64,000 nucleotides of DNA. Source: Burkholderia pyrrocinia. Lineage in GTDB: Bacteria; Pseudomonadota; Gammaproteobacteria; Burkholderiales; Burkholderiaceae. Of the stretch, positions 1 to 64,000 are shown piece after piece (position 1 is the first letter of the stretch; each line of letters begins with the position of its first letter). The position numbers and the translations under genes were made by a program. The DNA lies in the NCBI RefSeq assembly GCF_001028665.1, contig NZ_CP011503.1, positions 2,108,001 through 2,172,000 on the forward strand, given 5' to 3'. Under the pieces are notes generated by a model that was given only the letters and a program-made list of their open reading frames with translations, ran no database searches and had not been told where the DNA came from.

Positions 1-1110
1 GACCACTTCGAGGTTCACGAGGTGGCGCGCGACGCCGAATTCGTCGGAGATGCCGTTGCCGCCGAGCATGTCGCGCGCGAGCCGTGCGATGTCGAGCGAC
101 TTGCCGCACGAATTGCGCTTCATGATCGACGTGATCTCGACGGCCGCCGTGCCTTCATCCTTCATCCGGCCGAGGCGCAGCACGCCTTGCAGGCCGAGCG
201 TGATTTCGGTCTGCATGTCGGCGAGCTTCTTCTGGATCAACTGGTTCGCAGCGAGCGGCCGGCCGAACTGCTGGCGGTCGAGCACATACTGGCGCGCGGT
301 GTGCCAGCACGATTCGGCGGCGCCGAGCGCGCCCCACGCGATCCCGTAGCGCGCCGAGTTCAGGCACGTGAACGGGCCGCGCAGGCCGCTCACGTTCGGC
401 ATCAGGTTCTCTTCGGGCACGAACACCTCGTCGAGGACGATCTCGCCGGTGATCGATGCGCGCAGCCCGACCTTGCCGTGGATCGTGGGCGCCGACAGTC
501 CCTTCCAGCCCTTCTCGAGGATGAAGCCGCGGATCGCGTCCTTGCCGTTTTCTTCGAGCTTCGCCCACACGACGAACACGTCGGCGATCGGCGAATTCGT
601 GATCCACATCTTCGCGCCGGACAGCGAGTAACCGCCAGGGACCTTCTTCGCGCGCGTGACCATGCTGCCCGGATCGGAGCCGTGGTTCGGTTCGGTCAGC
701 CCGAAGCAGCCGATCCATTCGCCGGTCGCGAGCTTCGGCAGGTATTTCTGCTTCTGCGCGTCCGAGCCGAATTCGTGAATCGGCACCATCACGAGCGACG
801 ACTGCACGGACATCATCGACCGGTAGCCCGAATCGACGCGCTCGACTTCGCGCGCGATCAGGCCGTAGCTCACGTAATTGAGGCCGGGGCCGCCGTATTC
901 CTCCGGAATCGTCGGGCCGAGCAGGCCGACTTCGCCCATCTCGCGGAAGATGGCGGCGTCGGTGCGCTCGTGGCGGAACGCTTCGGTGACGCGCGGCGCG
1001 AGCTTGTCCTGCGCGTAAGCCTGCGCGGCATCGCGCACCATCCGCTCTTCCTCGGTCAGTTGCTGGTCGAGCAGCAGCGGATCGTCCCAATGAAAAGTTG
1101 CAGCACTCAT
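1..1110 (-). CDS. gcdH: Glutaryl-CoA dehydrogenase (3' end cut by window edge)
   Basis: Converts glutaryl-CoA to crotonyl-CoA plus CO2 in lysine, tryptophan and glutarate breakdown, passing electrons from FAD to ETF in the cytoplasm. 370 codons are visible from an ATG at 1110 that has a GGAG ribosome site just upstream. Acyl-CoA dehydrogenase signatures are present: [14 protein letters not shown] at residues 137-150 and KMWITNSP at 167-174. The segment [17 protein letters not shown] at 244-260 is what I associate with glutaryl-CoA rather than short-chain acyl-CoA dehydrogenases. The catalytic Glu near the C-terminus lies outside the window. A divergent IclR-type regulator starts 211 bp away and probably controls it. 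The leader carries tandem palindromes (see 1124-1250). Confidence 0.93.
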
Positions 1111-1123
1111 CGTCTCATCTCCT

Positions 1124-1250
1124 GTCGGCCCCCGTTAGCGCTTCAGCGCTTACGGGGGCCCCATGCTTCGCGGTCGGCCCCCGTTAGCGCTTCAGCGCTT
1201 ACGCGGGTCCCATGCTTTGCGGTCGGTCCCTGATTTCACCGGGCCCATGC
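1124..1250. repeat. 49-bp tandem palindromic repeat (2.5 copies) in the gcdH leader
   Basis: Copies begin at 1124, 1173 and 1222, an exact 49-bp period; the third is degenerate and incomplete. Copy 1 holds a hairpin at 1127-1160 with 16-bp arms (GGCCCCCGTTAGCGCT and its complement) carrying one mismatch around a TC centre. Copy 2 has a weaker version of the same fold. The array starts 14 bp upstream of the gcdH ATG, so it may be transcribed in the 5' leader. It resembles dispersed palindromic elements common in Burkholderia genomes (recollection, not checked). Confidence 0.8.
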
Positions 1251-1321
1251 TTGAAATTTGCTTGACTCAAGTTCCGCTGTGCGGAACAATGTTTTGCAAA
1301 TAGAGCCCAGTGTAGCACCAG

Positions 1322-2113
1322 ATGACACTTTCAACCATCGACGAAACCACGATCGACGAACGCAAGTTCGTGGTCGCGCTCGCGCGCGGGCTCGACCTGC
1401 TGCGCGCATTCCGGCCCGGCGAGACGATGCTCGGCAATCGCGACTTCGCAGAGCGCACGGGGCTGCCGAAGGCGACCGTGAACCGGCTCGCCTATACGCT
1501 GACCGTGCTCGGCTACCTGCGCTACGACGAGACGCTCGGAAAGTATGCGCTCGACGCCGGTGTGCTGTCGCTCGGCTACGCGCTGCTGTCGGGCTCGGGG
1601 ACGATCGATCTCGCGCGGCCGCACATGCAGGCGCTCGCGCGCGAGATCGGCGCGGCCGTGTCGCTCGGTTGCCGCGACGGGCTCGACATGATCTATCTGG
1701 AGACGATCCGCAGCGAAACCGCGCTGACGCTCGGGCTCGCGCCCGGTTCACGGCTGTCGATGCTGACGAGCTCGATGGGGCGCGCGTACCTGGCCGTGCA
1801 GCCGGAGGACGTGCGTCGCGCGCTCTATGCGGAACTGCATCGCGCGGCCGGCGGCGCGGCCGACGCCGATGCGCTCGTCGCCGCCGCGCAGCACGCGGTG
1901 GCCGAGTTCTCGGCGGGCGGTTGCTGCTATTCGTTCCGTGCGTGGCATATGGACGTGAACGCGGCGGCCGTGCCGTTTCGCGAGCCGCGCGAGGGGCGCT
2001 GGCTGATCCTGAGCTGCAGCGGCCCCGCATCGTCGATGGACGAGGAGGTGTTCCGTACACAAGTCGGGCCGAAGCTGAAGGCGCTCGCGCAGCGGCTCGG
2101 GCAGACGGCCTGA
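1322..2113 (+). CDS. IclR family transcriptional regulator
   Basis: A 263-residue DNA-binding regulator, normal length for the IclR family. An N-terminal winged helix-turn-helix (about residues 15-75; recognition region around FAERTGLPKATVNRLAYTL) is followed by the IclR effector-binding domain (about 85-260), with the characteristic ETIRSETALTLGLAPGSRL stretch. It is divergent from gcdH with a 211-bp shared control region. Control of glutarate/glutaryl-CoA catabolism with an acyl-CoA or acid as effector is an inference from position, not seen in the sequence. The ATG at 1322 was chosen because the IclR N-terminus starts shortly after it. Confidence 0.9.
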   Translation: MTLSTIDETTIDERKFVVALARGLDLLRAFRPGETMLGNRDFAERTGLPKATVNRLAYTLTVLGYLRYDETLGKYALDAGVLSLGYALLSGSGTIDLARPHMQALAREIGAAVSLGCRDGLDMIYLETIRSETALTLGLAPGSRLSMLTSSMGRAYLAVQPEDVRRALYAELHRAAGGAADADALVAAAQHAVAEFSAGGCCYSFRAWHMDVNAAAVPFREPREGRWLILSCSGPASSMDEEVFRTQVGPKLKALAQRLGQTA

Positions 2114-2261
2114 GCGACGCGGTGCGCGGCAATGGCTATCGCTGCGACCGTGTGACGTCGGTGTCCGCGCGAATGCAAGAGTCAGTACCGCCGCCGTCTG
2201 TTGCAACCGGAGCGAACCGCGCTCATCATCTTTCGCCAGCTTCCCGAAGACGAGGTTTGCG

Positions 2262-2672
2262 ATGTCTCACCCGGAATCAATGGAAGGCGGATGCGCGTGC
2301 GGCGCGATCCGCTACCGTATCGCCCACGTTCCGACCGACGCCGGCTTTTGCCACTGCCGGCTGTGCCAGCGCACGACCGGCGCGGCGGTCGTCGCATCGG
2401 CATCGGTGCCGATCGGCGCGTTCGAATACCTGCAGGGCGAGCCGACCGTCTACGCGTCGAGCGCGTGGGGCGAGCGGCGCTTCTGCGGCCGTTGCGGCGC
2501 GCAGCTCGAATACCGGCTGATCGACGCGCCGAAAACGGTCGAGATCAATTACGCGACGCTCGACGAGCCGTCGCGGCTGCGTCCGGCGTGGCATGTCTGG
2601 TATGGGGATCGTTTCCCGGGCATCGAGATCGACGACGATCTGCCCAAGTACGACGATGGCGGAAGTGCTTAA
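2262..2672 (+). CDS. GFA family (Gfa-like, CENP-V/GFA domain) zinc protein
   Basis: A 136-residue protein of the glutathione-dependent formaldehyde-activating enzyme superfamily. It shows the expected zinc ligands: CxC at residues 11-13, the FCHCRLC cluster at 29-35, and CGRC at 75-78. Most members of this family are not true formaldehyde-activating enzymes, so the substrate is unknown. It stands alone downstream of the IclR gene (148-bp gap) and converges on the EAL-type gene. Alternative in-frame start at Met7 is possible; 2262 is preferred because it keeps the full conserved N-terminus. Confidence 0.85.
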   Translation: MSHPESMEGGCACGAIRYRIAHVPTDAGFCHCRLCQRTTGAAVVASASVPIGAFEYLQGEPTVYASSAWGERRFCGRCGAQLEYRLIDAPKTVEINYATLDEPSRLRPAWHVWYGDRFPGIEIDDDLPKYDDGGSA

Positions 2673-2814
2673 GCGATAACCAGCGGCACTGACGGGCAGG
2701 CGTTGCGCAGCGGGCCGCGCCAGGCGATCCGATCCCCCTGTCCCGCAAGCAGCACCACGCCCGCGACGGGCATCCGGTGCGCCGCTCCCCGCGCACGCCG
2801 GCTACTTCATCCTT

Positions 2815-3618
2815 TCAGACCGTCACGACCTTCGCAAACACGGGCCCCTGCATGAACCGCACGTCGTGCTGGCGCAGCAGCTCGCACTGCGTCTCGTCGA
2901 CGACGCCGTCGAAGATCAGCGGAATCCGCACGCGCTGCGCATACGCGACGAGCGCCTTGACCATCCCGTCGCGCAACGCGACACCCGCATCCATCTTGAT
3001 GTAGTCGGGCCGCGCCATGTCCGATTCGACCGCGAGGATGCGGCCCGGATCGGGCAGCTTGTCCGCGACCTTGAAGCCGTGATGCTGGTAGCTGCGCGTC
3101 AGGTAGCCGAGGAAGGTCTTGTGCGCGACCGCGACCGCCGGCAGCTCGATCACGATCCGCTCGGTCGGCAGCCCGAAGCGCTGCAGCACCGACGAGAAAT
3201 GCTTGCCGTGGTCGTACTTCACGCTCTTGAGCAGCCGTTCGTGCACGCGCAGGAACAGCAGCCCGTGGCGCTGCGCGCCGAAGAAGTTGATCGCGTGCAG
3301 CGCGCGCGACAGGCGATCGATCGCGACGAGCGTCTGATCGTCGACGGCCGAGTCGACCGGATCGTGCGCGGCACCCGTGACGAGAGTGACCGCCTGGAAA
3401 CCGAGTTCGTCGCCGTAGCGCTCGATCGTATCGGCGAACGACGTCGATTGCGGCGCACCGGGCATCGTCACGTCGTAGATCGGTTCGTAGGCGCTGCCGA
3501 GCGTGCGCTCGGGCAGATTCGCGCTCGCGGTGCCGCCTTCGGCGAGCACGAGGTGATCCCGCAGATACGGCAGTTGCCCGGCACGGGTGACCAGCTCGGG
3601 AATGGTGGGCGGAATCAT
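2815..3618 (-). CDS. Degenerate EAL-domain protein (probably not an active c-di-GMP phosphodiesterase)
   Basis: A 267-residue single-domain protein whose order of motifs matches an EAL fold: YEPIYD at 44-49 (usual QPI region), GFQAVTLV at 73-80 where GxEALLR is expected, IELP at 157-160, DYIKMD at 205-210, IFDGVV at 235-240 (usual xAEGVE) and MQGPVF at 256-261 (usual QGxxF). The signature Glu-Ala-Leu is Gln-Ala-Val and the late Glu pair is Asp/Val, so several metal-binding residues are missing. It is more likely a c-di-GMP or protein-binding module than an enzyme. No GGDEF, PAS or membrane segment is present. It is transcribed away from the hydroxylase operon. Confidence 0.75.
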   Translation of the reverse strand: MIPPTIPELVTRAGQLPYLRDHLVLAEGGTASANLPERTLGSAYEPIYDVTMPGAPQSTSFADTIERYGDELGFQAVTLVTGAAHDPVDSAVDDQTLVAIDRLSRALHAINFFGAQRHGLLFLRVHERLLKSVKYDHGKHFSSVLQRFGLPTERIVIELPAVAVAHKTFLGYLTRSYQHHGFKVADKLPDPGRILAVESDMARPDYIKMDAGVALRDGMVKALVAYAQRVRIPLIFDGVVDETQCELLRQHDVRFMQGPVFAKVVTV

Positions 3619-3970
3619 CGGCGTAAGAAGGAAAAACGGCGGCCGAACGGGCCGCCTCGTATCTGGATATTAGCAGCGCGCGCCACGCTCGGCTTGGCGT
3701 TTCGTTCATATGGTTATCCCGTTTTCGAGCCGGCGCCTAGGGTTTACGTTGATTTCACTATTCGTAATTGGTTTTACTATTCGTAAATCCAGGATTTGTC
3801 GCCGATCAAGAAATGCGGCATTCGGGCGCCGCTCGATGGCGCCGTTCGCGAATCAACAGGAAGCAAGGAGCGAGACGTGGCGGGTGACAGGAAAGGCGGG
3901 CGGGAGCGCCGGCAGGCGACGGGCGGGACGACGGGCGCGCCGGCGCGCGCGCGGCAGGGTTGAGGAGCGG
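3619..3970. promoter_or_regulatory. Divergent control region with 11-bp direct repeats upstream of the aromatic operon
   Basis: No gene is seen here. The AT-richer core carries ACTATTCGTAA twice, at 3757-3767 and 3776-3786, a 19-bp period (about two helical turns on one DNA face). TTACG at 3744-3748 also forms an inverted pair with the CGTAA of the first copy. This looks like an operator for the hydroxylase-homogentisate operon that starts at 3971. No regulator gene lies next to it. Confidence 0.5.
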
Positions 3971-5632
3971 ATGGCGACCATGAGCATCGATTACCAGACG
4001 CTGAAGTTCGAATACCGCGCACGCGGGCATGACGCGGCCGTTCACCCGGTAATCGTCGTCGGCGCGGGCCCGGTGGGCCTGTCGGCCGCGATCGACCTCG
4101 CGCAGCAGGGCGTGCCCGTGGTGCTGCTCGACGACGACGACACGCTGTCGACCGGCTCGCGCGCGATTTGCTTCGCGAAACGCACGCTCGAGATCTTCGA
4201 CCGGCTCGGCTGCGGCGAGCGCTTCGTCGACAAGGGCGTGAGCTGGCACGTCGGCAAGGTGTTCCTGCAGGACGAGCAACTGTACGCATTCGACCTGCTG
4301 CCCGAGGAAGGGCATGCGCGCCCCGCGTTCATCAACCTGCAGCAGTACTACGTCGAAGGTTATCTGGCCGACCGCGCGTTCGAGCTGCCGAACATCGACA
4401 TCCGCTGGAAGCACAAGGTGACCGGCATCGAGCAGTCGGCCGAGCATGCGGTGCTGACGATCGAGACGCCGGAAGGTGTCGCGACGCTGCGCGCGCAATA
4501 CGTGATCGCGGCCGACGGCTCGCGCAGCCCGATGCGCGCGATGATGGGCCTCGAAAGCCACGGCCGCACGTTCAAGGACCGTTTCCTGATCGCCGACGTG
4601 AAGATGAAGGCGGAGTTTCCGACCGAGCGCTGGTTCTGGTTCGATCCGCCGTTCCACCCGAACCAGTCGGTGCTGCTGCACCGCCAGCCCGACAACGTGT
4701 GGCGCATCGACTTCCAGCTCGGCTGGGACGCCGACCCCGTCGCCGAGAAGCAGCCGGAGCGCGTGATCCCGCGCGTGCGCGCGCTGCTCGGGCCGGACGT
4801 CGAGTTCGAACTCGAATGGGTGAGTGTCTATACGTTCCGCTGCCAGCGGATGGACACGTTCCGTCACGGCCGCGTGCTGTTCGCGGGCGACTCCGCGCAC
4901 GGCGTGTCGCCGTTCGGCGCGCGCGGCGCGAACAGCGGCGTGCAGGACGCGGACAACCTCGCATGGAAGCTGAAGCTCGTGCTCGACGGCCGCTCGGCCG
5001 ACCGCCTGCTCGATACGTACGCGAGCGAGCGCGAGTTCGCGGCCGACGAGAACATCCGCAATTCGACGCGCTCGACCGATTTCATCACGCCGAAGAGCCC
5101 GGTGTCGCGCGTGTTCCGCGACGCGACGCTGAAGCTCGCACGCGATTGCGAATTCGCGCGCAAGCTCGTGAACAGCGGCCGCCTGTCGGTGCCGGCCGTG
5201 CTGGCCGATTCGCCGCTGAACACGCCGGACCGCGAAGGCGACGCATTCGCGGGCGCGATGCGGCCGGGCGCGGCGGCAGCCGATGCGCCGGTGCGTGTGC
5301 AGGATGCGTCGGGCTGGCTGCTGCAGCATCTGAGCGGCGGCTTCACCGGCGTGCTGTTCGGGTTGCCGGGCGATGCGGCCGCGCTCGCGCAGGCCGTCGA
5401 CGGCCTCGCGCCGCCGGTGCGGCCGGTGCTCGTCGTGCCGGCCGGGCACGCGCAGCCGGTGGCCGGCGTCGACGTCGTGGAGGACGTCGACGGTTTCGCC
5501 GCGCAACGCTATGACGCGAAGCCCGGCACGTTCTACCTGCTGCGTCCCGATCAGCACGTCTGCGCACGCACGCGCATGCCCGACCGTCAGGCGATTGCCG
5601 ACGCACTGGCGCGCGCGACCTGCGCCCGCTGA
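3971..5632 (+). CDS. mhaA: FAD-dependent aromatic hydroxylase, probable 3-hydroxyphenylacetate 6-hydroxylase flavoprotein
   Basis: A 553-residue class A flavoprotein monooxygenase. The dinucleotide fold GAGPVG is at residues 31-36; the second FAD motif, RVLFAGDSAH followed by PFGARGANSG, is around residue 305; a thioredoxin-like C-terminal domain follows, as in phenol and MhpA-type hydroxylases. The next genes are a small DUF2783 protein, a permease, hmgA and fahA. This matches the two-component MhaAB system described in Pseudomonas putida, which makes homogentisate from 3-hydroxyphenylacetate. Substrate is inferred from context; 3-(3-hydroxyphenyl)propionate-type activity is the alternative. 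GAGGAG at 3962-3967 serves ATG 3971 or ATG 3980. Confidence 0.75.
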   Translation: MATMSIDYQTLKFEYRARGHDAAVHPVIVVGAGPVGLSAAIDLAQQGVPVVLLDDDDTLSTGSRAICFAKRTLEIFDRLGCGERFVDKGVSWHVGKVFLQDEQLYAFDLLPEEGHARPAFINLQQYYVEGYLADRAFELPNIDIRWKHKVTGIEQSAEHAVLTIETPEGVATLRAQYVIAADGSRSPMRAMMGLESHGRTFKDRFLIADVKMKAEFPTERWFWFDPPFHPNQSVLLHRQPDNVWRIDFQLGWDADPVAEKQPERVIPRVRALLGPDVEFELEWVSVYTFRCQRMDTFRHGRVLFAGDSAHGVSPFGARGANSGVQDADNLAWKLKLVLDGRSADRLLDTYASEREFAADENIRNSTRSTDFITPKSPVSRVFRDATLKLARDCEFARKLVNSGRLSVPAVLADSPLNTPDREGDAFAGAMRPGAAAADAPVRVQDASGWLLQHLSGGFTGVLFGLPGDAAALAQAVDGLAPPVRPVLVVPAGHAQPVAGVDVVEDVDGFAAQRYDAKPGTFYLLRPDQHVCARTRMPDRQAIADALARATCAR

Positions 5633-5672
5633 ATACCGCATTGGACACGATAACGACACCGGAGACTCCGTC

Positions 5673-5903
5673 ATGCCCTCCCTCGACACCCGTCCGCGCC
5701 TGGCCGATCCGGACGCGTTCTACGAAGCGCTGATCGACATGCATCGCGACCTGTCCGACGCCGACAGCCAGCTCGTCAACGCGAAGCTGATCCTGCTGCT
5801 CGCGAACCAGATCGGCGACGCCGACGTGCTGCGCGAAGCGATGGCGCTCGCGCGCCAGGGCGTGACGCCGCCCGTGCATCCGGCCGCCGAGGTGGCGCAA
5901 TGA
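5673..5903 (+). CDS. mhaB: DUF2783 small protein, probable MhaB-like hydroxylase partner
   Basis: A 76-residue acidic, all-helical-looking protein (LADPDAFYEALIDMHRDLS near the N-terminus, then NAKLILLLANQIGD). It has no metal or cofactor motif. It sits 40 bp after the flavoprotein gene, and its stop overlaps the permease start (ATGA at 5900-5903). In the P. putida 3-hydroxyphenylacetate system a very small coupling protein, MhaB, is needed for hydroxylase activity, and DUF2783 proteins commonly follow such hydroxylases. The role is therefore inferred from size and position. Confidence 0.7.
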   Translation: MPSLDTRPRLADPDAFYEALIDMHRDLSDADSQLVNAKLILLLANQIGDADVLREAMALARQGVTPPVHPAAEVAQ

Positions 5904-7261
5904 GCGCGGCGCCGGCCGACGCGCGCGTGCTCGAAGTCGAGCGCGTGATCGAAGAGACCCATCGCCCGGGCTTTCACTGGATGCTGCTCGTGTTGTGCGG
6001 GCTGTGCCTCGTGATCGACGGTTTCGATGCGCAGGCGATGGGCTACGTTGCACCGAGCGTGATTGCCGAATGGGGTGTGCCGAAGCAGGCGCTCGGCCCG
6101 GTGTTCAGCGCGAGCCTGTTCGGGATGCTGCTCGGTGCGCTCGGGCTGTCGGTGCTGGCCGACCGGATCGGGCGGCGCCCGGTGCTGATCGGCTCGACGC
6201 TGTTCTTCGCGGTGACGATGCTCGCGACGCCGTTCGCAAGCTCGATTCCCGTGCTGATGGCGCTGCGCTTCGTCACGGGCCTCGGCCTCGGCTGCATCAT
6301 GCCGAACGCAATGGCGCTGGTCGGCGAGTTCAGCCCGGCCGCGCATCGCGTGAAGCGGATGATGATCGTGTCGTGCGGCTTCACGCTTGGCGCGGCGCTC
6401 GGCGGCTTCATCAGCGCCGCGCTGATTCCGGCGCTCGGCTGGCGTGCGGTGTTCTTCGTCGGCGGCGCGGTGCCGCTCGTGCTCGCGATCGCGATGGTCG
6501 CGCGGCTGCCCGAGTCGCTGCAGTTCCTGGTGCTGAAAGGGCGCGTCGCGCAGGCGTGCGACTGGCTCGCGCGCTTCGCGCCGCAGGCCGGCATCGACGC
6601 GAACACGCGGCTCGTCGTGCGCGAGCGCGCCGCGAGCGGCGCGCCGGTCGCCGAGCTGTTCCGCCACGGCCGCCTGCCGGTCACGCTGCTGCTGTGGGCG
6701 ATCAGCTTCATGAACCTGATCGATCTGTACTTCCTGTCGAACTGGCTGCCGACCGTGATGCGCGATGCGGGTTATTCGCCGGGCACCGCGGTGATCGTCG
6801 GCACGGTGCTGCAGACGGGCGGCGTGATCGGCACGCTGTCGCTCGGCTGGTTCATCGAACGCCATGGTTTCGTGCGCGTGCTGTTCGCCTGCTTCGCGTG
6901 CGCGGCCGTGTCGGTGGGGCTGATCGGCTCGGTTGCGCATGCGCTGCCGTGGCTGCTGGTCGTCGTGTTCGCGGGCGGCTTCTGCGTGGTCGGCGGCCAG
7001 CCGGCCGTGAACGCGCTCGCGGGCCAGTATTACCCGACGTCGCTGCGCTCGACGGGCATCGGCTGGAGCCTCGGCATCGGCCGGATCGGCTCGGTGCTCG
7101 GGCCGCTCGTCGGCGGACAACTGATTGCGCTCAACTGGTCGAACGGTGCGCTGTTCCACGCGGCCGCGGTGCCCGTGCTGTGCTCGGCGCTGTTCGTCCT
7201 TGGCCTGGCGGGCGTAACGCGGCGCAACGGCGCGCAGGCGCCCAATGCCGCGATGAATTGA
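5900..7261 (+). CDS. MFS permease, aromatic acid:H+ symporter (AAHS) type
   Basis: A 453-residue, 12-helix major facilitator transporter of the inner membrane. It begins with the AAHS-type signature DGFDAQAMGY (residues 40-49, helix 1), in which an Asp is important for transport in relatives such as PcaK and BenK. The loop-2/3 motif ADRIGRRPVL and a central cytoplasmic loop (about 205-245) are also visible. It lies inside the aromatic operon and overlaps the gene before it, so it probably imports 3-hydroxyphenylacetate or a related aromatic acid. The exact substrate cannot be read from sequence. Confidence 0.85.
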   Translation: MSAAPADARVLEVERVIEETHRPGFHWMLLVLCGLCLVIDGFDAQAMGYVAPSVIAEWGVPKQALGPVFSASLFGMLLGALGLSVLADRIGRRPVLIGSTLFFAVTMLATPFASSIPVLMALRFVTGLGLGCIMPNAMALVGEFSPAAHRVKRMMIVSCGFTLGAALGGFISAALIPALGWRAVFFVGGAVPLVLAIAMVARLPESLQFLVLKGRVAQACDWLARFAPQAGIDANTRLVVRERAASGAPVAELFRHGRLPVTLLLWAISFMNLIDLYFLSNWLPTVMRDAGYSPGTAVIVGTVLQTGGVIGTLSLGWFIERHGFVRVLFACFACAAVSVGLIGSVAHALPWLLVVVFAGGFCVVGGQPAVNALAGQYYPTSLRSTGIGWSLGIGRIGSVLGPLVGGQLIALNWSNGALFHAAAVPVLCSALFVLGLAGVTRRNGAQAPNAAMN

Positions 7262-7276
7262 TGGAGAAAGGAAACG

Positions 7277-8611
7277 ATGACGCTTGACCTGTCGAAACCG
7301 GCGACCGCCGGCTACCTGAGCGGTTTCGCGAACGAATTCGCGACCGAGGCACTGCCGGGCGCGCTGCCGCACGGCCGCAACTCGCCGCAGCGCGCGCCGT
7401 ACGGGCTGTATGCGGAGCAGTTGTCGGGCACCGCGTTTACCGCGCCGCGCGGCCACAATCGCCGCTCGTGGCTGTACCGCATCCGCCCGGCCGCCGTGCA
7501 CCGGCCGTTCGAACCGTACGCGGGCCCGCAGCGGCTCGTGTCGGAATTCGGCGACTCGGCCGACGTGCCGCCGACGCCGCCGAACCAGTTGCGCTGGGAC
7601 CCGCTGCCGATGCCGGTCGAGCCGACCGATTTCGTCGATGGGCTGGTGACGATGGCCGGCAACGGCTCGGCGGCCGCGATGAACGGCTGCGCGATCCACC
7701 TGTACGCGGCGAACCGCTCGATGCAGGACCGCTTCTTCTACAGCGCGGACGGCGAACTGCTGATCGTGCCGCAGCAGGGGCGGCTCTTCATCGCGACCGA
7801 GTTCGGCCGGCTCGACGTCGAGCCGTTCGAGATCGCGGTGATCCCGCGCGGCGTGCGTTTTTCCGTCGCGCTGCCGGACGGCGACGCGCGCGGCTACATC
7901 TGCGAAAACTTCGGCGCGCAGCTGCGCCTGCCGGATCTCGGCCCGATCGGCTCGAACGGTCTCGCGAACCCGCGCGACTTCCTGACGCCGCAGGCCGCCT
8001 ACGAGGATCGCGAAGGCGCGTTCGAGCTGATCGCGAAGCTGAACGGGCGCCTGTGGCGCGCGGACATCGGCCATTCGCCGCTCGACGTCGTCGCGTGGCA
8101 CGGCAACTACGCACCGTACAAATACGACCTGCGCCTGTTCAACACGATCGGCTCGATCAGCTTCGACCATCCTGATCCGTCGATCTTCCTGGTGCTGCAG
8201 TCGCAGAGCGATACGCCGGGCGTCGACACGATCGACTTCGTGATCTTCCCGCCGCGCTGGCTCGCGGCCGAGGATACGTTCCGCCCGCCATGGTTCCACC
8301 GCAACGTCGCGAGCGAGTTCATGGGGCTCGTGCACGGCGCGTACGACGCGAAGGCCGAAGGCTTCGTGCCGGGCGGCGCGAGCCTGCACAACTGCATGTC
8401 GGGCCACGGGCCCGACGCGGACACGTTCGAGAAGGCGTCCGCGAGCGACACGACGAAGCCGCACAAGGTCGACGCGACGATGGCGTTCATGTTCGAGACC
8501 CGCACGCTGATCCGGCCGACGCGCTACGCGCTCGACACCGCGCAGCTGCAGGCGGACTACTTCGAATGTTGGCAAGGCATCAAGAAACACTTCAATCCGG
8601 AGCAACGATGA
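7277..8611 (+). CDS. hmgA: Homogentisate 1,2-dioxygenase
   Basis: A 444-residue enzyme, the same length as characterised homologues (human about 445). It opens the ring of homogentisate to 4-maleylacetoacetate using Fe(II) and O2. The N-terminal [19 protein letters not shown] and [10 protein letters not shown] stretches are diagnostic. The iron ligands are expected in [13 protein letters not shown] (about residues 338-350) and in NCMSGHGPD (about 372-380). An AAAGGAAACG ribosome site precedes ATG 7277, and the stop overlaps fahA by 4 bp. It also serves tyrosine and phenylalanine breakdown if 4-hydroxyphenylpyruvate dioxygenase is encoded elsewhere. Confidence 0.97.
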
Positions 8612-9912
8612 GCGATACCCAAGACTGGCGCGCGACGCTCGACCCGGCCCGCAAGAGCTGGGTCGACACGGCGAACGATCCCGCCTGCGATTTCCCGATC
8701 CAGAACCTGCCGTTCGGGATCTTCAGCGACGCGAAGCAGGCGGCGCGCCGTGCGGGCGTCGCGCTCGGCGACCAGATCGTCGATCTCGCGGCGCTCGCGC
8801 GCGCGGGCCTCGTGACGCTGCCGGCCGGCGCCGATGCGTTCGCCGCACCGACGCTCAACGCGTTCATCGCGCTTGGTCGCGATGCATGGCGCAGCGTGCG
8901 CGTGCAACTGTCGGACCTGTTCTCGCGCGACAACACACGGCTGCGCGACGATGCGGCGCTGCGCGCGCAGGTGCTCGTCGCGCAGCGCGACGCGACGCTG
9001 CATCTGCCGGTCGAGATTCCCGGCTACACCGATTTCTATTCGTCGAAGGAGCACGCGACCAACGTCGGTTCGATGTTCCGCGATCCGAAGAATGCGCTGC
9101 TGCCGAACTGGTCGGAGATGCCGATCGGCTACAACGGTCGCGCGTCGTCGGTGGTCGTGAGCGGCACGCCGGTGCGGCGCCCGAACGGGCAACTGAAGCT
9201 GCCCGACCAGGAGCGTCCGGTATTTGGCGCGTGCCGCAAGCTCGACATCGAACTGGAGACGGGTTTCATCGTCGGCAAGGGCAACGCGCTCGGCGAGCCG
9301 ATCGCGTGCGAGGACGCAGAGGCGCATATCTTCGGGATGGTGCTGCTGAACGACTGGAGCGCGCGCGACATCCAGCAGTGGGAATACGTGCCGCTCGGCC
9401 CGTTCAACGCGAAGACGTTCGCGACGACGATCTCGCCGTGGATCGTCACGCTCGACGCGCTCGAACCGTTCCGCACCGCGCAACCCGAGCAGGCGCCGCA
9501 GCCGCTCGCGTATCTGCAACATGCGGGCAAGCATGCGTTCGACATCGCGCTCGAAGTGACGCTGCGCGCGGAAGGGGCAACGCACGCGACGTCGATCTGC
9601 CGCACGAACTTCAAGCACATGTACTGGTCGATGGCGCAGCAGCTCGCGCATCACACGGTCGCGGGCTGCAACACGCGGGTCGGCGACCTGATGGGTTCGG
9701 GCACGATCAGCGGGCCGACGAAGGATTCGTTCGGCAGCCTGCTCGAACTGACGTGGAACGGCAAGGAGCCGGTTGCGCTGGACGGCGGCGGCAGCCGTGC
9801 GTTCATCGAGGATGGTGACGAGCTGACGCTCGCCGGATGGTGCCAGGGCGACGGCTATCGCGTCGGCTTCGGCACCTGCGCGGGCAGGATCCTGCCGGCG
9901 CGGAACGCGTAA
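8608..9912 (+). CDS. fahA: Fumarylacetoacetase
   Basis: A 434-residue hydrolase that splits fumarylacetoacetate into fumarate and acetoacetate, the last step of the homogentisate pathway. It has the N-terminal SH3-like domain (NLPFGIFS near residue 25) and the catalytic FAH domain: [14 protein letters not shown] with the catalytic His, the metal-site stretch [15 protein letters not shown], and [10 protein letters not shown] near the C-terminus. ATG 8608 is translationally coupled to hmgA through ATGA. No maleylacetoacetate isomerase (GST-like maiA) is in this operon, so the isomerisation step must come from elsewhere or occur via glutathione. Confidence 0.96.
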
Positions 9913-9966
9913 CTTACGACAGCGGCCCGACAGCCCGATACGTCACGCGCAATCTGGAAGGACAGG

Positions 9967-9997
9967 GCGGCCCGCATTGCGCGGGCCGCTTTCGTTT
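9967..9997 (+). terminator. Rho-independent terminator of the aromatic operon
   Basis: Perfect 9-bp stem GCGGCCCGC / GCGGGCCGC (9967-9975 and 9981-9989) around ATTGC, followed by TTTCGTTTT. It lies 55 bp after fahA and before the converging MFS gene. Confidence 0.88.
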
Positions 9998-10049
9998 TAC
10001 CGGCGCGCGGTAGCGCGGATGCGTCGATGCATACCGATGCGCGCCGGCA

Positions 10050-11210
10050 TCAGACCGCGCGTTGCAACGCGGTGCGGCGTTCCCACAGTGCGGCCGCGAC
10101 GAACGCCGCGACGCAGACGACCAGCACGCCGACCAGCGCGTTGCTGCCCAGTTGCTCCATCAATGCGCCCGCGACGAGCGGGCCGCCGAAGCTCGCGGCG
10201 CTCCACGACGCCGATACGAGCGAGCTCGCGGTGACGAGCGCGGCGCCGCGGAAGCGTTCGCCGCACGCGACGAGCGACAGCGTGTAGATGCTGCCGGCCG
10301 CCGCGCCGAGCACGAACAGCAGCGGCCAGCACAGCCACGGGTTCGCGATCACGAACGGCAGCAGCGGCAGGCCGGCCAGCACGATCCAGCCCGCACCGAG
10401 GTGCACGCGTTCGCGGCCGAGCTTGTCCGCGAGCCAGCCGATCGGGAATTGCATCGCGGTGTCGCCGAACAGCATGATCGACGCGAGCAGCACGGCGGTC
10501 GCGCTCGCGACGCCGTGATCCATCGCGTAGAGCGGCAGCAGCGACAGCGCGAGCGTATCGAACAGCGCGAAGAACCCGGTGCCGATGATCAGCGCGGGCA
10601 TGCGCGGCAGCACCGCGAGCCAGTGATCGTGTTCTGCGTGATGCGCGTCGTCGCCGGCGAGCGGCGCGCGCCGGATCGTCGCGAGCGTCGGCAGCGCGAG
10701 CAGGAACAGTGCGCCGCACAGCGCGAAGCGGATGCCCGTCGCACCGGCGATCTGGCTGACGAGCACGGGGCCCGCCATCTGGAACAGCGTGAAATTGGTC
10801 GCGTAGATCGCGACGACGCGGCCGCGCGTCGAATCGTCGGCGAGCTGGTTGACCCACGCCTCGCCGATCGTGAACAACAGCATCAGCGCGGCGCCGCACA
10901 GCACGCGCAGCACACCCCACAGGATCAGGTTCGACGTGAACTGCATCAGCGCGGTGGCTGCCGCGAGCAGCACGACCGACACGACGATCGCGCGGCGCGA
11001 GCCGATGTGCCGCGCGAGCGCGGTGACGAACGGGACGATCGCGAGGCCGCCGAGCGCCTGCGCAGCGGTCAGCATGCCGACGACGTTGGTGCCGTGTCCG
11101 GCTTCGGTCAGTGCGAGCGCGGTGAGCGGCAGCGTGGCGCCGGTCCCGAGGCCGACGACCGCGACGCTCAGGATGAGCGCGAGGAAATCACGATTGAGAA
11201 TGGCTTTCAT
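10050..11210 (-). CDS. MFS transporter (YcaD/TetA-like sugar or drug porter type)
   Basis: A 386-residue inner-membrane protein with 12 predicted helices. It begins MKAILNRDFLALILSVAVVG and has a typical loop 2-3 region (TALARHIGSRRAIVV). A short cytoplasmic histidine-rich loop, DDAHHAEHDHW, separates the two six-helix halves near residue 205. ATG 11210 was chosen because upstream in-frame codons do not look coding. It follows another MFS gene on the same strand (93-bp gap). Substrate and direction of transport are unknown; efflux is a reasonable guess. Confidence 0.8.
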   Translation of the reverse strand: MKAILNRDFLALILSVAVVGLGTGATLPLTALALTEAGHGTNVVGMLTAAQALGGLAIVPFVTALARHIGSRRAIVVSVVLLAAATALMQFTSNLILWGVLRVLCGAALMLLFTIGEAWVNQLADDSTRGRVVAIYATNFTLFQMAGPVLVSQIAGATGIRFALCGALFLLALPTLATIRRAPLAGDDAHHAEHDHWLAVLPRMPALIIGTGFFALFDTLALSLLPLYAMDHGVASATAVLLASIMLFGDTAMQFPIGWLADKLGRERVHLGAGWIVLAGLPLLPFVIANPWLCWPLLFVLGAAAGSIYTLSLVACGERFRGAALVTASSLVSASWSAASFGGPLVAGALMEQLGSNALVGVLVVCVAAFVAAALWERRTALQRAV

Positions 11211-11302
11211 CGGGCGGGATGCTACACCGCGGACCTTGAAAGGTCCATGAAGGCCATCAGGTTCGAATGGGGTTGCGCGCGCAACGAATGCGCGCGGTTG
11301 CG

Positions 11303-12472
11303 TTACACGTATTCGGTCGGCGCGGCCAGCGGGCGGCGTTCGAGCGACGCGGACCACAGCGTGAGCGCCAGCGCCGCGACAGCCATCGCGACGCCGACCC
11401 ACGGCAGGCTCACGAGCGACACGCCGGAGCCGATCGCCATCCCGCCGAGCCACGCACCCGTCGCGTTGCCGAGGTTGAACGCGCCCTGGTTCAGTGTCGA
11501 CGCGAGGTTCGGTGCGTCGCTCGCGCGATCGACGATCAGGATCTGCAGCGGCGGAACGATCGCGAACGCGAGGATGCCCCACACGAAGATCGTTGCGAGC
11601 GCGGCGAACGGCAAATGCATCGTGCCTGCGAACAGCGCGAGGACGATACCGATCAGCGCGAGCGTCGCGATCAGCGACGGCATCCGGCGCCAGTCGGCCA
11701 GCTTGCCGCCGAGCGTGCCGCCGACCGTCAGCCCGAGGCCGAACAGCAGCAGCACGTAGGTGACCTGACGCGGCGAGAAGCCGGTCACGTCCTCGAGGAT
11801 CGGCGTGATGTACGTGAACACGCTGAACAGGCTCGCGGACGCGAGCACGCTGATGCCGAGCACCATCAGCACCTGCGGGTGCTTCAGCACGCTGAATTCG
11901 CGCGTGATGCTGGTGTCGGGCATCGCGAGGTTCTTGGGCAGGCAGACCGCGAGCGCGGCGGCCGCGGCGATGCCGATGCCGGTGACGGCCCAGAACGTCG
12001 CGCGCCAGCCGAACGCCTGGCCGAGCGCGGTGCCGAGCGGCACGCCGAGTACGTTCGCGAGCGTGAGGCCCGTGAACATCAGCGCGATTGCCTGCGCGCG
12101 GCGGTTCGGCGCGACGAGGTTGCTCGCGACCACCGAGCCGATCCCGAAGAACGCGCCGTGGCAGAACGCGGTGACGACGCGCGCGGCCATCAGCACCGCA
12201 TAGCCCGGTGCGATCGCGCAGAACAGGTTGCCCGCGATGAACAGCCCGATCAGGCCCATCAGCGCGCGCTTGCGCGGCATCTTCGCGGTGACGATCGCGA
12301 GGATCGGCGCGCCGATCGTCACGCCGAGCGCGTAGCCCGACACGAGCATCCCGGCGGCCGGAATCGACACGCCGAGGTCGCGTGCGACGTTGGGCAGCAG
12401 CCCCATGATCACGAATTCGGTGGTACCGATTCCAAAAGCGGCGACGGCAAGGGCGAAAAGAGGCAAGGGCAT
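11303..12472 (-). CDS. MFS transporter, DHA1 family (AraJ/YdhP-like efflux)
   Basis: A 389-residue 12-helix drug:H+ antiporter-1 type protein. The N-terminus (FALAVAAFGIGTTEFVIMGL) with LLPNVARDLGVSIPAAG is the signature of the AraJ/YdhP/NepI-like group. Motif C-like GVPLGTALGQAFGWRATFW lies in helix 5, as expected for exporters. It probably exports small organic molecules or drugs, but no regulator adjoins it. It is transcribed in the same direction as the next MFS gene, so they may be co-expressed. About 240 bp upstream, before bluB, show no recognisable signal. Confidence 0.85.
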   Translation of the reverse strand: MPLPLFALAVAAFGIGTTEFVIMGLLPNVARDLGVSIPAAGMLVSGYALGVTIGAPILAIVTAKMPRKRALMGLIGLFIAGNLFCAIAPGYAVLMAARVVTAFCHGAFFGIGSVVASNLVAPNRRAQAIALMFTGLTLANVLGVPLGTALGQAFGWRATFWAVTGIGIAAAAALAVCLPKNLAMPDTSITREFSVLKHPQVLMVLGISVLASASLFSVFTYITPILEDVTGFSPRQVTYVLLLFGLGLTVGGTLGGKLADWRRMPSLIATLALIGIVLALFAGTMHLPFAALATIFVWGILAFAIVPPLQILIVDRASDAPNLASTLNQGAFNLGNATGAWLGGMAIGSGVSLVSLPWVGVAMAVAALALTLWSASLERRPLAAPTEYV

Positions 12473-12711
12473 CGCGGTAGGCTCGGGAAAAGCCGCCGCT
12501 CGGGCTGGCGCAGGATGCGCGGGACGGGCGGACGGGAAGGCGAACGACAGCGCGATTCTACTTCAGTGAAAACCCTTATGCTCGGGGCCAAAACGGATGT
12601 TGCCGGCGTGCGACGGGGCAGTGGGCGGGAAGCTCACAGTGTGGGAATCGGTGCTTGTGCGTGGACGCGGATTTACCGGGGGCGGAACGATGGTGGCTGC
12701 CGCGCCGCGCG

Positions 12712-13476
12712 TCAGGCTAGCCGTTCGGGTGACGCGTCGGTGAGCACGGCGGAGCGCGCCGGTTCGGCGCTGGCGTCCGATGTGCGAGGCGCATTTGCGT
12801 CCGCAGGCGACGCGGGCGATCCGGCGGCATCGATCGCGGCCGGATCGTCCCAGCCGTTTTCGAACAGGCATGCTTCGATCGGCATCCGCGCGGCCCAGCG
12901 CTCCTGCTCGAGCATCGGCTTCGCATAGAACGCGTCGACGTGTCCGACGCACAGCACGGCGATCGGCTTCGCGCCATCGGGCATCCGCAGCAGCGTGCGC
13001 AGCGCATCGACGTCGAACAGCGACACCCAGCCCATCCCGAGCCCTTCCGCGCGCGCCGCGAGCCACATGTTCTGGATCGCGCACGCGGCGGACGCGAGAT
13101 CCATCTCCGGCAGCGTGCGGCGGCCGAATACGTGGCGCTCGCGACCGTCGGCAAGCGCGACGACCAGCAGCTCGCCGCATTCGCGCACGCCTTCGACCTT
13201 CAGCCGCATGAACTCGTCCTGGCGCTCGCCGAGCGCGTCGGCGGTCGCGCGGCGCTCGGCCTCGACCAGCGCGTGGATCGCGGTGCGCAGCGCGGGATCG
13301 GTGATGCGGATGAAGCGCCACGGCTGCATGAAGCCGACGCTCGGCGCGTGGTGCGCCGCGCGCAGCAAGCGCGCGAGCACGGCCGGATCGACGGGCGCCG
13401 GCGTGAAATGGCGCATGTCGCGCCGTTCGAAAATGGCGCGGTAGACGGCGGCGATGTCGGAGTCGTCGAAACGCAT
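12712..13476 (-). CDS. bluB: 5,6-dimethylbenzimidazole synthase BluB
   Basis: A 254-residue flavin-destroying nitroreductase-fold enzyme that converts FMNH2 and O2 to 5,6-dimethylbenzimidazole, the lower ligand of cobalamin. Family hallmarks: FERRDMRHF (16-24), SVGFMQPWRFI (46-56), FGRRTLPEMDLASAACAIQN (117-136) and EGLGMGWVSLFD. It stands alone; no cob genes or cobalamin riboswitch are nearby. The C-terminal ~45 residues (Ala/Ser/Pro-rich) extend past the usual BluB end and look disordered. Confidence 0.9.
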   Translation of the reverse strand: MRFDDSDIAAVYRAIFERRDMRHFTPAPVDPAVLARLLRAAHHAPSVGFMQPWRFIRITDPALRTAIHALVEAERRATADALGERQDEFMRLKVEGVRECGELLVVALADGRERHVFGRRTLPEMDLASAACAIQNMWLAARAEGLGMGWVSLFDVDALRTLLRMPDGAKPIAVLCVGHVDAFYAKPMLEQERWAARMPIEACLFENGWDDPAAIDAAGSPASPADANAPRTSDASAEPARSAVLTDASPERLA

Positions 13477-13656
13477 GAGCGGAAGGCGGCGGGGTAACGT
13501 CGGCGCAACGATAGCAGACGGCGCGCGGGAATCGTTACATCAGTCGAAACAAAGCGCGAAATTGTTCATGAAAAAGGCCGGTTGCGCAGCAGTGTGCGCA
13601 AGCAAACGATTGCGGTGGCGCCGGCAACCATCAAATGAGCCAATTTCGTCGATTTG

Positions 13657-14655
13657 TCAGCGAATCGCCGTCACGACGTTCTGCGGCGTGCCCGCATGCC
13701 AGGCCTCGATGTTCAGCAGCGTCGTATGCGCGATCTCCGCCAGCGCCTCGCGCGTGAAGAACGCCTGGTGCGACGTGACGATCACGTTCGGGAACGTCAG
13801 CAGGCGCGCGAGCACGTCGTCCTGCAGCGGCTGGTCGGAGTGATCCTCGAAGAAGAGCCCGCTTTCCTCCTCGTACACGTCGAGCCCGAGATGGCCGAGC
13901 TGGCCGCTCTTGAGCGCATCGATCAGCGCCTGTGCATCGACGAGGCCGCCGCGGCCGGTGTTGATCAGCATCGCGCCGTGCTTCATTCGCGCGAGCGTCT
14001 GTTCGTTGATCAGGTGGTGCGTCGACGGCAGCAGCGGACAGTGCAGGCTGACGATGTCTGCGTGGTGCAGCAACGCGTCGAGCTCGACATAGCGTGCGCC
14101 GAACGCGATCAGCTCGTCGTTGTACGGCGGCACCGAGTGGGCGAGCACGTGCATCCCGAAGCCCATCATGATCTTCGCGAACACGCTGCCGATGATGCCG
14201 GTGCCGATCACGCCGACGGTCTTGCCGTGCAGGTCGAAGCCGAGCAGGCCGTTCAGCGAGAAGTCGCCTTCGCGGGTGCGCGCGACGGCGCGCGGCAGGC
14301 GGCGGTTGAGCGCGAGGATCAGCGCGACCGCGTGCTCGGCGACCGCATGCGGCGAATACGCGGGCACGCGCACGACCGTGATGCCGAGCCGCTCGGCGGC
14401 CGCGAGGTCGACATGGTTGAAGCCCGCCGAGCGCAGCGCGATCAGGCGCGTGCCGCCGTCCGCCAGCCGCTCGAGCACGGCCGCGTCGACCGTGTCGTTG
14501 ACGAACGGGCAGACGACGTCATGACCATGCGCGAGGATCGCGGTCTCCGCGTCGAGGTGCGACGGCTGGAAGTGCAGCCGATAGCCGAACTGCCGGTTGG
14601 CGGCGGCAAACGAATCGTCGTCGTACTGCCGGCTGCTGAACAGGATCACGCGCAC
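13657..14655 (-). CDS. D-lactate dehydrogenase-like 2-hydroxyacid dehydrogenase
   Basis: A 332-residue NAD-dependent D-2-hydroxyacid dehydrogenase, probably reducing pyruvate to D-lactate. Seen in order: substrate-loop LRSAGFNHVDL with the catalytic Arg, nucleotide motif GVIGTGIIGSVFA near residue 150, NTGRGGLVD, and DVYEEESGLFFEDHSD with the catalytic Glu region, then VTSHQAFFT with the catalytic His. This C-terminal pattern is the one seen in fermentative LdhA. The gene lies 30 bp downstream of a LysR gene on the same strand, probably one transcript. Confidence 0.9.
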   Translation of the reverse strand: MRVILFSSRQYDDDSFAAANRQFGYRLHFQPSHLDAETAILAHGHDVVCPFVNDTVDAAVLERLADGGTRLIALRSAGFNHVDLAAAERLGITVVRVPAYSPHAVAEHAVALILALNRRLPRAVARTREGDFSLNGLLGFDLHGKTVGVIGTGIIGSVFAKIMMGFGMHVLAHSVPPYNDELIAFGARYVELDALLHHADIVSLHCPLLPSTHHLINEQTLARMKHGAMLINTGRGGLVDAQALIDALKSGQLGHLGLDVYEEESGLFFEDHSDQPLQDDVLARLLTFPNVIVTSHQAFFTREALAEIAHTTLLNIEAWHAGTPQNVVTAIR

Positions 14656-14685
14656 GCTGCACCTCCGATGGCTGACGCGCGCAGT

Positions 14686-15669
14686 TTACTGCAGGCCCGT
14701 GACGATGTCGGAGCGCTCGGGGCCGCGCGGCGGACGCCGGAAGCCGTAATCCACCCGCTCGCGGGCCGACTGCGCGCTGAAGTGGTCGAGCGCGTGCTCG
14801 ACGAAGCTGCGCGTGCGGGCCGGCACGTACTGGCGATTCGGATAGACGAGCGACAGTTGCGCGTCCGGATCGTCGATCCGGTAGCCGGGCAGCAGCCGCA
14901 CGAGCGTGCCGTTGTTGAGCGCGTCGGCAACGCACGGCTCGGGCAGGACCGCGATGCCGGCGCCGGCTACGGCGGCGGCCTGGACGAGCGCAAGCTGGTT
15001 GACCGTGCAGGCCGGACGCACCGTGACGGAATGTGCGACGCCGTCGTGGCCGACCAGCTGCCACGCGGGCGCGTGCTGGTGCGGGGCGAGCGCGACCCAG
15101 TCGTGGCCCGGCAGGTCGTCGGGCGCGCGCGGCTCGCCGCGCCGGTCGAGATAGGCCGGCGCCGCGCAGGCGACGAACGGGTTCGGCGCGAGCGCATGGC
15201 CGATCAGCGACGGGTTGCCGTCGAGCCGGTTGCCCGTGACGATGCCGACGTCGTAGCCGGAATCGAGCACGTCGAGCGGCCCTTCGGCGACGGTCAGCTG
15301 CACGCGCAGTTCAGGGTAGCGGTGCCGGAAGCTGCTGACGAGCGGCGTCAGCGCGAGCGGCGACAGCAGGCCCGACGCGACGACGCGCAGCGTGCCGGCC
15401 GGTTCGCGCACGGCATGCGCGACGGACGACTCGAGGTGGTCGAATTCCTCGAGCAGCGCGCGGCAACCGTCGAGGTAGCGCACGCCCGCCTCGGTGAGTG
15501 ACAGGTTGCGCGTGGTGCGGTGGATCAGCCGTGTGTTCAGGTGGCCCTCGAGCATCGCGATCGAACGCGTGACGAGCGCATTGGACACGCCGAGATGGTG
15601 CGCTGCGCGCCGGAAGCTCTGCTGCTCGGCGACACAGACGAATACACGCATGGTCTGAATCTGGTTCAT
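14686..15669 (-). CDS. LysR family transcriptional regulator
   Basis: A 327-residue regulator: N-terminal helix-turn-helix (about residues 1-60; SFRRAAHHLGVSNALVTRSI) followed by the substrate-binding domain. It belongs to the group with the TTRNLSLTEAGVRYLDGCR linker. It lies directly upstream of the D-2-hydroxyacid dehydrogenase in the same direction, so the two probably share a promoter. A perfect 8-bp inverted repeat at 15766-15786, about 97 bp before the start, is a candidate binding site for autoregulation. Confidence 0.9.
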   Translation of the reverse strand: MNQIQTMRVFVCVAEQQSFRRAAHHLGVSNALVTRSIAMLEGHLNTRLIHRTTRNLSLTEAGVRYLDGCRALLEEFDHLESSVAHAVREPAGTLRVVASGLLSPLALTPLVSSFRHRYPELRVQLTVAEGPLDVLDSGYDVGIVTGNRLDGNPSLIGHALAPNPFVACAAPAYLDRRGEPRAPDDLPGHDWVALAPHQHAPAWQLVGHDGVAHSVTVRPACTVNQLALVQAAAVAGAGIAVLPEPCVADALNNGTLVRLLPGYRIDDPDAQLSLVYPNRQYVPARTRSFVEHALDHFSAQSARERVDYGFRRPPRGPERSDIVTGLQ

Positions 15670-16409
15670 GGCTCGCGTATTTCTGGCCCGGTTGATTGAT
15701 TATGGTTGTGGTTTTTCGCCGCGCAACCTCGAAAAGGCATCGTGCGGCACCCAGTTCTCCCGCGTATCGAAAAATCGGTTTTCGATTCCGCAGACGATTG
15801 TCAAATACAGATGCTATATCCGTCAACCTGAGAAAACGGGCGGGTTGCGGAAAATCGAAATCGCGAGTACCGGTTAAATGTCGGGCTGTCTCGTGTGCCT
15901 GCCGTTCAAAGGCGGCGGAGTATTGGATTATGTGTCGGATCGGCGAATAATTCGTATGTTAATCAATTGGTTGTTCGCGATTCGAGCAGGTTTGTTCCGG
16001 TAATAAGATCGATCGACCCCCAATATATGCAGCAATAATGGATGTTTTTTGCCGTGTGCAGGTTTTGCGTACCGCATTCCGTGCGGCGATTTTTAGCGGG
16101 CAGCCAGTCTATTTCGTTCGATACCCAAGTCGTGTTGAACCGTCGGCATCGATGAAACACGTCGATATTGACGGAGAAAATCACGAACATGGAACCGTTT
16201 CGCAACCGGCCGGCAATGCCATTCCGATCCGGAATGCCGGCGCGCGACGCTTGCGCGGCCGGCTGGCCCGGTCCGGCGACCGGGCCACCGTCGCGCTGTC
16301 CGGCCGCGCGTGCCTCTTGCGCGAGGCCGCGGAACGCGGAATGATCGATCAGTTCGCCATGCAGCGCGGCGGGCGCCCGTGCATTTCCTTTCCTCGACTC
16401 TTACCAGCC
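15670..16409. other. 740-bp intergenic region, AT-rich in its middle
   Basis: I see no convincing gene. Bases 15690-16070 are clearly poorer in GC than the flanks. The region contains the inverted repeat ATCGAAAA-N5-TTTTCGAT at 15766-15786. From about 16200 the base composition returns to normal, and an open frame runs into the aminotransferase; its codon use there is not convincing, and no Shine-Dalgarno was found directly before 16410. Confidence 0.5.
15766..15786. promoter_or_regulatory. Perfect inverted repeat, possible LysR operator
   Basis: ATCGAAAA at 15766-15773 and TTTTCGAT at 15779-15786 are perfect complements separated by ATCGG. It lies about 97-117 bp upstream of the LysR start, in an AT-rich stretch. 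The dyad symmetry fits a LysR-type site, but the regulator link is an inference. Confidence 0.4.
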
Positions 16410-17621
16410 ATGTCCATCGATTACTCGCCGATTCCCTGTCCCGTCGTCGTGCCGCTCGACGCGATCCTGCCCGAAGAACCGCTGCTGATGATGGGGGCCG
16501 GCCCGGTCCCGATCCCGGCCGCCGTCGCGAAGGCGAACACGATCGTGATCAACCACCTCGGCGCGACGATGGCGAAGATCATCGAGCAGGTGAAGGAGAT
16601 GGCGCGCTATGTGTTCCAGACCCGCACGAAGTGGGTGCTCGGCGTCGCGGGCCCCGGCTCGGCCGCGATGGAAATGGCGATCTCGAACCTCGCCTGGCGC
16701 GGCACGCGCGTGCTGTCGATCCGCAACGGCTTCTTCAGCGCGCGGATGGCCGAGATGGCCACGCGCGTCGGCGCCGACGTCGCGACGCTCGAAGTGGCCG
16801 ACCGCGCGGTCGCGAGCCTCGACGAGGTCGCGGATGCGATCGCGCGCGAGCGGCCCGAGATCGTCACGATCGTGCAGGGCGAGACGTCGAACACCGTGTG
16901 GAACCGCGACCTGCGCGACATCGCGGCGCTCGCGAAGGCGGCCGGCGCGCTGGTCGTCGTCGATGCGGTGTGCACGCTGTCGACGATGCCGCTCGACATG
17001 GATGCGTGGGGCATCGACGCGGTGATCACCGGCGGCCAGAAGGGGCTGTCGTCGATCCCGGGCGTGTCGCTGATCGCGTTTTCCGACGCCGCGTGGGAGC
17101 GCATGAAGCATCGCCCCGAACCGAACACGCACTGGTGCCTCGACATGGCGCTCGCGGAGAACTTCTGGCACAACGCCGGCTATCACTACACGGCGCCCGT
17201 GTCGGGCGTGCTCGCGCTGCACGAGGCGCTGCGGCTGGTTTGCGCGGAAACGCTCGAAAGCCGCTTCGCGCGGCACCTGCGCTGCTCGCTCGCGCTGCAG
17301 GCGGGTGTCGAGGCGATGGGCCTCAAGCTCTATGCGCCGAAGGATTGCCGGCTCAATTCGGTGGTCGGGATCGAGACGCCGGAAGGGCTCACGCCCGGGA
17401 TGGTCTGCGGCCATATCTCGAAGCAGTACCAGGTCGAGATCTCCGGCTCGTTCGGGTTGCCGATCGTGCGGATCGGGCAGATGGGCGAGCAGTGCCGCGA
17501 ACACAACCTGTTCCGCACGCTGCACGCGTTCGGCCGCACGATGGTCGACCTGAAGGTGCCGGTCGACCTGCCGGCCGGTGTCGCGGCGCTCGAACAGGAA
17601 CTGTCGCAACGCGGCGTGTAA
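16410..17621 (+). CDS. Class V aminotransferase (serine/alanine-glyoxylate aminotransferase type)
   Basis: A 403-residue PLP enzyme. It shows the N-terminal LLMMGAGPVPIPAAVA, the glycine-rich GVAGPGSAAMEMAISNL region that holds the cofactor phosphate, the DAVCTLSTMPLDMD segment with the cofactor-contacting Asp, and the Schiff-base Lys in GGQKGLSS (about residue 211). Family members use serine, alanine, pyridoxamine or aspartate as amino donor and glyoxylate or pyruvate as acceptor; the exact pair cannot be fixed here. ATG 16410 gives the usual N-terminus; ATG 16341 in frame is an alternative. It converges with an AraC regulator gene. Confidence 0.82.
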   Translation: MSIDYSPIPCPVVVPLDAILPEEPLLMMGAGPVPIPAAVAKANTIVINHLGATMAKIIEQVKEMARYVFQTRTKWVLGVAGPGSAAMEMAISNLAWRGTRVLSIRNGFFSARMAEMATRVGADVATLEVADRAVASLDEVADAIARERPEIVTIVQGETSNTVWNRDLRDIAALAKAAGALVVVDAVCTLSTMPLDMDAWGIDAVITGGQKGLSSIPGVSLIAFSDAAWERMKHRPEPNTHWCLDMALAENFWHNAGYHYTAPVSGVLALHEALRLVCAETLESRFARHLRCSLALQAGVEAMGLKLYAPKDCRLNSVVGIETPEGLTPGMVCGHISKQYQVEISGSFGLPIVRIGQMGEQCREHNLFRTLHAFGRTMVDLKVPVDLPAGVAALEQELSQRGV

Positions 17622-17678
17622 CGGCGCAAGGGGCCAACCGGCCTCGGTGGCCGGCTGGCCGCGATCGGTCGATCGCGC

Positions 17679-18614
17679 TCAGCGGCCTTGCATCGCGCGC
17701 CGGTACGTATTCGGCGTCGTGCCGTGTGCGTCGCGAAAGCGATGGCTGAAGTGGGCGGCGTTCGCATACCCGCAGTCGGCCGCGACCTGTGCGAGCGGCA
17801 GCGACGTCGTGCGCAGCAGCTCGCGCGCCCGCGCGAGCCGCTGCTCGGCGACCCACGCATGCGGCGCGCGGCCGAACGACAGCCGGAACATCCGCGAGAA
17901 GTGATATTCGGACAGCGCGGCGACGTCGGCCAGTTCGCCGAGCGTCAGCGGCTGCGTCAGGTACGTGTCGATGTAGTCGCGCACGCGGCGGCGCACGGCC
18001 GGCGCAAGCCCGCCGCGGAACGACGCGTCGGTGCGCGTCGTGCTCTGCCCGCGCAGCAGCAGGCTCAGCACCTCGTGCGCGGTTTCGTTCACACGCAGCC
18101 GCTCGTCGGCATCGTCCCAGCCGTCCAGCGCGAGCGAGCGCAGCAGCGCGGCGACGCGCGCATCCTCGAAATAGGTGCGGTCGGCGAGCTTCAGCTCGCG
18201 CGGCTCGCGGTCGAGTTCGCGGATCGCGCGCTGCGTGAAGTGCTCGGGCAGGAAATACAGGTGGATGAAGTGCATCTCGCCGCGCACCCACCAGCGCGAT
18301 TCGTGGTCGCCCGGCAGCGCGCACAGCAGGCTCGGCGCGCCGTAGCGCGGCACGCGTTCGCGTTCGGTCCGGTAGCCGCCGTCGAGGTAGCACGACAGCG
18401 TGTGGTGGCCGGGCTGCTCGTAGATCGTCTCGCTTTCGTCGGTGATCCGTGTCCATTCGGCGATCGCGAGATGGTCGCCGAGCCACGCGAAGCGCTCGAG
18501 CGTCGCGTTCGCGTCGGCGAGCGTGCGGCACACCGACTGCAGGCCGAACGGCAAATCGCCGCCGGCCAGGGGGGCGGCGCGGTCGACGGGCGGGGCGGAG
18601 AGGGAGAAGCTCAT
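17679..18614 (-). CDS. AraC family transcriptional regulator
   Basis: A 311-residue regulator: an N-terminal cupin-like sensing region (HTLSCYLDGGYRTERER near residue 70), then the C-terminal double helix-turn-helix (about 205-305) with LGELADVAALSEYHFSRMF and VAADCGYANAAHFSHRFR, ending in the standard GTTPNTYRR. It is divergent from the EamA exporter (136-bp gap), which it probably controls. ATG 18614 is preferred over an upstream in-frame start because the protein aligns with the family from there. Confidence 0.9.
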   Translation of the reverse strand: MSFSLSAPPVDRAAPLAGGDLPFGLQSVCRTLADANATLERFAWLGDHLAIAEWTRITDESETIYEQPGHHTLSCYLDGGYRTERERVPRYGAPSLLCALPGDHESRWWVRGEMHFIHLYFLPEHFTQRAIRELDREPRELKLADRTYFEDARVAALLRSLALDGWDDADERLRVNETAHEVLSLLLRGQSTTRTDASFRGGLAPAVRRRVRDYIDTYLTQPLTLGELADVAALSEYHFSRMFRLSFGRAPHAWVAEQRLARARELLRTTSLPLAQVAADCGYANAAHFSHRFRDAHGTTPNTYRRAMQGR

Positions 18615-18750
18615 GATGCGCCGAGTATAAGCGGGCGCGCGGCACCGGGTGCGACCGCCCGGAAAAGACCGCAATTCCGGACAATCGGCGCGCGCCGCAC
18701 GGCGGCATAGTCGGGATCCCGTTTCATCCGATTTCCGGACCGCCACCGCC

Positions 18751-19641
18751 ATGAACCTGTCGCTTTATTTCGTCACCGTGCTGATCTGGGGCACCACCTG
18801 GATCGCGATCAAATGGCAGCTCGGCTCCGTGCCGCCGCCCGTGTCGATCGCGTGGCGCTTCTGGCTCGCGGCCGCCGTGCTGTTCGCGCTGCTGCGCATG
18901 ATGCGCCGGCCGGTCCGCCCGCCGCGCGAAGCGTGGCGCTACCTCGTCGCGCAGGGCTTCGCGCTGTTCTGCCTGAATTTCCTGTGCTTCTACTACGCGG
19001 AGCAGGTCGTGCCGAGCGGGCTCGTCGCGGTGATCTTCTCGACCGCGCCGCTGCTGAACTCGATCAACGGCCGGCTGTTCATGGGCCGCCCGCTGCGGCC
19101 GTCGGCGATTGCCGGCGCGCTGCTCGGCCTGGTCGGCATCGCGTGCCTGTTCTGGCAGCAGATGGCCGGCCATCTCGACGACCACGCGACCTGGATCGGG
19201 CTCGCAATCGCATTCGCGGGCACGATGTGCTTCTCGGCCGGCAACCTGCTGTCGAGCCGGATGCAGTCGATGGGGCTGCACCCGCTCGCGACCAACGGCT
19301 GGGCGATGCTGATCGGCGCGGCGATCCTGACCGTCGGCAGCGCGGTAGCCGGGATGCCGTTCGCGCCCGACATGAGCCCGCGTTATCTCGGCGCGCTCGT
19401 CTACCTCGCCGTGCCGGGCTCGGTGATCGGCTTCACCGCGTACCTGACGCTCGTCGGCCGGATCGGGCCGGAGCGCGCCGCGTACTGCACGGTGCTGTTC
19501 CCGATCGTCGCGCTGGCCGTGTCGACGGTGTTCGAGGGCTACCAGTGGTCGCCGCTCGCGGTGCTCGGGCTGCTGCTCGTCGTGGCCGGCAATCTCGTCG
19601 CGTTCGACCTGACGCGCCGGCTGTTTCTCCGGACGGCCTGA
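18751..19641 (+). CDS. EamA/DMT superfamily transporter
   Basis: A 296-residue inner-membrane protein of ten predicted helices made of two EamA repeats. It begins MNLSLYFVTVLIWGTTWIAIKW, the typical first helix with the WG-TW motif. The second repeat starts near residue 150 (ATWIGLAIAFAGTMCFSAGN). Such proteins export amino acids, metabolites or drugs. It faces a divergent AraC regulator, a common arrangement for an inducible exporter. The substrate is unknown. Confidence 0.88.
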   Translation: MNLSLYFVTVLIWGTTWIAIKWQLGSVPPPVSIAWRFWLAAAVLFALLRMMRRPVRPPREAWRYLVAQGFALFCLNFLCFYYAEQVVPSGLVAVIFSTAPLLNSINGRLFMGRPLRPSAIAGALLGLVGIACLFWQQMAGHLDDHATWIGLAIAFAGTMCFSAGNLLSSRMQSMGLHPLATNGWAMLIGAAILTVGSAVAGMPFAPDMSPRYLGALVYLAVPGSVIGFTAYLTLVGRIGPERAAYCTVLFPIVALAVSTVFEGYQWSPLAVLGLLLVVAGNLVAFDLTRRLFLRTA

Positions 19642-19662
19642 GCGCGCCGGCCTCTGCATAAA

Positions 19663-19695
19663 AAAACGCCTGCGCGATGCAGGCGTTTTGTTTTT
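19663..19695. terminator. Bidirectional rho-independent terminator
   Basis: An 11-bp perfect stem AAAACGCCTGC / GCAGGCGTTTT (19663-19673 and 19679-19689) around GCGAT, with T-rich tails on both strands. It separates the EamA gene and the convergent MFS gene and can serve both. Confidence 0.9.
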
Positions 19696-19749
19696 GGGGC
19701 GACGGTGTCGCGTCTTCCGCGACCTGCCGCCCTGCGGCGAGCAGCGTGA

Positions 19750-20964
19750 TCAGGCAGCCGCGCCGCTGCCGGCAACACGCGCCTGCCGCTGGTACAGCAC
19801 CATCGACAGCGCGACGCCCGCGGCGGCGGCCGCCGCCGCGAACAGGAACACCTGCGGATAGCCGAACGCGCCCGCGACATAGCCGGCGAGCGGGCCCGTG
19901 ATGCCGAGCGACAGGTCGAGGAACACCGAGTACGCGGACAGCGCCGCGCCGCGGCTCGCAGGCGGCACGAGCGCGACGGCCTCGACGCCGAGCGCCGGGA
20001 AGATCAGCGCGAAGCCGAAGCCCGTCAGCGCGGCGCCGACGAGCGCGACGTGCGGCACCGGCGCGAGCCACAGCAGCACGAGGCCCGAGCATTCGAACGC
20101 GAACGACACGATCGCGACGCGGAAGCCGCCGTAGGTCTTGATCGTGTTCGCGAACAGCAGGCGCGCGCCGATGAACAGCGTGCCGAACACGGTCAGCGAC
20201 AGCGCGGCGTTCGGCCAGTGGCGCGCCGCGTAGTACAGCGTGACGAAGGTCGCGATCGAGCCGAAGCCGGCCGAGCCGAGCGCGAGGCCGAGGCCGTGCG
20301 GCAGCACGCGCGTGAACACGCTCGCATACGACATCCGTTCGCCGTGCACGAGCGGCACGGAATCGATCAGGCGCGCGAGGTAGAAGCCGGCCGCGGCGAG
20401 CGCGATCACGATCACGCCGATCAGGGCCGGATTCAGCGTATGCGCGATCGCGACGCCGACCGGCGCGCCGAGCGCGAGCGCGCCGTAGGTCGCGATGCCG
20501 TTCCACGAGATCACCTTCGCGTTGTGCGTGACGCCGACCCGGCCGATGCCCCACAGGATCGCGCCGGTGCCGCACAGGCTTTCGCCGACGCCGAGCACGA
20601 GCCGGCTCGCGACCAGCAGCACGAGGCTCGCGACCGGCCAGTGCGCGAGCAGCAGCGCGACGAGCAGCAGCACGCCCGACACGCCGCAGCCGACCAGCCC
20701 GCGCAGCACCGTCTGCTTCGGGCCGAGCGTATCGGCGAAGCGCCCGGCGAGCGGCCGCGACGCGAGCGTCGCGAAGTACTGGACGCTGATCGCGCCGCCC
20801 GCGACGATCGCGGAAAAGCCGAGGTCGTCATGGACGAAGCCCGGCAGCACCGCGAGCGGCAGGCCGATGGTCAGGTAGCAGATGAACGTGAAGCAGACGA
20901 CGGACACGATTTGCAGCGTGACCGCGAACCCGCTGCGCGGTGGTGTGGCGGAGTCGGTAGACAT
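19750..20964 (-). CDS. MFS transporter, YhhS/YfcJ (UPF0226) type
   Basis: A 404-residue 12-helix major facilitator protein. The region [26 protein letters not shown] (loop 2-3, about residues 60-85) and the stretch around [25 protein letters not shown] in helix 4-5 are the features I associate with the YhhS/YfcJ group, whose E. coli members are about the same length and act as exporters. ATG 20964 was chosen over an upstream start at 21054 because the extra 30 residues are not family-like. It is divergent from xdhA. Confidence 0.85.
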
Positions 20965-21313
20965 GGGGTCGGAACGAATGAGCGAAACGGAGCGAGACGA
21001 AACGGAAGACGGCGCAAAAAGGAATCGGGATTTTCCCATGGAACCGGTTTTCACGCAGGTACCATTTAGTTAATCGCGACCCGTTTTCGCGCGCAAAGGA
21101 TCGGTGTCGGCACGTCGGAAAGGCCGGCAGGGCACCGTGCGGAAAGGGCGCCGGGCGGCCCCGGGCTCATATCGCGGCAGTTATATGGGCCCCATGCGTG
21201 ATGGGCTATGGGTTGCGAAATTTGATGGTGATAGCGTGCAAACTGTCAGAAAGACGTCGGTCGAGCGCTTCGCGCAGGCCGCCTAGCCCCCCAATTTGAA
21301 GAATCATCGAGAC
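20965..21313. other. Divergent intergenic region between MFS gene and xdhA
   Basis: About 350 bp with no convincing gene. It must hold the promoters of the MFS gene and the xdh operon. I could not identify clear -35/-10 boxes or a purine-type operator. A short open frame at 21104-21286 is arginine-rich and has no ribosome site, and I do not call it. Confidence 0.4.
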
Positions 21314-22858
21314 ATGAGTGAGCCGATCCGCTTCTACCATCGTCACGCGATCCGCGAAGTCAGCGGCGCGGACGTCACCCGCACCGTGCTGCAGTACCTG
21401 CGCGAGGACGCGCATTGCACCGGCACCAAGGAAGGCTGCGCGGAAGGCGACTGCGGCGCGTGCACGGTCGTCGTCGGCGAGCTGACCGACGCCGGCGCGG
21501 TCGAGTTCAAGGCCGTCAACGCGTGCATCCAGTTCCTGCCGACGCTCGACGGCAAGGCGCTGCTGACGGTCGAGGACCTGCGCCAGCCGGACGGCGCGCT
21601 GCATCCGGTGCAGCAGGCGATGGTCGACTGCCACGGTTCGCAATGCGGGTTCTGCACGCCCGGCTTCGTGATGTCGATGTGGGCGCTGTACGAGAAGCAC
21701 GGCCACGAAGGCTGCGGCAGCGCGTGCACGAAGGCGAAGGACGTGCCGACGCGCACCGAGATCGCCGACGCGCTGACGGGCAACCTGTGCCGCTGCACCG
21801 GCTATCGCCCGATCGTCGATGCGGCCGTGCAGATGTTCGATGCACCGGCGCCGTCGGCGCCGGTCGACACCGCCGCGCTGGCCCGCACGCTCGCATCGCT
21901 CAAGCGCGACGACACATTCGACTACGCGACGATCAACGGCGCGCGCTTCGCGGCGCCGCGCACGCTCGACGCGCTGGCCGCGCTGAAGGCCGAGCGGCCC
22001 GATGCGCGCATCCTCGCGGGCAGCACCGACATCGGCCTGTGGGTCACGAAGCAGATGCGCCGGCTCGACGACCTGATCTACGTCGGCCAGATCGCCGAAC
22101 TGCAGCGCGTCGTGGAGCGCGGCGACTGGATCGAGATCGGCGCGGGCGTGACGGTCGAGAACGCGTATGCGGCACTGGCCGGCACGTATCCGGAGCTGAC
22201 CGAGATGTGGAAGCGCTTCGCGTCGCTGCCGATCCGCAACGCGGGCACGCTCGGCGGCAACGTCGCGAACGGCTCGCCGATCGGCGATTCGATGCCCGGC
22301 CTGATCGCGCTCGGTGCGCGCGTCGTGCTGCGCGGGGGCGACACGGTGCGCGAGCTGCCGCTCGAGGCGCTCTACACGGGCTACCAGCAGAAGGACATGG
22401 CGCCGCACGAATTCGTCGTCGGCGTGAAGGTGCCGACCCGCAGCGGCGCGCGCGCAAAGCTGCAGTTCCGCACGTACAAGCTGTCGAAGCGGTTCGACTC
22501 CGACATCTCGGCCGTGTGCGCGGCGTTCGCGTTCATCGCGGACGGCGACACGATCCGCGAGCCGCGCATCGCGTTCGGCGGGATGGCCGCGACGCCGAAG
22601 CGCGCGACGCAAACGGAAGCCGTGCTCGACGGCGCGCTGTGGCACGAAGCCACCGCGCAGGCCGCGATGCAGGCGCTCGAGCGCGACTACCAGCCGCTGT
22701 CCGACATGCGCGCGACGAGCACGTACCGCCTCGATACCGCGAAGAACCTGATGTATCGCTTCTGGCTGGAGACGCGCCCGCACGACCCGCTGCCGCCGCA
22801 AGCCCTGAATGTGCGTGAAGTGGCCGCGGAAGTCGGCACCGACGCGGCGCGCGTCTGA
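21314..22858 (+). CDS. xdhA: Xanthine dehydrogenase small subunit (2Fe-2S and FAD)
   Basis: A 514-residue subunit of the molybdenum xanthine dehydrogenase, which oxidises hypoxanthine and xanthine to urate. An N-terminal ferredoxin-like 2Fe-2S domain has GCAEGDCGACTVVVG, a second helical 2Fe-2S domain has CGFCTPGFVMSMW and GNLCRCTGYRPI, and the FAD-binding domain (from about residue 200; ILAGSTDIGLWV, LPIRNAGTLGGN) is followed by the CO-dehydrogenase flavoprotein C-terminal domain. The ATG at 21314 gives the standard start. xdhB follows 18 bp later. Confidence 0.96.
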   Translation: MSEPIRFYHRHAIREVSGADVTRTVLQYLREDAHCTGTKEGCAEGDCGACTVVVGELTDAGAVEFKAVNACIQFLPTLDGKALLTVEDLRQPDGALHPVQQAMVDCHGSQCGFCTPGFVMSMWALYEKHGHEGCGSACTKAKDVPTRTEIADALTGNLCRCTGYRPIVDAAVQMFDAPAPSAPVDTAALARTLASLKRDDTFDYATINGARFAAPRTLDALAALKAERPDARILAGSTDIGLWVTKQMRRLDDLIYVGQIAELQRVVERGDWIEIGAGVTVENAYAALAGTYPELTEMWKRFASLPIRNAGTLGGNVANGSPIGDSMPGLIALGARVVLRGGDTVRELPLEALYTGYQQKDMAPHEFVVGVKVPTRSGARAKLQFRTYKLSKRFDSDISAVCAAFAFIADGDTIREPRIAFGGMAATPKRATQTEAVLDGALWHEATAQAAMQALERDYQPLSDMRATSTYRLDTAKNLMYRFWLETRPHDPLPPQALNVREVAAEVGTDAARV

Positions 22859-22876
22859 AGACGGAGAACACCGAAG

Positions 22877-25240
22877 ATGAACCAGCAAGCAGAACCGTTC
22901 CTGAGTACCCTCGACCCGCAAGCCGACGCCGCGCAGGTCCACGTATCGCGCGCGCACGAATCCGCGCACCTGCACGTCAGCGGGCGTGCCACCTACACCG
23001 ACGACATTCCGGTCGTCGCGGGCACGTTGCACGCGGCGCTCGGATTGTCGGCGAAGCCGCACGCGAAGATCGTGTCGATGAACTTCGACGCGGTGCGCGC
23101 GACGCCGGGCGTGGTCGCCGTGTTCACGGCCGACGATATCCCGGGCGTCAACGATTGCGGCCCGATCATCCACGACGACCCGGTGCTCGCCAACGGCATC
23201 GTGCAGTTCGTCGGCCAGCCGATGTTCATTGTGGTCGCGACGTCGCATGAAACCGCGCGGCTCGCCGCGCGCCGCGCGAAGGTCGACTACGAGGAGCTGC
23301 CCGCGATCCTGACCGCGCAGGAAGCGCGTAAGGCCGAAACCTACGTGATCCCGCCGCTGAAGCTCGCGCGCGGCGACGCGGCCGCGCGGCTCGCCGCGGC
23401 GCCGCACCGCGAGTCGGGCGAAATGCTGCTCGGCGGCCAGGAGCAGTTCTACCTGGAAGGGCAGATCGCATACGCGGTGCCGAAGGACGACGACGGGATG
23501 CACGTGTACTGCTCGACGCAGCACCCGAGCGAGATGCAGCACCTCGTCGCGCACGTGCTCGGCGTCGCGTCGCACAACGTGCTGGTCGAATGCCGCCGGA
23601 TGGGCGGCGGGTTCGGCGGCAAGGAATCGCAGTCGGGCCTGTTCGCGTGCTGCGCGGCGCTCGCCGCGTGGAAGCTGCTGTGCCCGGTGAAGCTGCGTCC
23701 GGACCGCGACGACGACATGATGATCACGGGCAAGCGGCACGACTTCCATTACCGCTTCGACGTCGGTTACGACGACGACGGCCGCCTCGACGGCGTGGCG
23801 CTCGACATGACGTCGCGCTGCGGCTTCTCGGCCGACCTGTCGGGCCCGGTGATGACGCGCGCGGTGTGTCACTTCGACAACGCGTACTGGCTGGGCGACG
23901 TCGACATCGCCGGTTATTGCGGCAAGACCAACACGCAGTCGAACACCGCGTTCCGCGGCTTCGGCGGCCCGCAGGGCGCGTTCGCGATCGAGTACATCCT
24001 CGACGACGTCGCGCGCTCGCTCGACCGCGATCCGCTCGACGTCCGCTACGCGAACCTGTACGGCAAGACCGAACGCAACGTGACGCCGTACGGGCAGACG
24101 GTCGAGGACAACGTGCTGCAGGAGCTGCTCGGCGAACTCGAGACGACGAGCGACTACCGCGCACGGCGCGCGGGCGTGCGCGAATTCAATGCACGCAACA
24201 CGGTGCTGAAGAAGGGCATCGCGCTCACGCCGGTGAAGTTCGGGATCGCGTTCAACGTCACGCACTTCAACCAGGCCGGCGCGCTGGTGCACATCTACAC
24301 CGACGGCTCGGTGCTCGTGAACCACGGCGGCACGGAGATGGGGCAGGGGCTCAACACGAAGGTCGCGCAGGTCGTCGCGCACGAGCTCGGCATCCGCTTC
24401 GGCCGGATCCGCGTGACGGCGACCGACACGAGCAAGGTCGCGAACACGTCCGCGACGGCCGCGTCGACGGGCTCGGACCTGAACGGCAAGGCCGCGCAGG
24501 ATGCGGCGCGCCAGTTGCGCGAGCGGCTCGCGGTGTTCGCGGCGAAGCAGTACGGCGACGGCAACGTCGATGCGGCCGACGTGAAGTTCGGCAACGACGT
24601 CGTATGGGTCGGCGGCCACGGCGTGCCGTTCGGCGAAGTGATCGCGAAGGCCTACCTTGCACGTGTGCAGTTGTGGTCCGACGGTTTCTACGCGACGCCG
24701 AAGCTGTACTGGGATCAGTCGAAGCTGCGGGGCCGGCCGTTCTACTACTACTCGTACGGCGCGGCCGTGTCGGAAGTCGTGATCGATACGTTGACGGGCG
24801 AGATGCGCACGCTGCGCGTCGATGCGCTGCACGACGTGGGCGCGTCGCTGAACCCGGCGCTCGACATCGGCCAGGTCGAAGGCGCGTTCATCCAGGGGAT
24901 GGGCTGGCTGACGACCGAGGAATTGTGGTGGAACAAGGGCGGCAAGCTGATGACGCATGCGCCGTCCACGTACAAGATCCCGACCGTCAACGACACGCCG
25001 CCCGAATTCAACGTGCGGCTGTTCGAGAATCGCAACGTCGAGGACAGCATTCACCGGTCGAAGGCCGTCGGCGAGCCGCCGCTGCTGCTGCCGTTCTCGG
25101 TGTTCTTCGCGGTGCGCGACGCGATCGCGGCGGTCGGCGATTACAAGGTCAACCCGCCGCTCGATGCGCCGGCCACCGGCGAGTCGATCCTGCGCGCGGT
25201 GAGTGCGGTGCGTGCGGCGCGCGCGGGTCAGGCAGGCTGA
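22877..25240 (+). CDS. xdhB: Xanthine dehydrogenase large (molybdopterin) subunit
   Basis: A 787-residue molybdenum-cofactor subunit of the bacterial two-subunit XdhAB type. The N-terminal hammerhead domain reads VSGRATYTDDIP. The Moco domains contain GGQEQFYLEGQ, RRMGGGFGGKE, NTAFRGFGGPQG and GGTEMGQGLNTK. The catalytic Glu is expected in KAVGEPPLLLPFSVFFA near residue 735. It works with XdhA in the cytoplasm and needs XdhC to insert the sulfurated cofactor. The next gene is xdhC, but a repeat element lies between them. Confidence 0.96.
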   Translation: MNQQAEPFLSTLDPQADAAQVHVSRAHESAHLHVSGRATYTDDIPVVAGTLHAALGLSAKPHAKIVSMNFDAVRATPGVVAVFTADDIPGVNDCGPIIHDDPVLANGIVQFVGQPMFIVVATSHETARLAARRAKVDYEELPAILTAQEARKAETYVIPPLKLARGDAAARLAAAPHRESGEMLLGGQEQFYLEGQIAYAVPKDDDGMHVYCSTQHPSEMQHLVAHVLGVASHNVLVECRRMGGGFGGKESQSGLFACCAALAAWKLLCPVKLRPDRDDDMMITGKRHDFHYRFDVGYDDDGRLDGVALDMTSRCGFSADLSGPVMTRAVCHFDNAYWLGDVDIAGYCGKTNTQSNTAFRGFGGPQGAFAIEYILDDVARSLDRDPLDVRYANLYGKTERNVTPYGQTVEDNVLQELLGELETTSDYRARRAGVREFNARNTVLKKGIALTPVKFGIAFNVTHFNQAGALVHIYTDGSVLVNHGGTEMGQGLNTKVAQVVAHELGIRFGRIRVTATDTSKVANTSATAASTGSDLNGKAAQDAARQLRERLAVFAAKQYGDGNVDAADVKFGNDVVWVGGHGVPFGEVIAKAYLARVQLWSDGFYATPKLYWDQSKLRGRPFYYYSYGAAVSEVVIDTLTGEMRTLRVDALHDVGASLNPALDIGQVEGAFIQGMGWLTTEELWWNKGGKLMTHAPSTYKIPTVNDTPPEFNVRLFENRNVEDSIHRSKAVGEPPLLLPFSVFFAVRDAIAAVGDYKVNPPLDAPATGESILRAVSAVRAARAGQAG

Positions 25241-25241
25241 T

Positions 25242-25328
25242 ATGAAACGCCCCCCGCGCTCACTTTGTTCGCTGCTCCCCGAGGGGGCAGTCAGCCTCCT
25301 TGGGGCGGCACGGCGGAGGCTGACATGA
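25242..25328 (+). repeat. Palindromic intergenic repeat encoding a 28-codon reading frame coupled to xdhC
   Basis: The segment between xdhB and xdhC contains two dyads: GCCCCC with GGGGGC (about 25249-25288), and a perfect 10-bp pair GTCAGCCTCC / GGAGGCTGAC (25290-25299 and 25315-25324). An ATG at 25242 opens a 28-codon frame across the element; its TGA at 25326-25328 overlaps the xdhC ATG as ATGA. The right arm also provides a GGAGG ribosome site at the right distance for xdhC. I recall similar elements dispersed in Burkholderia genomes. Confidence 0.7.
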
Positions 25329-25942
25329 ACGGGCCCGCACGTTCGCTTCGCGCCGCGTCGAACCCGGCGTTCGCGCAGGGCACCGGCCAGCGCAACCGCG
25401 CGACCGGCGCGCCGGCGCCGATGCACATCGTGCTGTTCGGTGCCGGGCACGTCGGTCACGCGCTCGTCACGCTGCTCGGCGCGCTGCCGTGCGTCGTGCA
25501 GTGGGTCGACACGCGCGACGAGCTGTTCCCGGACGAATGTCCGCCGAACGTGCAGCCGGAGCCGACCGACACGCCGGAGGCCGTCGTCGACGCGGCGCCG
25601 CCCGGCGCGTACTTCCTCGTGATGACGCACAACCACGCGCTCGACTTCTCGCTCGCCGCGCAGATCATGCGGCGGCGCGACTATGCGTACTTCGGGATGA
25701 TCGGCTCGCGCACCAAGCGCGTGAAGTTCGAGCGCCGGCTCGCGGCGCGCGGCGTCGATCCGGCGCGGCTCGTGGAGATGGTGTGCCCGATCGGCGTCGC
25801 GGGCATCGTCGACAAGGCGCCGGGCGCGATCGCGGTGGCCGTGTGCGCGGAGCTGCTGCAGGTGCGCTCGGGCATGCCGGTGGCCGGCGCGAAGGCGGCC
25901 GCGGCAGGGCGCGCGCGCGACGACGTGTCCTGCGCGCGGTAA
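25325..25942 (+). CDS. xdhC: XdhC-type Moco accessory protein, lacking the N-terminal XdhC/CoxI domain
   Basis: A 205-residue protein. After a low-complexity 32-residue leader comes a Rossmann domain typical of the XdhC C-terminus: IVLFGAGHVGHALVTLLGAL at 34-53, VDTRDELFP, VMTHNHALDFSL, YFGMIGSRTKR, CPIGVAGI and KAPGAIAVAVCAELL. XdhC proteins normally exceed 300 residues and carry an N-terminal domain with an SxPR-type motif that helps deliver sulfurated molybdenum cofactor; here it is absent, and only 84 bp separate this gene from xdhB. It may be truncated, or the family member may be short in this lineage. Function in XdhAB maturation is likely but not certain. Confidence 0.82.
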   Translation: MNGPARSLRAASNPAFAQGTGQRNRATGAPAPMHIVLFGAGHVGHALVTLLGALPCVVQWVDTRDELFPDECPPNVQPEPTDTPEAVVDAAPPGAYFLVMTHNHALDFSLAAQIMRRRDYAYFGMIGSRTKRVKFERRLAARGVDPARLVEMVCPIGVAGIVDKAPGAIAVAVCAELLQVRSGMPVAGAKAAAAGRARDDVSCAR

Positions 25943-26016
25943 CGCTGCAAGGCACATTCCCCGGTTTGGGAAAATTCATTCGTGGGGCCAGCGCAAGCCC
26001 GTTATAAGCGGGAACA

Positions 26017-26087
26017 GGCCGTAGCGCACGGCCGCGCGTTTTTGCATACACTGCACGGCAACGCGCGGCATCGGGCCGCGCTTTTTT
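26017..26087 (+). terminator. Two tandem hairpins with T-tracts upstream of the NTF2-like gene
   Basis: Hairpin 1: GGCCGT-AGCGC-ACGGCC (26017-26033), then GCGCG and five Ts. Hairpin 2: GCGCGGC-ATCGG-GCCGCGC (26063-26081), then six Ts (26082-26087). They may end xdh transcription. The second ends only 13 bp before ATG 26101, so it could also act as an attenuator for that gene. Confidence 0.65.
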
Positions 26088-26100
26088 CCGTGCAGGCGCC

Positions 26101-26502
26101 ATGTCCGATCACCCGATCTATCTCGACGCGCTCGATGCGAGCCTCGTCGCCATCGAGCGCTGGCTGTCCGGCGTCGACACCGCGCCTGCGGCGCTCGACG
26201 CGCTGCTCGCACCGTTCTCCACCGGTTTCACGATGACCCTCACCGATGGCCGCGTAGTCGACCGCGAAGGCACGCGCGCGCTGTTCGCGAAGCTCGCCGG
26301 CGCGAAGCCGGGGCTGCGCATCACGCTGTCGGAAATCCGCGTGCTCGCGGCCGACGCATCGCATGCGGTGATCACCTATCTCGAAGCGCAGCACGCGGCA
26401 TCGGGCGAGCTGCCCGCGCGTCGCGCGACCGCCGTGTTCGAACGCGACGCGGCGGGCGTCGTGCGCTGGACCCATCTGCAGGAAACCTTCTGCACGGCCT
26501 GA
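26101..26502 (+). CDS. NTF2-like (SnoaL/DUF4440-type) protein of unknown function
   Basis: A 133-residue cytoplasmic protein. The pattern of one N-terminal helix, a helical pair and a beta-sheet with FTMTLTDGRVVDREGTRALF and the final VRWTHLQETF fits the NTF2/SnoaL fold, which includes isomerases, cyclases and non-enzymatic binding proteins. No catalytic Asp/His pair can be assigned. It has no obvious own promoter; a T-tailed hairpin lies just upstream of the start. It converges on a LysR gene. Confidence 0.7.
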   Translation: MSDHPIYLDALDASLVAIERWLSGVDTAPAALDALLAPFSTGFTMTLTDGRVVDREGTRALFAKLAGAKPGLRITLSEIRVLAADASHAVITYLEAQHAASGELPARRATAVFERDAAGVVRWTHLQETFCTA

Positions 26503-26521
26503 GCGGCCGCGCCGGCACGTA

Positions 26522-27469
26522 TCAGCGCTTGCGGCTGCGGGCGACCGTCAGTTCGTCGGACACGCTCTGCATCAGCGCGCACAACCACGCGATGTCGGTC
26601 GGACGGTCGGGCTGCGGATGCGTGAGCAGGTAGCTCTTGATGCGCGGGAACGGTACGGGCGGCGTGACGACGACGAGCGGCAGCAGCTGCGCATAGTGCG
26701 TCGCGAAGCGGCGCGTCGTCGTGAAGATCAGGTCCGACTGCAGCAGCACCTGAGGCACGATCCCGAAGTAAGGCAGCGTCGTCACGATGCGCCGTGTTAG
26801 GCGCGCACGCGCGAGGCCGATCTCGATCGCGTTGCGCTTGTCGCCGGTGTACGGCGTCGGCGCGACATGCGCGGCCGACGCATACGCTTCGCGCGTCAGC
26901 GGCACGCGCGCGAGCGGGTGCGCTTCGCGCATCAGGCACACGATCGTGTCGGAGAACAGGTCCTGGCGCGCGAACTGCGGATCAGGCTTCGGCCAGTTGC
27001 CGATCACGAGATCGAGTGCGCCCGATTCGAGCGCGCCCGCGTGGTCGAGCGCGGGATTCAGCGAATCGATTTCCAGATGCGCATGCGGCGCAGCGTCGCG
27101 AAAGCGCTCGATCAGCGTCGGCATGAAGAAATCGTTCAGGTAGTCGGGTGCGGCGACGCGGAACGTGCGCCGCGCGGACGACGGGTCGAAATCGCCGTGC
27201 GGCGTCGCGATGAAGTCGACCTCGCGCAGCGCGCGCTGCGCGGCTTCGAGCAGCGACGCGCCGTATTCGGTCGGCACCATCCCGGATTTGCCGCGCACGA
27301 GGATCGGGTCGTTCAGCGTCTCGCGCAGCTTGCGCAGCGCGGTGCTGATCGCGGGCTGGGTCTGGTTCAGCCGCAGCGCGGCCTGCGTGACGCTGCGCTC
27401 GAGCAGCAGCGTGCGCAATACGCGCACGAGCCAGATGTCGAGCGAGGCGGTACGGTCGTCGTCTTCCAT
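26522..27469 (-). CDS. LysR family transcriptional regulator
   Basis: A 315-residue regulator with an N-terminal helix-turn-helix (LLLERSVTQAALRLNQTQPAI at about residues 21-41) of the NodD/NahR-like branch, recognisable from DPILVRGKSGMVPTEYG. The C-terminal substrate-binding domain begins near residue 95 (RRTFRVAAPDYLNDFFMP). It lies 68 bp downstream of a DsbA-fold isomerase gene in the same orientation, so the two may be co-transcribed. The effector and targets are unknown. Confidence 0.88.
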   Translation of the reverse strand: MEDDDRTASLDIWLVRVLRTLLLERSVTQAALRLNQTQPAISTALRKLRETLNDPILVRGKSGMVPTEYGASLLEAAQRALREVDFIATPHGDFDPSSARRTFRVAAPDYLNDFFMPTLIERFRDAAPHAHLEIDSLNPALDHAGALESGALDLVIGNWPKPDPQFARQDLFSDTIVCLMREAHPLARVPLTREAYASAAHVAPTPYTGDKRNAIEIGLARARLTRRIVTTLPYFGIVPQVLLQSDLIFTTTRRFATHYAQLLPLVVVTPPVPFPRIKSYLLTHPQPDRPTDIAWLCALMQSVSDELTVARSRKR

Positions 27470-27537
27470 CGGTGCGGGTGATTCGGGAGAAGCGTAACCT
27501 TACCGCAGCCGCGCGTAGCCGGGCGTGATACCGGCCA

Positions 27538-28176
27538 TCACGCACGACCCTTCGGCAGCGCGCTGATCCGCTTGACCTCGCGCGATTCGAGCCAGGTCGG
27601 CGTGCGCGCGCAGTACAGCACCATCGGCAGCGCGTCCTCGCCCCAGAACAGCTGCTGGTTCATCCAGAACGTCGGCACGCCGAACGCGCCGAGCGCGATC
27701 GCGTCGGCGTTGTTGCGGGCCAGTTGCGCACTCGTTTCCTCGAATTCGATCAGCTCGTCGCCGTGGCCGACGCCGACGCGTTCGCACAGCGCCGCGAAAC
27801 CGTCCGGCGTCGACGGATCGTTGCCGTCGCGCCAGATGAAGCGGAATATCTCCAGCACCGTCCCGATATCGGCGCGCAGCGCGATCGCGAGGCGCAACAC
27901 CTTGTCGGAATCGAACGGGTGCGCGGGCGGCATCTTGAAGCGGATGCCGAGCTGTTCCGCGCGAAACAGCGCGTGACGGTACGTGAACACGCGCTTGGCC
28001 GGCACGTCGGCGCTCGGGCGTTGGCCCCAGTGGCGCTGCAGGTCGAGCAGCGATACGGCGATGGGCTCGAATGGCACGTCCGGCCACTTGTCGTGCTGTT
28101 CGAGCAGCAGATAGGAGAACGGCGACACGAAGTCGAAGAACCAGGCAGGCTGGGCGGTGTCGAGGCCGGTTGTCAT
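27538..28176 (-). CDS. 2-hydroxychromene-2-carboxylate isomerase-like, DsbA-fold (GST kappa) protein
   Basis: A 212-residue DsbA-fold protein. It begins with FFDFVSPFSYLLLEQ, where the Ser in SPFSY is the kappa-GST/HCCA isomerase catalytic residue and replaces the Cys of true disulfide oxidases. GVPTFWMN near residue 175 is the conserved cis-Pro loop and FWGEDALPMV the C-terminal signature. Such enzymes isomerise a glutathione-dependent intermediate of naphthalene breakdown, but many act on unknown aromatic compounds. ATG 28176 has a GGAG site directly upstream. Confidence 0.83.
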   Translation of the reverse strand: MTTGLDTAQPAWFFDFVSPFSYLLLEQHDKWPDVPFEPIAVSLLDLQRHWGQRPSADVPAKRVFTYRHALFRAEQLGIRFKMPPAHPFDSDKVLRLAIALRADIGTVLEIFRFIWRDGNDPSTPDGFAALCERVGVGHGDELIEFEETSAQLARNNADAIALGAFGVPTFWMNQQLFWGEDALPMVLYCARTPTWLESREVKRISALPKGRA

Positions 28177-28270
28177 GACGATCTCCAGAGGGTGGGGCGT
28201 GCGGCGCGTGGCGGCGGCCTTCATGTTACGCGGCGGCGCGCGCATGCAGCAATGATCGCGGATCGTCCGC

Positions 28271-29716
28271 TCATGCGGAACCGGGAGTCGCCCGGGGGGG
28301 ATCGCCGGCCGGCGGCCGTGCGACGTCGGCGCGCGCCTGCGGCTGGCCGCCGGTGCCCGGCGGGGCCGCCGGCGTGTCCTGGTCGTGCGCGGTGAGCCGT
28401 TCGCGCACGAAGCCGATGTGCTCGCGCAGCACGTAGAACTGCCCGGCGTACGCGAGCGGCATCTTCATCCGGTTCACGGCTTCCTCGATGTCGTCGAGCT
28501 CGTCGAGCAACTTGACGCGCTCGTCGGCCGTGTGCTCGCCGAGCGCGCTGCGCTCGAGCGCGATCAGCGCGCCGTACCAGCGGTAGATGCGCGAGCGCAC
28601 GCGCCAGCCGTACAGCGACGGCACGAGCCGCAGCCCGGGGATCAGCACGACGATCAGCGGCACGATCACGACGAGCAGCCGGTCGACGAGGCTCGCGACC
28701 CAGAACGGCAACCGCCGGTACAGGAAAGACTTGCCCGACTTGTAGTAGCGGGCGGCATCGTCGGACAGCGGGAAGCCGCGCGTGACGGACGACGGGAATT
28801 CACCCGCGTGCTGCAGGATCGTCGCGTGGCCGTGTACCTCGCGCGCGGCCTCGATCAGCAGGTCGGACAGCGCGGGGTGCAGCGAGTCGCGCGCGACCAG
28901 CTCGATCGTCGGCGCGACCGTATGGATGTCGGCGGGCGGCAGGTTCTGGCCGAGATCGTAGACGCCCATCGGCAGCGTGATCGCGGTCAGGTACGGGAAG
29001 CGCCGCGCGTACGCCTCGGCCTGCGTGAACGAATACACGTGCACGCCCGGCGCGCGGAACAGCTTCGCCATCACCGGGATCTGCGTCGAGTCGCCGGACA
29101 GGAACGCCGCGTCGATCTTGCCGTCGAGCAGCGCGGTCGCGGCGTCCTCGCCGGCGGTCGGCAGCAGCTCGGTCGGGCCGCCCGGCACGATGCCGTTCAT
29201 CTTCAGCAGCGCAAGGCTCAGCTCGCGCGCGCCGCTGCCTTCCGCACCGAGCGCGAGCCGCTTGCCCTTGAAGTCGGACAGGCGCGCGACGACCGGGCCG
29301 CGGTACATGATCGCGAGCGGCACGTAGCCGATGCTGCCGAGCGACACGAGTTGCTCGTCGCGCTCCTTCGGGCCGATGCCGCTCTGCACGAAACCGACGT
29401 CGACCGGCGCGCTCGGGTTCGACAGCCGCGCGAGGTTCTGCGCGGACCCTTCGGACGATTCGACGTCGAGCGTGACGCCGTTCTTCGCGAGGATGGCCTT
29501 GTATTTCTGCGCGGCGTTCCAGTACGTGCTGCCGGGCGGCCCGGCCGAGATCACGAGCGTGGACGGCGGCGCCGGCTGGATCAGCCTGACCGCGAGCCAG
29601 ACGGCCGCGCCCGCGAGCAGCACGGTGGGGCCGATCGACAGCGCGAGGTCGCGCCACGACACCGCGACGAAGCGGGCGAGGATGCGGCGAGGCGGGCGAG
29701 GGCTGGCAGGCTTCAT
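28271..29716 (-). CDS. Membrane-anchored TAXI family solute-binding protein
   Basis: A 481-residue protein. An N-terminal membrane helix (about residues 25-46) leads to a periplasmic TRAP-associated TAXI domain (TLVISAGPPGSTYWNAAQKY at 53-72; GSAQNLARLSN; KGKRLALGAEGSGAREL). A second membrane helix follows (about 344-362), then a ~110-residue cytoplasmic tail that is helical and ends in a Pro/Ala-rich segment. Classical TAXI proteins are free periplasmic receptors beside DctQM permease genes; here neither permease gene is adjacent. It may be a sensor or may pair with a distant TRAP permease. Confidence 0.82.
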   Translation of the reverse strand: MKPASPRPPRRILARFVAVSWRDLALSIGPTVLLAGAAVWLAVRLIQPAPPSTLVISAGPPGSTYWNAAQKYKAILAKNGVTLDVESSEGSAQNLARLSNPSAPVDVGFVQSGIGPKERDEQLVSLGSIGYVPLAIMYRGPVVARLSDFKGKRLALGAEGSGARELSLALLKMNGIVPGGPTELLPTAGEDAATALLDGKIDAAFLSGDSTQIPVMAKLFRAPGVHVYSFTQAEAYARRFPYLTAITLPMGVYDLGQNLPPADIHTVAPTIELVARDSLHPALSDLLIEAAREVHGHATILQHAGEFPSSVTRGFPLSDDAARYYKSGKSFLYRRLPFWVASLVDRLLVVIVPLIVVLIPGLRLVPSLYGWRVRSRIYRWYGALIALERSALGEHTADERVKLLDELDDIEEAVNRMKMPLAYAGQFYVLREHIGFVRERLTAHDQDTPAAPPGTGGQPQARADVARPPAGDPPRATPGSA

Positions 29717-30146
29717 GGGATCGGCGGATGACGCTGGCGTGACGCATCGATGACGGTCGTCGCGGACGATGCGGATTCTCGCGGCGATGGTACCCGGTTT
29801 CGCCGTGCGTGCGCGAGTCGGGCGCCGCGGCGCGGCTCCGTGGCGACAGCGGCGGGCGGCGCCGCGTCAAAAGCTTTGCGCTTCCGCGGGCGCTGGATTA
29901 CATTGTGCGACGCAGCCGCGCCCGATTCGCGCGCGACCCGGCACACAATGAGACCGGGCGCGTACGGCCGGCGGCTGCCCGGCCCGGCCGGCCCGCTATC
30001 GCGCGCGCCGGCTGCCGGCCCGTCTCGCCTCTCTCGCATCGCCGTGGAAATCACCGGCTGTCCCGCCCGTTCGCGCGCGGGACGGCTGTCTTTGGGGGTA
30101 TCCGGCCGTACTGTGCACGGCCGTTCCGGAGTTACAAGGAGATAGC
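29717..30146. other. Divergent intergenic region between TAXI and BON genes
   Basis: About 430 bp without a convincing gene; several overlapping open frames are arginine/alanine-rich composition artefacts. It must contain both promoters. A good ribosome site (AAGGAGATAGC) precedes the BON gene at 30147. No other clear signal was found. Confidence 0.4.
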
Positions 30147-30512
30147 ATGAAGTCGATCGTGTTGAGAGCGTTGGGCGTCGCCGCAGTGGCGGCCTGTCTG
30201 TCGGGCAGCGTGTATGCGCAGTCGAGCGATGCGGCGGCCACCGAAGCGCCGGCGGCCGCGACGAGCGCGCCGAAGGCCGCCGCGAAAACCGCGAAGAAGG
30301 CGAGCCGCAAGCTCGGCTACGCGGTGCGCAAGGCGATTTCGAAGGAACCCGGCGTGAATGTGTCGAACCTCGTCGTGCGTTCGAAGGGCGGCGAGATCAC
30401 GCTGGAGGGCACGATGCCCGAACAGGCACAGATCGACAAGGCCGAAGCCGCAGCCAAGGACGTGAAGGGCGTGACGTCGGTCACGAACAAGCTGACGGTC
30501 CAGCAGCAGTAA
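30147..30512 (+). CDS. BON domain periplasmic protein
   Basis: A 121-residue exported protein with a signal peptide (cleavage after VYA, about residue 24), an Ala/Lys-rich linker, and one BON domain (about 53-118) with the pattern LGYAVRKAISKEPGVNVSNLVV, KGGEITLEGTMP and VKGVTSVTNKLTV. BON domains bind phospholipid or the inner face of the outer membrane, and such proteins (OsmY-like) are often induced by osmotic or envelope stress. A strong AAGGAG site precedes the ATG. A GC-rich hairpin follows at 30558-30582. Confidence 0.88.
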   Translation: MKSIVLRALGVAAVAACLSGSVYAQSSDAAATEAPAAATSAPKAAAKTAKKASRKLGYAVRKAISKEPGVNVSNLVVRSKGGEITLEGTMPEQAQIDKAEAAAKDVKGVTSVTNKLTVQQQ

Positions 30513-30557
30513 TGCCGGGCGGCGGCGCGCGAGCGCCGCGTGCGCCCGTTTTCAGGC

Positions 30558-30582
30558 GGGCCCCGGCATCCCGGGGCCCGTT
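30558..30582 (+). terminator. Probable terminator after the BON gene
   Basis: Perfect 9-bp stem GGGCCCCGG / CCGGGGCCC (30558-30566 and 30571-30579) with a CATC loop; the T-tail (GTTTGCG) is weak. Confidence 0.55.
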
Positions 30583-30650
30583 TGCGCTTCAGAGGCCGCG
30601 AACCGCGTGCGACGCGGCGGCGGACCGATAACGATATCGAGAGGGCGGCG

Positions 30651-32738
30651 ATGACGAGACTCGGGTGGGGCAGGCGGATGGTTTTCGGCGCGGCGCTGGC
30701 TGCGGTCGCGGTGCTCGGCGCCTGCAACGGCAACGAGTCGGGCGAGCGCAACCGGCTGCCCGGCTTCGTGTCCGGCAGCGTGCGCACGACGGCCTACGAC
30801 GGCGCGAGCGACGACCTGCTGACGGCAGGCCTCGGCAAGACGGGCCTCGCGGCGGCAGCGCCCGGTTTTGCGAATCCGTCCCGGCCGACGAGCGCCGAGC
30901 TGCGCCGTCTCGCGATCTGGTCGAACTACCGCGCGCTCGTCGACATGAGCGCGAACGGCGGCTACGGCCGCTTCTGGGGGCCGAACGTCGACCTCGCCGG
31001 CAACGACACGCTTGGCGAAGGCAAGATCCCCGGCACCGAATATCTCGCGTATTCCGACGACGGCAGCGGCAGCAAGAACGTGACGCTGCTCGTGCAGGTG
31101 CCCGCCAGCTTCGATCCCGCGCAGCCGTGCATCGTCACCGCGACGTCGTCGGGCTCGCGCGGCGTGTACGGCGCGATCTCCGCGGCCGGCGAGTGGGCGC
31201 TCAAGCGCGGCTGCGCGGTCGCGTACAACGACAAGGGCGGCGGCAACGGCGCGCACGAGCTCGGTTCCGATACGGTCACGCTGATCGACGGCACGCTCGC
31301 CAACGCGGTGCTCGCCGGCACCGCCAGCCTGTTCACCGCGAACGTGACGAGCGGCGATCTCGCCGCGTTCAACAGCCGTTTCCCGAACCGCTATGCGTTC
31401 AAGCACGCGCATTCGCAGCAGAATCCCGAGCAGGACTGGGGGCGCGTGACGCTGCAGGCGGTCGAGTTCGCGTACTGGGCGCTCAACGAGCAGTTCGGAC
31501 CGCCGATCGACGGCTCGCATCACGGCGTGCGCTATCGCGCGGGCGACATCACGACGATCGCCGCGTCCGTCAGCAACGGCGGCGGCGCGTCGCTCGCGGC
31601 GGCCGAGCAGGACAACCGCGGCTGGATTACCGCGGTCGTGGTCGGCGAACCGCAGATCAACGTGCGGATGGCGCCGAACGCGATCGTGCGCACGGGCGGC
31701 CAGCCCGTGCCGTCGTTCGGCCGGCCGCTGGCCGACTACGCGACGCTCGCGAACCTGCTGCAGCCGTGCGCGGCCGCGTCGGCGTCGCTTGCCGACGCGC
31801 CGTACCTGAGCGCGCTGCCGGCCGCGACCACGCAGTCGATCCGCACGCAGCGCTGCGCGACGCTCGCCGCGGCCGGGCTCGTGTCGGGCGCCGACACGCA
31901 GAGCCAGGCCGCCGACGCGCTCGCGCAGCTCCACGCGGCCGGCTACCTGGCCGATTCCGACCTGCTGCAGGCGCCGATGTGGGATTCGCAGGCGATTCCG
32001 GCGATCGCGGTCACCTATGCGAACGCGTACACGCGCTCGCGCGTCACCGACAACCTGTGCAATTTCAGCTTCGCGACGACGAACGCGGCGACGGGTGCGG
32101 TCGCGCCGCCCGCCGCGTCGCCGATGCCGGCCGTGTTCGGCGTCGGCAACGGCGTGCCGCCGACGGCCGGCATCAACCTCGTGTTCAACACGGGCGCGGG
32201 CGTCGACCACCGGCTCGCGACACCCGATGCGAGCTTCGCGGGCGCGCTGTGCCTGCGCCAGCTCTGGACGAACGGGATGCTCGGGATGCCCGCGAACGTC
32301 GACGCGGTGCGCGTGAACGCGAACCTGCAGGGCAAGCCGGCGATCATCGTGCAGGGCCGCAGCGACGCGCTCGTGCCGGTGAACCACGCATCGCGCGCGT
32401 ACGTCGCGCAGAACGGCATCAGCGAAGGCGGGCGCAGCCAGCTCGTGTTCTACGAGGTGACGAACGGCCAGCACTTCGACGCGTTCCTGCCCGTCGCGGG
32501 CTTCGACACGCGCTTCGTGCCGGTCCACTACTACGACCTGCAGGCGCTGAACCTGATGTGGCGGCACCTGAAGAACGGCGTGCCGCTGCCGCCGTCGCAG
32601 GTGATCCGCACGGTGCCGCGCGGCGGCACGCCGGGCGCCGCGCCCGCGCTGACGAGTGCGAACCTGCCGCCGATCTCGGCCGCGCCCGGCGCGAACGCGA
32701 TCACGACCGGCGCCGGCGCGATCGACGTGCCGCTCTGA
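30651..32738 (+). CDS. D-(-)-3-hydroxybutyrate oligomer hydrolase
   Basis: A 695-residue hydrolase that cleaves 3-hydroxybutyrate oligomers released from polyhydroxybutyrate. I recognise the full-length Burkholderia/Ralstonia 3HB-oligomer hydrolase from several stretches (for example WSNYRALVDMSANGGYGRFW and YNDKGGGNGAHELG). The active-site Ser is in SVSNGGGAS near residue 307. The N-terminus is a lipoprotein-type signal with the lipobox LGAC (Cys25), suggesting membrane anchoring, though family members are described as secreted or cytoplasmic. ATG 30651 follows GAGGGCGGCG. A strong terminator follows. Confidence 0.93.
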   Translation: MTRLGWGRRMVFGAALAAVAVLGACNGNESGERNRLPGFVSGSVRTTAYDGASDDLLTAGLGKTGLAAAAPGFANPSRPTSAELRRLAIWSNYRALVDMSANGGYGRFWGPNVDLAGNDTLGEGKIPGTEYLAYSDDGSGSKNVTLLVQVPASFDPAQPCIVTATSSGSRGVYGAISAAGEWALKRGCAVAYNDKGGGNGAHELGSDTVTLIDGTLANAVLAGTASLFTANVTSGDLAAFNSRFPNRYAFKHAHSQQNPEQDWGRVTLQAVEFAYWALNEQFGPPIDGSHHGVRYRAGDITTIAASVSNGGGASLAAAEQDNRGWITAVVVGEPQINVRMAPNAIVRTGGQPVPSFGRPLADYATLANLLQPCAAASASLADAPYLSALPAATTQSIRTQRCATLAAAGLVSGADTQSQAADALAQLHAAGYLADSDLLQAPMWDSQAIPAIAVTYANAYTRSRVTDNLCNFSFATTNAATGAVAPPAASPMPAVFGVGNGVPPTAGINLVFNTGAGVDHRLATPDASFAGALCLRQLWTNGMLGMPANVDAVRVNANLQGKPAIIVQGRSDALVPVNHASRAYVAQNGISEGGRSQLVFYEVTNGQHFDAFLPVAGFDTRFVPVHYYDLQALNLMWRHLKNGVPLPPSQVIRTVPRGGTPGAAPALTSANLPPISAAPGANAITTGAGAIDVPL

Positions 32739-32763
32739 CGGCGCCCGCCGCGCCGCCATCACG

Positions 32764-32796
32764 AAGCCGGACAGCCGTCCGGCTTTTTCTTTTTCT
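32764..32796 (+). terminator. Rho-independent terminator of the 3HB-oligomer hydrolase gene
   Basis: Perfect 9-bp stem AAGCCGGAC / GTCCGGCTT (32764-32772 and 32777-32785) with loop AGCC, then a T-rich tail to 32796. Confidence 0.9.
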
Positions 32797-33351
32797 CGTC
32801 GCTGGAATCGGTCCCGTGCCGCCTTTTATCCGAATGGCGAGCGTCGTAACAAATTATTACTTTACGGCGGTAAATCCGGAACCTATTATGCGCCGGTATT
32901 TTCACTTAATTTAATAAATTCCAGATACGAGATATTCCTTTCCGTTTGGTTAATCGATCCTTTCGATTTTATTAAATCGGCTCGAGCTGCGATTGGTCGC
33001 CGTTTTGCGATTAATCGGCATCTCGCCGGCGGGGATTGTTCGTCTGTTTAAAGCGGAGCCGCCTTATCGGGCGGGCTTTGCGGGGCATGCTTTTGCCGTC
33101 GATTTTGTGCGCGTGCGGATAGGCGAAATGAATTCGCATTGCCGCGGATTATTGAATTGTCGTTTGCAATGGAATTGATTCCATTGTGCAGTCGCAAAAA
33201 CATGGGTGGGGTAAATCGTGCCGATCGGTATTCACCGATCCGGTAAAAAACTCGGAGTGCGTCGCATAACGAATGCATTCCCGGTGCGGAGCGCCGGCGC
33301 AAACGATCCTTTGCGGCCGGCGGTATTTATCGTTCTGTTCGAGAGGCAATA
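32797..33351. other. AT-rich intergenic region upstream of the S10 peptidase
   Basis: About 550 bp with markedly lower GC than the rest of the window and no convincing gene; the open frames here have no ribosome site and no family resemblance. It probably holds the promoter of the carboxypeptidase, whose ATG at 33352 is preceded by GAGAGG. This composition is the kind recognised by H-NS-like silencers in Burkholderia (inference). Confidence 0.45.
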
Positions 33352-35181
33352 ATGACGACACGGAAGTCCTTGAAAGACGGTTTCGCGCTATTCGGAACGA
33401 CTCTGAGCGTGCCGCTCGCCGCAGCCGCGGCTGCAGCGCTGCTCGTCACGGGGTGCGGCGGCGACGACGGGCCGAGCCCGGCCGCATCGGCCGCCGCCGC
33501 GGCGGCGACGTCCAACGGCAGCACGACGGCCAGCACCAACGCAACGGCCGCAGCCGACCAGCCGTACGTCGACAACGACGTGTACGGCACCGGGCCGAAC
33601 GACGCGGTCACGGATTCGACGGAAGGCGCCGCGGTCGTGCACCGCCAGGTCACGATCGGCGGCAAGACCGTCAAGTACACGGCCACCACGGGCCACCTGA
33701 CGACGATCGATCCGATCACGTCGGCGCCGAACGCGAAGATGTTCTACGTCGCATACACGCAGGACAATCCGGACCCGTCGAAGCCGCGCCCGGTCACGTT
33801 CTTCTACAACGGCGGCCCCGGCTCGTCGTCGGTCTACCTGATGCTCGGGTCGTTCGGGCCGAAGCGGCTGCAGTCGTCGTTCCCGAATTTCACGCCGCCT
33901 GCGCCGTACAAGCTGCTCGACAACCCCGACAGCCTGCTCGACCGCACCGACCTCGTGTTCATCAACCCGGTCGGCACCGGTTATTCGGCGGCGATCGCCC
34001 CGGCGAAGAACAAGGACTTCTGGGGCACCGACCAGGACGCGCGCTCGATCGACCGCTTCATTCAGCGCTACCTGACCAAGTATTCGCGCTGGAACTCGCC
34101 GAAGTTCCTGTTCGGCGAGTCGTACGGCACCGCGCGCAGCGCGGTCGTGTCGTGGGTGCTGCATGAGGACGGCATCGACCTGAACGGGATCACGCTGCAG
34201 TCGTCGATCCTCGACTACGCGAACGCGCTGTCCGCGCCGGGCATCTTCCCGACGCTCGCGGCCGATGCGTTCTACTGGAAGAAGACGACGGTCAACCCGA
34301 CGCCGGCCGATCTCGACGCGTACATGGTCCAGGCCCGCGCCTACGCGGACAACACGCTCGCGCCGCTCGCGCAGAAGCCGAACCCGCAGGACGGCGGCTT
34401 CGTGAACGTGCGGCTGAACCTGAACCTGCAGACCGCGCAGCAGATGGGTTCGTACATCGGCACGGACCCGACGTCGCTGATCCAGACCTTCGGCAACCCG
34501 GCCGCGCTCGGCAACGTGCCGTCGTCGAACGACAACCCGCCGTACACGTTCTTCCTGACGCTCGTGCCGGGCACGCAGATCGGCCAGTACGACGGTCGCG
34601 CGAACTTCACGGGCAAGGGAATCGCGCCGTACATCCTGCCGAACTCGGGCAGCAACGATCCGTCGATCACGAACGTCGGCGGCGCGTACACGGTGCTGTG
34701 GAACAGCTATATCAACACCGACCTCAAGTACACGTCGACGTCGTCGTTCGTGGACCTGAACGACCAGGTCTTCAACAACTGGGACTTCAGCCACACGGAC
34801 CCGACCGGCGCGAACAGGGGCGGCGGCAATACGCTGTACACGGCCGGCGACCTCGCGTCGACGATGAGCGTGAACCCGGACCTGAAGGTGCTGTCGGCGA
34901 ACGGCTATTTCGATGCGGTCACGCCGTTCCACCAGACGGAGCTGACGCTCGCGCAGATGCCACTCGATCCGGCGATCAAGGCGCAGAACCTGACGATCAA
35001 GAACTACCCGTCGGGCCACATGATCTACCTGAACGACGCGTCGCGGACCGCGCTGAAGGGCGATCTCGGCAACTTCTACGACGGCATCCTCGCGAACCGC
35101 ACCGCGCTGCAGCGCGTGCTGAAGCTGCAGGCGCGCACGCAGCAGCTCAAGCAGCAGCAACTGAAGCAGCAGGGGCAGTAA
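33352..35181 (+). CDS. Peptidase S10 (serine carboxypeptidase) lipoprotein
   Basis: A 609-residue exported serine carboxypeptidase. The signal ends in a lipobox VTGC (Cys35), so it is probably anchored to a membrane, followed by an Ala/Ser/Thr-rich linker (36-70). The S10 landmarks are all present: FFYNGGPGSSSVYLM (oxyanion region), the nucleophile in FGESYGTARS, the catalytic Asp in ANGYFDAVTPFHQ, and the catalytic His in YPSGHMIYLN. It removes C-terminal residues from peptides, usually at acidic pH. The C-terminus is Gln/Lys-rich (QLKQQQLKQQGQ). It is a single-gene unit with its own terminator. Confidence 0.92.
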   Translation: MTTRKSLKDGFALFGTTLSVPLAAAAAAALLVTGCGGDDGPSPAASAAAAAATSNGSTTASTNATAAADQPYVDNDVYGTGPNDAVTDSTEGAAVVHRQVTIGGKTVKYTATTGHLTTIDPITSAPNAKMFYVAYTQDNPDPSKPRPVTFFYNGGPGSSSVYLMLGSFGPKRLQSSFPNFTPPAPYKLLDNPDSLLDRTDLVFINPVGTGYSAAIAPAKNKDFWGTDQDARSIDRFIQRYLTKYSRWNSPKFLFGESYGTARSAVVSWVLHEDGIDLNGITLQSSILDYANALSAPGIFPTLAADAFYWKKTTVNPTPADLDAYMVQARAYADNTLAPLAQKPNPQDGGFVNVRLNLNLQTAQQMGSYIGTDPTSLIQTFGNPAALGNVPSSNDNPPYTFFLTLVPGTQIGQYDGRANFTGKGIAPYILPNSGSNDPSITNVGGAYTVLWNSYINTDLKYTSTSSFVDLNDQVFNNWDFSHTDPTGANRGGGNTLYTAGDLASTMSVNPDLKVLSANGYFDAVTPFHQTELTLAQMPLDPAIKAQNLTIKNYPSGHMIYLNDASRTALKGDLGNFYDGILANRTALQRVLKLQARTQQLKQQQLKQQGQ

Positions 35182-35216
35182 GCGCGGCGGGCGGCTCGCC
35201 CGGCCCCGGATGGACG

Positions 35217-35253
35217 ACAGCCCGATCGGCGCAGGCCGGTCGGGCTGTTTTTT
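35217..35253 (+). terminator. Rho-independent terminator of the S10 peptidase gene
   Basis: A 14-bp stem, ACAGCCCGATCGGC with GCCGGTCGGGCTGT (one wobble pair), 35217-35230 and 35235-35248, loop GCAG, followed by a run of Ts. Confidence 0.92.
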
Positions 35254-35329
35254 GCAGTGGGCGACGGGCCGGCGCGTCGTGCGCCGACTGGGAGCGGAGT
35301 TACGCCGGAGGAAAGGGCGGCCGGGCCGC

Positions 35330-36118
35330 TTACGCGAGCACGAGCCGCACGCCGACCGCGACGAGCGTCGCGGCGAGCAGGTTGCGCAGCAGCCGCTCGG
35401 GCGCGCGCGCCGACAGCAGGCTGCCGAGCACGATGCCGGGCAGCGAGCCGAGCAGCAGCGACAGCAGCATCGACCAGTCGACCGAGCCGAGCAGCCAGTG
35501 GCCCATGCCCGCGACGAGCGTGAGCGGCACCGCGTGCGCGATGTCGGAGCCGACGATGCGGGTCGTCGCGAGCGCCGGATACAGCAGCAGGAGCACGGTG
35601 ACGCCGATCGCACCGGCGCCGACCGACGTCATCGACACGAGCACGCCGAGCACGGCGCCCGTGAGCACGGTCGACCACAGCGTGCGCGCGGGGCTCGGCG
35701 CGAGCGGGTTGCGCGCGGCGAACGCGGTGAGCTGCGGCCGGAAGATCAGCGCGAGCGACGTGAGCAGCAGCGCGATACCGAGCACGAGCTGGATCATCCG
35801 CGCGGTGCCCGGCGTGTTCATCCCGTGCGTGTGCAGCCACCACAGCGTGAGCGCCGCGGCCGGGACGCTGCCCGCCGCGAGCCGGCCCGTGATGCGCCAG
35901 TCGATCGATCCCTTCAGGCCGTGGACGAGCGTGCCGGTGGCCTTGGTCGCGGCCGCGTACAGCAGGTCGGTGCCGACCGCCGTCGCGGGGTGGACGCCGA
36001 ACAGCAGCACGAGGATCGGCGTCATCAGCGAACCGCCGCCAACGCCCGTCAGGCCGACGAGGATGCCGACGAACAGGCCGGACAGGGAGTACAGCAGATC
36101 GATATGGGGAAGCGACAT
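35330..36118 (-). CDS. TauE/SafE family (TSUP) permease
   Basis: A 262-residue inner-membrane protein with about eight helices in two TauE/SafE repeats. The first repeat contains FVGILVGLTGVGGGSLMTP (residues 13-31), the second VLVSMTSVGAGAIGVT, both matching the family's glycine-rich signature. Family members move sulfite, sulfoacetate, taurine-derived or other organic anions. No sulfur-metabolism gene is adjacent. ATG 36118 is preferred over an in-frame start 23 codons upstream, which would add an arginine-rich non-family segment. Confidence 0.88.
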   Translation of the reverse strand: MSLPHIDLLYSLSGLFVGILVGLTGVGGGSLMTPILVLLFGVHPATAVGTDLLYAAATKATGTLVHGLKGSIDWRITGRLAAGSVPAAALTLWWLHTHGMNTPGTARMIQLVLGIALLLTSLALIFRPQLTAFAARNPLAPSPARTLWSTVLTGAVLGVLVSMTSVGAGAIGVTVLLLLYPALATTRIVGSDIAHAVPLTLVAGMGHWLLGSVDWSMLLSLLLGSLPGIVLGSLLSARAPERLLRNLLAATLVAVGVRLVLA

Positions 36119-36424
36119 CGGAAGCAGGCGGTTATGCGGCGTTCGGCGGCGGCGCGCGGCTGCGGCGCGCGCGTCAAAGTCCGCCATTGTCGCAAATGTG
36201 GCGGGTCGATGGTCGACTGCGTTAAAAATCGGCCGTGAAGGGCCGTGCGGCGGGCGGCCGGACGGGGGTGAAACGGGCGTTTGAACGACGGCGGGGCCGA
36301 TGACGGCGATCGGCCCGAAAGGGTTGACGAACCGGGAACGCGCGCCGCACCCGGCACGCGCAAAAAAGGGCGCGACAGTGCGCGCCCCGGTTCGATGCCG
36401 GCGACCGGCTCAGCCTGCCGACGG
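36119..36424. other. Intergenic region between TauE/SafE and DHA2 genes
   Basis: About 306 bp on the path of two minus-strand genes. It contains the terminator of the upstream exporter gene at 36362-36387 and must hold the promoter of the TauE/SafE gene. Nothing else is recognised. Confidence 0.45.
36362..36387 (-). terminator. Rho-independent terminator of the DHA2 exporter gene
   Basis: On the minus strand, GGGCGCG-CACTGT-CGCGCCC followed by six Ts; 7-bp perfect stem, 38 bp after the stop codon at 36425. Confidence 0.85.
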
Positions 36425-37864
36425 TCAGTGCATCGCGGGGCCGACGCCTTCGACGCCGTTCTGCGGCCGGATGCGCAGCGCAAGGCCGATCAGCGCAGCC
36501 GCGGCGGCGAACGCCGCGCCGAACGCGAAGGCCGCGTGGTAGCCGCCGTTCAGCGCGTCGAGCGGCGCGGCCTGCGCGGCCGCGAGCGCGTCGGTGCGGG
36601 CGGCCGCGAGGCTCGCGAGCACCGCGAGGCCGAGCGCGCCGCCCATCATGAACGCGGTGTTGACGATCCCCGACGCGAGCCCGGAATCGGCCGGATCGAC
36701 GTCGCTCATCGCGGCGAGCAGCATCGGGTTGAACGCGACGCCCGCGCCGATGCCGAGCAGCGTCATGCCGGGCAGCACGTGCCAGACGAAACCGCCGTCG
36801 ACCGGCGCGCGCGAGAACAGCGCGAGGCCGCAGGCCGCGATCAGCAGGCCGGCCGCGATCGGGCCGCGGATCCCGAAGCGCATCACGATGCGCGCCGACA
36901 ACCCGAGCGAGAACGCGGCCATGATCAGGTTCGCCGGCAGGAACGCGAGGCCGACCTGCAGCGGCGCGTAGCCGAGCACGCGCTGCATGTACAGCGCGGA
37001 CAGGAAGAACCACGCGAACATCGCGGCCGCCCACAGCACGCCGATCACGTTCGCGAGCGCGACGTTGCGCGCGGCGAACAGCGTGAGCGGCATCAGCGGA
37101 TGCGCGGCGCGCGCCTCGATCACGATGAACAGCGCGAGCAGCGCCACGGCCGCGCCGATCAGCGCGACGGTCTGCGTCGACAGCCAGCCGGCCTCGTTGC
37201 CGCCGACGATCCCGTAGACGGCCAGCATCAGCGACGCGGTCACCGTGATCGCGCCCGCGACGTCGAGCCGCGCGGCGCCGGCCGGCGCGCGCATGCGCGG
37301 CAGCAGCGCGACGCACATCGCATAGACCGCGACGCCGATCGGCAGGTTGACGAGGAAGATCCAGTGCCACGACAGCGAGCTCGTCAGCAGCCCGCCGAGC
37401 AGCACGCCGATGCTGCCGCCGCCTGCGCAGACGAAGCCGTAGACGCCCATCGCCCGCGCGCGTTCGCCGGGCTCGGTGAACAGGTTCATGATCAGCGACA
37501 GCGAAACGGCCGACACGACCGCGCCGCCGAGCCCCTGCACCGCGCGCGCGGCGATCAGCATCGCCTGCGATTGCGCGAGGCCGCACGCGAGCGACGCGAG
37601 CGTGAACACGACGAGGCCCGCGAGGAACATGCGGCGCTGGCCGTACAGGTCGCCGAGCCGGCCGCCGAGCAGCAGGCAGCCGCCGAACGTCAGCAGGTAC
37701 GCGTTGACGACCCACACGAGGGCCGTTTCGGTGAAATGGAGGTCGGTGCTGATCGACGGCAGCGCCACGTTCACGATCGTGCTGTCGAGCACGATCATCA
37801 GCACGCCGAGGCAGAGCACGATCAGCGCGTACCAGCGCTTCTCGCCGTGGATCCCGTGGGTCAT
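36425..37864 (-). CDS. MFS exporter, DHA2 (EmrB/QacA) family, 14 helices
   Basis: A 479-residue proton-driven multidrug exporter. Motif D1-like LDSTIVNVALPSI in helix 1 (about residues 25-37), motif A GGRLGDLYGQRRMF, and motif C-like GGGSIGVLLGGLLTSSLSWHW in helix 5 are all present, with about 14 membrane segments. No membrane-fusion (EmrA) gene adjoins it, so it may act alone like QacA. ATG 37864 fits the short cytoplasmic N-terminus of the family. Substrate unknown. It has its own terminator. Confidence 0.9.
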   Translation of the reverse strand: MTHGIHGEKRWYALIVLCLGVLMIVLDSTIVNVALPSISTDLHFTETALVWVVNAYLLTFGGCLLLGGRLGDLYGQRRMFLAGLVVFTLASLACGLAQSQAMLIAARAVQGLGGAVVSAVSLSLIMNLFTEPGERARAMGVYGFVCAGGGSIGVLLGGLLTSSLSWHWIFLVNLPIGVAVYAMCVALLPRMRAPAGAARLDVAGAITVTASLMLAVYGIVGGNEAGWLSTQTVALIGAAVALLALFIVIEARAAHPLMPLTLFAARNVALANVIGVLWAAAMFAWFFLSALYMQRVLGYAPLQVGLAFLPANLIMAAFSLGLSARIVMRFGIRGPIAAGLLIAACGLALFSRAPVDGGFVWHVLPGMTLLGIGAGVAFNPMLLAAMSDVDPADSGLASGIVNTAFMMGGALGLAVLASLAAARTDALAAAQAAPLDALNGGYHAAFAFGAAFAAAAALIGLALRIRPQNGVEGVGPAMH

Positions 37865-38000
37865 GGGCCTGCAGCCTTCCGATAGTGATTTGAAAGGATG
37901 CATTGTAGACGTCATCGGCGCGGGCTTCCTGCCGGTTTGTGGCAGGAGCGACGCGTAGTGGCGCGTCCGGACGGGACGCGCGGGATGGGCGTCGTGCGCG

Positions 38001-38732
38001 TTACGGGCGCGCCGGCAGTTCGCAGCCGTCGGGGCCGCATGCGGCCGCGTCGCTGCCGTCGAGCTCGACGATGCCGTCGCGCCACGCCTGGTCGAGCGCC
38101 TGCGCGAACGCGTCGGCCGGTTGCGCGCCCGACACCGCGTAACGGCCGCCGAACACGAACAGCGGCACGCCGCGCCCGCCGATTTGCGCAGCGCGTGCGA
38201 TGTCGGCCTCGACTTCGGCGCGGTACGCGTTGCTGCGCAGCACGTCGTCGACGGCCGAGCGCTCGAGCCCCGCTTCGACCGCGAATTCGGTCAGTTGCGC
38301 ATGATCGAACAGCGAGCCGTGCTCGCAGAAATACGCGCGGTACAGCCGCTCGGTCAGTGCATGCGCGCGGCCGGTCGATTCCGCGAGCTTCACGAGCCGG
38401 TGGCCGTCGAGCGTGTCGCCGACGAGCGTGCCGGGCAGGTCGTAGCGCAGCCCGACGCTCGCGGCCGCGTCGGTCACCTGGCGCAGCATCTGGTCGACCT
38501 GCGCGGGCGACATCCGGTACTTGCCCGCGAGCATCGCCTCGACCGGCTCGACAGGCTGGCCGGGCATCAGCCGGTACGCGCGCAGCGCGACGTCGACGCG
38601 GTCGGCGTGCGCGAACGCGGCGAGCGCCTCGTCGAAGCGGCGCTTGCCGATCCAGCACCACGGGCAGATCAGGTCGGACCAGATTTCGACGGTCAGGGTC
38701 GGGCGGGCAGTCGGGGCGGGAGCGGTCGTCAT
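38001..38732 (-). CDS. DsbA family oxidoreductase, FrnE-like
   Basis: A 243-residue cytoplasmic DsbA-fold protein (no signal peptide). It has the FrnE-type N-terminus EIWSDLICPWCWIGKRRF with the redox pair CPWC at residues 23-26, a helical insert (about 65-165), and the cis-Pro loop GGRGVPLFVFGGRYAVSGAQP. The C-terminus carries two further cysteines (ACGPDGC), which could be extra redox or metal-binding residues, as noted for some FrnE proteins involved in oxidative stress. Alternative in-frame starts upstream add no family sequence. Confidence 0.88.
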   Translation of the reverse strand: MTTAPAPTARPTLTVEIWSDLICPWCWIGKRRFDEALAAFAHADRVDVALRAYRLMPGQPVEPVEAMLAGKYRMSPAQVDQMLRQVTDAAASVGLRYDLPGTLVGDTLDGHRLVKLAESTGRAHALTERLYRAYFCEHGSLFDHAQLTEFAVEAGLERSAVDDVLRSNAYRAEVEADIARAAQIGGRGVPLFVFGGRYAVSGAQPADAFAQALDQAWRDGIVELDGSDAAACGPDGCELPARP

Positions 38733-38954
38733 GGGCGGTCCGGGGCGGCAAAAAAGTGTAACCGGGACTATATCATTTTCTGCTTCGACGCTTGGTCCTG
38801 GCCGGGCCCGTGTGGAACGGGCCCGCGCCCGACGTATCACGAAGCATAGACACGGACGGCACGGACCGATAGCGATTGCCGATGCCGGACGCGGCGGAAG
38901 GGGCCGGCGAACCGGCCCGCGGGGGCACGCCGCTTGCCGCTCACCGCTTACCGC

Positions 38955-39614
38955 TTACGCGTCGCCCTGCGTTTCCTTCAGGTGCTTGAGGTGCTTGTAG
39001 ACCGTCGCGCGCCCCATCCCGAGCACGTTCGCGACATAGTTCGCCGCGCTCTTGCCGCGGAACGCGCCTTCCGCGTAAAGCGCCTCGACGAGCTCGCGCC
39101 GGTGCTCGCGGGTGAGCCCGTTGAGCCCGACCTGCCGCTCGTGCAGCCAGCCGTGCAGGAACGTGTTGATGCGCTCCTGCCAGTCGTCGCGGAACAGCTC
39201 GTCCGGCTGTGCGACGACGCCCGCGCCCTTGATGAACAGGTCGAGCGTCGCGCGTACCTCGTCGAACACCGCGATGTTGAAGTTGATGCACATCATCCCG
39301 GCCGGGCGGGCTTCGTCGTCGAACAGCACGTTGCTGACGCAGCGCATCCGCCGGCCGTCCCAGTTCAGCTTCTCGTACGGGCCGATCACGCGCTCCCGCG
39401 CCGAATGATCGATTTCCTCGAGCGCGGAATCGTCGCCGACCTCGCGCTTCGACAGGTTGTTCGCGAGATACAGCACGGTCTGGTCGTGCAGGTCGTGGAT
39501 CACGACTTCCGCGTACGGGAAGAACAGCGCGGCGATACCGTCGGCGATCGGCGCATAGCGGGTGAGCAGCAGGTCTTTGACGGGGGATTTCTTCTTGCGC
39601 ATCGGTGTCGCCAT
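38955..39614 (-). CDS. PAS-HTH regulator of the YheO/DauR family
   Basis: A 219-residue regulator: an N-terminal YheO-type PAS-like sensing domain (about residues 15-130; ALFFPYAEVVIHDLHDQTVLY, MMCINFNIAVFDEV) and a C-terminal helix-turn-helix (ANYVANVLGMGRATVYKHLK). DauR in Pseudomonas aeruginosa, of this family, represses D-arginine utilisation genes. Here its neighbours are a DauB-like dehydrogenase, an amino-acid-binding protein and a DauA-like flavoprotein, which strongly suggests the same role. The likely operator is the GTCTA-N3-TAGAC palindrome at 40783 and 40938. Two close starts exist (39614, 39602). Confidence 0.85.
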   Translation of the reverse strand: MATPMRKKKSPVKDLLLTRYAPIADGIAALFFPYAEVVIHDLHDQTVLYLANNLSKREVGDDSALEEIDHSARERVIGPYEKLNWDGRRMRCVSNVLFDDEARPAGMMCINFNIAVFDEVRATLDLFIKGAGVVAQPDELFRDDWQERINTFLHGWLHERQVGLNGLTREHRRELVEALYAEGAFRGKSAANYVANVLGMGRATVYKHLKHLKETQGDA

Positions 39615-39745
39615 CTCGGGTGGGCGGGGGCCGGGCGGCGCATCGGGCCGGCGTGCCGGCGCGCCGGTGGCCGGCATGCCCGTGCGCCCGCGCGCGGCCG
39701 CCGCGGCGGTTGCGCCATTGTATCGGCCCCGCGCTCGCGTGCCGC

Positions 39746-40708
39746 TCATGCGCGCGTCAGGTGCGTGTACAGCGCGTGTGCGATCGCGATGTCCTCGAGC
39801 CCGAGGCCGATCGAGCGGAACAACGCATGACGCGTGCGCGACGGCGCCGCGCAGGTGCCGGCGACGAGCGCGGGCAGGTCGCCGACGATCCGCGCGGCGT
39901 CCCAGCCGTGGTCGGCCGCCGCGATCTGCATCTCGCCGGCGCTCGCGGGCGTCGTGTGCCGGTAGTCGCAGTACACGTCCATGTCGGGCAGCCAGGCGGG
40001 CGGGATCTCGTGCGCACGCGCGACGTTCGTGCTGATCGACGTGACGAGCGCGGGGCGCGTGAGCATCCCGTCGCCGAGCACGGGCGTGCCCGACGACGTG
40101 CACAGCATCACGACGTCCGCGTCGCGCACGCAGGCTTCGACGCTCTCGGCCGCACGTGCGCGCGGGTCGAGTTCGGCGAGCGTCGCCTGCAGCGCCGCGT
40201 CGCCAGCGAGCGCGGGCGAGTACACGCGGATCGTCTCCCAGTCGCGCAATGCCGCGGTGTGCCGCAGGTGCGCGAGGCCGACCGCGCCGGCGCCGACGAT
40301 CGCCAGACGGCGCGCGTCGCGCGGCGCGAGGCAGTCGACCGCGAGCGCGGTCGTGCCGGCCGTGCGTTCGACGGTCAGCCGCCCCGCGTCGCACCACATC
40401 AGCGGCTGGCCCGTGCGCATCGACATCAGCGCGGTCCACGCGGTGACGAGGGGCTTGCCGCCCGTCACGACGTACGGCGACAGCTTCGCGCCGAACACCT
40501 GTTCGTCGGCGAGCGCGCCGAGATACGTGATGAAGTCGCCGGCCTGGTCGGGAAACAGCGTGAGGGTCTGCGGCGGCTGCACCGCGCGCGCCGACGCGAG
40601 CGACGCGAACATGCGGCGCAGCGTGCCGAGCACGTCGAGCGACGGCAGGGCCGCGCGCACCGCGGCTTCGTCGACGGTCAGCGGCAGGGGCGGGACGGTT
40701 TGCGTCAT
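39746..40708 (-). CDS. Ornithine cyclodeaminase-family dehydrogenase (DauB-like)
   Basis: A 320-residue member of the ornithine cyclodeaminase / mu-crystallin family with the nucleotide-binding motif IVGAGAVGLAHLRH near residue 137 and the substrate region FGAKLSPYVV. In P. aeruginosa the homologue DauB is an NAD(P)H-dependent L-arginine dehydrogenase that reduces the 2-ketoacid from D-arginine oxidation back to the L-amino acid. Pairing with a DadA-like oxidase across the divergent promoter suggests racemisation of a D-amino acid. It is the first gene of a minus-strand unit with the regulator (131-bp gap). Confidence 0.82.
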   Translation of the reverse strand: MTQTVPPLPLTVDEAAVRAALPSLDVLGTLRRMFASLASARAVQPPQTLTLFPDQAGDFITYLGALADEQVFGAKLSPYVVTGGKPLVTAWTALMSMRTGQPLMWCDAGRLTVERTAGTTALAVDCLAPRDARRLAIVGAGAVGLAHLRHTAALRDWETIRVYSPALAGDAALQATLAELDPRARAAESVEACVRDADVVMLCTSSGTPVLGDGMLTRPALVTSISTNVARAHEIPPAWLPDMDVYCDYRHTTPASAGEMQIAAADHGWDAARIVGDLPALVAGTCAAPSRTRHALFRSIGLGLEDIAIAHALYTHLTRA

Positions 40709-40782
40709 GGGGACATCTCCGGTCGGGGCCGGACAGGAATGTCTCGAAAGACGTGCCCGGCAGTGTTCGTGATGGACGAAAA

Positions 40783-40795
40783 GTCTAATATAGAC
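40783..40795. promoter_or_regulatory. Candidate operator, copy 1 (GTCTA-ATA-TAGAC)
   Basis: Perfect 5-bp arms with a 3-bp centre, 75 bp upstream of the DauB-like start. The same palindrome recurs at 40938-40950. Confidence 0.65.
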
Positions 40796-40937
40796 AACCG
40801 AAATATGGAGAATTTTTCTTTTCGAGACTTTGCGTCGTTGCTGTCTTCATGAAAAACATCGGGAAATCAACGGTGTTTTTGACAGTCGACGAAATTTCGA
40901 CGCAGCGAGACAGCGCACGATTCTCGTGTCCCCTATA

Positions 40938-40960
40938 GTCTATTGTAGACTTTGAGTCTA
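40938..40960. promoter_or_regulatory. Candidate operator, copy 2 (GTCTA-TTG-TAGAC) plus half-site
   Basis: GTCTA at 40938-40942 and TAGAC at 40946-40950 are perfect complements; flanking A and T extend the dyad to 15 bp. A further GTCTA half-site lies at 40956-40960, 18 bp on. The palindrome is about 140-150 bp upstream of the binding protein ATG. Confidence 0.65.
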
Positions 40961-41089
40961 TATTTCGCGTGCAGGACACGACGTGTCGCCGTGTGGCCGC
41001 CGCCTGTGTCGAATACCGATCCGGCGCCCGGACGAGGGCGTCGCGCGACCGATCTTCATCGCCTCAATCCAGAACGGAAGGACCGTCTC

Positions 41090-41869
41090 ATGAACTGGAA
41101 GCTTTCCCTCTGCGCCGCCGCGGCGCTCGCATGCGCGGCCGTCACGGCCCACGCGGAACAGTCCACGTTGCGCTTCGGGACCGAAGCCGCCTACCCGCCG
41201 TTCGAGAGCAAGACGCCGGCCGGCCAGTTGCAGGGTTTCGACGTCGACATCGGCAACGCGGTGTGCGCGAAGCTGAACATGAAATGCGTGTGGGTCGAGA
41301 ATTCGTTCGACGGCCTGATCCCGGCGCTGCAGGCGCGCAAGTTCGACGCGATCAACTCGGCGATGAACATCACCGCGAAGCGCAAGCAGAGCATCGACTT
41401 CACGCCGGCGATCTACGTGGTGCCGATCGTGATGGTCGCCAAACGCGGCTCGCCGCTGCGGCCCGACGTCGCGAGCCTGCACGGCAAGCACGTCGGCGTG
41501 CTGCAGGGCTCGTCGCAGGAGGATTTCCTGAAGGCGCACTGGGCCAATGCGGGCGTGGCCGTCGTGTCGTATCAGGACCAGGACCAGATCTACGCCGATC
41601 TCGTCGCCGGGCGTCTCGACGCGGCCGTGCAGGAAGCGCAGACCGCGCAGGACGGTTTCCTCGACAAGCCGGCCGGCCGCGACTACCAGATCGTCGGCGA
41701 GCCGCTGGAGGATCCGGCCACGCTCGGCGAGGGCACGGGCTTCGGGCTGCGCAAGGGCGACAAGGCGCTGCAGGCGAAGATCGTCGGCGCGCTCGACGCG
41801 CTGAAGAAGGACGGCACGCTGGGCGCGCTGTCGCAGAAGTACTTCAAGCGCGACATCGTCGCGAAGTAA
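41090..41869 (+). CDS. Periplasmic basic/polar amino-acid-binding protein (ABC type)
   Basis: A 259-residue solute-binding protein of family 3. The signal peptide is cleaved after AHA (about residue 22). The mature start TLRFGTEAAYPPFESKTPAG and GFDVDIGNAVCAKLNMKCVW are typical of the lysine/arginine/ornithine and histidine binders. WVENSFDGLIPALQARKFDA and MNITAKRKQSIDFT complete the signature. No ABC permease or ATPase gene is adjacent, so it must use a system encoded elsewhere. It is followed 67 bp later by the flavoprotein gene in the same direction. Confidence 0.9.
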   Translation: MNWKLSLCAAAALACAAVTAHAEQSTLRFGTEAAYPPFESKTPAGQLQGFDVDIGNAVCAKLNMKCVWVENSFDGLIPALQARKFDAINSAMNITAKRKQSIDFTPAIYVVPIVMVAKRGSPLRPDVASLHGKHVGVLQGSSQEDFLKAHWANAGVAVVSYQDQDQIYADLVAGRLDAAVQEAQTAQDGFLDKPAGRDYQIVGEPLEDPATLGEGTGFGLRKGDKALQAKIVGALDALKKDGTLGALSQKYFKRDIVAK

Positions 41870-41936
41870 GCACGGCCGCGCGCCGGCCGCGGGGCCGGCG
41901 CGCGTCGCATCGAATCTCGACGCTGGGCGGGCAAGC

Positions 41937-43181
41937 ATGGATTTCGACGTCATCGTTCTGGGGGCCGGCATCGTCGGCGTGTCGTCGGCGCTGCATCTGC
42001 AGGATCGCGGGCTGCGCGTCGCGCTCGTCGACCGGCGCGCGCCCGGCGAGGAAACGAGCCACGGCAATGCCGGGCTGATCGAGCGCTCGTCGGTCGTGCC
42101 GTATGCGTTTCCGCGCCGGCTCGGCACGCTGCTGCGCTATGCGCGCAACCGCTCGGTCGATCTCTATTGGGACTACCGCGCGCTGCCCGCGTATGCGGGC
42201 TGGCTCGCGCGCTTCTGGCGCGAATCGTCGCCGCAGCGGCTCGCGGCTGCTGCGCGCGACATGCTGCCGCTCGTCGCGGCGAGCGTCGTCGAGCACGATG
42301 CGCTGCTCGCGCGCACCGACGCGCAGCCGCTCGTACACGACGGCGGGTGGATCGAGGCATTCCGTTCGCCCGCGTTGTTCGACGCGGAAACGCGCGCGCA
42401 GCAGCGCGTGGCCGACGCGCACGGGCTGCGGATGACCGTGCTCGACGCACGTGCGCTGCGCGAACACGAGCCCGGTGTCGGCGACGCCTTCTGCGGTGCA
42501 TTCCACTGGCAGGACCCGAAGACCGTGTCGAGCCCGGGCGGGCTGACCAAAGCCTACGCGCGGCTGTTCGAACGCGACGGCGGCACGTTCGTGCTCGGCG
42601 ACGCGAAGACGCTCGCCCAGGTGGATGACGGCTGGCGCGTCAGTACCGAGCATGGGCCGATCTCTGCACGCTCGGCCGTGGTCGCGCTCGGGCCGTGGTC
42701 CGATCACGTGTTCGCGCCGCTCGGCTACCGGATTCCGTTGCGCGCGAAGCGCGGCTACCACATGCACTACCAGCCGACGCGCACGCCGCTGAACGTGCCG
42801 GTGTGCGATACCGAGGAAGGTTTCGTCGTCGCGCCGATGGAAGGCGGCCGCCTGCGGCTCACGACCGGCGTCGAGATCGCGCTGCGCGGCGCGCCGCCGA
42901 CCGGCGTGCAGCTCGCGCGCGCCGAGCCGCTGGCGCGCGACGCGTTCGGCATCGGCGAGCGGCTCGATGCCGAGCCGTGGCTCGGGATGCGGCCGTGCAC
43001 GCCGGACATGCGTCCGGTGATCGGGCCAGCGCCGCGCCATCGCCACCTGTGGTTCGCGTTCGGCCATTGCCACCACGGGCTCACGCTCGGCCCCGCGACC
43101 GGGCGCCTGCTCGCCGAAATGATGACGGGCGCGCCGACCTATATCGATCCCCATCCGTACCGGCCCGCGCGCTTCGGCTGA
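41937..43181 (+). CDS. D-amino acid dehydrogenase-like FAD oxidoreductase (DauA/DadA-like)
   Basis: A 414-residue DAO-family flavoprotein. The FAD motif VLGAGIVGVSSALHL is at residues 7-21, ETSHGNAGLI follows, and the C-terminal GMRPCTPDMRPVIGP and FGHCHHGLTLGPATGRL segments match DadA-type dehydrogenases. It deaminates a D-amino acid to the 2-ketoacid and passes electrons to the respiratory chain. Context (DauB-like partner, YheO/DauR-type regulator, basic amino-acid binder) points to D-arginine, D-lysine or a related D-amino acid. Broader DadA-like specificity is possible. Confidence 0.85.
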   Translation: MDFDVIVLGAGIVGVSSALHLQDRGLRVALVDRRAPGEETSHGNAGLIERSSVVPYAFPRRLGTLLRYARNRSVDLYWDYRALPAYAGWLARFWRESSPQRLAAAARDMLPLVAASVVEHDALLARTDAQPLVHDGGWIEAFRSPALFDAETRAQQRVADAHGLRMTVLDARALREHEPGVGDAFCGAFHWQDPKTVSSPGGLTKAYARLFERDGGTFVLGDAKTLAQVDDGWRVSTEHGPISARSAVVALGPWSDHVFAPLGYRIPLRAKRGYHMHYQPTRTPLNVPVCDTEEGFVVAPMEGGRLRLTTGVEIALRGAPPTGVQLARAEPLARDAFGIGERLDAEPWLGMRPCTPDMRPVIGPAPRHRHLWFAFGHCHHGLTLGPATGRLLAEMMTGAPTYIDPHPYRPARFG

Positions 43182-43445
43182 GCCGGCGGCGGCCCGGCCG
43201 CCGCCGCGCGCGCTGCATCGCATGCTCCGGATGCGATGCAGCCGCAACAATTTTTCATTCGGCTATCCGAGTTATCGAAAATCGGGTAATCGGAAATGAT
43301 CTGCGTAATCGCCAAGAAAGAAATCGCGCAATAAATAAAATCAGTAAATTCGCGATTTATCAATGCATTTTCATATTGCTGAAATGCGCGCGGGCAGCCG
43401 GTCCTGACGATGCAGGGCACCATCCCGACCGGACGTTGCGGCGTT

Positions 43446-43505
43446 ACGCGGAATGTACCGGAACACGTTACTACGGGGCTCGCAAACGTTACGTTACATC
43501 CGCGT
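43446..43505. promoter_or_regulatory. Possible upstream activator site (inverted repeat)
   Basis: ACGCGGAATGTA (43446-43457) and TACATCCGCGT (43495-43505) are complementary apart from one extra base, 37 bp apart. Their centre is about 150 bp upstream of the -12 element, a usual position for an enhancer-binding protein site. Confidence 0.5.
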
Positions 43506-43622
43506 TCCGCCAGCCTTTTTCATCAGACGATTCGAGCTCCACAACCCGTGTATTTCGCCTGAAATCCATAAAAAGGCGTTATTGACCGGAAATTGGCAGA
43601 TGAATCAATCCGCTTTTTTGAA

Positions 43623-43639
43623 TTGGCACGCTTCGTGCA
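43623..43639 (+). promoter_or_regulatory. Sigma-54 (-24/-12) promoter
   Basis: TTGGCACG at 43623-43630 and GTGCA at 43635-43639 match the consensus TGGCACG-N4-TTGC with one mismatch. The invariant GG (43625-43626) and GC (43637-43638) have the required 12-bp spacing. Transcription should start near 43650, about 43 bp before the ATG at 43693. Confidence 0.8.
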
Positions 43640-43692
43640 ATCCGTCCCCATGCTTTATCAACGTAGTGCCAACCGAGATGGGGTGAATAAGG

Positions 43693-45627
43693 ATGGGACA
43701 AAATCTTAAATTGACGGGTGTGGCGTTGTCGGTCGCGACGGTGTTCGGGGTATTGGCTTCGGGTTCCGCGATGGCGGGGGCCCTCGATTCGCTACCGATC
43801 CCGCAAGTCATCGTCAATCCGCCGACGAACAGCGTGTCGGTCGGGCTGGTCGCGACGGGCGCGTCGCCGCTGGGCTCGGTCACAGTGGCGGCGGGCGGGG
43901 CGGGCACGATCCAGACGTCGCTCGGCGATCCCGGCCAGGTGTTGTCGGGCGCCGTGGGGGCGGTGACGGGCGCACTCGGCGGTGGCGGCGGCACGGTGCA
44001 GCCGCTGGCGCCGGTCCAAGGCGTCGTGAATCAAGTGACGGGTGCGCTTGGTGGCGGCAACCCGGCTGGCGCGCTGACCGGTGCCCTTGGCACGGTAACG
44101 GGCGCACTGGGCGGCATCGGCGGCGGCGCGAACCCACTGGCGCCGGTCCAAGGCGTCGTGAATCAAGTGACGGGTGCGCTCGGCGGCGGCAATCCGGCCG
44201 GTGCGTTGACCGGTGCCCTCGGCACGGTCACGGGTGCATTGGGCATCGGCGGCGGCGCGAACCCACTGGCGCCGGTCCAAGGCGTCGTGAATCAAGTGAC
44301 GGGCACGCTTGGTGGCGGCAACCCGGCTGGCGCGCTGACCGGTGCCCTCGGCACGCTCACAGGTGCACTGGGTAACGTCGGCGGCGGCTCGAACCCGCTG
44401 GCGCCGATCCAGAACGTCGTCGACCAGGTCACGGGCACGCTCGGCAGCGGTAACCCCGCCGGCTCGCTGAGCAACGCGGTCAACACGATCACGGGCACGC
44501 TCGGCAACGTCGGCGGTGCAGGGAGCCCGCTCGCGCCGGTGCAAGGTGTCGTCACGCAGCTCGCCGGTACGCTCGGCAACGACAATCCGGCCAGTGCACT
44601 GACGAACGCGCTGAACTCGGTGACGGGCGCGCTTAGCGGCGCGAACCCGCTGGCACCGATGCAGGGCGTCGTGAACCAGGTCGTCGGCACGCTGTCCGGC
44701 GCAGGCGGCGGCAGCCCGATCACGCCGATCACGAACCTCGTCAACGGCCTGCAGAACGCGCTGCCGACGGGCGGCAATCCGGCTGGTGCGCTGACCGGCG
44801 CACTCGGTTCGGTGACGGGCGCGCTCGGCAACCTCGGCGGGTCGAACCCGCTGGCGCCGGTGCAAGGCGTCGTGAACCAGGTCGTCGGCACCCTCGGCGG
44901 CAGCAATCCGGCTGCGGCGCTGAGCAACGCGGTCGGCACGGCCACGAGCGCACTCGGCAATGCGGTCGGCTCCGTCGCGGGCGCGCTCGGCTCGCTGGGC
45001 GGCACGAACCCGCTGGCGCCAGTGCAGGGCGTCGTCAACCAGGTCGTCGGCACGCTCGGCAGCGGCAATCCGGCCGGTGCACTGACGGGCGCGCTGAACT
45101 CGGTGACCGGTGCCCTCGGCAACCTCGGCGGCGCGAACCCGCTGGCGCCGGTGCAAGGCGTCGTGAACCAGGTCGTCGGCACGCTGACGGGCGCGGCGGG
45201 CAACAGCCCGATCGCACCGATCACGAACCTCGTGAACGGCCTGACGGGCGGCAGTAATCCGGCCGGTGCACTGACCGGTGCGCTCGGCTCGGTGACGGGC
45301 GCACTCGCGAACGGTCCGGCGGCACTCGGCCAGGCGGCCGGCGCGCTGTCGGGCGCGGCCGGTTCGACGGCAGCGGCAGGCGGCAGCCTGCTCGGCTCGG
45401 GCGCGAACGCGGCCGGCGGCACGACGGGCGCGGTCGGCTCGCTGCTGGCGACGGGTGCCAACTCGACGGCGACGGTCGTCAATGCGGTCGGCACGTCGGT
45501 AGGCACGGCGCTCGGTTCCGCGCCGGGCCTGTCGGTGACGCCGCATTCGGGCAACAGCTCGCCGAACAACCCGCTCGCACCGGTGACGACGCTGCTCCAG
45601 TCGCTGACCGGCGCGCTGCCGAAGTAA
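43693..45627 (+). CDS. Secreted repeat protein of unknown function (PLAPVQGVVNQV repeats)
   Basis: A 644-residue exported protein. The signal peptide is cleaved after AMA (about residue 28). Residues 85-540 are a tandem array: PLAP(V/I/M)QGVVNQV begins at 104, 148, 191, 235, 279, 319, 387, 440 and 483, mostly 43-44 residues apart, each followed by GTLGGGNPAGALTGAL-type sequence. Variant units read SPI(T/A)PITNLVNGL (341, 505). The first units are nearly identical at DNA level, suggesting recent duplication. There are no cysteines and almost no charge. It is not collagen-like (no Gly-X-Y). Amphipathic helix-turn units or a surface/matrix role are guesses. Sigma-54 promoter and strong terminator flank it. 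Confidence 0.85.
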   Translation: MGQNLKLTGVALSVATVFGVLASGSAMAGALDSLPIPQVIVNPPTNSVSVGLVATGASPLGSVTVAAGGAGTIQTSLGDPGQVLSGAVGAVTGALGGGGGTVQPLAPVQGVVNQVTGALGGGNPAGALTGALGTVTGALGGIGGGANPLAPVQGVVNQVTGALGGGNPAGALTGALGTVTGALGIGGGANPLAPVQGVVNQVTGTLGGGNPAGALTGALGTLTGALGNVGGGSNPLAPIQNVVDQVTGTLGSGNPAGSLSNAVNTITGTLGNVGGAGSPLAPVQGVVTQLAGTLGNDNPASALTNALNSVTGALSGANPLAPMQGVVNQVVGTLSGAGGGSPITPITNLVNGLQNALPTGGNPAGALTGALGSVTGALGNLGGSNPLAPVQGVVNQVVGTLGGSNPAAALSNAVGTATSALGNAVGSVAGALGSLGGTNPLAPVQGVVNQVVGTLGSGNPAGALTGALNSVTGALGNLGGANPLAPVQGVVNQVVGTLTGAAGNSPIAPITNLVNGLTGGSNPAGALTGALGSVTGALANGPAALGQAAGALSGAAGSTAAAGGSLLGSGANAAGGTTGAVGSLLATGANSTATVVNAVGTSVGTALGSAPGLSVTPHSGNSSPNNPLAPVTTLLQSLTGALPK

Positions 45628-45692
45628 CGAGCCGGAAACGCACGGCGGCGCCGTATCGGCCGCCGTGCGCAAAGGTCGTGCAACACGGGTCG

Positions 45693-45732
45693 CGCAACGC
45701 GGCATGACATCGCTGTCATGCCGCGTTGTCTT
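45693..45732 (+). terminator. Rho-independent terminator of the repeat protein gene
   Basis: A perfect 15-bp stem, CAACGCGGCATGACA (45693-45707) with its complement (45712-45726), loop TCGC, followed by TCTTTT. Confidence 0.93.
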
Positions 45733-45803
45733 TTGGTTTCCCGCTTTCTTTCGTCACATGAATGGCCGATAACGTGCCGCCGCCGATCGTCGCCGGGCGG
45801 CAT

Positions 45804-45831
45804 GGAATAACCGGCCGCTCCCGTCCGTTTA
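45804..45831 (+). promoter_or_regulatory. Candidate ECF-type promoter
   Basis: GGAATA (45804-45809) and CGTTTA (45826-45831) are separated by 16 bp, resembling the GGAA / CGT pattern of many ECF sigma promoters. It lies about 110 bp before the first gene of the unit that encodes an ECF sigma factor, suggesting autoregulation. Confidence 0.45.
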
Positions 45832-45938
45832 CATACCGAGTCCCGGCACGACCGCCCGGCGGGATAATGGTCGCGACGAAGCCGATCATCCCGTCCGGCG
45901 CCGCCGTGTCGCGATGCCATGTCAAAAGGAGAACGGGA

Positions 45939-46298
45939 ATGAAACGGATTTTCCTCGCCGCTGCGCTGATGGCGGCGATCGTGCGGCCGGCGGCCGCGGA
46001 ACCGCCACAGGTCGGCGACGGGAAACTGGTCGACGAAGATCACATGACGCTGTACGTGTTCGATCGCGACGCGCCCGGCAAGAGCGCGTGCGACAGCGCG
46101 TGCGCGGCCAACTGGCCGCCCGCGATCGCCGACGCGTACGACAAGGCGTCGGGTGCGTGGAGCCTCGTCACGCGCGGCGACGGCAAGAAGCAATGGGCGT
46201 ACCACGGGCGCCCGCTGTATCGCTGGAAGATGGACCACAAGGCCGGCGACGCGGGCGGCGACGGGATCGGCGGCATGTGGCACGTTGCGCGTCCGTGA
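45939..46298 (+). CDS. Secreted COG4315-type protein (Lipoprotein_15 repeat)
   Basis: A 119-residue exported protein. A signal peptide ends at AAA (about residue 20), without a lipobox Cys. It has two copies of the family's YxWxxD-type motif: LYVFDRDAPGKSACDSACA and LYRWKMDHKAGD. The two close cysteines may form a disulfide. Members are periplasmic and of unknown function, and are often encoded with ECF sigma factors. A good AAAGGAGAACGGG ribosome site precedes ATG 45939. It is the first gene of the sigma-factor unit (25-bp gap to the sigma gene). Confidence 0.82.
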   Translation: MKRIFLAAALMAAIVRPAAAEPPQVGDGKLVDEDHMTLYVFDRDAPGKSACDSACAANWPPAIADAYDKASGAWSLVTRGDGKKQWAYHGRPLYRWKMDHKAGDAGGDGIGGMWHVARP

Positions 46299-46323
46299 CC
46301 GCGCGGCGCCGCGCGAGGCATCG

Positions 46324-46839
46324 ATGAGCTACGAATCGGACCTGCTGGTGTGGCTGCCGCATCTCACGCGCTATGCGCGTGCGCTGACGGGCGACCGGGC
46401 CTGGGCGGACGATCTCGTGCAGGACACGCTCGAGCGTGCGCTGAACCGTCCGCCGCGCGACGGCGGCAACCTGCGGGCGTGGCTGCTGACGCTGCTGCGG
46501 CACCGCTTCATCGACCAGTTGCGTGCGCGGCACGAGATCGCGGTCGACGACGCGACCGCGCCGTGGCAGACGATGGCCGCGCCGGCCGGCGAGATCGGCG
46601 GGCTGGTGCTGCGCGACGTGCAGCGCGCGCTGTACCGGCTGCCCGTCGAGCAGCGCGAGGTGCTGCTGCTGGTCGCGCTCGAGGAGTTGAGCTATCGCGA
46701 CGCCGCGCAGGTGCTGGGCGTGCCGGTGGGAACGGTGATGTCGCGGCTCGCGCGGGCGCGCGGGCAGATGCGCGCACTGCTGTCGGACGAGCCGTCGGCG
46801 CACGGCACAACCACGTTACGGGTAATCAGGAAGACATGA
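46324..46839 (+). CDS. ECF RNA polymerase sigma factor
   Basis: A 171-residue sigma factor with only regions 2 and 4. Region 2 reads LTRYARALTGDRAWADDLVQ and FIDQLRARH; region 4 reads LPVEQREVLLLVALEELSYRDAAQVLGVP with the helix-turn-helix VGTVMSRLARARGQMR. The stop overlaps the anti-sigma start (ATGA), so the two are coupled. It probably directs transcription of this unit from the promoter near 45804. The inducing signal is unknown; the copper-type and envelope proteins downstream hint at metal or oxidative stress. Confidence 0.92.
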   Translation: MSYESDLLVWLPHLTRYARALTGDRAWADDLVQDTLERALNRPPRDGGNLRAWLLTLLRHRFIDQLRARHEIAVDDATAPWQTMAAPAGEIGGLVLRDVQRALYRLPVEQREVLLLVALEELSYRDAAQVLGVPVGTVMSRLARARGQMRALLSDEPSAHGTTTLRVIRKT

Positions 46840-47618
46840 TGGACGAACCGCGCAAGCCTTCGAAGGATCGGGACGACGATGCGTCGGCGCAACTGCTGTC
46901 CGCGTTGCTGGACGGCGAACTGTCCGGGCACGAGCGGCAGGAGATGCTCGAACGCCTGCAGTCCGATCCGGAGGAAGCCGAACGATTCGCGCATTACCGC
47001 GCACAGCGCCATGCGCTGCATGCGCTGTTTCCGTTGCCGAACGCTGCGCCCGCGCTGTTCGTGCAGCGCCGTGCGTCGCGCCGGCGCGGGTTCGCGTATG
47101 CGTTCGCGGGGCTGGCGGCCGGGCTGCTGATCGGCGTCGCGCTGCATGCGGGCTGGGCCGTGTTCGGCAGCGAACCGGCGTTCGCCGCGCGTGCGGATGT
47201 CGCGTATGCGGTGTACACAGCCGATCGCGAGCATCCGGTCGAGGTCGGCGCGGGCGATCCTTCGCACCTTGCCGCGTGGCTGTCGGCACGCGTCGGGCGG
47301 CCCGTGCGTGCGCCGTCGCTCGACGAATACGGCTATGTGCTGCTGGGCGGCCGGTTGCTGCCCGGCGAAGCGGGGCCGGCCGCGCAGTTCATGTACCAGC
47401 GCGCGGACGGCGAGCGCGTGACGCTGTACATGACCGCGTACGACGCGCGGCACCTCGCGCCGCAGGCGATGTCGGCCCATGGCCGCTACACGTATTTCTG
47501 GTCGGATCGCGGCATGGGTTATGCGATGTCCGGCCGCGGCGACGAACGGCGCCTGCGCGAGCTCGCGATCGAAGCGTGCGGCGCGCTCGGCGGCTCGACC
47601 GATGCATGGAAAGGATGA
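46836..47618 (+). CDS. Transmembrane anti-sigma factor
   Basis: A 260-residue membrane protein. The cytoplasmic N-terminus contains LLSALLDGELSGHERQEML (20-38), typical of the sigma-binding helix of RseA-like anti-sigma factors. No zinc HxxxCxxC is present. One membrane helix (about 86-106) leads to a periplasmic domain of about 150 residues with VLLGGRLLPGEAGPAAQFMY. It overlaps the sigma gene by 4 bp. ATG 46839 is a possible alternative start. Confidence 0.88.
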   Translation: MMDEPRKPSKDRDDDASAQLLSALLDGELSGHERQEMLERLQSDPEEAERFAHYRAQRHALHALFPLPNAAPALFVQRRASRRRGFAYAFAGLAAGLLIGVALHAGWAVFGSEPAFAARADVAYAVYTADREHPVEVGAGDPSHLAAWLSARVGRPVRAPSLDEYGYVLLGGRLLPGEAGPAAQFMYQRADGERVTLYMTAYDARHLAPQAMSAHGRYTYFWSDRGMGYAMSGRGDERRLRELAIEACGALGGSTDAWKG

Positions 47619-47646
47619 CGCGCACGGTGCCGGCAGGGAGCAGGCG

Positions 47647-48072
47647 ATGAAGAAGACGAAGATTCTCGTGCTGATGCCGCTGCTGGCGGCGCTCGCCGTG
47701 GGTGCCCCGCTCGCGCGGGCTGACGGCGCCGCGCCGGTGCGCGTGCCGGTCGATGCCGACGGCGTGCAGCGGGTGACGATCGTCGGCGGCAGTTATTTCT
47801 TCCGCCCGAACCACGTGATCGTGCGCGCGCACGTGCCGGTCGAGCTGACCGTGTCGGCCGAGCCCGGTGTCGTGCCGCACAGTTTCGAGATCGACGCGCC
47901 GCAGGCCGGCATCGCAGTCCACACGGATCTCGCCACGACGCCGAAGACCTTTCGCTTCACGCCGGCGCAGCCGGGCCGGTTCGCCTACTATTGCACGCAT
48001 CGGCTGCTGTTTTTCAGGAGCCATCGCGAGCGCGGGATGGAAGGCGTGCTCGACGTCGAGGCGGCGCCGTGA
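47647..48072 (+). CDS. Periplasmic cupredoxin-like protein
   Basis: A 141-residue exported protein (signal cleavage after ARA, about residue 25). It has a cupredoxin fold with probable copper ligands His78 (VPHSFE), Cys116 (YYCTHR), His126 (RSHRE) and Met131 (RGMEG). The Cys-to-His spacing of ten residues is longer than in classical plastocyanins. It may carry electrons or bind copper in the periplasm. It follows the anti-sigma gene by 28 bp and its stop overlaps the next start. Confidence 0.85.
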   Translation: MKKTKILVLMPLLAALAVGAPLARADGAAPVRVPVDADGVQRVTIVGGSYFFRPNHVIVRAHVPVELTVSAEPGVVPHSFEIDAPQAGIAVHTDLATTPKTFRFTPAQPGRFAYYCTHRLLFFRSHRERGMEGVLDVEAAP

Positions 48073-48701
48073 TCGCCGCGTTGCTGGCCGCGAGCCTGAT
48101 AGGAGCGAGCATGACAGCCGATCCCGTGACCGTCGCGCAGGCGCATTTCGACCACGTCCGCTCGTACCGCGCGACGATCCGCTCGTCGGCGCGCGGCGGC
48201 GAACACACCGAAATCCGTTACGCGTACCTGAAACCCGGCTTCGTCCGGATGGATTTCGTGTCGCCTCATCACGGCGCGGTAATTGCATACGATCCCGACG
48301 ACGGCAAGGTGCGGCTGCGCCCGTTCGGCGCGCATGCGCCGCCCGCGCTGACGCTGTCGCCGTCCAATCCGCTCGTGCGCGACCGCAGGGGCCACCGGGT
48401 CGACCGGTCGGACGTCGGCGAACTGCTGCGCAACGTTCATGCGCTGCAGGAGGGCGGTGCGACCGTGACCGAAGGCGAGGAGGCCGTCGGCGGCCGGACC
48501 GCGCTGCGCGTGTCGGTCACGGGCGCGCCCGCGCATGCGGTCGACGGCGTGCATCGCTACCGGCTGTGGCTGGACGCCGAGGACGGCTTTCCGCGGAAGG
48601 TCGTCAGCTTCGCGGACGACGGCGACGTGCCGCTCGAAACCGTGACGCTCGACGATATCGAGATCGACGTCGCGTTTCCCGAGCGTTTCTTCGCGCCCTG
48701 A
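48069..48701 (+). CDS. DUF1571/LolA-like exported protein
   Basis: A 210-residue protein starting at GTG 48069, coupled to the cupredoxin gene (GTGA overlap). A short hydrophobic N-terminus (IAALLAASLIGAS) suggests export. The rest is beta-rich with the LolA-like pattern VRSYRATIRSSARGGEHTE, KPGFVRMDFVSPHHGAV and VHRYRLWLDAEDGFPRKVV. LolA-fold proteins carry lipoproteins or lipids in the periplasm; the specific role here is unknown. Confidence 0.72.
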   Translation: MIAALLAASLIGASMTADPVTVAQAHFDHVRSYRATIRSSARGGEHTEIRYAYLKPGFVRMDFVSPHHGAVIAYDPDDGKVRLRPFGAHAPPALTLSPSNPLVRDRRGHRVDRSDVGELLRNVHALQEGGATVTEGEEAVGGRTALRVSVTGAPAHAVDGVHRYRLWLDAEDGFPRKVVSFADDGDVPLETVTLDDIEIDVAFPERFFAP

Positions 48702-48745
48702 TCGGTGCGCTGACTCATGTCCCTGACGCGCATGCCGGAGGCTGC

Positions 48746-49261
48746 ATGGCGGAATACCGGTTCTCGACGACCTGGCGTGTGGACGCCCCGCTCGCGGCGG
48801 TCTGGGACGCGATCTACCAGGTCGACCGCTGGCCCGACTGGTGGAAGGGCGCGGTACGCACCGTCGAGATCGAGCAGGGCGACGCGCACGGCGTCGGCGC
48901 ACTGCACCGATACACGTGGAAGGGTGCGCTGCCGTACCGGCTGACCTTCGACATGCGCGTGCGGCGTGTCGAGCCGCCGCATGCGCTCGAAGGCCGCGCG
49001 AGCGGCGCGATCGAAGGCGACGGATGCTGGTCGTTCGCCGGCGACGGCGCATGCACCGTCGTGCGCTACGACTGGCACATCCGCACGCACGTGCGCTGGA
49101 TGAACTGGCTGGAGCCGTTCGCGCGCCCGCTGTTCCGATGGAATCACGACGTCGTGATGCGCGAAGGCGCGAAGGGTCTCGCGCGGCTGCTGGGCGCGGC
49201 GGTCGAGACGGAGGGCCGGACCTTCCGGCCGCTGTCGGGCGCGGGCTGCGCCGATGCGTGA
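48746..49261 (+). CDS. SRPBCC family protein (polyketide cyclase/START-like)
   Basis: A 171-residue cytoplasmic protein with the N-terminal FSTTWRVDAPLAAVWDAIYQ and WPDWWKG typical of the SRPBCC hydrophobic-pocket fold, ending in helix VMREGAKGLARLLG. Members bind lipids, polyketides or other hydrophobic ligands. It follows the LolA-like gene by 44 bp and is probably the last gene of the sigma-factor unit. It converges with the iron ABC genes. Confidence 0.82.
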   Translation: MAEYRFSTTWRVDAPLAAVWDAIYQVDRWPDWWKGAVRTVEIEQGDAHGVGALHRYTWKGALPYRLTFDMRVRRVEPPHALEGRASGAIEGDGCWSFAGDGACTVVRYDWHIRTHVRWMNWLEPFARPLFRWNHDVVMREGAKGLARLLGAAVETEGRTFRPLSGAGCADA

Positions 49262-49297
49262 CGACGTGTGACGGCACGTGACGCCGGGCCGCACCGC

Positions 49298-50347
49298 TCA
49301 GCGCGCGTACGCCATCGCCGCACCGTCGACGACGAGCGCGACGCGTTCGCCGACGGCCGGGCACCGGTGTCCCGGCACGCGTACGCGCACGAATACGTCG
49401 GCATCGGCATCGAGGCGCGTGAGAACGTCGGCGTCCTGGCCCGCGAACTGCGCGGCTTCGACGCGCGCCGTATGGCCGCGCGCCGCATCGACCTGCGCGA
49501 CAGGCACGATGCCGATCTGCTCGGGGCGCAGCATCGCGTCGGCCGGCCCGTCGGGCAGCGGCGCGACGAGCGGCAGCTCGCCGAGCGCGCACGCGATGCG
49601 CCCGCCGCGCACACGGCCCGCGAGCAGCACGGCCTGCCCGACGAACGACGCGATGTCGCGCGTGACGGGCTGCCGGTACAGCGTCTGCGGCGCGGCCGTC
49701 TGCACGAGCCGGCCTTGCCACATCACAGCCACTTCGTCGCCGAGCGTCATCGCCTCGGGCTGGTCGTGCGTGACGAGCACCGAGGTCGCGCCCGCCGCGG
49801 CGAGCGCATCCGCGACCGCGCTGCGCGTTTCGTGCCGCAGCGACGTGTCGAGCGCGGAGAACGGTTCGTCGAGGATCACGAGCGACGGCTCGGGCGCCAG
49901 CGCGCGTGCGAGCGCAACGCGCTGCTGCTGCCCGCCGGACAGTTGCTGCGGCGCGCGGCTCGCATACGACGCGGGCAACCCGACCATCTCGAGCAGTTCG
50001 TCGACGCGATGATGGCGCCGCCGCGCCGCGCGCGGCAGCCCGAACGCGATGTTGTCGGCCACCGACAGATGCGGAAACAGCGCGCCTTCCTGCGGCACGT
50101 AGCCGATCCGGCGCTGTTCGGGCGGCAGGTGCACGTCGGGCGCGGCCACGCGTCGCCCGTCGATCTCGACGGTGCCGCGCTCGGCGCGCTCGAAGCCGCA
50201 CAGCACGCGCAGCAGCGTCGTCTTGCCGCTGCCGGACGGGCCGAGCAGCGCGAGGCGCGAGCCGCGCCGCACGGTGAGGTCGATGTCGTGCAGGACGGTA
50301 TGCGATCCGAACGATTTGGACAGGCCGTGGATGCGTAGTTCGCTCAT
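49298..50347 (-). CDS. ABC transporter ATP-binding protein, iron(III) type (FbpC-like)
   Basis: A 349-residue ATPase. Walker A is GPSGSGKTT, the ABC signature LSGGQQQR, Walker B LVILDEPFSALD, and the switch His is in LVTHDQPEAM. A C-terminal regulatory TOBE-like domain (about 240-349) contains LRPEQIGIVP. It is the last gene of the operon and lies 28 bp after the permease gene. Together with the adjacent permease and binding protein it forms an FbpABC-type importer energised at the inner membrane. Confidence 0.92.
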   Translation of the reverse strand: MSELRIHGLSKSFGSHTVLHDIDLTVRRGSRLALLGPSGSGKTTLLRVLCGFERAERGTVEIDGRRVAAPDVHLPPEQRRIGYVPQEGALFPHLSVADNIAFGLPRAARRRHHRVDELLEMVGLPASYASRAPQQLSGGQQQRVALARALAPEPSLVILDEPFSALDTSLRHETRSAVADALAAAGATSVLVTHDQPEAMTLGDEVAVMWQGRLVQTAAPQTLYRQPVTRDIASFVGQAVLLAGRVRGGRIACALGELPLVAPLPDGPADAMLRPEQIGIVPVAQVDAARGHTARVEAAQFAGQDADVLTRLDADADVFVRVRVPGHRCPAVGERVALVVDGAAMAYAR

Positions 50348-50375
50348 GAGCGGTTCCGGGGGAAAAGGGTGGCGC

Positions 50376-51974
50376 TCAGTTGCGTACCGACGCGCGGCCG
50401 AGCAGCAGGAACAGCAGTCCCGACGCGCCCAGCGACAGCGCGACGAGCAGCGCTGCATAGGGCGCCGCAGCCGCGAACGCGAGCGTTGCGGTATCGCTCC
50501 ACACCTGTGTCGCGAGCGTACGCGTACCGATCGGCGACAGCAGCAGCGTCGCGTTGAGTTCCGTCACGACCGAGATGAACACCATCGTCGCGGCCGCGCC
50601 GAGGCCGGGCGCCGCGAGCGGCAGCACCACGCGCGTGAGCGTCGCGCGCCAGCCGAGGCCGAGCGAACGCGCGGTTTCCTCGAGCCGGACCTGCACGTGC
50701 GACAGCGCCGCGCGCACGCTGACCACCGCGAGCGGCAGGAACAGGATCGCGTACGCGCCGACGAGCGCCGGCGCGCTCTGGTAGAGCTGCTGCACCAGCC
50801 GTACCGTGATCGACACGATCGCGAGCGCGACGACGATGCCCGGCACGCCCTGCACGGTCATCGCCGTGCGTTCGAGCAACGTCGCGACGCGGCCCGGATA
50901 ACGAACCAGCAGGAATGCGAGCGGCAGCGCGAGCAGCGTCGTGACGGCTGCGGCCGCGAGGCCGTAGCCGGTCGACGCGAGCGTGGCCTGCCACAGCAGC
51001 TCGGGCGATACGTCGGCCGGCGTGACGGCGGCCGCGCCCTGTTGCGTGAGCCAGTAGCCGATCATCGCGAGCGGCACGCCGAGCGTCGCGGCCGCGAGCG
51101 CAGCGAACGCAATGGTGGCGGGGCCGCGCAGCGGCCCGAGCGGATAATGCATCGCGACGCGGCGAGCGGCGCGATGCGTATGGCCGTAGCGCGCATGGCC
51201 GCGCGCACGCGCCTCGATCGCGAGGCACAGCAGGCACAGCGCGATCAGCACGCAGCCGAGCAGCGATGCGCCGCCGCCGTCGAACGCGGTGCGGTATTCC
51301 GCATAGATCTCGGTCGTGAACGTGCGAAAGCGCAGCAACTGGAACGCGCCGAATTCGGACAGCACGCCGAGCGCGACGAGCAGCATCCCGCCGCACAGCG
51401 CGGGGCGCAACTGCGGCAGCACGACGCGAAAGAACGTATGCCACGGCGAGCAGCCGAGCGTGCGCGCGCTTTCTTCGAGCGCGGGGTCGAGCTCGCGCAG
51501 CGCGGCGGCCATCGGCAGGTAGACGAGCGGGAAGTACGCGGATGTCAGCACGATCAGCGCGCCGAGGAAGTCCTGCAGATCGAGGCTCAGCGACACCCAC
51601 GCATAGCTCGTGATGAACGGCGGCACCGCGAGCGGCGCGGCGGCGAGCGCGGTCCACAGCGGCCGTGCCGGCAGGTCGGTGCGCTCGATGAACCACGCGA
51701 CTGCCGTGCCGAGCAGCGTGCACGCGAGGGTCGCGGCGAGCGTGATCGACAGCGTGTTGACGAGCAGTTCGCCGACGAGCGGGCGCCACAGCAGCTCGAT
51801 CGCGTCGTCGACGCCGAAGGTCGCCGCGCGATACAGCGTGAAGCCGAGCGGCAGCAGGATCGCGAGCGGCCCGCATGCGGCCGCGGCGACGAGCGCGCGC
51901 GACGGGCGCCGCCGCGTCGCGGTGCGCTCGCCGTCGCGCGCGGTGCGTGCCGTGCGGGACACGGCGTCGCTCAT
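50376..51974 (-). CDS. ABC transporter permease, iron(III) type (FbpB-like, fused)
   Basis: A 532-residue inner-membrane protein with two homologous permease halves (each about six helices), as in FbpB/SfuB. Each half has an EAA loop: EESARTLGCSPWHTFFRVVLP (first) and EETARSLGLGWRATLTRVVLP (second), which couple to the ATPase. The N-terminus is Arg-rich and cytoplasmic. It starts 2 bp after the binding-protein gene ends, showing a tightly linked operon. Confidence 0.92.
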   Translation of the reverse strand: MSDAVSRTARTARDGERTATRRRPSRALVAAAACGPLAILLPLGFTLYRAATFGVDDAIELLWRPLVGELLVNTLSITLAATLACTLLGTAVAWFIERTDLPARPLWTALAAAPLAVPPFITSYAWVSLSLDLQDFLGALIVLTSAYFPLVYLPMAAALRELDPALEESARTLGCSPWHTFFRVVLPQLRPALCGGMLLVALGVLSEFGAFQLLRFRTFTTEIYAEYRTAFDGGGASLLGCVLIALCLLCLAIEARARGHARYGHTHRAARRVAMHYPLGPLRGPATIAFAALAAATLGVPLAMIGYWLTQQGAAAVTPADVSPELLWQATLASTGYGLAAAAVTTLLALPLAFLLVRYPGRVATLLERTAMTVQGVPGIVVALAIVSITVRLVQQLYQSAPALVGAYAILFLPLAVVSVRAALSHVQVRLEETARSLGLGWRATLTRVVLPLAAPGLGAAATMVFISVVTELNATLLLSPIGTRTLATQVWSDTATLAFAAAAPYAALLVALSLGASGLLFLLLGRASVRN

Positions 51975-51976
51975 GC

Positions 51977-53011
51977 TCAGAGCAGGCCGGCCTGGCGCAG
52001 CAGCTTGCCGGCCTGGCTATCGTCGCCGAGCTGTTCGAACGTCAGCGCCGGCGGGCTCAGTTCGCTGAACGGCTTCAGGATCGGGTCGGGTGCGACGCCC
52101 GGGTGCAGCGGATACTCGAAGCTGATGTGGCCGCCCGCCATCAGCTTCTGCGCGCGCTCGCTGACGAGATACTCGACGAACTTCTGCGCGTCGGCCTGGT
52201 GCTTCGACGCCTTCAGCACCGCGGCGCCGGACACGTTGACGGCCGCGCCGACGTCGTGATTGCCGAAGTGATGGATCGCGCTCTTGGTCGACTTGTCGCC
52301 GAGCTCGGCGTGCAGGCGGTCCCAGTAGTAGTTGTTGACGATGCCGGTCAGTACGCCGCCGCGGTTGACGGCCGCCGTCACGCCTTCGTCGTCGTCGAAG
52401 ATCTGCGCATTGGTCTTCAGGCCTTTAAGCCATTGCAGCGTCGCGGCCTCGCCGTGCAGCGCGAGCACCGCGCTCACGAGCGGCAGGAAGTCCGCATCGC
52501 TCGGCGCGACGCCGACCTTGCCTTTCCATTCGGGCTTCGCGAGATCGAGCAGCGATGCGGGCAGTTGCTGCGGCTGGAGCTTCGCGGTGTTGTAGATGAG
52601 CACGTTCTCGCGCGCGAGCACACCGACCCAGTTGCCGTCGGCCGGGTTGAAGCGCGCGGGCACCGCCTGCAGCGCGGCGCCGTCGGTCTTCGCGAGCAGG
52701 CCCTTGCGGTCGAGCAGCACGAGCTCGGGCGAGTTCTCGGTGAAGTACACGTCGGCCGGCGTGCGGTCGCCTTCCGCGACGAGCTGCGCGGCGAGCGCCG
52801 GGCCTTCGCCCGAGCGCACCTTCACGGTGATGCCGCTCTGCGCTTCGAAGTCCTTGACGAGCTGGTTGACGACCTGCTCGTGCTGCGCGTTGTACAGCGT
52901 GAGCGTCGCGGCATGCGCGCGCGTGACATGCAGCGCGCCGGTCAGCATGAGCGCGGCGGCGGCCGCGGAGATCAGGTGCCGCAGCGGGCGGCTAACGGGT
53001 GAGGTGTTCAT
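51977..53011 (-). CDS. Periplasmic iron(III)-type binding protein (FbpA-like)
   Basis: A 344-residue exported protein (signal cleavage after AHA, about residue 34). The mature N-terminus TLTLYNAQHEQVVNQLVKDF and TPADVYFTENSPELV are typical of the ferric-iron binding protein family, and a tyrosine pair (VNNYYWDRL, about residue 225) occurs where FbpA has its iron-binding tyrosines. It would hand Fe3+ to the permease. It lies 71 bp after the peroxidase gene in the same operon. Confidence 0.9.
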   Translation of the reverse strand: MNTSPVSRPLRHLISAAAAALMLTGALHVTRAHAATLTLYNAQHEQVVNQLVKDFEAQSGITVKVRSGEGPALAAQLVAEGDRTPADVYFTENSPELVLLDRKGLLAKTDGAALQAVPARFNPADGNWVGVLARENVLIYNTAKLQPQQLPASLLDLAKPEWKGKVGVAPSDADFLPLVSAVLALHGEAATLQWLKGLKTNAQIFDDDEGVTAAVNRGGVLTGIVNNYYWDRLHAELGDKSTKSAIHHFGNHDVGAAVNVSGAAVLKASKHQADAQKFVEYLVSERAQKLMAGGHISFEYPLHPGVAPDPILKPFSELSPPALTFEQLGDDSQAGKLLRQAGLL

Positions 53012-53082
53012 GTCGTCGTCGTGGGTTGCATCCGGACGGGCCGGGAAAAGGGTGCGTCGTGTGCCGTCGTGCCGATGCGTCG

Positions 53083-54390
53083 TTACGCTTCGAACAGCGC
53101 GGCGCCGATGTACGAACCGGGTTGCGCGCCCGGCGGGCACGCGAAGATCGCGCTGCCGACGTGCGTGGTGAACTGGTTCATGATGTCCAGCTTCGCGAGC
53201 TTCTCGTTGATCGGGATGAAGCCCTTGCGCGGGTCGCGCTGGTGCGCGACGAACATCAGCCCCGCGTCGTACTCGGTCTGCTGGCGCCACGGCGGCCAGC
53301 GCTCGATGTAGAAGTTCGCGCTGTCGTTGTACGAATACGCGCGGCGCAGGATCTGCGCGCCGTTGTTGAGCTGCGGCGACGCGAGACGCGCGTGCGCGTT
53401 GTCGGGGATCACCGAATTGCCGTCCTTGTCGACCGCGTCGAGGTCGAGCGCTTCGAACTCCTGCTTGCCGCCGAGCGGCGCGCCGCTGTACTTCTTGCGG
53501 CCGAACACCTGCTCCTGGAAACCGAGCTCGGTGTTGTCCCAGTGTTCGAGCGTGATGCGGATGCGGCGCACGACCGTATAGGTGCCGCCGTTCATCCACG
53601 CCGGGCCTTCGCTGCCGGCCCACACGAATTCGTTCATCGCGGCCGGGTCGTCGCGCGACGGGTTCATCGTGCCGTCCTTGAAGCCCATCAGGTTGCGCGG
53701 CGTCTCGCCCGGCTTGCCGGACGTGAAGCCGGCCTGGCCCCAGCGCATCTGCACGGCCTTGCCGCCGAGACGCACGAGCTGGCGCACCGCATGGAACGCG
53801 ACCTGCGCGTCGTTCGCGCATGCCTGGATGAACAGGTCGCCGCCCGTCTTCTCCGGAATCAGCTGGTCGCCGTTGAAGCGCGGCAGGTCGACGAGCGCGG
53901 CCGGGCGCCGCTTCGCGAGGCCGTAGCGGTCCTTGCCCGCGACCGCGAACAGACCGGGCCCGAAGCCGAACGTGATCGTGAGCCGCGACGCGCCGATGCC
54001 GAGCGCGTCGCCCGAGTCGGCCGGCACCGCGTCGTCGCCGCCGGTCGTCGGCAACGGCTGCGCGGTGTCGCCGCGGGCCATGCGCGCGGCCGCGTCGGTC
54101 CATGTCTTAAGCAGCGCGATCACGTCCGCGCGTTTGTCGGTCGCGAGGTCGAGCGCCGCGAAATACGCGTTGCGCTGCTGCGGCGTCACGATGCCGCTTT
54201 GGTGCTTGCCGTAGAACGGCTCGAGGTCGTCGTCGTGCGCGTGTGTATCCGCGGCGGCCGGGCTGGCGGCATCGGCCGCGCGCGCGGCCGGCATCGTGCC
54301 CGCTGCGAGGCCCGCGGCCACCGCCGCGCCGCCGGCCTTCAGGAAGCCGCGGCGCGCGGGGCGCGACGGCGGGTTCAGATCGTCTGCCAT
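53083..54390 (-). CDS. efeB: Dyp-type haem peroxidase, EfeB/deferrochelatase type
   Basis: A 435-residue periplasmic haem enzyme exported folded by Tat: RRGFLKAG (13-20) is the twin-arginine signal. The DyP signature GFKDG is at residues 236-240 (in NLMGFKDGTMNPS), followed by the haem-pocket segments. EfeB works with EfeUO in E. coli, where it oxidises Fe2+ and may extract iron from haem. Here it is followed instead by an FbpABC importer, so it may supply Fe3+ to the binding protein. It starts 11 bp downstream of the beta-propeller-type gene. Confidence 0.9.
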   Translation of the reverse strand: MADDLNPPSRPARRGFLKAGGAAVAAGLAAGTMPAARAADAASPAAADTHAHDDDLEPFYGKHQSGIVTPQQRNAYFAALDLATDKRADVIALLKTWTDAAARMARGDTAQPLPTTGGDDAVPADSGDALGIGASRLTITFGFGPGLFAVAGKDRYGLAKRRPAALVDLPRFNGDQLIPEKTGGDLFIQACANDAQVAFHAVRQLVRLGGKAVQMRWGQAGFTSGKPGETPRNLMGFKDGTMNPSRDDPAAMNEFVWAGSEGPAWMNGGTYTVVRRIRITLEHWDNTELGFQEQVFGRKKYSGAPLGGKQEFEALDLDAVDKDGNSVIPDNAHARLASPQLNNGAQILRRAYSYNDSANFYIERWPPWRQQTEYDAGLMFVAHQRDPRKGFIPINEKLAKLDIMNQFTTHVGSAIFACPPGAQPGSYIGAALFEA

Positions 54391-54401
54391 GGTCGGCTCC
54401 G

Positions 54402-55535
54402 TTACTTCGCGAGCATCAGCGTGTTGACGTCGTCCTGGACGTAATAGAAACCGTCACCCTCGGGCGTCATCGCGATCCCGAACAGGTCGCCGTTGCCCGG
54501 CGGTGATTGCGCCTTGTCGGTGTCGATCCAGCGTGCATAGAGCTGCTTGCCGGCGGCCGGATCGATCTCGACGACCTGGCCGTTCAGCGCATTGGTCGCG
54601 AGCAGGTGGCCGTTCGGCGCGGTCGCGAGCGCGAGCGGGCGGCGCAGGAAGCCGTCGGCCGTGACCTGGCGGCCCACGCCCGCGCTCGTGTCGCGCGTGA
54701 GCGGATCGTCGATCTCGACGATCCGGTTGCCGATCGCGTCCGACACGTACAGCTTCTTCTGGTCGCCCGACAGCGCGAGGCCGGTCGGGCCGACGAGGAA
54801 CACGCCCTTGTCGGCCTGCGCGCCGAGGCCGCTCGCGACGACCGTTTCCTGCTTGATGACGGGCGGCTTGCCGGCCGGCACGTCGACGTCGAGGCGCAGC
54901 ACGGTCGCCTGCTTGTAGACGGGCGGGTTGCCGTCCGCGCCGCCGACGCCGAAGCCGGCCATGCTGACGAACAGCGTCGCGCTGTCGCCGCGGTCGACCA
55001 CGGCCATGTTGCCCCACGGGTCGTTGATGTTCGGGCTCGACCACGTCGATGCGATCTTGCCTTGCGGATCGAGCACGATCAGGCAGCCGGCGCCCTTCGT
55101 CGACGTCGTGCCGTCGTTGCTCGGCGTGCTGCCGACGATCACCCAGCCCGACTTCAGCATCGTCATCGCGGTCGACAGGCCGACGCCGCCGGGGCACGCC
55201 TTCAGGTCGCGCGGAATCGACGCGAACAGGCTCATCTGCTTCGTCGACGGCCGGTAGTTGACGATCGTGCTGCCGGTGCCCTGCAGGTTCGCCGCGTTGT
55301 TGAAGTTGTCGACGAGCACGTCGCCGGCCTGGATCGTGCCGGCCGACACCGGCGCGACCGCGATCGCGTACGGGTTCTGGTCGCCGTTGTCGGGCACCGT
55401 GTTGACGAGCAGCGTATGGCGATGCAGCGTCTCGAGGAAGCCTTGCGGCTCGGCGAACGCGCCGGCGGCGGCCGTCAGCGCGGCGGCGGCCAGTGCGCCC
55501 GTCGCGAGGCGGCGAAGCGGGGCGGATTGAATCAT
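54402..55535 (-). CDS. Exported beta-propeller (NHL/YncE-like) protein of unknown function
   Basis: A 377-residue exported protein (signal cleavage near AFA, about residue 28). Repeated blade-like segments such as GPTGLALSGDQKKLYVSDAI, GNRIVEIDDP and RPLALATAPNGHLLATNALN indicate a beta-propeller. No enzyme motif is visible. It is encoded between the porin and the peroxidase in the Fur-linked operon, so a role in iron binding, as peroxidase partner or as a porin-associated periplasmic factor is possible but unproven. Confidence 0.78.
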   Translation of the reverse strand: MIQSAPLRRLATGALAAAALTAAAGAFAEPQGFLETLHRHTLLVNTVPDNGDQNPYAIAVAPVSAGTIQAGDVLVDNFNNAANLQGTGSTIVNYRPSTKQMSLFASIPRDLKACPGGVGLSTAMTMLKSGWVIVGSTPSNDGTTSTKGAGCLIVLDPQGKIASTWSSPNINDPWGNMAVVDRGDSATLFVSMAGFGVGGADGNPPVYKQATVLRLDVDVPAGKPPVIKQETVVASGLGAQADKGVFLVGPTGLALSGDQKKLYVSDAIGNRIVEIDDPLTRDTSAGVGRQVTADGFLRRPLALATAPNGHLLATNALNGQVVEIDPAAGKQLYARWIDTDKAQSPPGNGDLFGIAMTPEGDGFYYVQDDVNTLMLAK

Positions 55536-55602
55536 CGGGGTCTCTCCTGGGGGACGCGCCGCCGCAGCGGCGCGCGAAAAACGGGGTGCGTGTGCGCGGC
55601 GC

Positions 55603-57069
55603 TCAGAACGTGATCGTCGTGCGCGCACCGAGCACGAACGTGTTGCGCAGCGGCTGGGTCGCGTCGCTCGGGTTCTGGCCCGCGCCGGCGTTGAAGGTGT
55701 ACTGCGCGTCGGCCGCGATCACCCACCACGGGTTGACCTGGTACTGGTAGGTCGCCTCGACGGTCGTCTCGCGGGTGCGCACGCCGTACGGGCCGGTCGC
55801 GAACGACCGCGCGGCCCGGTCGAGGTCGGTCACGTGGCTGCCGACCTGGATGTACGTGACGGCGAGGCCGACGCTGTCGTTGTCGCGGCCTTCGAACGGC
55901 GCCTTCAGCACGATGCCGGCGTTGGCCGCGAGGCTGACGAGGTTGCGGTCGCCCGGCGCGCCCATCACGCGCGCGAACACGCCGAGGCTCCTCGGGCCGG
56001 TCGGGTCGGGGCGCCAGATCATCTGGTCGGCCACCGCGTAGAAGCTGTAGTCGCCGTGATGCTGCTGTGCGCTGCCGTTCGACGCGGGATCCGAGAGCGA
56101 CAGCCCGTCGGTGCCGACGCTCTGGTCCGCGAAGCGGCCGTTGTGATACCAGACGCCGATCTTGTAGGTGCCCGGCAGCCCGTTCGAGCGGCCGGTGTCC
56201 ATTTCGCCGTCTGACGGCTGGTTCAGCGCGTACTGCAGTTCGCCGATGTAGAGCGCGCCGTTGTGCAGGTTGAAGTTCGTGCCGCGCAGGTTGTTCGGGT
56301 TGTTGCCGAGCGGATCGCCGTCGAACACGCCCGCGAGCGCGGTGAGCTTCGGCGTGATCTGTGCGCGCACGCGCACGCCGAGGCCGGCGAGCGGATAGGC
56401 GGGGCCGCCATTGGGCAGGTCGTACGACGGCAGCGCGGGCCAGCCGAACATCGTGTTGACGAACGTGTTCGCATACGTGCTGACCATGAATTCCTGGTCC
56501 AGGCTCTGCTGGCCGATCTTCACGTCGACGCGCTTGTCGAGGAACGACTGCTGGTACCACAGCTCCCACAGGCGCGTCGTGCCCTGCGCCTCGATGCCGC
56601 TCGCAGTGTTGAGCGTGCCGAGATTCCTCGCGCTCAGGTTGGTGCCGTGAATCTGCAGCGCGCTGACGTTGAACGTGCCGCCGGGCAGGCCGATCGCCTT
56701 CTGCGTATCGACCGTCAGCGTCGCCGTCGTCAGCCCGTCGTACGCGCCCCCGCGGTTCAGGCCGCCGCGCAGGTTCGCGAGGTATTCGCTGGTTTCGGTG
56801 ATCTGCAGCGTCGCGCCGTACTTGCCGAGCCACGGGCGGATGCCGCCCATGTCGCCGAGCAGGCTCTGGCGCGTCCAGATGCCGGTCCACATGTTGGTCG
56901 GCTTCGCCTGGATCGCGAGGTCGGCCTCGGGCGCTTCGGGCTGCGCGTCGACCGGCGTGGCGGCGAACGTGGCGCCGCTCGCGAACGATGCGCAGGCGAG
57001 GACGGCCGCAAAGGCGGCGGGGCGCATCCGGGCGCGGATGCGGTCTCCGTGGAACGACACGAACTTCAT
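55603..57069 (-). CDS. OprB-type outer-membrane porin
   Basis: A 488-residue porin related to the carbohydrate-selective OprB family: N-terminal WTGIWTRQSLLGDMGGIRPW and KYGATLQITETSEYLANLRG, a long beta-barrel with alternating aromatic strands, and a C-terminal Phe (TTITF), the outer-membrane insertion signal. It is the first gene of the iron operon behind a Fur box. It could pass an iron complex passively instead of using a TonB receptor (inference). A better signal peptide begins at Met15 (57027), so the true start may be there. Confidence 0.87.
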   Translation of the reverse strand: MKFVSFHGDRIRARMRPAAFAAVLACASFASGATFAATPVDAQPEAPEADLAIQAKPTNMWTGIWTRQSLLGDMGGIRPWLGKYGATLQITETSEYLANLRGGLNRGGAYDGLTTATLTVDTQKAIGLPGGTFNVSALQIHGTNLSARNLGTLNTASGIEAQGTTRLWELWYQQSFLDKRVDVKIGQQSLDQEFMVSTYANTFVNTMFGWPALPSYDLPNGGPAYPLAGLGVRVRAQITPKLTALAGVFDGDPLGNNPNNLRGTNFNLHNGALYIGELQYALNQPSDGEMDTGRSNGLPGTYKIGVWYHNGRFADQSVGTDGLSLSDPASNGSAQQHHGDYSFYAVADQMIWRPDPTGPRSLGVFARVMGAPGDRNLVSLAANAGIVLKAPFEGRDNDSVGLAVTYIQVGSHVTDLDRAARSFATGPYGVRTRETTVEATYQYQVNPWWVIAADAQYTFNAGAGQNPSDATQPLRNTFVLGARTTITF

Positions 57070-57172
57070 ATCAAACCCCTGGTTTTCTTTAATCTGGAGT
57101 CCTGCTTTTAAGGCGCTATCCGAACGCTCGGCGCCGATTGGCCAGGGCACGAAGATGAACGCAACGCGGCGC

Positions 57173-57201
57173 ATCGTAGGAGCGTCGAATGAGAAAGTCA
57201 A
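57173..57201 (-). promoter_or_regulatory. Sigma-70 promoter of the iron operon
   Basis: On the minus strand, TTGACT (57196-57201) and TACGAT (57173-57178) are 17 bp apart, near-consensus -35 and -10 boxes, about 100 bp upstream of the porin ATG at 57069. Confidence 0.72.
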
Positions 57202-57207
57202 TGTAAA

Positions 57208-57222
57208 CGAGAATGATTCGCA
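57208..57222 (-). promoter_or_regulatory. Fur box
   Basis: CGAGAATGATTCGCA matches the symmetrical 7-1-7 site TGAGAATGATTCTCA at 13 of 15 positions. It lies 6 bp upstream of the -35 box of the iron-operon promoter. Confidence 0.75.
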
Positions 57223-57620
57223 TCTAGATTACTGAATGTAATGGGAGGGCTTACGGATGGGGTTCGATGCGTGTTTGGCGCCGAAGTAAATCGTAAATAT
57301 CGACGTAATGAAATTGAATGGTTCGATGCGGATCGATGCATCGACGGGAAGGGCGCGCAGGGGCGTCCAGCTTGCGCGAAGGCGGTGTCGCGGCGTGCCG
57401 GATCGCCGCCGGCGCAGGTTTTTTGATGCGATGCCGCCGGCCTCAGGAACTCCGTGCTTACCCGGTGTCCAAACGGGGCTGGATGAGATTCGCGGGCCGC
57501 TCGGGCCCGCCGGTCGGGCCGGGTAGTGTTCGTCAGGGTTTTGTTTTGAAAGGAGTTTTTGTTGTTTTCGTACGCTTTTCCCGCTGCCGCGCCGCGTTGA
57601 AAATTCGTCCGGATTCCCTT

Positions 57621-57676
57621 CTTGAATTTGTCAAAACCCGTCCATATAATTAGCACTCGCTGCACGAGAGTGCTAA
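57621..57676 (+). promoter_or_regulatory. groESL promoter with CIRCE (HrcA) operator
   Basis: TTGAAT (57622-57627) and TATAAT (57645-57650) are 17 bp apart, a strong sigma-70 promoter. CTTGAA (57621-57626) with CCATAT (57642-57647) at a suitable distance also resembles a sigma-32 heat-shock promoter. A perfect CIRCE element, TTAGCACTC-N9-GAGTGCTAA, spans 57650-57676, overlapping the transcription start, as expected for HrcA repression. Confidence 0.9.
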
Positions 57677-57749
57677 CAATTCTCTGCCGGGCGATTTGCC
57701 GGGCAGATTCCCTAAGCGTTCTTCAATCTCAGTCAAGAGAGGAGTGAAT

Positions 57750-58043
57750 ATGAACCTTCGTCCTTTGCACGATCGCGTGATCGTCAAGCGTCTGGATCAG
57801 GAAACCAAGACCGCCTCGGGCATCGTCATCCCCGAAGCCGCTGCTGAAAAGCCGGATCAAGGCGAGATCCTCGCGGTCGGCCCGGGCAAGCGTGACGACA
57901 AGGGTGCACCGATCGCGCTCGACGTGAAGGTCGGCGATCGCGTCCTGTTCGGCAAGTACGCAGGCCAGACCGTGAAGGTCGACGGCCAGGAACTGCTGGT
58001 CATGCGCGAAGAAGACATCATGGCCGTGGTCAACGCTAACTAA
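57750..58043 (+). CDS. groES: Co-chaperonin GroES
   Basis: A 97-residue subunit of the heptameric lid that closes the GroEL folding cage. The sequence starts [18 protein letters not shown] and contains the mobile loop [18 protein letters not shown], which binds GroEL, then [10 protein letters not shown] and [12 protein letters not shown]. Length matches the family. AGAGAGGAG precedes the ATG at 57750. groEL follows 46 bp later. It is under HrcA/heat-shock control through the CIRCE element upstream. Confidence 0.98.
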
Positions 58044-58086
58044 GCGTCCACCGACGGTACATATTCCCAAGAATTCAAGGAGTTAG

Positions 58087-59730
<1,644 letters not shown>

Positions 59731-59785
59731 TCGACTTCGGTCGATGGTGTCCGGAACGCGCAGCGATGCGCGTTCCAGCCAAAAG

Positions 59786-59820
59786 AAAAGACCCGCAGCG
59801 ATGCGGGTCTTTTTTTATTT
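59786..59820 (+). terminator. Rho-independent terminator of groESL
   Basis: An 11-bp perfect stem, AAAAGACCCGC / GCGGGTCTTTT (59786-59796 and 59803-59813), loop AGCGAT, followed by a run of Ts. The A-rich left side may also serve the convergent ThiD-like gene. Confidence 0.93.
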
Positions 59821-59883
59821 GCGCGCCGGATTCGATGCGCGCACTGGCCGGCGTTTACACCTGCCGCCGCAGCGCGCGTTTTT

Positions 59884-60750
59884 TCAATGCCGGTGCGACG
59901 TCCTGGGCACCGGTTCGACCTTCGTGGCCGGCGGCGTGTCCGCGTCCTCGTTGCTGCGCGCCCAGAAGAACCGGTCGGGCAGGTACGCGCCCATGCCGGG
60001 CCGGAACGCGTCGCGCACGGCCTGGTACAGGTACTCCTGCGCCTCGCGGACTGCCTCGGGCGGCTCCTGGCCGTTCGCGAGCAGCGCCGCGATGGCCGCG
60101 CCGAGCGTGTCGGTGATACCCATCAGCCGGTGCGGCGAGCGATCCCACATGTCCTCGCGGAGTTGGCCCTCCTCGCCGTACAGCGTGTTGACGAGCCGGT
60201 GCGAGCCCATTTCGGACGACAGGATGTACTCGCAACCCTGCGACAGCAGGTGTGACACGGCCGCGTCGAGATTCGGCGCCTCGGCATCGCCGTCCGGCTG
60301 CGCGAGCGCGATCAGCGTCGCGTAGTCGGCGACCAGCAGCGTGGTTTGCGGCGCCAGCAGGTCGGCGATCGACTCGCGCAGGTCGTCGGCCGCGAGCACG
60401 TGCTCGTCGTCGAGCGTGAAGTCCGGTGCAAGCACGAGCGGCACGCCGTCGTAGTCGGCGACGACCTCGGCGATCGCGCTGACCACTTCCGCGCGCGTCG
60501 CCGCACCGATCTTGAACGCGGCGACTGGCATGTCCTCGAGCAGCATGCGCGCCTGAGCGGCGACGACGTCGGGATCGAGGCCGGTCACTTCGTCGCAGGC
60601 GGCCGAGTCGCGCACGGTGTAGCCCGTCAGGACGGACACGCCGTGACAGCCCATGCTCGCCAAGGTCATCAGATCGGCTTGGATGCCGGAGCCGCCGGTG
60701 GGATCGGACAGGCCGAAGGTGAGGACGATCGGAGGGGCGTTGCTGGACAT
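59884..60750 (-). CDS. thiD: ThiD-like hydroxymethylpyrimidine kinase, catalytic motif altered
   Basis: A 288-residue ribokinase-fold protein. The N-terminus VLTFGLSDPTGGSGIQADLM and MGCHGVSVLTGYTVRDS is clearly ThiD-like, where this region binds the pyrimidine. However, the usual DPVM, KGGH and HGTGCTxS motifs of ThiD are missing: the last reads MGITDTLGAAIAALL, with no catalytic Cys. Real HMP/HMP-P kinase activity for thiamine synthesis is therefore uncertain. No TPP riboswitch is seen upstream. ATG 60750 is the start matching the family; it is divergent from rubredoxin. Confidence 0.75.
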   Translation of the reverse strand: MSSNAPPIVLTFGLSDPTGGSGIQADLMTLASMGCHGVSVLTGYTVRDSAACDEVTGLDPDVVAAQARMLLEDMPVAAFKIGAATRAEVVSAIAEVVADYDGVPLVLAPDFTLDDEHVLAADDLRESIADLLAPQTTLLVADYATLIALAQPDGDAEAPNLDAAVSHLLSQGCEYILSSEMGSHRLVNTLYGEEGQLREDMWDRSPHRLMGITDTLGAAIAALLANGQEPPEAVREAQEYLYQAVRDAFRPGMGAYLPDRFFWARSNEDADTPPATKVEPVPRTSHRH

Positions 60751-61004
60751 GTAAAAATGGGGCAAGAGAAAAACGGGAAAGCGACGGAGATGCGGACGGC
60801 GAGGCGAAATGGGCTTTTTCGGCCCTGTGTTGCCCGGCAGGCCGCACTTTTCAGCCATTATGCGGCGGAATCCGGCCCGCACCACGGATTTTTTAGCGCA
60901 GCGCAACGTAGTCGCCGTACTCGATCGCGATTGCTAGGCAGTCCGGCCCCGACACGGTACCATCATGGCTCCCGAATTTACCGACTTTCCCGACGCGGCT
61001 TAAG

Positions 61005-61175
61005 ATGGAATACAAGAGCTGGATGTGCCTGATTTGTGGCTGGATTTACGACGAAGAAGCCGGGCTGCCGGAAGAGGGCATTGCCCCGGGCACGCGCTGG
61101 GAAGACGTCCCGATCAACTGGACGTGCCCCGAATGCGGTGCCCGCAAGGAAGACTTCGAGATGGTCCAGATCTGA
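61005..61175 (+). CDS. Rubredoxin
   Basis: A 56-residue one-iron electron carrier. The four cysteine ligands are in MCLICGWIYDEEAGLPEEG (CxxC, residues 8 and 11) and WTCPECGARKEDF (CxxC, residues 41 and 44), with the usual aromatic core (Tyr15, Trp14, Trp32, Trp39). It may feed electrons to alkane hydroxylases, oxidoreductases or oxygen-defence enzymes; no partner gene is adjacent. Too short for most gene-length cut-offs, but the family match is clear. It is divergent from the ThiD-like gene. Confidence 0.96.
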   Translation: MEYKSWMCLICGWIYDEEAGLPEEGIAPGTRWEDVPINWTCPECGARKEDFEMVQI

Positions 61176-61279
61176 CCGGACCTTCGGCCCACGGACACCC
61201 CGCTCCGGCCTCGCATCGGCCCGGCGCTTGCGCGCCGAGGTTCGCGCGAGCGGCTTGACGATGACAGGCGCGCGTGTCC

Positions 61280-62581
61280 ATGACGTCCAATCCGGCGAAC
61301 GTTCCCCTCCCTGACGCACTGCCCAACCCGCGCGGCGGGGCCGTGCGCGCGGCCGACGCTTGGCTTGCGGCGGCCGCCGACGCATTCGAGCGGCGCGACG
61401 ACGCGGCCGCGCCGCTGTCCGCGGCTGCGGCTGTGCTGGCGGAAGCCGGCTGGCTGCCGGCCGCGCGTTTCGCCGGGCAACTGTCGGTCGCCGTGCCGCT
61501 CGTCGTAGCCGAGCCGACTTCGGCCGGCTGGTGTGCCGCGCTGCGCGATTTCCGCGCGGCCGTCGGCCGCCACAACCTGCGCGAGCTCGCCTGTTCGCCC
61601 GTTCTCTTCGATCATTTCCGTGCATTGCGAGCGCAAAGTGCCGCCGACCTGCGCGCGAGCACGCCGCTCGACGCGCTCGCGCTCGTCGGCCGCGCGGTGC
61701 CGCCGGCCACGCTGCGCGTGCTGCCCGACGCGTTCGCGACCCGGGTGCGGGCCCGCTACGAGCAGGCGCTGCTCGGCGTGCTGCGTGCGCAGCACGGCGC
61801 GCCCGGCGCGGCGCTCGACGAACTCGATGCGATGCAGGCCGCGCTGGCCGATGATGGCCCGTACGATTTCTGGCGGCTCGCGGCCGCGTGCCTGCGCGCG
61901 CTGCGCGCGACCGGCGCGCCCGAACTGAAGGGCTTTCTCGCGCGGACGAACCTGCTGCTCGGCGAGCAGGCGCAGGGCCGGCGCAGCGCGCCGCCCGAGC
62001 TCGTGCGCGAGACGGTCGCGCTGCTGTGGCGCGATTTCGCGCTGTTCGGCGCCGCGGCCGAGGACGTCGCGCTCGTCGACGTGCTGCACGACTACGGGCT
62101 GACGGTCGACTGGCACGTTGCCGGCACGCCCGCGTCCGAAGCGCTGTGGGAGGCCGATGCCGCGCGGGCCGAGCACGACGCGGTCGCCGTCGCGCCGACC
62201 CGCACGCTCGGCGTCGTGACCGTCAATGCGCATGCGTATGAGGATTTCCTGCAGACCGCCGATGCGTCGATGGCCGACCTCGCGGCCGATCCGGCCGTGG
62301 CCGACGCGGGTGCCGCGTGGCACGCGTCCGGTGCCGCCTACCGGGTCGGTACGGCCGCGTGTGCGCTCGGGCTCGGCCACGCGGCGCTGCTGGCCGACAC
62401 GCTCGGCCTCGCGTGGCGCCGTGCCGCGCACGGCGTACCGCTCGCTGACGGCGGCCTCGACGCGCACGGTCACGCGTCCGACATGTTGCGCGCGGCGCTG
62501 CTGAAGATCGCGGCCGGCGTGGCGCCGCCGGACCTGACCGCGGCGTCCGAAGCGCTCGGCGCGGCGCTTGGCCGGACCTGA
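61280..62581 (+). CDS. Protein of unknown function, possibly a degenerate Hpt-type (ChpA/PilL N-terminal) protein
   Basis: A 433-residue Ala-rich, mostly helical, soluble protein with no signal peptide or membrane helix. I recognise no clear domain. Towards the C-terminus (about 340-375), HASGAAYRVGTAACALGLGH is placed like the phosphotransfer helix HTLKGSAxxVG of Hpt domains but lacks the Lys-Gly. In some relatives, as I recall, rubredoxin is followed by pilG/pilH and a ChpA-type kinase with Hpt domains, so this could be a remnant. Start ATG 61280 lies 104 bp after rubredoxin. Confidence 0.6.
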   Translation: MTSNPANVPLPDALPNPRGGAVRAADAWLAAAADAFERRDDAAAPLSAAAAVLAEAGWLPAARFAGQLSVAVPLVVAEPTSAGWCAALRDFRAAVGRHNLRELACSPVLFDHFRALRAQSAADLRASTPLDALALVGRAVPPATLRVLPDAFATRVRARYEQALLGVLRAQHGAPGAALDELDAMQAALADDGPYDFWRLAAACLRALRATGAPELKGFLARTNLLLGEQAQGRRSAPPELVRETVALLWRDFALFGAAAEDVALVDVLHDYGLTVDWHVAGTPASEALWEADAARAEHDAVAVAPTRTLGVVTVNAHAYEDFLQTADASMADLAADPAVADAGAAWHASGAAYRVGTAACALGLGHAALLADTLGLAWRRAAHGVPLADGGLDAHGHASDMLRAALLKIAAGVAPPDLTAASEALGAALGRT

Positions 62582-62763
62582 CGAAGAAGGGGACGGACAC
62601 GCGGTGGCGACCCTTGTCGCACGGGCCCGCAACACGCTGCCGACAGTGCCCGCGCGCGTGTTAGAGTGCCGTGTGATCCGCGCGCGCCGTTGCCAGCGTA
62701 GCGCGGCGTTGCTTGTTGATCGCGGCCCGGTCAGGCCGCGGCGTCTTTGCTAAAATTCAAACC

Positions 62764-63342
62764 ATGTCAAAGCCTTCCGATCGCATCAACCTCACCAACC
62801 AGTTCCTGATCGCCATGCCGAACATGGCCGATCCGACGTTCTCGGGAACGGTGGTCTACCTTTGCGATCACAGCGAGCGCGGTGCGCTCGGCCTCGTCAT
62901 CAATCGTCCCACCGACATCGACCTCGAATCGCTGTTCAACCGCATCGACCTGAAGCTCGACATCGAGCCGCTGCTGCACATCCCCGTGTACTTCGGCGGC
63001 CCGGTCCAGACCGAGCGCGGTTTCGTGCTGCACGAGCCGGTCGAGGGCGCGAGCTACAACTCGTCGATGTCCGTCGACGGCGGGCTGGAGATGACGACGT
63101 CGAAGGACGTGCTCGAGGCGGTCGCGACGGGCACCGGCCCGAAGCGCTTCCTGCTGACGCTCGGCCATGCGGGCTGGGGCGCAGGACAGCTCGAGGAAGA
63201 AATTTCCCGCAACGGCTGGCTGACGGTCGCCGCCGATCCGCGCATCGTGTTCGACACGCCGGCCGAGGAGCGCTTCGAAGCCGCACTGGGTCTGCTCGGC
63301 GTCAGCTCGTCGATGCTCTCCGGCGAAGCAGGGCACGCATGA
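62764..63342 (+). CDS. YqgE/AlgH family protein
   Basis: A 192-residue member of the YqgE/AlgH (DUF179) family. Typical stretches are [33 protein letters not shown] and [16 protein letters not shown], and [14 protein letters not shown]. The biochemical role is not established; the gene is widely linked to ruvX, as here (4-bp overlap). ATG 62764 gives the standard N-terminus. Confidence 0.95.
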
Positions 63343-63788
63343 GTGGCGCGAGCGCGCGCGATGCGACGCTCCTGGCGTTCGACTACGGCGAAAAGCGAAT
63401 CGGGGTCGCGATCGGCAATGCGCTGACGCGCTCGGCCCGCGCGCTCGTCGTGATCCAGAACCTGAACCGCGAACACCGCTTCAAGGCGGTCGGCGACCTG
63501 CTGGCCGAATGGCGGCCGGACGCGCTCGTCGTCGGCCTGCCGATGCATCCGGACGGCACGCCGCACGACATGACGCAGCAGGCGAAGCGCTTCGGCAACC
63601 AGCTGAACGGCCGCTTCGGGCTGCCCGTCACGTGGGTCGACGAGCGCTATTCGTCGGTCGAGGCCGAGGCCGGGCTGCGCGAGCGCAACGTGCGCGGCCG
63701 CGCACGCGCCGAGATGCTCGATGCCGAGGCCGCGCGCGTCATCCTTCAACAGTATCTCGATCAATTGTCCGACCATGAGCACCATTGA
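63339..63788 (+). CDS. ruvX: Holliday-junction resolvase-like protein RuvX (YqgF)
   Basis: A 149-residue RNase H-fold nuclease. N-terminal [18 protein letters not shown] carries the first catalytic Asp, [17 protein letters not shown] the middle motif, and [13 protein letters not shown] the conserved Asp-Glu, with the last Asp in [13 protein letters not shown]. In E. coli the YqgF protein is implicated in 16S rRNA maturation. Overlaps yqgE by 4 bp and pyrR by 14 bp. Confidence 0.96.
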
Positions 63789-64000
63789 CGCCGACGCGCT
63801 TTACCGCGTCCTGCTCGACCAGATCCGCGCCGCGTACGGTACGGCCTTCGCCGAACCGGGCGGCCCGCGGCTCGCCGGCATCTACAGCGGCGGCGCATGG
63901 CTCGCCGAGCGCCTCGCGCGCGATCTCGGCGCGCCGGCGTTCGGCGTCGTGAACGTCGCGCTGCATCGCGACGACTACGCGAAAAAGGGGCTGCACAGCC
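63775..64000 (+). CDS. pyrR: PyrR bifunctional regulator / uracil phosphoribosyltransferase (5' part only)
   Basis: 75 codons are visible before the window ends. The N-terminus ([16 protein letters not shown]) and [20 protein letters not shown] with [18 protein letters not shown] match the PyrR phosphoribosyltransferase fold (the metal/PRPP loop lies past the window). In Burkholderia this gene precedes pyrimidine genes; regulation by RNA attenuation is known in Gram-positives but less clear here. It overlaps ruvX by 14 bp. Confidence 0.92.

Follow-up and report, generated by a model that had tools for sequence, protein, structure and literature searches.

The window (the whole stretch of 64,000 nucleotides that was analysed) comes from a 7.96 Mb Burkholderia pyrrocinia genome of four contigs, and carries a set of six minus-strand genes at positions 49298-57069. 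From porin to ATPase, these genes are separated by gaps of 67, 11, 71, 2 and 28 bp, as calculated from the ORF coordinates, and a Fur-type operator and a promoter-like site lie upstream of them (Table 1). The gene families and their order as given in the original prediction agree with both the ORFs and the domain matches.

Table 1. Genes and putative regulatory sites of the six-gene locus, in window coordinates.
Feature	Coordinates	Strand	Evidence
Outer-membrane porin, OprB family, 488 aa	55603..57069	-	PF04966, 334 bits
Exported beta-propeller protein, 377 aa	54402..55535	-	Structure model, fold matches, conservation; signal peptide read from sequence
Tat-exported DyP peroxidase, EfeB type, 435 aa	53083..54390	-	TIGR01412 above cut-off; RRGFLK Tat-type motif
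FbpA/HitA-type ferric-ion-binding protein, 344 aa	51977..53011	-	PDB relatives; H44, E92, Y228, Y229
FbpB-type fused two-domain ABC permease, 532 aa	50376..51974	-	PF00528, two stretches
FbpC-type ABC ATPase with TOBE domain, 349 aa	49298..50347	-	PF00005 and PF08402
Fur-type operator TGCGAATCATTCTC, 139 bp upstream of the porin ATG	57209..57222	-	Degenerate pattern match
Sigma-70-type promoter-like site TTGACT-17-TACGAT, directly downstream of the operator	57173..57201	-	Consensus scan; conserved columns

The first protein is a member of the OprB family, with a PF04966 score of 334.4 bits against a curated cut-off of 22.9, and its sole solved relatives at an E value of 0.01 are the Porin B entries 4gey and 4gf4. 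For the second protein no Pfam match exceeded its cut-off, the SMP-30/gluconolactonase family (PF08450) scoring 22.6 bits where 26.3 are required. Its modelled structure (pLDDT 79.7, pTM 0.83) points to a propeller fold, with the RPA3624 lactonase and NHL and DFPase-type propellers as the closest folds. The public annotation of P. largidicola reads carbohydrate porin, hypothetical protein, efeB, iron ABC transporter binding protein and permease, and ABC ATP-binding protein; in this record the propeller alone carries no name.

The third protein carries both the N- and C-terminal DyP domains and exceeds the cut-off of the NCBIfam EfeB model (TIGR01412, 460.5 bits vs 428). Residues D239 (in GxxDG), H333 and R349, which we take to be the catalytic residues of DyP enzymes, are kept in all 97 matches among the 101 loci searched. 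The nearest solved structures, presumably Streptomyces enzymes, are labelled deferrochelatase, E. coli EfeB/YcdB is more distant, and DtpA structures are also among the solved relatives. None of the six proteins matched an EfeU (FTR1) or EfeO domain, and the two FTR1 matches of the genome lie elsewhere, on contig C1.

The last three genes encode a predicted FbpABC-type importer. The binding protein has several SBP domains in Pfam, and its best solved relatives (best E value 1.7e-77) are the HitA ferric ABC binding protein (8k7n), SfuA, YfuA and FbpA. Residues H44, E92, Y228 and Y229, presumably equivalent to the ferric ligand positions of Haemophilus FbpA, are kept in 81/81 matches across the same 101 loci. 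Together with the fused permease (BPD_transp_1, PF00528) and an ATPase that combines ABC_tran (PF00005) with TOBE_2 (PF08402), this ferric-type binding protein argues for an importer of the FbpABC type, and FbpA-type proteins take ferric, not ferrous, iron. We also considered, and rejected, importers for phosphonate, thiamine or other substrates; the NCBIfam equivalogs listed for these stayed below cut-off for all three ABC proteins, and for the ATPase the ferric and the 2-aminoethylphosphonate models were alike below it. A non-iron ligand of the binding protein would have told against the original prediction; its best PDB relatives are all ferric-binding proteins. An iron ABC operon of Gluconacetobacter diazotrophicus might be related.

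Since both the FbpA ligands and the DyP catalytic residues are kept throughout, iron is the best-supported substrate of the operon as far as sequence can tell. The earlier assignment of iron as substrate draws support from the Fur-type operator, the FbpA ligands and the solved FbpA relatives alike.

Relatives of the locus were the best 80 of 207 from one contig scan and were picked by their propeller, so that the following figure is conditional on having a propeller: matches to all six genes were obtained in 77 of the 80 loci, the remaining three being truncated by contig ends. Paraburkholderia xenovorans LB400 (L026) is one of the strains with the complete set. All 77 have the genes in the same order and on the same strand, although the fbpC match is partial in two of them (L058, at a contig end, and L039, covering residues 117-349). 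The co-occurrence of the six families across genomes, which the original prediction had proposed as a check, was thus found. Record titles among the relatives name Burkholderia, Paraburkholderia, Caballeronia and Trinickia. By propeller, the closest named loci among these best 80 of 207 were those of Burkholderia sp. BCC1644 and B. arboris (98%), followed by a Burkholderia sp. MAG and B. cepacia LK29 (97%), in a listing that may omit records very near the window's own. The groES/groEL genes were found in the stretch at 10 of the 17 loci L003-L019 and at none of L020-L082.

The propeller is the best-conserved member in 63/63 of the more distant loci (L020-L082). This does not hold everywhere: within Burkholderia (L003-L019) it comes first in 8/15 loci only, and by median it falls behind fbpB and fbpC (95.0 vs 96.1 and 95.8). 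The largest distance between neighbouring matches in the 77 six-gene loci is 466 bp, and therefore no TonB receptor fits between the six genes. The earlier proposal that a porin stands in place of a TonB receptor is in line with the gene content within the six-gene set, which a porin heads in 77/77 of these loci; iron would then enter through this pore.

A short degenerate pattern for symmetric Fur sites has one exact match in the window, read from 57222 to 57209. The same pattern occurs in 72/80 loci (between positions -450 and +60 relative to the porin start), a count that partly reflects our choice of pattern, which was written after the sites were seen; this does not apply to the footprint described below or to the background, in which the other 1251 kb of these loci hold no exact match. 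Because the pattern was chosen after viewing the sites, and because the loci are related, no probability is attached to the operator counts. Five of the eight loci without an exact match hold a one-mismatch version and three hold none (L008, L032 and L065). The 19-mer Fur consensus, taken from general knowledge, was set aside as too loose: the window site differs from it by 7 mismatches, a number found at a total of 15 places, and a single place comes closer with 6.

Scanning for a sigma-70 consensus retrieved 2 sites against 0.4 expected. In a footprint of 55 loci (those of L020-L082 that have a site flanked by 60 bp both before and after it; of the records in this range, seven are titled Burkholderia), the operator, the TTGAC and a TACGAT-type hexamer form conserved columns, and most flanking columns are not conserved. 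Both promoter hexamers of the window fall in these columns. A conserved operator-like site at a promoter suggests that the operon belongs to the Fur regulon, with Fur as the putative binding partner of the site, and the predicted Fur linkage is in line with the sites found in the window and in its relatives.

Outside the window's class, the parts of the operon also occur in other arrangements. A propeller match was found in four of 398 genomes sampled across the phylum, the window's own included, and one of these four (G345) belongs to a family, f50, whose kinship to the window's genome is known only as same phylum. The propeller was matched in 34/150 genomes of f50, and 22 loci were examined there (20 plus L088 and L171). 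A DyP gene adjoins the propeller in 20/22 of them and a porin gene in 18/22, with no porin found in the stretch at the other four (L134, L137, L139 and L171); the propeller is the best-conserved member in 15/18 loci. The fbp genes adjoin the propeller in 5/22 loci and, unlike in the Burkholderiaceae, precede it in four of these five: the order is fbpABC-porin-propeller-DyP in L131, fbpABC-propeller-DyP in L171, fbp-propeller-DyP-porin in L141 and L145, and propeller-DyP-fbpABC in L137. Ten neighbouring proteins were scanned for a TonB receptor in place of the porin: the pair that precedes the L137 propeller consists of a kumamolisin-type protease and an FAD protein, and one TonB receptor lies about 2.8 kb from the trio of L142, on the opposite strand.

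The other 17 of the 22 f50 loci have no fbp gene of the same type in the stretch, and 13 of them hold the full trio of porin, propeller and DyP (of the rest, L134 and L139 are without porin, L135 is without DyP, and L140 is cut by a contig end). Five of the genomes with these 13 trios carry a HitA-type FbpA elsewhere, one has a distant FbpA only, and seven gave no match at an E value of 1e-40. Genome-wide, a HitA-type FbpA (54-63% identity) is present in 13/34 f50 genomes with a propeller as compared to 3/116 without (Fisher 1.8e-7, kinship ignored), where seven genomes with a distant FbpA (38-43%), one of them with a propeller, were counted as FbpA-negative. EfeU/FTR1 was tried as the other partner of the trio and rejected: FTR1 scores above its cut-off in 10/34 genomes with a propeller vs 46/116 without (Fisher 0.32), and hence we make no claim that EfeU replaces FbpABC. 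Across the 150 genomes, FTR1 was found in 1/16 of those with FbpA vs 55/134 others (p = 0.006), possibly as a matter of phylogeny.

Near-Fur sites (at most 1 mismatch) precede the first gene at 13/21 f50 loci, three of them exact, where 0.015 are expected per stretch as estimated from the rest of the same loci, with approximate gene starts and L141 left out; 10 of these 13 loci have no adjacent fbp gene. Trios that lack an adjoining FbpABC, many of them behind a near-Fur site, suggest that the link to iron resides in the trio, and porin-propeller-DyP looks like the core of the system. The composite route originally predicted therefore holds as a combination and not as one indivisible pathway of six genes, given the 13/22 loci outside the window's class with a trio and no fbp gene, and more weight belongs on the trio than on the full set of six. 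One could go further and regard the trio as a module not described before, standing by itself and controlled by Fur, that would let iron in oxidatively and without TonB; it would join FbpABC in some bacteria and other importers in others, with a central propeller that handles the iron complex between porin and peroxidase; we find this tempting, at somewhat less than an even chance.

Our main reading, to which we give a probability of roughly 60%, is that the locus is a Fur-repressed iron-uptake operon in which iron enters through the porin, is oxidised by DyP and is imported by FbpABC. Under iron shortage, Fur would come off its operator and allow transcription of all six genes. Either Fe2+ or small complexes of ferric iron could then pass the outer membrane through the OprB-family porin without TonB, and in the periplasm DyP, consuming H2O2, would oxidise Fe2+ (or an iron-chelate in its reduced form) to Fe3+; oxidation of Fe2+ has been proposed for EfeB homologues (PMC8197335). 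FbpA would take the Fe3+ and FbpBC import it, in the roles that EfeO and EfeU fill beside EfeB in other systems, and the propeller would most likely act as a periplasmic hub that places the peroxidase or the iron complex. The operon, its operator, the ferric-type FbpABC, the peroxidase residues and the export signals provide support for this from the sequence side, and the locus probably encodes a TonB-independent iron route. In meningococci, the use of ferric pyrophosphate requires FbpABC and not TonB; that study did not find the outer-membrane route, and the single loss of PorA or PorB was without effect (PMC4189776).

The peroxidase could act on something other than free ferrous iron. DyP might destroy the phenolic or catechol ligands of ferric iron brought in through the porin; FbpA would then receive the freed Fe3+, and the iron-chelate would be bound by the propeller. 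Aromatic dyes have indeed served as assay substrates for DyP enzymes, among them those of class I (PMC8197335), the ferric preference of FbpA-type proteins would fit, and a ligand-binding part is expected to be conserved as the propeller is in all of the more distant loci. The six genes, however, include no siderophore gene and no ligand site was identified in them, and we consider such a chelator-based route unlikely, if with a real chance of being right. Haem is a still poorer candidate. The original prediction had offered haem handling by the peroxidase as an option, and the NCBIfam family name, deferrochelatase/peroxidase, would suit an enzyme that takes iron from haem and passes it to FbpABC. 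This is the weaker of the options then offered and seems to us very improbable, as deferrochelatase activity has been called controversial (PMC8197335), a sugar-sized OprB pore would be an unlikely entrance for haem, and the six genes include neither a haem receptor nor a haem ABC gene.

It is also conceivable that only FbpABC moves iron, with DyP clearing periplasmic peroxide in the vicinity of iron that is loosely bound, and with the porin and propeller as parts of the envelope. The trios without adjacent fbp genes would be consistent with this, as would two reports whose genes were not traced to this operon: a B. cenocepacia DyP mutant was among the most depleted under H2O2 (PMC10846046), and the P. 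xenovorans deferrochelatase/peroxidase EfeN is named in the legend of a figure on proteins of the oxidative response (PMC10983741). Yet near-Fur sites precede the fbp-less f50 operons as well, and a dedicated porin is left unexplained, so that we see a small chance for a role confined to stress. Finally, an ordinary FbpABC operon might merely sit beside three unrelated Fur-regulated genes that share no mechanism with it. All parts have known folds, and FbpABC and the trio also occur apart; against this, the single order in 77/77 six-gene loci, the joining of the same parts in other arrangements in f50 (fbp first in 4/5 linked loci) and the strong genome-wide co-occurrence there make chance neighbourhood the least probable explanation that we considered.

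With FbpABC, HitABC and SfuABC, which take ferric iron from the periplasm, the operon shares the H-E-Y-Y binding protein, the fused permease and the TOBE-type ATPase; it differs in that an OprB-family porin, a propeller and an EfeB-type peroxidase precede these genes, with a Fur-type operator. E. coli YncE is among the fold matches of the propeller, with homology not shown, and to our knowledge has not been linked to a peroxidase or to FbpABC. YncE is an exported beta-propeller under Fur control (PMC5120174), and differs in being seven-bladed and reported to bind single-stranded DNA. The EfeUOB system (YwbLMN, staphylococcal FepABC) likewise pairs a Tat-exported, Fur-linked EfeB-equivalog DyP with an iron importer (PMC8197335), whereas here EfeU (FTR1) and EfeO are replaced by FbpABC, and the porin and propeller are extra. 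In Synechocystis, loss of the OprB-type porin Slr1908 lowers iron by about 40%, and the periplasmic ferric-binding ABC importer Fut offers a parallel; unlike the porin described here, the cyanobacterial porins bear SLH domains, and the passages on them mention no DyP or propeller partner (PMC8707739).

The FtrABCD system of Burkholderia and Bordetella is another siderophore-independent iron uptake system, for which an oxidation step is described in Bordetella and Brucella (PMC5681537), and its cupredoxin and FTR1-type parts are absent from the six proteins. A weak cupredoxin-like protein was observed in a convergent neighbouring cluster. In Streptomyces, the DyP DtpA matures a secreted oxidase, the copper radical oxidase GlxA, by oxidising copper (PMC8197335). 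Other mentions of DyP in the Burkholderia literature, in a positive-selection table and as an immunogenic protein, were in neither case traced to this locus. Iron use by FbpABC without TonB (PMC4189776) and the involvement of OprB-family porins in iron uptake (PMC8707739) are thus already published, and no published account of the six-gene operon was found in titles and abstract openings, a scope outside which most subscription papers lie.

According to a review, most pathogenic Burkholderia lack Feo, and its authors ask by what means B. cenocepacia acquires ferrous iron (PMC5681537). Where lineages have retained it, the operon is a candidate for a route that needs neither siderophore nor TonB, and it lets one ask directly if FbpABC can be supplied by a porin of the OprB family together with an EfeB-type peroxidase; the conserved propeller also gains a concrete context. 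For B. cenocepacia strain J2315 it offers no answer at this site, where the numbering runs from groES (BCAL3147) directly to the next flanking gene, the polyketide cyclase BCAL3148 (PMC3155924).

Natural losses, one of them in a genome that has dropped the importer genes at this site with the trio retained, lend themselves to comparison. Among 31 Burkholderia genomes, 15 have the orthologue, 4 have only a paralogue of about 38% identity, and 12 gave no match. In 14/16 genomes without an orthologue the flanking polyketide-cyclase-type gene was found, with groES close by in 14/14 and no operon between them. These clean operon-free sites could also be ancestral, while the remnants in G744 (fbpC) and G568 (fbpC and porin) indicate loss in at least those lineages. 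In G553 the trio is present with no FbpABC in the stretch, and in G773 fbpA, fbpB and most of fbpC were lost from this site and the trio is kept without internal stops.

At the operon's locus in one Burkholderia genome (G773, L177), a natural deletion took out fbpA, fbpB and most of fbpC, and the porin, propeller and DyP peroxidase genes are retained at 92-99% identity. Short remnants were found between groES and the polyketide-cyclase-type gene in two further Burkholderia genomes (fbpC in G744, L149; fbpC and porin in G568, L150), at a site that is otherwise empty. Candidatus Burkholderia crenata (L032) retains matches to the propeller, DyP and FbpABC proteins, with a divergent porin match (59%, residues 41-434); a pattern scan for a Fur-type site at this locus found none. 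Within one family of the same phylum (150 genomes surveyed), FTR1, the EfeU-type permease family, rarely occurs jointly with the HitA-type FbpA, being present in 1 of the 16 genomes with this binding protein versus 55 of the 134 without it.

The genome of B. pyrrocinia itself encodes a paralogous propeller, a second OprB-type porin and a second DyP protein (Table). Propeller matches of a level similar to that of the paralogue, 35-41%, were seen repeatedly in the family survey. The 18.5 kb around the second porin contained no match to the other five operon proteins, and the best match between the second DyP protein and that of the operon was 28% identical.

Table. Related genes elsewhere in the genome and features neighbouring the operon
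Feature	Location	Strand	Remarks
Propeller paralogue (L087, L089)	G000:C2:1397231-1398271		38% identical to the operon's; adjoins beta-lactamase-fold gene
Second OprB-type porin (L198, L199)	G000:C2:2052397-2053845		59% identical to the operon's
Second DyP gene (L002)	G000:C3:396692-397084		
Cluster convergent to operon	window 45762-49261	+	domain matches of encoded proteins
644-aa protein, repeated Ala/Gly-rich motif (NPLAPVQGVVNQVTGALGG)	window 43693-45627	+	sequence

A Pfam search with the Ala/Gly-rich repeat protein gave no match. The convergent cluster includes a secreted Lipoprotein_15-type gene, an ECF sigma factor and a polyketide-cyclase-type protein, together with weak matches to cupredoxin-like and DUF1571-like proteins and a weak, below cut-off anti-sigma match. 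Judging by gene names and order, it resembles BCAL3153-BCAL3148 of B. cenocepacia J2315, genes whose over-expression in an amikacin-selected derivative is reported in PMC3155924.
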